Positions 1-27,210 of a DNA stretch of 27,210 nt are shown one piece after another. Below the pieces are notes generated by a model, which worked only from the letters and a program-made list of their open reading frames with translations, searched no databases and was not told the origin of the DNA. The position numbers and the translations under genes are program-made. The DNA comes from Intoshia linei. Lineage: Eukaryota; Orthonectida; Rhopaluridae. Location: the NCBI GenBank assembly GCA_001642005.1, contig LWCA01000444.1, positions 1 through 27,210 on the forward strand, read 5' to 3'. The stretch's first letter is position 1. The number at the start of each line of letters is the position of its first letter.

Positions 1-447
1 AGATAATAAAATTTAATTTAAAGTTAATTAATTGTAGTGATATTAAGTTTATATGTTTTGTTTCTATGGTACTATGTTGAGCACGAGTAACGTTTTGATC
101 TCAGAGTCGCCACTGGTATTAATTAAATTGGATATTTGTTTCCATTTAAAAAAAATAAATGAGAATCTTCGTTTACAGTGTCAACTTATATTCTCGTTTT
201 AGAATATTAGTTATAGAATACAAACTGAACTCATATGGTAAAAATGCTTTTGTAAAATAAAAATAAGTTTATACTATAAGTAAAAAACAAGGTTAACACA
301 TACAGTTTTTTCCATTCAAATGAAAAAGTTAAAAAAATTGACATTTAATTTTTTTACTTTGGATCGAAACGGATAGTTAGTATGTGTAATATAATGTGTA
401 TGTATAATGTACTACCTGTGTAGCATTACTAATTTTAATAAATGTAG
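1..447. other. Non-coding flank upstream of the LIM exons
   Basis: AT-rich sequence without a convincing exon. The LIM exon at 448 opens straight after a TAG acceptor, so at least one upstream exon must lie further left. I searched for further Cys-x2-Cys / His-x2-Cys LIM modules and found none. It is probably part of a long intron. Confidence 0.4.
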
Positions 448-858
448 ACGATTAAAAACGATGGCTTGGAATACAATGAAAAAAATTACCATTCTTCTTG
501 TCTGATTTGTCATAAATGTAACGACAAGTTGTACGGAGAAAAATTTACAAAACACGAAGAAAATTTATACTGTAAGCATTGCTACTTGAAAAACTATGCT
601 AAAGAATGCATTCGATGTTCTGAACCCATAAATGGTATCTCAAATTGATAAAACTATAGAGCTGACATTTAGACATGGAAGGAGAAAAATATGTTTCCTT
701 CGAAGATAAACAATGGCATACTAAATGTTTTCATTGCGACAAATGTGATGATTCGTTAGTTAATGAGGTTTATATTCTTTTAATTTATTTAATTATCATT
801 TATTTAGCCCTTCGCTATGGCTGATGGAAAATTAAAATGCAAAAAATGTGCTAAATAA
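448..858 (+). CDS. Four-and-a-half-LIM (FHL)-like protein, 3' end, partial
   Basis: Three exons: 448-634, 673-767 and 808-858, separated by GT-AG introns of 38 and 40 nt. The joined product is the end of a LIM protein. It has the second zinc finger of one LIM domain (HSSCLICHKC then YCKHCY), the FHL-like linker LKNYAKECIRCSEPI, and then a full final LIM domain with WHTKCFHCDKC and a closing CKKCAK before TAA. The YAKxCxxC spacing is typical of FHL/limpet proteins, which act as scaffolds in muscle and in the nucleus. Without splicing the first exon would run into a TGA at 646; the GT at 635 avoids this and restores the domain. The 5' part is missing because the reading frame stops immediately upstream of the AG at 446-447. 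Other multi-LIM families cannot be fully excluded. Confidence 0.82.
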
Positions 859-1901
859 TGCAAAAATTAATAAATTTTAATTACATATTTACAAAACACG
901 TCTCACCTTTTTATTACATTTTTTACATTTGATTTTTACAATTTTATTTATTTGATGTAGCTTATTATAAAAGAGGAATTATTAGATTAGTGACGTAATT
1001 AAAATAACAATACTTGATATACTATAAAGATTAAAAAATAACTCCAATGTTAGTTAACGGTTTAAAAATAAAATTGCGATTTTGCCAATTTGATAGTAAA
1101 AGGTGTAGTTGGAAACCCCCATGTTTTTTGGGTCAAAAAAATATTGAAATGATCGATGGTGGTGGTTTTCGTGGGTTGAATGAGTTGACGAAAAAAGTTG
1201 CGTATCTTAAGCCAAATCCAGACATGTTTGATTTGTTGAAGGTGTTACAACATTGGATTTGAATAAAGTGATTTGGCAGGTTGAGTTGAGGGAGAAAACA
1301 TTTAACAACGTTTGATACAAATGCCACAGCATTGGAAATTTAAGCTGATGTAAATTGGTTTAAGTAATGGGTCAGTGATTTCATTATTTGTTGAAACGAA
1401 ATGTTTCATGGATTATACCGGACCATTTTATTATGTTGTACATCACAAAATTGATTCAATTGGCCTCGCTCGTCGACTTGGGATAAAACAATGTATTGTT
1501 TATATTTGTTTGAAGCAAAAAAACTAATTTCAAAACCAAAAGGTGGAAATAGGTTAATCCTAGTAAAGATTACTTCTCACATCAAAAAAAACTGGTATAA
1601 CCATTCAGAGGTCTAATCACATTATAATAACGTTTTGCAGTCGCACATAGTCCAGAATTGAGCCATGTACAGGGGTGTTTTAATGTGATAAAATCATACA
1701 TTAAGCAGAACTCATAAATTTGAATCCTTCAGGTGATGTCGAAGCAGCTGCGATTAAAGAAAAAACTCTAGGGAAGATGAATTGGTAAATTTAGTAGAAC
1801 CATCAATAATTCGACATTATTACTTCGGTTTAACAGTTGTCTTTTTTTGTCTATATTCCTATTTTGCCAATTTGATGATAACATGGTGTAGATTTAGACA
1901 C
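859..1901. other. Gene-poor region of uncertain origin
   Basis: About 1.0 kb without a supported host gene. From about 1040 the composition becomes less AT-rich and contains short open frames on both strands (for example 1047-1262 + and 1133-1327 -), none of which I recognise. Since a reverse-transcriptase scrap in minus orientation starts at 1902, this stretch may be more of the same decayed element, but no further retroelement motif can be read in it. Confidence 0.35.
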
Positions 1902-2030
1902 TTAAATAACACACAACCTCAACATTTCATCCAATTGTTCCCTAAACTTATTCCTCAAATTCCCTGGAGTACGATACGCTGGCCCACGCACCGGATTAAC
2001 ATTATCACACAAGTTAATCTCATGTTTTAA
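1902..2030 (-). mobile_element. Ty3/gypsy-like reverse transcriptase remnant
   Basis: Minus-strand reading from 2030 gives 42 residues and then a TAA at 1904-1902. The peptide reads KHEINLCDNVNPVRGPAYRT and continues NKFREQLDEMLRLCVI. This is the start of the LTR-retrotransposon RT domain: the His-x-Ile-x-Thr/Leu strand, Pro-Val-x-x-x-x-Tyr-Arg, and the EQLxEMLxxGVI helix. After the stop a Ser-Lys-Ser-Thr-Pro segment matches the usual following S-x-SP. No YxDD box, integrase or LTR is readable, so this is a short dead fragment. Confidence 0.7.
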
Positions 2031-2620
2031 TAACTTACTTATACCTGTTTTTCACAAAAACATCACCAACTAGTTCACCATCTGACAAAATTTATTAGAC
2101 ACACAGCTAATTTTTCACTTACCTTGCCAATTTTTGTGCTCCCACACTACTTACTTCTCAATCTCATTTTCTAACTCCTTCACTGTATTTGGATTATTTA
2201 TAATATTCTCTACATTATTTTTATAAACACCAATTCACTAATTTATTTTATTTCACCTGATTCCCCATTATTTTTTACTATACTTGCAAGAACACCAATT
2301 AATATGGAACTAACACACGATACGAATCATGTTGATTTATTTCCAAAGTAAACAAAATACAAATTTACACTAATTCCATCAAAACTTCACTCAATGTCAA
2401 AATTTTATGAATACCAATCACATAATAACATTGAAAAAACTACCTTATTGTTAATTAATTAGTTATTATTACCTTTGATTCTTTAAACTATTTTCTGTAT
2501 TTCAAAAAGTCACGGTCAATTTTATCTTGAATATTTAGATTTTCATTTTTAATCCAAACATATACATGTACATACATATGTATATACATGTATTTTGAAA
2601 ATACATTAAATCCTATTTAA
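2031..2620. other. Intergenic, possible further retroelement debris
   Basis: About 590 nt, relatively C-rich on the plus strand up to 2350, as expected if minus-strand coding sequence has decayed here. Minus-strand peptides just upstream of the RT scrap (for example a DGELVGDVF segment) could be the preceding polyprotein. Nothing else is recognisable apart from the palindromic stretch listed separately. Confidence 0.3.
2559..2593. repeat. Near-palindromic tract rich in ATAC/ATGT
   Basis: A run of alternating catata/tacatgt/catatg units is nearly self-complementary around the central catatg. It could extrude a hairpin. It lies a few bases before a copy of dispersed repeat A and has no gene association. 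Confidence 0.5.
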
Positions 2621-3165
2621 CCAGGAATACGTAGATTTCTGAGGTTAAAATTTTGTATTTAGATCACCTGTAATTAGCTGTATCAAAATAATCTTTTTGC
2701 AAATACGAGGACTATTAGAATACAGTTTGTTTATCAAACAAAAAAAATTAATTATTTTTTGTGTGCTTTTTTAACAGTGAAAGCGTAACTTTGTAATATT
2801 GAAAATTTTTGGATGTGTTAATCGGATATAACTGTATGAGCTGTAAATTTTTTTTATTTATAGGACCTATTTCATTTAAAAAAGGGTAAATTGAGTGTCC
2901 ACCATAAATATGTAAGTTTCTGAAGCTGCGATTTATGAAAATGCTAATGACTTTAAAGCGCGTGTCAGAATGTATGTTTTTTAAATTTTAGGGCTGATAT
3001 TATTTTAAAAAAAAAAGAAGGGGGAATTGGGTATTTGACCCTGAAGATTTAAATTTCTGAGAATGTACTTTGCGATACTGCATCAATCTTGAAAAACTGT
3101 ATAAGAAATTCTGTTTTTTTAAATAGTACGGCTGTTAATTTTTTAAATAAACAGCATCACAGATA
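2621..3165 (+). repeat. Dispersed repeat A, copy 1
   Basis: About 545 nt. It shares many blocks with the copy at 17889: the gtagattyctgrgg opening followed by aattttgtattta, the aataatcttttt block, the ttaaycggatayaactgta block, and aaagggtaaattgag/ggtaatttgtgg followed by a tgaagat block. No open frame and no terminal inverted repeat are evident, so class is unknown. Copies also occur at about 8255, 17519 (inverted), 17889 and 25355. Confidence 0.7.
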
Positions 3166-3807
3166 TTCAATTTCATACATACAATGTAGAAATGTATAAG
3201 TAAACGATTATATTCATATCTATAATAGAGGTGATCAAAATCGTTTTAATATTCAATAACTCTTCTAACTGTAAAGATTCAAATTGGATGCCAAAGTTTG
3301 CATTTCTTGTTGATACTACATCTTACTTAAACAATTTCAACGTCTAAGTTTAAATTAATTAATTAAAGAATCAAATGATCTGTGCAATTCATAGTGTCGT
3401 GATAGCGTTTGAACGATTACAACTTTTGAATAAGAAACATTTTTTTAATCACTTCCCAAATTTTCAACTTATTGATTTAAAATACAATGAAATAGTTCAG
3501 ATATAGATATAGATAGATTTATTGTTGAAAAATGAATATTCACACCGTTTTAATTATTTTCCCAACTTTTTGGCATTGATGTTAATTCCGTTCCATAATT
3601 TATCAAATTGTATATAATTATATAATTTTTCAATTCCAAAGTTTGGACTCCAAACATTAACGATCGAGAAAATTCTGTAAACTTGTAGGCAATGGAATTA
3701 AACAGCCCTTTGTAGAGTTAAATACTGTTTACAAGTACAACAAATAACACAAGATTTGTATCTATAAATTGATAATTAAGATAAATAATACAATTGGTTT
3801 AAATATT
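3166..3807. other. Intergenic, downstream of GNB1L
   Basis: About 640 nt of AT-rich sequence with a small agata-type simple repeat around 3496-3518. No exon, RNA gene or transposon motif was seen. The right end is the 3' flank of the minus-strand GNB1L gene. Confidence 0.4.
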
Positions 3808-4894
3808 TTAATATAAGGGCCAACAGCTTATGCTTCCATCATTGGAAGCTAAATAAATATTGGATGAATTGTCAAAAATAATCGAATTGACATTTTGCTT
3901 GTGGTAATTTAAGCAAGTCAATATAGATATGGAATCCTTTTCGAAAATAGTTACAGACCCATCAACTGTTGCGACTGCAGCAAGGTCCCCACAAAACTCT
4001 ATAGTTTGAATAAATTCCTTTTCAATAATAATGGGAGGTAAAATTTGAGATTTATATAAATTTGACTCTGAAATCAATAATCTAAATATCTTGTTTGTTG
4101 TAGACCCTGCCCACACTACATTATCATAAGCAACACTAAATATAGGTTCATTAAATAATTTTATATAATCGATTGTATCGTTCAAAACTGATACTGAGCC
4201 ATCCTCATTACCAATGATGAAATTAGGCCCTTCACTTATGCACATAATGTGCCCACGAGTCTGATTGAATGTAGAAATATAATTTTTTTGATTTTCACAA
4301 TACAATCCTGGACCATTACTAAATGGAACACAAATCAAAGATTTTCTGATAGCGACTCCACAGAAATTTGAAATGTCATTTTTTTCGCCCAAACTAATTT
4401 CTAAATACTTTAATTATAATGATAATTTACAATGTTAGCACTCTGGGATTTCCACACTTTTTTCACAGTGGAATGTAATAAAATATAAAATTTATCGCAG
4501 ACCATTAAATAGAAATTACTAGGCATTAAAAAACATTGATAAAAAACGTAATTAATTGACTTATAATTAGTAAAAATTGACCGGCATTTGAAAAACGTTG
4601 TTATAACTGATAACATTTCATTATAATATAAATACCTCGATTAGATTTTAAACTTGAATCCAATAAAAAAATGGTTCCGTTCGCATAAACGTAAATATCA
4701 TTCTTTTCGTGAATAGATAAAATAGGATCCTCAAATTGTTTGGTTTGCACGCTCCTACCTTGACGTAAATCCCACACCACAAATTCTCCATCCGTTGATC
4801 CACTATAAAGGGTATTTTTGTCGTGCAAATAAATTGATTTAATGGGTTTTCTATTTGACCTTAAAATATCAGTGAATACCAATCTGTCCTTCAT
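3808..4894 (-). CDS. GNB1L: GNB1L-like WD40 protein (ASTRA-associated factor 1 family)
   Basis: Two exons on the minus strand, 4894-4636 and 4400-3808, joined across a 235-nt GT-AG intron. Phase closes exactly (852 nt, 283 aa). Visible WD40 blade ends are SGSTDGEFVVWDL near the N-terminus, GNEDGSVSVLND in the middle, and ASNDGSISCWPLY at the C-terminus. The SNFCGVAI segment, the GNEDGSV blade, the ATVDGSVTIFEKD blade and the NYHKQNVNSI to terminal Trp-x-Leu-Tyr order are diagnostic of GNB1L and its yeast counterpart Asa1. In other eukaryotes this family works with the TTT/ASTRA machinery that matures PIKK kinases such as ATM and TOR. The family is usually a little longer (about 320 aa), and one early blade is shortened here. 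An ATTAAA overlaps the TAA stop. The gene is divergent from the coiled-coil gene, with 161 nt between start codons. Confidence 0.85.
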
Positions 4895-5055
4895 GTATTT
4901 TGTGCGAAAAATAATAAAATGTCTTATTTAATTTAAAACTAAAATAGTTACATTTAAATTGGATACATATACTTATCAACCATTGACAACTTTAGTAGGA
5001 ATAATATTTTATTATTTATCAAATTATATTTTTTACACAAATTTATGAAATTGAT
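4895..5055. promoter_or_regulatory. Shared intergenic region between two divergent genes
   Basis: Only 161 nt separate the GNB1L start codon (minus) from the coiled-coil gene start codon (plus). Promoters and both 5' UTRs must fit here. It is strongly AT-rich with no clear TATA box or initiator that I would defend. Confidence 0.45.
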
Positions 5056-8000
5056 ATGAAACAGTTTACAGAAATTGATGATTTCATCGTAAGTCATGTT
5101 TATTTTTTGCTAAATATAGTCTAGAAAAGTACTCAGGATAAATGCTACATGTTGATTCTCTGTTGTATAATATTTGTCATTTTGATAGTGTACCTTTTAA
5201 GAAAATATAGAAATGTATTTTGATATAATTATAAATTAAACATAAAATTTAAATCAATGTTTAGTTTAATGCACTGCTTGCTTCTTTTCAAGGTAAAGTA
5301 TTCAGTAACAATTAAATTAACACTACATTTAAGTTAATTTTTTTTAAATTACTCAAATTTAGACACCGTTAACCAAAATTCATACAGAGTTATTAAATAT
5401 AACGAGACAAATTTACTTTTATTGCAAGATTTGAAAAAAGTGTTTTTATTTGTATTCTTTTAAATATAATTTTAGATGAATCAAAAAATTTTACATCAAA
5501 ATGTATATAAATCAAATTTTTATCTATTATTTAAGTTTAGGATAACCAAGAAAAACTAGAAATTAAATTAAAACAAGCAAAAAATGATAACATTTTATTA
5601 AATGATCAAATTTTAAACAAGAATAAAAAATTAGAAATTCAGGATAATAATGTACGTTTTTATTTAATATTTGCATTTTATACATCTTTTAGTTATCCGT
5701 TTACAACTCGACGATAAAAATGGTTTATAATTATATATAAACAATATTGTAAAAGTAACACTGCGTGTTATATACTTGATACACACTGTGTATTACACAG
5801 TTGTTGGAAAATATAGAAATAACAAATTTTAAATGTTATCGCATTGTGAAAGTTTCACAAAAATTGTTATTTTGGATGTTTTTAATGTTTAACCGTTTTT
5901 TGAATACGTATTTTTGACACGCCTGTTCTGGACATCCACATTTTAATTTTACTTGTTGTGGTTTTGAAAAAAAATTTAAATTTGCCTAAAAATACTGGAG
6001 AAAGTAACTGTCAAATTTCAATTTAGTTAGAAAAAAACCAAGAAAAAATTGAACACGAAATGTTGCTTAAAATTCAAGATTTAAATTCAAATGAATTAAA
6101 TTATAAATCTGTAATATTTGAAATTTTTTCATTTAAATGTTAATATAGATGGAACAAGATAATTATCGATTGAAACAAGTGTATTAACACTTTAATAAAT
6201 ATTTTTAATTGTTTTTAAAATTTAAGGAATGAAACTATGGCCACGGAATTATCTGAATTTAAGAAACAAGAAAAACTTTTACAATCTCAGATAGATTTTC
6301 ACCAAACAGAATGGGATATTCTTAACGAAGCTATCCAATACAGTGGTATTTATTATTGACCTTAATTGACCATATCTTAATCCTTAGATAATCTTAAATT
6401 ATGTTGAATCCCAAGATTATATTCCTAATATTTAAAAAAAACTTGCCTTAAAAACCCTATCAAATTTTGGACCAAAAATTATCTTTAAAAATTTTCCCTT
6501 AAAGAAACTACAAAATTTGGTTCAAAAATCAAATAATATCAAAATTAAAAACAATTTTTTCTAAATTGATTTTATAATGAATTTGAATAAAACAAGTAAC
6601 TTTCATAATCATTACACTAGCGTAGTCACAATTTTACCAGTATATTGTGATTTTAACAATAATAAATTTGGTTTAAGTGTTGTGACGAATGAAAATTGTA
6701 TGTTTGGATAATTTGTATCTACTTTAAAGATTGCGAGAAAAATATGTTTCAAAATCAAGTCTAGGATGTGAAACCGACAAACTTCATAAGTAAAATTAGT
6801 TATAATAGATTTTAAATATGTTATGACACCTTGTTTTTTACCTGTGTTTGCGTTTGTCGTATCGCAAATTACCATTGCAATTTGATCATTTAGAATCTAA
6901 ATATTTTAGATTAAATTCCTCCAAAATATTTGCAATTTCGTCATATATTGTACGACCCTTAGTACTATTCAAAGATCGTAAGGCTATAAGTCTTCCGTAA
7001 TTTTCTCCAGAAATGCAAACTGCCAATTTTTCTATTTTACGTCCGTCGTATCATATTATACGTTTTCCGTCAAATTGCAAACAGAATTTTAATTTAAAAG
7101 ACAATAAATCATTTTTTAATGTATCTTTAACAGTTTTTAAAATTTTGTTGGCATTATAAAATATGTGGTACTTATACTTGGTATTTTTGAATCATTAATT
7201 GACAAATTTAGCATTTTACTCACCTTTCGAGAGGAAGTATTTGTAATAATAGATGCTACAGCGGATTATTTTGCTGAAATAGTATCAAATTGATTGAATG
7301 TATAATCTTCATCCATTAAGTCATCCGAATGAGGTTCAATTAATTAATTGAGAAACCGAAAAAATAAAATCTTGATTTTTAATTCTTTTTCTTTTGTTAA
7401 TAATAGAATTATCATCGATAGATGATGAACTGCATTGACCAAAATTTTCTTGGCTATTTAGTTGTGTCTGTAAAAATCTTTCATCTTTATCATTTAATTT
7501 TTTGATTTTATCATGTAAATCCATAATTTGATTAAATGTTGGCTCAGTGTTTTTTAGATTTTTTCTATCGTTCTTATTTCTGTTTATGAATTTTTGATAA
7601 CTGAATGAACTTTCAATTTAACAAGAGATAAATTAATCGGTTTTAAACTAAATTTTAACCATAATGAATGTAATTCGCACGCTACATAATCTGATATTTT
7701 ATTAGTTGAGATAGTATATTGATTTGGTAGATAATGATACCATCCAATAATGATTCTATTTTGCGGTAGGAAAGACAAGTCGGTCAAGCATTTATCAGTT
7801 GTCATTCCATATGATTTACCTCTACATTTATTAAGTCTATTCAAATTAACTTTTTCTCTATTCATTGCAATAGCTTATATATTAAATCCAATTTATTAAG
7901 AAACGTGGAGTATCCAAGATACAATTGGTGTTGTTATATAGATAGTTTAGTTTACTACTTATAATAAGTAGTAAATATAATATAATAATAATAAATCTTA

Positions 8001-9625
8001 TTGAAAAAATGATTAATTTAAAATTAAAATGTACATTACAAATGTATACGTTTTAATAATAATAATTATAAAAATAGTATTTCAAATAACTTTAACTTCA
8101 TATTAATTTATATTTAAATATGCAAGGGTCCCCGCCGGAGCAAATGTTAATATCATGGTCTATAAATTTGTATATACCATCCTTGAGGTAAATGGGAAAC
8201 ATGGGCGAGGTATACTTTTTCTATAAAAAAAAGTTGGACACCCTAATGTATAATAGTTTTGAAATAAAAAAAATGAATACTAAAGTACTTTTTTGACCAC
8301 GAAGGCGTTACTTTGTCAGGTTGAAATTTTTTGGTGCGTGTTAAATAGATATAGATGTATCAATGTAATTTTTTTGAAATTCTAGGACTATTTTCATTTT
8401 TTAATAAAAAAATAATCTGTGGTTTTGACCATGAAAGTATGCGTTTTTGAGGCTGACGTTTAAAACAATATTAATGATTTTATTTTTAAACAAAAGGGAA
8501 AATTGGGTTTTTGACCTTGAAGGATTCAAATTCTTTTACTTTTTTCCAAAAATCAAAAATCCATTGTTTCCAATATTTTTTTGAAAAATCAGTTTTTACC
8601 AAACCTAACAATTAAAAACCTCTTAATCCAACCCCAAAAGAAAAAATCCACTTTTTCTAATTTTTTTTGAAAATTCCGATTTTACTCATAAAAAATAATA
8701 ATCCCTGAAAAAATAAAATTTTAAATACCTACACTACATAGTTTTTTCCTCTATCATTTATTTCGTATGAAGGGGTGATTCCCAAACTGATTTACCATGA
8801 ACCGATCAATTTATGATAATGTTAATAATTTTAAAATCTGTATTCTATTCATATCTATTAAAAATTTTAGATGAAATAGATTTAACCAAATTAGAAACTA
8901 AAGACATTAAAAAAGTCTAATTTACCTGAAAAATTGTTAATTTAAATTTTAGATGGCGACTCACCAAGAATATGCCAATTTAAAAATATTAAAATTAAAA
9001 CATATCAACGAAATTGACACACAAGTTTTACACGATATTCAAAGTTTACATTATAATGTTTCCAATCATTAAATTTACGTTTATTAGTAAAACTCACTGA
9101 TTTTCAAATTGAGAATGACCAATTGAAAAATGAAATTAAAGAGTTGAATTATAGTTTAGAAAATAAAAAGATTGAAACGTTTATAATTTAAAACTATAAA
9201 AGATATTTTTAATTTAGAAATTGTGAATCTTGTCAAAACATGGAACCAAACAATGACAAATTTGAGGAAATATTGTATACATTGTATTGGCAATTTCTTT
9301 GATTATTTTAGATTAGAAATTAAAAATCTATCAATAGACATTTATAATATGATGCAACTTTTTGAAGATGGCGTAATTTTAATATTGACATTTTAAAATA
9401 AAATTTAGGAGCAAATTAATAAAGATAAACTAAAAGATTGCAAGGTTGTTTGATTTTTAAATTTTAATTAAAAATTATTCAATGTAGAAAGAAACTACTC
9501 AGGTCAAGCTCCGATTAAAACGAATAACTGAAGAATCGAGAATATTACGTATGAGGTATTTGCAATAACGGTCAAATGGTTACTATAATTAATTTAGATT
9601 AACTGCAGCAGAAACAAAAAATTAA
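5056..9625 (+). CDS. Coiled-coil protein of unknown family, 13 exons
   Basis: Exons: 5056-5088, 5541-5651, 6027-6110, 6149-6180, 6227-6345, 8871-8914, 8953-9043, 9088-9178, 9218-9274, 9312-9372, 9409-9444, 9488-9555 and 9598-9625. They total 855 nt with frame conserved throughout (284 aa, start ATG, TAA stop). Nine of the twelve introns are 36-46 nt; intron 5 is 2.5 kb and holds a dead transposon. The product is rich in Glu, Lys, Gln, Asn and Leu, with long heptad-like stretches such as DNQEKLEIKLKQAKND, LSEFKKQEKLLQSQIDFHQ and IENDQLKNEIKELNYSLEN, so a rod-like dimer is likely. A single CESCQNM motif has two cysteines. I recognise no family; a centrosomal, spindle or cytoskeletal role is only a guess. 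The 5' end is the weakest part, since the first exon encodes only 11 residues (MKQFTEIDDFI). Confidence 0.72.
6612..7866 (-). mobile_element. Decayed transposon gene with FDGK and CDTT motifs
   Basis: The minus strand of intron 5 of the coiled-coil gene holds a broken gene about 1.25 kb long. It starts near 7866 (MNREKVNLNRLNKCRGKSYG), passes a Lys-rich segment with DLHDKIKKLNDKDERFLQTQ, then the motif LQFDGKRI (around 7060-7090), and ends with VICDTTNANTGKKQG and CRFHILDLILKHIF (around 6750-6875). FDGK followed by (F/C)DTTxxNTGxxxG and CRxHxxE/D is the signature of a family of uncharacterised transposon-linked proteins common in cnidarians, aphids and other invertebrates, probably RNase-H-fold transposases. 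Many stops and frameshifts interrupt it. It is antisense to its host gene. No terminal repeats were identified. Confidence 0.65.
8255..8560 (+). repeat. Dispersed repeat A, copy 2 (intronic)
   Basis: It matches the central and 3' part of repeat A: the ctttttt-gacc block, gaaattttttgg followed by tgtta, tttttttgaaattctagg followed by the ctattttcatt block, gtggttttgacc followed by atgaa, and aaaattgggtttttgacc. It lies in intron 5 of the coiled-coil gene, downstream of the dead transposon gene. Confidence 0.6.
8530..8695 (+). repeat. Dispersed repeat B, copy 1
   Basis: A T/A-run-rich block with the order aaaatccattgtttccaat, tttttgaaaaatcag, tttaccaaacc, cttaatccaacccc and aaaaaatccacttttt. 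The reverse complement of 12160-12300 carries the same succession. Purely AT-rich convergence is possible, but the shared aatccaacccc/aatcaaacccc block argues for homology. Confidence 0.45.
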
Positions 9626-9647
9626 TAAAAGAATATACCAAATAAAT

Positions 9648-10536
9648 TTATTCATATTGAACCATATCGTCAATTACTTGTTTATTTTCCTGGAAATAGT
9701 TTTGATACCAATTAATGTGATCGCGTTTTTCTTGAACTGTAAAATGCTTGTTGTGAGATAAACCATATGCTACAAGTTGAATAAAATCTCGAACTGGACC
9801 TTTTTTTGGAAATTTAGATAAATCGAAAAAAATGTGTTGGTGAAATGGCACATTCTCTTCAAAATCTAATTTATAATTTTTTTTAAACTTTAACATTTTG
9901 CATGCCTTGTTCGTTATCTATGGGGTATTTCCAAGATATTTTTCTGTCTAGTAAATCGATTTGCTCTTCATAATAGTTTTTAAAAATGTATCGGTTGCTT
10001 ATTTGTTTACTTTTATCACTTAATTCTTCGAACAGGGTTTTTTGGTCAGCATTTTGTTTAGAAGCTATGATTTAATTATAATTATTATCAAACGGAATTT
10101 AACCAGAATGTCTAAATAATCCGGTTTTGGGTCCGTCGAACAACCCGAGATTCGAAGGTGCGCTGAATATTTAATAATATTAATGTCATGTTTACCTTTT
10201 TTTGGTTCCAACATCTCGGACGTTCAATGTTTCCATTCTATACAATAAAATTGTTATAAATGTTTGAAAAAAATTACTCGTCTGTATCAGATTTTACAAA
10301 TGCAGACATATCTTGTATTATGTTGATTAGGCTGTTTGCATCATTTTTTGCTTTTTTTATGTCAAATTTACTGGGTTCTGAGTTTATTTGGGATTTTAAT
10401 TTATTCTTTAAATCTTTATTCATTTTACTTTTCCCGTCATCATCCAGTTTCCCAGTAATGTCATCAATCAGGTTAAATAAAATTCTAAAAATTAATTATA
10501 TTATATCAAATCATATTACCTATTTGATTTTGACAT
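9648..10536 (-). CDS. MRPS31: Mitochondrial small-subunit ribosomal protein mS31
   Basis: Six minus-strand exons: 10536-10520, 10484-10278, 10237-10196, 10162-10104, 10064-9906 and 9865-9648. Introns are 33-40 nt, and the total is 702 nt (233 aa) with frame closing at every junction. The C-terminal half identifies mS31, a metazoan mitoribosome protein: ISWKYPIDNEQ, then FHQHIFFDLSKFPKKGPVRD, GLSHNKHFTVQEKRDHINWY and QNYF. The fifth intron has a GC donor (positions 9905-9904) with a normal AG; this choice gives correct spacing between the PIDNE and HQHIF motifs, whereas reading through gives a frameshift. The start is tentative. The ATG chosen opens a 17-nt exon, and no obvious mitochondrial presequence is visible, so an upstream exon may be missing. 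An AATAAA overlaps the stop. The stop lies 22 nt from that of the convergent coiled-coil gene. Confidence 0.87.
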
Positions 10537-10649
10537 ACATCGGTTCAAACTACATGTAGACTTTAATTTATAATATTGGAAATAAACCTAGATAAAATTT
10601 TTACAGAAAGCATTGGATCAATAAAATAAAACTTTATTTAATATTCTAA
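10537..10649. promoter_or_regulatory. Compact divergent promoter region, MRPS31/HSDL2
   Basis: 113 nt lie between the proposed start codons of MRPS31 (minus) and HSDL2 (plus). Both products are organelle proteins in other animals, so joint control is conceivable. No specific element is recognisable. The size depends on the proposed first exons being correct. Confidence 0.4.
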
Positions 10650-13600
10650 ATGAGGTACAATTAAAACATAATTTTTATTTTTAATTTTTTAGTTTGACTG
10701 GATTAACAGTGTTGATTACTGGTGCCAGCAGAGGCATTGGAAAAGCTTTGGCATTAAGATGTGCAACTCATGGTGCAAATATAATAGCTACGGGTAAAAC
10801 TTCCGACCCTCATGCTAAGTTGAAAGGGACTATTAACGAGACTGCCCAGCAAAGTTTTTAATTTAAATTTTTAAATAATTATTAATTTTTAAGTCAAAGA
10901 ATTGCACGGAGAATGCTTACCACTCCAATTGGACGTTAGGGACGAAGAAAACGTAAAGTATGTGGTATCCGAATCGGTCAAACAATATGGTAGAATCGAT
11001 ATTTTGATCAATAATGCCGGAGCTATATATCTGACCAATACACTTAAAACCTCCATGAAACAATATGATTTGATGAATAGTGTTAATGCTCGAGGAACAT
11101 ATTTAATGTAACATTATATTTATACATCTGATGGGCAATCTTTTGCGATTACAAATAAGGTACTCTAAAATATTTATTTTGGAAACCAACGTTTATTGAG
11201 TTATCCAAAATTTAAAATTTCACTCTTTTTCGTGTATCCCATGAAAAAAATTTTATGTAAAACGTTTTAAAGTAAATAAAATAAAATAATGTAATGTAAA
11301 ATAAAGTATATAAATAAACCACTTTTTGAATTGGAAGGAGGAAGACTGAAAATGACACAGCGTTGGGTGCTACTGTGATGTAAGATAAGATTTGTATTTA
11401 CAATTTTTTTTGAATTTACAATCGGGTCAACTTTTGGAAACCATGAATTAATGTATATTATTTAAATAGGTCAAAATATTGCATAAATCACATGAAAAAA
11501 TCAAAGAATGCGCACATTTTAAATTTAAGCCCTCCCATCAATCTTAATCCTGTATGGTTAAAAAACCACGCTGCGTACACACTTTCAAAATACGGAATGT
11601 CCATGTTTACAATAGCCATGTCCCATGAATTGCGACCTTTCAGTATTAAAGTCAATTCATTGTGGCCTCAAACAGCGATATATACTGCCGCAATGGAAAG
11701 GTTGGGTGGTGGAGATGGGGTAAAAAAGTTTTGTCGTTCCTCCGAAATTCTTTGTGATGCTGTTGAGGAAATTTTTAAAGATGGATCTGATAAAAACAGT
11801 GGAAATTTGTATATTGACGAAGAATTGTTAAGGAAAAAGGGGCATATTGATTTTGAAAAATATTCTCTAGGTGATGCCACTTTATTAACCGATTTTTTTA
11901 TTGGAGATTCTGTTCCCACTGACTTTTCCGTAAAAAAAGATGTAAATATCCAAAAAATTGTCGAAAAAGTTGCTAAATCTATCAATAATGATATGATACA
12001 ACAAGTCGGTGCAAAGTTTATAGTAGATTTTGGTGGTAAGTTTAATTTATAATCAAGGTCAAATTAGCAAATTTACTTGTGTTTTTTTGTGTCATGGTGG
12101 TATCTTGCAACCGGTTTAACTTTAACTAAAATATAAAACATTTAATAAAAAATTAAAGGTTTTTTCTCATAAGATTTGGTAAAATCGTGTTTTTCAAAAA
12201 AATATTGAAAAAGGGAATTTTTATTTTGGGGTTTGATTAAGTGGATTTTTTAAAAAAATCTTGGTAAAAGTCTATTCTTTCCTGAGGGTTTGAAATGGTA
12301 CTTTTTTATTAATTTTTATTAAAAGTGGAATTTGTGAAATAATAATGTAGCGGTCGTCTAGGATTTGGGATAAATGGCATACATCTGAACCAGATGATCT
12401 GGTAACTCCGTAATAAATACTAAAAATTCTGTTATCAAAAATAAACAAAAGTTGATAAATTAATAATAAGGACCCTAGTCTTATAATTTTAGACCCTCAA
12501 TCTAGAACCACTAATGTAGAGGATTAGGTAACTCGCAACAGGCTAATTGTAGAGAGAGCGAATGATGAAACTTGGATCGACGTTCTAGTCTCTAGAACAG
12601 GGGTGCACAACATGCGGCCGTGAGTAATTCATGTGATCACTGATCATAGTTAAATACATTTTACTTCAAATTGAAAAGTTTAAATCAGATTTTATTCAAT
12701 ATTTGTGTCAAAAAGTTACATTTTTGACTATGGCCACTTTCTCAAAATGGATTTAAACTTTCTCAATGTCATTACATTGTGTGCGGCCGTAGTATTAATG
12801 AGTAAAGTAGCTTTCCGGCTTAATTGGTAGAAAGGTTGTGCACCCCTGCTTTAGAATCTAGTGCTGTGATGACCAGACTTTTCAGTTGGTGTATCAAAAA
12901 TTTTTTTTGCTGTTTTCTTCTATAGTTGAGTATAACTTTTAAATGATAAACAATTTTAGGTATGTATACTTTTCTATTATTGCATTTTTAACACCATATT
13001 AAAAATTTCAAATAAGTTTTGGAAGATTATTAGGCAGAATCCCTAGTTACTAGTGACACGCGCGTTATATTTTTGCCATCACTGTTCTAGTGCGTCACGA
13101 GAAGATCGATATCATGTGCTAAGTATTTTTTTACTCATTGGGTGCACCGTTAAACTTTTCATTAAATTTGAGTGCGCCTACAGTAAAAGGTTTTGAAACC
13201 GCTGATCTAGAGAATGGACATCCAATTTAATAGATTAAAAATAAAATTATATTTATATAATTTATTTTTAATCTTATAATTTTTATCGCCCGTTAAAGAA
13301 CATTGGGTTAAACCACTGTTTCCCAACATTTTTTATGCTAGGCCCCACTTTGAGTCTTGAAAAAATCCCAGGCCTATTAAAAAAAAATTCGAGCGAATTA
13401 TAATAAAATAATGATAAAAATAATAATAATGTATTTATTTTTTAGAATTAATGAGACGATTGACCCTGATGATTCTGACAGAGTTTATTAATATTAGGCA
13501 CTAATGTTGTAAGCTTTAATCGTATGTCTCCCTTTTTTGAAATTTGCAGTCTAAATATTTTTTTGTTAGTAAGTCTAAAACTGCACTAAACCCGCATTCT

Positions 13601-14154
13601 GCTAAATAAGAGGATGGAAATATCAACAAAGCAATCTTAGCAAAAGTAGTTAAAGTCGAATAATTTTGCATATAGTATATGATATACTCATCAATTTAGT
13701 TAAATTTGAATTCAATAGCCAACGATCATTAAAGATATATTTGTTTTTTGTCATTCTAATAATTTAATAATACAATTAATTGGTTCAAGTATCACATAAC
13801 CACTTATAAACCTGAAAATATTGTATAAAATTAACAACAAATGAATCTAAAGCTTTCATAATCCTATAAATTTATAATATTTTCCAGGCCCAACGGTTGG
13901 GAAACACTGGATTAAACAGTTAATTATAATTCCTAGAAACCAAATACATATTGGATTTAAAAAAAAATGGAACGTTCCAAGAAAAACAAAAAAATGAAGA
14001 ATCAACTGATGCTACATTGAAAATAAGCGCAGAGGACTTTTCAAATATAATGAGTGGAAAATCTAGTGCTATGGATGCATATGTTTCTGGAAGACTACAT
14101 ATTGAAGGTGATATAGAATGCGCCATGAAACTGGCTAATGTGATAAATAAATAA
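10650..14154 (+). CDS. HSDL2: Hydroxysteroid dehydrogenase-like protein 2 (SDR plus SCP2 domain)
   Basis: Five exons: 10650-10654, 10693-10853, 10894-11107, 11470-12035 and 13937-14154, giving 1164 nt and 387 aa. The first exon is just ATGAG, which joins to give MSLTGLTVLITGASRGIGKA. SDR landmarks: TGASRGIG cofactor loop near residue 10, INNAGA, LNLSPP with the catalytic Ser region, and YTLSK (the YxxxK catalytic pair). The HSDL2 signature NPVWLKNHAAYTLSKYGMSM is intact. The C-terminal SCP2-like lipid-binding domain spans the last two exons (VGAKFIVDFGG, KISAEDFSNIMSGK, YVSGRLHIEGD). The relatives act on lipids in mitochondria or peroxisomes; the C-terminus here (VINK) is not a peroxisomal PTS1. 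The last intron is 1.9 kb and holds two hAT elements; the last ends 27 nt before the acceptor. AATAAA abuts the stop. Confidence 0.92.
11108..11469. other. HSDL2 intron 3, nothing recognisable
   Basis: A 362-nt intron with GT and AG ends. It is longer than most here, contains AT-rich sequence with runs of taaaataa, and shows no exon or transposon motif. Confidence 0.5.
12160..12300 (-). repeat. Dispersed repeat B, copy 2 (inverted)
   Basis: In HSDL2 intron 4. Its reverse complement follows the same block order as 8530-8695 (ttaccaa, ttttttaaaaaatccactt, aatcaaacccc, ttttgaaaaa, ttttaccaaat). The match is diffuse and AT-rich, so homology is likely but not certain. Confidence 0.4.
12598..12848. 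mobile_element. hAT-type MITE, 251 bp, with TIRs and 8-bp target duplication
   Basis: The left end caggggtgcacaaca and right end ggttgtgcacccctg form terminal inverted repeats of about 14 bp. Flanks are ctctagaa (12590-12597) and ctttagaa (12849-12856), an 8-bp duplication with one mismatch. The CAGGGGTG-type terminus, 8-bp duplication and central TA are characteristic of hAT transposons. Two gcggccgt motifs sit near the two ends. There is no coding capacity, so it was mobilised by a hAT transposase encoded elsewhere. It lies in HSDL2 intron 4. Confidence 0.9.
13172..13204. mobile_element. Possible solitary hAT right end
   Basis: The stretch gtgcgcctacagtaaaag followed by gttttgaaaccgctg reads in reverse complement as a CAGCGGTTTCAAAAC terminus, similar to hAT ends. 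The adjacent atctagag could be a target duplication, but no matching left end with that duplication was found. Confidence 0.35.
13314..13909 (-). mobile_element. Internally deleted hAT (Buster-like) element, 596 bp
   Basis: Ends cactgtttcccaac and gttgggaaacactg are perfect 14-bp inverted repeats. The flanks ggttaaac (13306-13313) and gattaaac (13910-13917) form an 8-bp target duplication with one mismatch. Inside, the minus strand from about 13620 to 13448 encodes the hAT transposase C-terminal dimerisation region: FPSSYLAECGFSAVLDLLTK, a frameshift, then LKLTTLVPNINKLCQ and NHQGQSSH before TAA. Most of the transposase is gone and one frameshift remains, so this copy is dead. It lies at the end of HSDL2 intron 4. 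Confidence 0.92.
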
Positions 14155-14216
14155 TAATAATAAACGTAATCATACATTTAATGAAATACAAATGTCATAA
14201 TTTAACACATTTTCGG

Positions 14217-16018
14217 TTATCTGTCAAAGGGATCATTCTGAAATATACGAGAATTAAAAAATTGAGACTTGAGTTCATAAGCTTTGGCAAGGAGGGTGTC
14301 AATCTGATCGGATGTTATATTTTTAGTCGGCAAGTTTTGGAGAAATACCATAGTACATTGAAAATTGTCGAATTGTTTCACACGTTCGGCAAAATAGAGT
14401 AAAAATGCTACACAAACATATGTAAAATATACATCAAATCCTCGATCTTCACATAAACAGGTATCCCATATTCGGATGACTGTATGAACAGGTAATTCGC
14501 GTATCAGTAAATTGTTGAACCAGCGGAAGCCAAATAAAAGGTAATCTATATTTAGGGCTTCCAGATGGGTATTTAGTTCCGGATCAACAAAATTTATTAC
14601 GTCATGAATGTATTCTAATTTTTTTAAAATTGATGGATGTCCCTTGATAAAGTTGTTTTTTATGGAGGTTATTAAATATTCAAAACACCAATAACAATCT
14701 GTTTCTAATTGATCCCTTTTGCTTTTAGAAAGCTTTGAAACGTCCAGAGAATCCAAGTTTTCATTAGATACATCTAGCAAATATTATATAAATTCAACTG
14801 TATATTACTCGGATTCACGTATGCATCCAAAAAAGTGATAAAAAAAGGTATCATTAAGTCGTTCATTCCCTGTACATAACCTATAGGCTTATACTGACAA
14901 GCAAATGCAAATAACATCCTGTTAAACATCTATGGACTCAATTAAACAAATATAGCAAAAAATACATTTCTAACCACTTCTTGTTGTAGATGAGCAACTT
15001 CGGGGTCCATTCTGGGAATATCTATTTTTATCTAAAATTATCAAAGTTACGAATTAAAAACAAAAATTACCTGGTGGTAAAAGGCACGCTGAACAGTGTC
15101 ATCTTTTAATCTAGATGTAAAGTTAACACCTACCAAATATAGCCACGGTGGTTCATGCACCCAGTTATTTTAATTTAAACAATCAAAAGTCCCTTAAAAC
15201 TATTAAATAGTTGATTCCTAGTTCATCGGAAAAATAAACCAACTAGGCAAATGTGACAAATTACGTATCTGCTTTCTTGATAATTAGTTTATATTCGTCC
15301 TTTTTATCGGAACATGTTTGGTACGCTTTTTCAGAATGAGAAGTACTCACATAGCCCTAATTTAAATAAAACGATTTTCATTAATAAATTACCGTTAAAA
15401 GTTTCCAACACATGGGTCTATACTTTCTTTCTATACCAAACCAGCACAATTTCCGAAGTGCATCTAAAACAATGTAAATTGAAACAAAAAAAAAACCAAT
15501 GTCTATTTCTTCTGAATGTAAAATGTCATCATATTTTCGAATTAAATAAGGTTTTTTGAGAATATCGGGCATTAGTTTGCTGGTTTTGTGAATTGGCTCA
15601 GTAAGCGAAACGGTATTTGGCAAGTCTGGGCAAATATAAATGGTTTTATTCTCAATAACCTTTTGATAGCGTATTTTCATTTATATTGATTTCACTCTTG
15701 ATTTTAGAATATTGTGAGCCTGCGTAGTCATTTTCAATGCGAGAAAAGAGTTTATTGAAATGTGGTTTCTTCAACTTAGACGGCGTAAAATCTTCAGAAA
15801 TTTGGGGAATAATTACATAGTCTTCTTTCCATAGCTCACTGGTGGATTGTTGAAATTTTTGATAAGATTCTTTGCTAGTTGAAGTTTTTGTATCTGATTC
15901 AATTTTATATGGTTCTATACTGGCAAAATTATTAAATAAATAATTCAAATTACTTTTCTAAAAATATATCGTATTGAGTGCGGTTCCAAAATGAATTATT
16001 TGCTTTTTTCTTCGACAT
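14217..16018 (-). CDS. TBC1D22: TBC1D22-type Rab GTPase-activating protein
   Basis: Nine minus-strand exons: 16018-15954, 15919-15696, 15625-15497, 15463-15393, 15356-15265, 15110-15071, 15031-14975, 14929-14809 and 14773-14217. They total 1356 nt (451 aa), and phases match at all eight introns (seven are 33-70 nt, one is 154 nt). The short N-terminus SFWNRTQYDIF recalls the FWKR start of TBC1D22. The TBC domain begins at ALRKLCWFGIERKYRPMCWK. Both catalytic fingers are present: IKIDIPRM (arginine finger) and YVQGMNDLMIPFF (glutamine finger). FGFRWFNNLLIRELP, IRIWDT and FLQNLP follow. TBC1D22 proteins are Rab GAPs of the Golgi. The boundary between exons 2 and 3 was chosen for its good tttgcccag acceptor; nearby alternatives run into stops. 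The stop lies 62 nt from the HSDL2 stop. Confidence 0.9.
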
Positions 16019-16480
16019 TATAATCTATTGCATATTTGCAATTCTCAAAATATTTTGTTGCGTAACTATTGCCAGCAAACAAACTAAAGTGTAATGAATT
16101 CATACGTGTACAAACGCTAGTTTTTTATGATACTCAAACCAATATGTTCTTGTTATGTGTAGATTGGTGTTGATTTACTTGTAGATCGTGATGGTTGGAA
16201 CGAATACATATATTTAAATTGCTGTGAATTAAATTAATAAAATAAATACATTTAATCTATTTTTTGATAGATTATCAAAATGATAATTTCTAAATGATTC
16301 TAATACCATTTTACCAATCGACTTTATAAATAATTTTTTTCCTTTTCGAAGAAATAAGTCGTTTATTCATAAACTGTAAAAATTTCAGTTTTTAAATGTT
16401 AGACTGCTAATTGAAAATTTCCTACTTAACTTATAAGGATTTTTAAATAATAAAAAAATGAGAATTGATTGCAAATGGTT
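16019..16480. other. Intergenic between TBC1D22 and the DHHC gene
   Basis: 462 nt of AT-rich sequence upstream of TBC1D22 and downstream of the DHHC gene (both minus strand). It must include the TBC1D22 promoter. No exon, repeat or RNA gene is recognised. Confidence 0.45.
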
Positions 16481-17263
16481 TTATTTAAATGGATTAACAA
16501 AAATATTGAATAGTCGTCTTGAATCGAAGTTTGAATTGTGGTAAATCATAAACCTATACAAATGATAAAGAACACTGATTTGAGTAATCTTGTTAGGTAC
16601 AAACATTGTATAAAAAGGTTGCTCCTCTATATAAACGTGAATAGGTCGATTAGATTTTAAATGATCGGCATGCCAAATTATTAAAAGATATATGTACATG
16701 GTAAAAGTGACCGAAATGTACGTGAAAGCTGTAAGAATAAAATGAGAAAAATAAGAATATCCCAATAACCAACCGATCAATGTTATTATTGGAACCAATC
16801 GTGTAAATCCGACAACACTGAAAATTGGATTAATGTATATAAAATAAAAAACCATAAACACTGCATATATAAACATGAAAATAAATAGGTATAGGAGAAA
16901 AATAATGGATTGTTTTCTGTTTTTGTCTCCAACGCATTTACCCAGAAGGTAGCTGTGATAAAAAAAACCGTCGACACATTTTCGACACATTGTACAATGT
17001 TGTGTCGATTCGTCCATTTGAGCTAAACATCGTACACAATTTCGCACAGTTTCTGGTTTAGTTTGACAAGCTAGTTTTTTTCCAAATTTACTTCGTAAAT
17101 TAATACTTATCCAATTAAAAACGACTTGGAAAGCGATAAAATACCATAATAACTTCATTAGCCATGGAACGTTCAATTCAGGAATAATTACTGATTTCAT
17201 CAACCATATCATCATGCAAAATGTCGAGCAAAAAATTGCTGTTAATATTTTTTCAAATGGCAT
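16481..17263 (-). CDS. DHHC-family membrane protein with degenerate FYHS motif
   Basis: A single uninterrupted 260-aa frame, the only intronless gene here. Hydrophobic segments near residues 7-27, 35-55, 122-150 and 155-200 suggest four transmembrane spans, as in palmitoyltransferases. Between spans 2 and 3 sits the cysteine-rich domain: NCVRCLAQMDESTQHCTMC, then RKCV, then DGFFYHSYLLGKCVGDKN. The zinc-binding CxxC, HCxxC and C-V-G cysteines are kept. The catalytic Asp-His-His-Cys position, fixed by the spacing between CV and KCVG, reads Phe-Tyr-His-Ser. Loss of the acyl-accepting cysteine predicts no autoacylation, so this is probably a pseudoenzyme or a highly diverged member (ZDHHC23/24-like by LLGKCVG). 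An 8-base A run at 16970-16977 lies next to the motif; the frame is open on both sides, so a compensated indel is unlikely. AATAAA overlaps the stop. Confidence 0.85.
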   Translation of the reverse strand: MPFEKILTAIFCSTFCMMIWLMKSVIIPELNVPWLMKLLWYFIAFQVVFNWISINLRSKFGKKLACQTKPETVRNCVRCLAQMDESTQHCTMCRKCVDGFFYHSYLLGKCVGDKNRKQSIIFLLYLFIFMFIYAVFMVFYFIYINPIFSVVGFTRLVPIITLIGWLLGYSYFSHFILTAFTYISVTFTMYIYLLIIWHADHLKSNRPIHVYIEEQPFYTMFVPNKITQISVLYHLYRFMIYHNSNFDSRRLFNIFVNPFK

Positions 17264-17518
17264 TTTAATGTCAGTTATTCAAACAAGTTTATTTTTAAGT
17301 TTTACTTGGTACTAGGTAAATGTTTTTTATAACGCTCAATTCCTGGTAAATTTTTAATATTTTTGACCTACCGTCAATACGCGGTAATCCTTTTCATTTA
17401 ATTATATAAAATTGAATTTCTGTGTCTTTTACTGTATATTTAAAAAATTAATAGTCGTAGAATGTAAAAAAGCCAATTTCTAATACTTTTATGCAGAGTT
17501 GTTTATGTCTATTTTTTG
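17264..17518. other. Upstream flank of the DHHC gene
   Basis: About 255 nt of AT-rich sequence 5' of the minus-strand DHHC gene. It presumably contains its promoter. No specific element can be defended. Confidence 0.35.
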
Positions 17519-17705
17519 GTTTCCGAGTTTGAGTCCATTAGGGTCAAAAACCCAATTTTCGCTTTAGTTTAAAAATTATCTTAGCCCAAAATTTTAATAA
17601 AACATATTCTGGGATGCGTTGTAAAATCATTAACATTGTGGTAAATCTTCAAAACGGTCAAACGTAAATGATCAAAATCACAAATTACCCTTTGTTTTAA
17701 AAATG
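17519..17705 (-). repeat. Dispersed repeat A, inverted partial copy
   Basis: The reverse complement contains the repeat A blocks aaagggtaatttgtgatttt, an aatgttaatgatttt block and aaaattgggtttttgaccct. It lies about 180 nt from a direct copy starting at 17889, making a potential foldback. Confidence 0.55.
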
Positions 17706-17888
17706 TATCCCAAAGTATAGAGTCTATACTATAGACCAATGATTTCTAACCTTTTTCACCACAGCGCCTCGCAGTGTCATACAATGCACATTTTTTTTGA
17801 AATTGTAGGATCAATATTTTTAATTTTTGATTTTAATCGAAATATTTGAAAAATATTGGTTGATAATATATTAAAAGTATTTTTCACC

Positions 17889-18490
17889 CGGGAATGCGTA
17901 GATTCCTGGGGTTGAAATTTTGTATTTATATCAACTGGAATTAGCTATTTCAGAATAATCTTTTTTTAAATTTTCGGACCGTTAATTATTTCATATTTTT
18001 TGTTTTAATAAAATATTTCGGACAAAAAAATATATTAATACTAAAATGCTTTTTTGACTGTGAATCGTCACTTATTTGGATTGAAATTTTTTATGTGTGT
18101 TAACAGGATACAACTGTACCACCTGTAAATTTTTTGAAATTCTAGGGCTGTTTTCATTAAAAAAATAAGGGTAATTTGTGGTTTTGGCCCTGAAGATATA
18201 ATTTTNTTTGGATTGAAATTTTTTATGTGTGTTAACAGGATACAACTGTACCTACCTGTAAATTTTTTGAAATTCTAGGGCTGTTTTCATAAAAAAAGAA
18301 GGGTAATCTGTAAATTTAAAAAATAAGGGTAATTTGTGGTTTTGGCCCTGAAGATATAATTTTTTTTAAATTTAAATTTATGATAATGTTTATGATTTTA
18401 AAAACTTTTAAGAGTGGTAGTTGTTTCAATAAAGTGTAACACACAGACACACAAACAAAAATCGCGTAGCCTTTTATACAAGTTAGGATT
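17889..18490 (+). repeat. Dispersed repeat A, copy 4, with internal duplication and an N
   Basis: Starts gggaatgcgtagattcctgg, matching copy 1, and ends in an acacacagacacacaaac tract followed by cgcgtagccttttatacaag. The block that begins ttggattgaaattttttatg occurs twice (about 18077-18205 and 18207-18360). The junction holds the only ambiguous base of the window (18206). The duplication may be real or an assembly join. Confidence 0.7.
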
Positions 18491-18675
18491 TATCACATTG
18501 AAAATGACAAAATAGGTTTTTATAATTTTATTTTTTCTGGAATTTGTGCTATTTATGACAATTTTTAGGATTTGACTGTTTTTACTTTATTTTTAATATT
18601 ATACACACCTTCTATCTAATAAATTAAAAAAATGGGATAACAATTTTTTTTAAAATTCTTTACACAAATGTTAAA

Positions 18676-18855
18676 ATCTGTCATACAATCAGACTTTTGA
18701 AACAATATTTCGTAAATAATATAGAAGTATTGACATGGGTAGCTCAAAGTCCTGATCCTAACATAATTGAAATGTTATGGGAAATATTGAAGAGAAAAAT
18801 TAGGAAAAGAGGTCCTACAAATATATTGAAGCATAAAGAAATGTTAATCCAATAA
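18676..18855 (+). mobile_element. Tc1-family transposase C-terminal remnant
   Basis: Fifty-nine codons in one open frame followed by TAA. The peptide includes RLLKQYFVNNIEVLTW, VAQSPDPNIIEMLWEILKRK and IRKRGPTNILKHKEML. The AQSPD-x-N-x-IE-x-LW-x-x-LK motif is the third catalytic acidic block (the Glu of DDE) of Tc1 transposases. Nothing readable remains of the first two Asp blocks, apart from a weak His-Thr just upstream. No terminal repeats were found. Confidence 0.88.
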
Positions 18856-19449
18856 TTGATCTCAATACATCATAAAACTACCAAAAATCTTGATTTAACT
18901 ATGTTTAAAATTTAAATTAATTGTTCTATAGATGTTTTAACGGAAAATGGAAAAAACACAAATCATTAAATCATTAATTAAACTTTTCTAATTCTACTTT
19001 CACTTTTTTTGTACAACCCCGCAATATTTTTTAAACACATTTTATGATTTATAAAATAAAAATTAAAAATTATATATTATAAAACATTTTTTTTCATTTT
19101 ACTGGCTAGTGTGCCATAGAAAATTGTGTACGTGTCCAGCGAAAAGTTGAAAACGAACTACAATATGTACAATTTCACTTTGGGACAGTTAAATTAGTTT
19201 TTTTTGTTTTTGTTCGAAACAACTTTTCATCCTAAATTTGCAGCTTTTCCTTGAAGGAGTCCAGTGAAGGGGGCCTATAATTTTCATTATTTATTATAAT
19301 ACATTAATTTTAAATTAAGTTCACTCGTCTGTCGAGACATTTTTTTTGATGAAAAGTGGTAAGCGAAGTTGTATCAGTTGCAACAACGTTTAAATCTACA
19401 AAAATATCAACAAAATTACATGTCATATATTGTATTTATATTTATGAAT
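18856..19449. other. Intergenic, downstream of GTP cyclohydrolase
   Basis: About 590 nt. The part next to the Tc1 remnant may be transposon 3' flank. No other coding or RNA feature was seen up to the stop codon of the minus-strand gene. Confidence 0.4.
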
Positions 19450-20364
19450 TTATTTATGTTTATTTTTAGTTTTAGAGTTACATATACATTTATCCTTATT
19501 GTACAAAACAAACATTAATTGAGAAAGAAAATTTGGATTAGTTTTAAATAAACCGCGCATCAAATATGTAGTAGTTACACTATTGGCGTTTTTTATCCCA
19601 CGCATAAGTATACACATATGTCTAAACACATTATAAACATTTGTTAGTACTCACGTAGCAGTTATATTGATATAAAGTCCTCTGGGTCGGATGATATCTT
19701 CAATGCAAGCAACAATTTGATTAATGAGTTTTTCTTGCACTAATATAATAAATAATAATTACAAAAGTTAAATTACGTTGTAATCTTTTGCTGAAAATTT
19801 GCACTATCCTAAAGTATAAATATAAAGACTATAATAATAATAATGTAAACCTTTCAAATTTACTTAAACCCATTATTTTCTTATTTGGTAAATACGCAAT
19901 AGTCACCTAAATGAGAACTACATTAAAAATACAAAATGTAAATTTACTTTTCCATAAAAGGGTAACAGATGGTGTTCACACAAAGATTGCATATTAATAT
20001 TATCTACAACTATAATGCTTTCTGATTCTGTTTCATACACACCGTCTCGCATTAAATCTAGACATATAAAAACCTGATAAACTAAAAAACCTTGTAAATC
20101 TTCATTGTACCCACTAGTCATTTCAGAAAAAGCCTTTGCTGCCCGAACAGGAGAATGTTTTATCACGTCTTTGCTAAATTTTACCCCAGGTTGTGATTGA
20201 GTCAGAGTAGATAAAAGTGATGAAAACGGATTTACATATGGTTCATAATTAAATGAACAATATGAATTGGAAAACGAAGATGCCGACGAATGTTCTCCAA
20301 AATTCGCAGAAAGAGAATTTGCTATTACAGCATTTCCATTAGTCACATCTGCTGAAGAAATCAT
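19450..20364 (-). CDS. GCH1: GTP cyclohydrolase I
   Basis: Six minus-strand exons: 20364-20091, 20057-19948, 19906-19851, 19808-19777, 19739-19655 and 19621-19450. They give 729 nt and 242 aa, about the family's normal length. All five introns are 33-42 nt and every phase closes. The enzyme turns GTP into dihydroneopterin triphosphate, first step of tetrahydrobiopterin synthesis. The catalytic zinc ligands are present: Cys and His in NMQSLCEHHLLPFYGK and the second Cys in THMCILMRG. Other landmarks are IAYLPNKKIMGLSKFERIVQ, IFSKRLQLQEKL and a C-terminus with NSVTTTYLMRGLFKTNP. The first ~70 residues are Ser/Asn-rich and poorly conserved, as usual. I chose ATG at 20364; the open frame extends twelve codons and more upstream without another ATG, so an upstream exon is possible. 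AATAAA overlaps the stop. Confidence 0.95.
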
Positions 20365-21100
20365 AAAATTAGCTTGTGTCTTTTTAAATTTATCATCCAA
20401 TTCTTCGTGGCTGTTTTTCTCCGTCTAGTTTAATTTTACCCTATATTTATCAAATATAACCATTTTCAATAATTTTATTTTTTAATATCTAAATTTATTT
20501 CAATTCTAAAATTATATAGAAAATGGAACAATTGCGATTATTTTGTACCACCTTATAATCAATATATACTTTATATATTCATATATTATGCTAAATGATA
20601 TATAATGATTATTATCATAAATTTGAAATACAATTAATACTCTGTGTCTGACTTAAATTCTGAGATCATCAAGGTTAAAAGTATTGATTTCAATTTGATC
20701 TTTTCATACGATAATTTTTTTTGTTGATTCAAATTTATTTGACTATTATTATTACATTATATTTGTATAGTATTGTAATTATATAAATATATATACTTTG
20801 TAGGGTCATTTTATTGAATAAAAAATTTTTATTTAAATTGCTGAATTATATTCATTATTTAAATGTCTACTTTTCGAATAAAGTGAGCGTTTAGATCAGG
20901 ACCTTGACGGGTACGAGATCTCATAATTCAAGTGTCATAAAATAATAATAAAAAAAGATAAATAATAAATGGTCAAGTAAAATAAGTGATCAATGTCCAC
21001 TGGACACTTATTTTAATACAGTGCAATATATTAAAGTGATTGATAATATACACACCAATAAAGTTGCATTCTAAAAGTCTTAATGTATATGTAATATTTC
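20365..21100. promoter_or_regulatory. Divergent intergenic region, GCH1/NVL
   Basis: About 735 nt between the GCH1 and NVL start codons. It is very AT-rich, with stretches of tatata and ataataata. It must hold both promoters. I see no exon beyond the possible 5' extension of GCH1 up to about 20430, and no recognisable regulatory site. Confidence 0.4.
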
Positions 21101-25924
<4,824 letters not shown>

Positions 25925-26005
25925 ACCTTAAAATTTACTAAAACTACGTATTACCATTACTATAGATTTAAAAACAAAGAGTTTTTAAAATTACATTTCA
26001 ACAAA
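25925..26005 (+). promoter_or_regulatory. Short NVL-cornichon intercistronic spacer with acceptor-like site
   Basis: 81 nt between the NVL stop and cornichon start. It contains tttactaaaac (branch-like) and a pyrimidine-containing run ending in ctatag at 25965, 40 nt before the ATG. This could be a trans-splice acceptor or simply the 3' end of a 5'-UTR intron. Confidence 0.4.
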
Positions 26006-26597
26006 ATGATAATATCTGCAGGTATTGCTTACACTCTGTGTTTAATAATTGTTGCAATTTTGATATTTTTTGTTATATTTCACGTAAGACCCACATGAAA
26101 TATTTTTAAACTTTTTCCAGATCATAACTTTCGATGAATTAAACGTCGACTACAAGAATCCCATCGACTACTGTAAAACTCTAAACCCAGTAATAAAAAT
26201 AGTATTCTATTCAACCGTTTTAGCTTGTTATACCGGAATATGCGCTTCATTTCTCAATAATGCTAATTCTTGGATTAAGTGAAGAGTATTTTTCTGTCTT
26301 CTTCAACGTACCGATTGCATTATACCACATTTTAAAGTAATTAAGTTAAATATTTAACCTACGTTATTCATTAATCATTTAGATACAGTCGAAGAACACC
26401 GTTGTGCGGGTATGGTGTTTATGATCCCACCAGAATTTTATTATCACGAGAAATGAAGATATCACAGATGGAGGGCTGGATTAAACTAGTATTCTTTCTC
26501 ATGTGTTTCTTTTACTACATGTACAGGTTTTTTATATTTTAATTTTTTATAATTGATTATTCATAGCATGATCTACTGTTTTGCATTCGAAGGATAA
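26006..26597 (+). CDS. CNIH: Cornichon-family ER cargo receptor
   Basis: Five exons: 26006-26083, 26121-26189, 26224-26336, 26383-26526 and 26567-26597. They total 435 nt, 144 aa, exactly the usual cornichon length. Introns are 34-46 nt. The family signature FHIITFDELNVDYKNPIDYC leads to KTLNPLVIPEY, then FFNVPIALYHILKY, YGVYDPTRI, EGWIKLVFFLMCFFYYMY and SMIY. Three to four hydrophobic segments are visible. Cornichons bind transmembrane cargo (growth-factor precursors, AMPA receptors) for COPII export from the ER. Ignoring the 34-nt second intron gives an in-frame stop, so the gene can look broken but is not. The start codon is 81 nt after the NVL stop. An AATAAA at 26628 lies just before the convergent RING stop. 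Confidence 0.95.
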
Positions 26598-26634
26598 AAT
26601 TTAAATCACCATAAATATTTTGAATTAAATAAAT

Positions 26635-26836
26635 TTAATTTTTACAGGAGTTATGAGGACAGTCTTCAGATTCAACTTCCCAAATTTTTTTACATATAGG
26701 GCAATGCATAGACGACCTTGTCCAAGTGTTTATGCAGCATTTGTGAAACACGTGACGGCAAATTCCCCAATTAATATTGCATTCCAAACACTTGGTTTCA
26801 TCAGTCGAGCATTCAATACAGCTTTCCAATAATGAC
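26635..26836 (-). CDS. RBX/RNF7-type RING-H2 protein, last exon
   Basis: The last exon begins after a tttag acceptor (26838-26837) and encodes SLLESCIECSTDETKCLECN, then INWGICRHVFHKCCINTWTR, SSMHCPICKKIWEVE and a short Cys-containing tail. The ESCIEC pair, CxxxWGxCxHxFHxxCxxxW and CPxC-x-x-x-W order match the RING-H2 of RBX proteins, catalytic partners of cullins. CPIC (Cys, not Asp, as last ligand) points to RNF7/RBX2 rather than RBX1; an APC11 relative is less likely. The first Cys pair (CAIC in relatives) and the cullin-binding strand must lie upstream. A candidate exon on the minus strand from about 27040 to 26922 (LASNEQLWYIRLWYIFDK) joins in phase but lacks the Cys pair, so the 5' structure is unresolved. 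ATTAAA overlaps the stop. Confidence 0.75.
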
Positions 26837-27210
26837 CTAAATGCATTAAAATTTAGTAGATAAATAGATTTACAATGATCTACATGTCATTTGTGTAGTT
26901 TTATAAAACATGGTTAATTACTTGTCAAATATGTACCACAAACGTATATACCAAAGCTGCTCATTAGAAGCAAGCTTATTATTTTTTGAGCTCACATTAC
27001 TCTTTGAGCATTTTAAATGAAATGTGAAATTAACAATACTTAAATTTTAAAACCAAAAATTAAATTATGGTTAAGTTAAAGCTGTCAGATTAAAAACGTA
27101 CTCATATTACTTAGTTACAAAATTATAATGTTGAATTGGAATTTTAAAAGTTTTTTGTTTTAAACTATATAAAATACAATTGTAAATTAAAATTTAATTT
27201 AAATATTTTA
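26837..27210. other. Upstream part of the RING gene, unresolved, to window end
   Basis: Contains a candidate exon for the RING gene (about 27040-26922, minus strand) with a GT donor at 26921-26920, giving an 85-nt intron. The rest is AT-rich with no feature recognised. Confidence 0.3.

Follow-up and report, generated by a model that had tools for sequence, protein, structure and literature searches.

A DHHC-family gene of Intoshia linei with Phe-Tyr-His-Ser at the catalytic motif and all eight zinc-ligand positions kept

The DHHC-family gene and its surroundings

The DNA analysed here (the window) is one entire contig of 27,210 nucleotides (LWCA01000444.1) of the Intoshia linei assembly GCA_001642005.1, which comprises 34,653,042 bases in 1319 contigs; the GC content of the window is 27.5%. 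On the minus strand, an open frame of 260 codons runs from 17263 to 16484 and is closed by a stop codon at 16483-16481 (whole coding frame 16481..17263); by eye, this stop codon shares bases with an AATAAA-like signal. The encoded protein matched the Pfam DHHC family (PF01529) with 48.1 bits (E 1.5e-12) against a curated cut-off of 28.7 bits, and it was assigned to the family on this basis. Eight distinct sequences among the solved DHHC structures were matched at E ≤0.001, human DHHC20 being the best (E 1.9e-6), and a search of NCBIfam gave no match to the protein.

Measured from stop to stop, the frame is 265 amino acids long. The longest open frame in 200 simulated windows of the same size and composition averaged 108 amino acids and in none exceeded 161, and therefore the 260-codon frame is not a product of chance. 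The initial annotation had described the frame as intact, and this was confirmed by the 260 codons without a stop and by the Pfam DHHC match above the cut-off. Codon usage, on the other hand, speaks against coding: at -0.09 log-odds per codon, the frame ranks under every one of the 17 control exons taken from the window (-0.04 to 0.15) and scores about as high as a typical non-coding frame (median of 102 such frames, -0.10). Most of the five alternative frames of the gene itself score as well or better (-0.14 to -0.03). This score takes in the amino-acid make-up, and the low value may be explained by the Phe/Ile/Tyr-rich make-up of a membrane protein.

The window also carries repeats and transposase-like frames. 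A dispersed repeat, about 90-110 bp long, has a copy at about 17385-17490, which is 80-89% identical to 39 other places in the assembly, among the 40 scored of 355 candidates. Ten of these copies, aligned with the window copy, have by eye a sharp left edge in common (AATCC, then TTTA..TATATAAAATTGAAT), and this edge is located about 120 bp upstream of the start codon of the DHHC-family gene. Imperfect direct repeats form two pairs at 18072-18384 (108 nt at 78% and 71 nt at 90%), and an inverted piece related to them lies at 17673-17702; the repeats at 18072-18384 look like the remains of nested mobile elements, and the single N of the window, at 18206, falls inside this region. By eye, a frame at 18628-18852 looks like the final part of a transposase of the Tc1/mariner type (AQSPDPNIIEMLWEILKRKIRKRG), and a minus-strand frame at 13451-13695 resembles the dimerisation region of hAT transposases; Pfam gave no match for 13519-13695 within the latter frame, and Rfam gave no match in the window.

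The assembly itself is compact (34.65 Mb) and AT-rich in the parts examined; its introns measure 32-42 nt, nine DHHC loci were recovered from it, and it may represent a reduced parasitic animal. Dicyema japonicum has introns of 38 bp and a GC content of 36.7% (PMC6736024). Searches of the assembly gave 12 matches to 5S rRNA at E ≤0.001, none to COX1 or 5.8S, and no exact match to an 18S word.

Zinc domain, motif and membrane spans

The cysteine-rich zinc domain covers residues 76-110 (16934..17038, minus strand), as placed by the match to solved DHHC structures and by comparison with the consensus. All eight zinc-ligand positions are kept, namely C76, C79, H89, C90, C93, C96, H103 and C110, which we take to be the ligands from the consensus and from the DHHC20 structure. 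The consensus of the cysteine-rich domain was taken from PMC4192757 and has 21 positions, 11 of which are kept in this protein: the eight ligands and V111, G112 and N115. Among the ten lost positions are all three triad residues (D, H and C) and, within the domain, those of (R/K)P.R. Comparing the ligands (8/8 kept) with the other consensus positions (3/13 kept) gave a hypergeometric value of 8e-4, a figure that assumes equally constrained positions, which they are not. According to the same source (PMC4192757), two residues alone, the motif Asp and a late Asn, are invariant in the DHHC proteins of yeast, worm, fly and human, and cysteines of the domain are absent from some of these proteins. 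Here the motif Asp is lost and N115 is kept, so the pattern is not merely the usual order of conservation.

At the position of Asp-His-His-Cys, the codons TTT TAT CAC AGC (16952..16963, minus strand, read from 16963 to 16952) encode F101-Y102-H103-S104. The spacing around this motif, CV-x3-[FYHS]-x5-CVG, is canonical on both sides. The replacement of DHHC by FYHS noted in the initial annotation was thus reproduced, and so was its detail: the nucleophilic Cys is Ser (S104), and the Asp and the first His are changed as well (F101 and Y102). DHHC proteins contain two zinc sites, each made of three Cys and one His (PMC8059564). In DHHC20, Asp153 polarises His154, which deprotonates and activates Cys156, and this cysteine is no zinc ligand (PMC8059564, PMC9006032). 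The three residues lost from the motif are exactly the catalytic triad, and the protein therefore lacks the Asp-His-Cys by which a catalytic zDHHC S-acyltransferase is recognised. With 8/8 ligand positions kept and 3/3 triad positions replaced, the preservation of the zinc ligands alongside loss of the triad, which had been proposed from the first reading of the sequence, held as well.

A run of eight A (eight T in the coding strand) is located at 16960..16967 of the plus strand. Because frame and canonical spacing hold on both sides, an insertion or deletion in this run cannot explain FYHS, and a frame-shift error at the motif appears unlikely from the sequence. At least four base substitutions within 12 bases are needed to pass from codons for D-H-H-C to those for FYHS. 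Towards the C-terminus, residues 207-210 (PIHV; 16634..16645, minus strand) stand opposite TTxE in two alignments, which are not statistically secure outside the zinc domain, and the TTxE motif is apparently missing from the protein.

An AlphaFold2 model was built from 20 sequences (mean pLDDT 63.6) and contained long helices at residues 2-25, 32-67, 113-144 and 172-204 together with several short ones. The zinc domain sits between the second and third long helices of this low-confidence model and is itself unfolded there, mostly with pLDDT below 50. Hydropathy peaks were found at 9-27, 38-56, 120-138, 150-168, 159-177 and 178-196, those at 150-168 and 159-177 overlapping. A Foldseek comparison of the model with the PDB returned one match at E 9, which is not meaningful. 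For the four membrane spans of the initial annotation, the four long helices agree, but the model is of low confidence, has several short helices and leaves the zinc domain unfolded; about four spans would be a fair reading.

Introns, paralogues and relatives

Ten introns were read by eye from the joins between homologous exons; they are AT-rich and 32-42 nt long. Two of the ten (L002 and the AAA gene) are multiples of three, so an open frame here can conceal one. The AAA-ATPase frame at 21743-22123 reads through an in-frame, stop-free, intron-like stretch of 39 nt, and ORF calls in this genome can therefore include introns.

Within the DHHC-family gene, the best in-frame intron-like stretch is 42 nt long (coding positions 405-446; 16818..16859, minus strand) and scored 10.9, and a second in-frame candidate at coding positions 491-535 scored 5.3; the best candidate of any length, 35 nt at positions 412-446, scored 13.8. 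True introns scored from 5.8 to 25.2 when each was left out in turn, and the controls with shuffled synonymous codons had a median of 7.5 and a 95% point of 17.2 for in-frame candidates, and of 11.9 and 18.4 for candidates of any length. Although the scores fall in the range of true introns, the gene appears to carry no signal of a hidden intron beyond chance. None of the eight best candidates overlaps the motif. A frame-shifting intron of 47 nt near the 3' end, picked by eye, was not among these eight candidates. The gene had been called the only intronless one in the window. No frame-breaking intron is needed in it, and the other Pfam-recognised genes examined in the window are by eye split between frames, but in-frame introns do occur, so that this claim stands as a probable one; from its sequence the gene is likely intronless.

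The DHHC-family search of the assembly gave ten matches at nine loci, both numbers being lower bounds for a possibly incomplete assembly. The DHHC motif was read at each of the eight other loci (C835, C1267, C825, C381, C70, C347 with two matches, C506 and C913) and is kept in all of them; C506 and C913 score below the family cut-off. In C913 (L010), near the family match, a micro-exon only about 28 nt long, flanked by introns of 35 and 37 nt, apparently encodes the motif (by eye). Apart from the FYHS gene itself, a search of the assembly with its protein recovered just two DHHC loci, both distant (E 1.5e-4 and 1.9e-4), and a DNA search revealed no second copy of the gene among the best 40 of 355 candidates. 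The initial annotation had considered a retrocopy origin and advised a search for an intron-bearing, catalytically intact parent; nothing nearer than the two distant loci was recovered from this possibly incomplete assembly. Without a close parent there, a duplication, if there was one, either dates far back or has a parent that was lost or is unassembled, and a retrocopy origin, if true, would be an old one.

In a collection of 5.8 billion proteins, which includes animal proteins, no relative was found at E ≤0.001 among 199 candidates, and residues 40-215 found none at E ≤10 among 121 candidates; such searches reach only proteins that share short exact words. Viral and prokaryote contigs contained no locus matching the protein.

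From LLGxCVG and a similar spacing, we suspected a relation to ZDHHC24. In the vertebrate protein the motif is likewise followed by LLGxCVG, and CVG and the TTxE position lie about as far apart by eye, but DHHC is retained where this protein has FYHS. Comparison by hhalign with 18 vertebrate ZDHHC24 proteins gave a probability of 92.8 (E 3.9e-7) over residues 60-223. HMMER gave 28.0 bits for the zinc domain, -0.4 bits for the C-terminal part and -0.8 bits for the N-terminal part; with the signal confined to the zinc domain, similarity to ZDHHC24 outside it is not significant. When turtle ZDHHC24 was compared with the assembly, this locus was the sixth of seven matches, five other DHHC loci matching better, and vertebrate ZDHHC24 found no locus in viral contigs.

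Possible role and meaning

Departures from DHHC are already known, both in active proteins (DHYC, DQHC) and in an inactive one (GABPI). Akr1, Akr2 and Pfa5, with DHYC, and ZDHHC13, with DQHC, are active and retain the Asp and the nucleophilic Cys (PMC4192757; for ZDHHC13 also PMC8107437). Fly CG17197, an unstudied protein, has Arg as the second motif residue (PMC4192757). In Drosophila GABPI (CG17257), the pilot of beta4GalNAcTB, the motif Cys is Ser; this protein is reported to have no palmitoyltransferase activity and is required for the activity of a glycosyltransferase (PMC4192757, PMC6258472). A role of GABPI in Golgi targeting of the glycosyltransferase is given in the title of a reference (PMC6258472), and GABPI has been termed non-enzymatic, with a suggested role as substrate presenter (PMC9374236).

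The protein described here and GABPI are both DHHC-family membrane proteins whose motif Cys is naturally Ser (S104 here). They differ in that GABPI has six spans and only its Cys is reported as changed, whereas here the Asp and the first His are lost too and about four spans are predicted with low confidence; the parallel, made by description and not by sequence, is one in kind only. By analogy with it, we hold with about even confidence that the gene encodes a non-catalytic DHHC-family membrane protein (pseudo-palmitoyltransferase), acting as an escort or scaffold as GABPI does in Drosophila. As all zinc-ligand positions between spans 2 and 3 are kept, the zinc domain would be expected to fold, and these positions, along with the hydrophobic spans, point to a membrane protein that is folded and binds. 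With the nucleophile replaced by Ser, the general base His by Tyr and the polarising Asp by Phe, no palmitoyl-cysteine intermediate would be formed, so that palmitoyl transfer by the known mechanism would not be expected. The protein would be made, kept by selection and active through binding, and its most likely use would be the holding of another membrane or Golgi protein. The assembly contains one match to the C-terminal domain of glycosyltransferase family 7 (GT7), which makes a client of the GABPI type at least possible, and one Erf4-family match, which makes a partner of the DHHC-enzyme type possible; neither match decides anything.

The main rival to an escort or scaffold is a regulatory decoy, a dead protein that would bind an active DHHC enzyme or sequester its substrates, so that palmitoylation by one of the eight motif-keeping paralogues would be reduced or redirected; we consider this fairly unlikely. 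Human DHHC20, ZDHHC9 and ZDHHC5 and yeast Erf2, all active zDHHC enzymes, have the zinc-ligand pattern and spacing in common with this protein and a similar span layout in the low-confidence model, which favours a decoy, and they differ from it in carrying Asp-His-Cys in place of Phe-Tyr-Ser and in the TTxE that it apparently lacks. Partners that tune DHHC enzymes are known (Erf4/Golga7 and SelK; PMC8059564), and the Erf4-family match in the assembly would fit with them, but no close active paralogue was found from which the interaction surfaces of a decoy could have come.

Decay into a pseudogene, or relaxed constraint on a gene whose frame has not yet broken, is in our judgement unlikely. 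When neutral substitution was simulated from the present sequence (1000 trials each, at the present base composition, substitutions without indels), the frame stayed free of stops with a probability of 0.08 at 0.05 substitutions per site, falling to 0.007 at 0.1. Multiplied by the probability that the 12 motif bases take four or more changes, this never exceeded 1.6e-4 over the four divergences examined. That 260 codons are stop-free in spite of those motif changes, and that the zinc-ligand positions are kept, argues against simple neutral decay, which would be a poor fit under this model. Decay is favoured by the strong divergence, with 10 of 21 consensus positions lost, by the failure to find a relative in the protein collection and by the codon log-odds resembling those of non-coding frames. 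The earlier proposal of selection rather than decay was upheld in part: the kept ligands, the lost triad and a frame more intact than simulated decay agree with it, and the chaperone or decoy role named with it is a candidate one. The codon scores lend no support to coding.

It is very unlikely that the protein is still catalytic by another mechanism, with Ser as acyl carrier or with direct transfer from acyl-CoA within the membrane cavity. Yeast Swf1 and Pfa4 partly tolerate the loss of the motif cysteine, which would favour such a mechanism, as would the existence of active natural variants with DHYC and DQHC. Those variants retain Asp and Cys, however, whereas here the Asp, the first His and the Cys are all lost and TTxE is apparently gone as well; moreover, an Asp-His mutation in Akr2 abolished acylation (PMC8107437).

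An artefact of assembly or splicing, in which base errors or a concealed mini-intron alter the reading of the motif, is also very unlikely, the least likely of these readings: one assembly is the sole source of the sequence, introns of 32-42 nt are sometimes in frame and T8-ATCACAG at the motif looks by eye like a splice acceptor, but at least four substitutions in 12 bases without a change of frame would be needed, the spacing is canonical on either side, none of the eight best intron candidates touches the motif, and a splice to this acceptor would by eye cost zinc-ligand cysteines or fall below the length of the introns read in this genome.

The non-catalytic escort or scaffold is thus the reading that we prefer, and with less than even confidence we tentatively extend it to a lineage-specific pseudo-palmitoyltransferase, in which the whole triad and probably TTxE were replaced and every zinc ligand stayed under selection. 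There are few descriptions of natural DHHC proteins that lack the catalytic cysteine, GABPI being the sole named case in the extracts of the open-licence literature searched, and no protein that has lost the whole triad but retained every zinc ligand was found described in them. A zinc frame kept with its chemistry lost would part the binding and trafficking roles of the fold from catalysis. It would also be a caution for genome annotation, since a gene with a DHHC domain need not encode a palmitoyltransferase. If the lineage-specific reading is true, a DHHC protein would have become a membrane escort or scaffold for a second time, GABPI being the first, and the switch would have occurred in an animal with only about eight motif-keeping DHHC genes.
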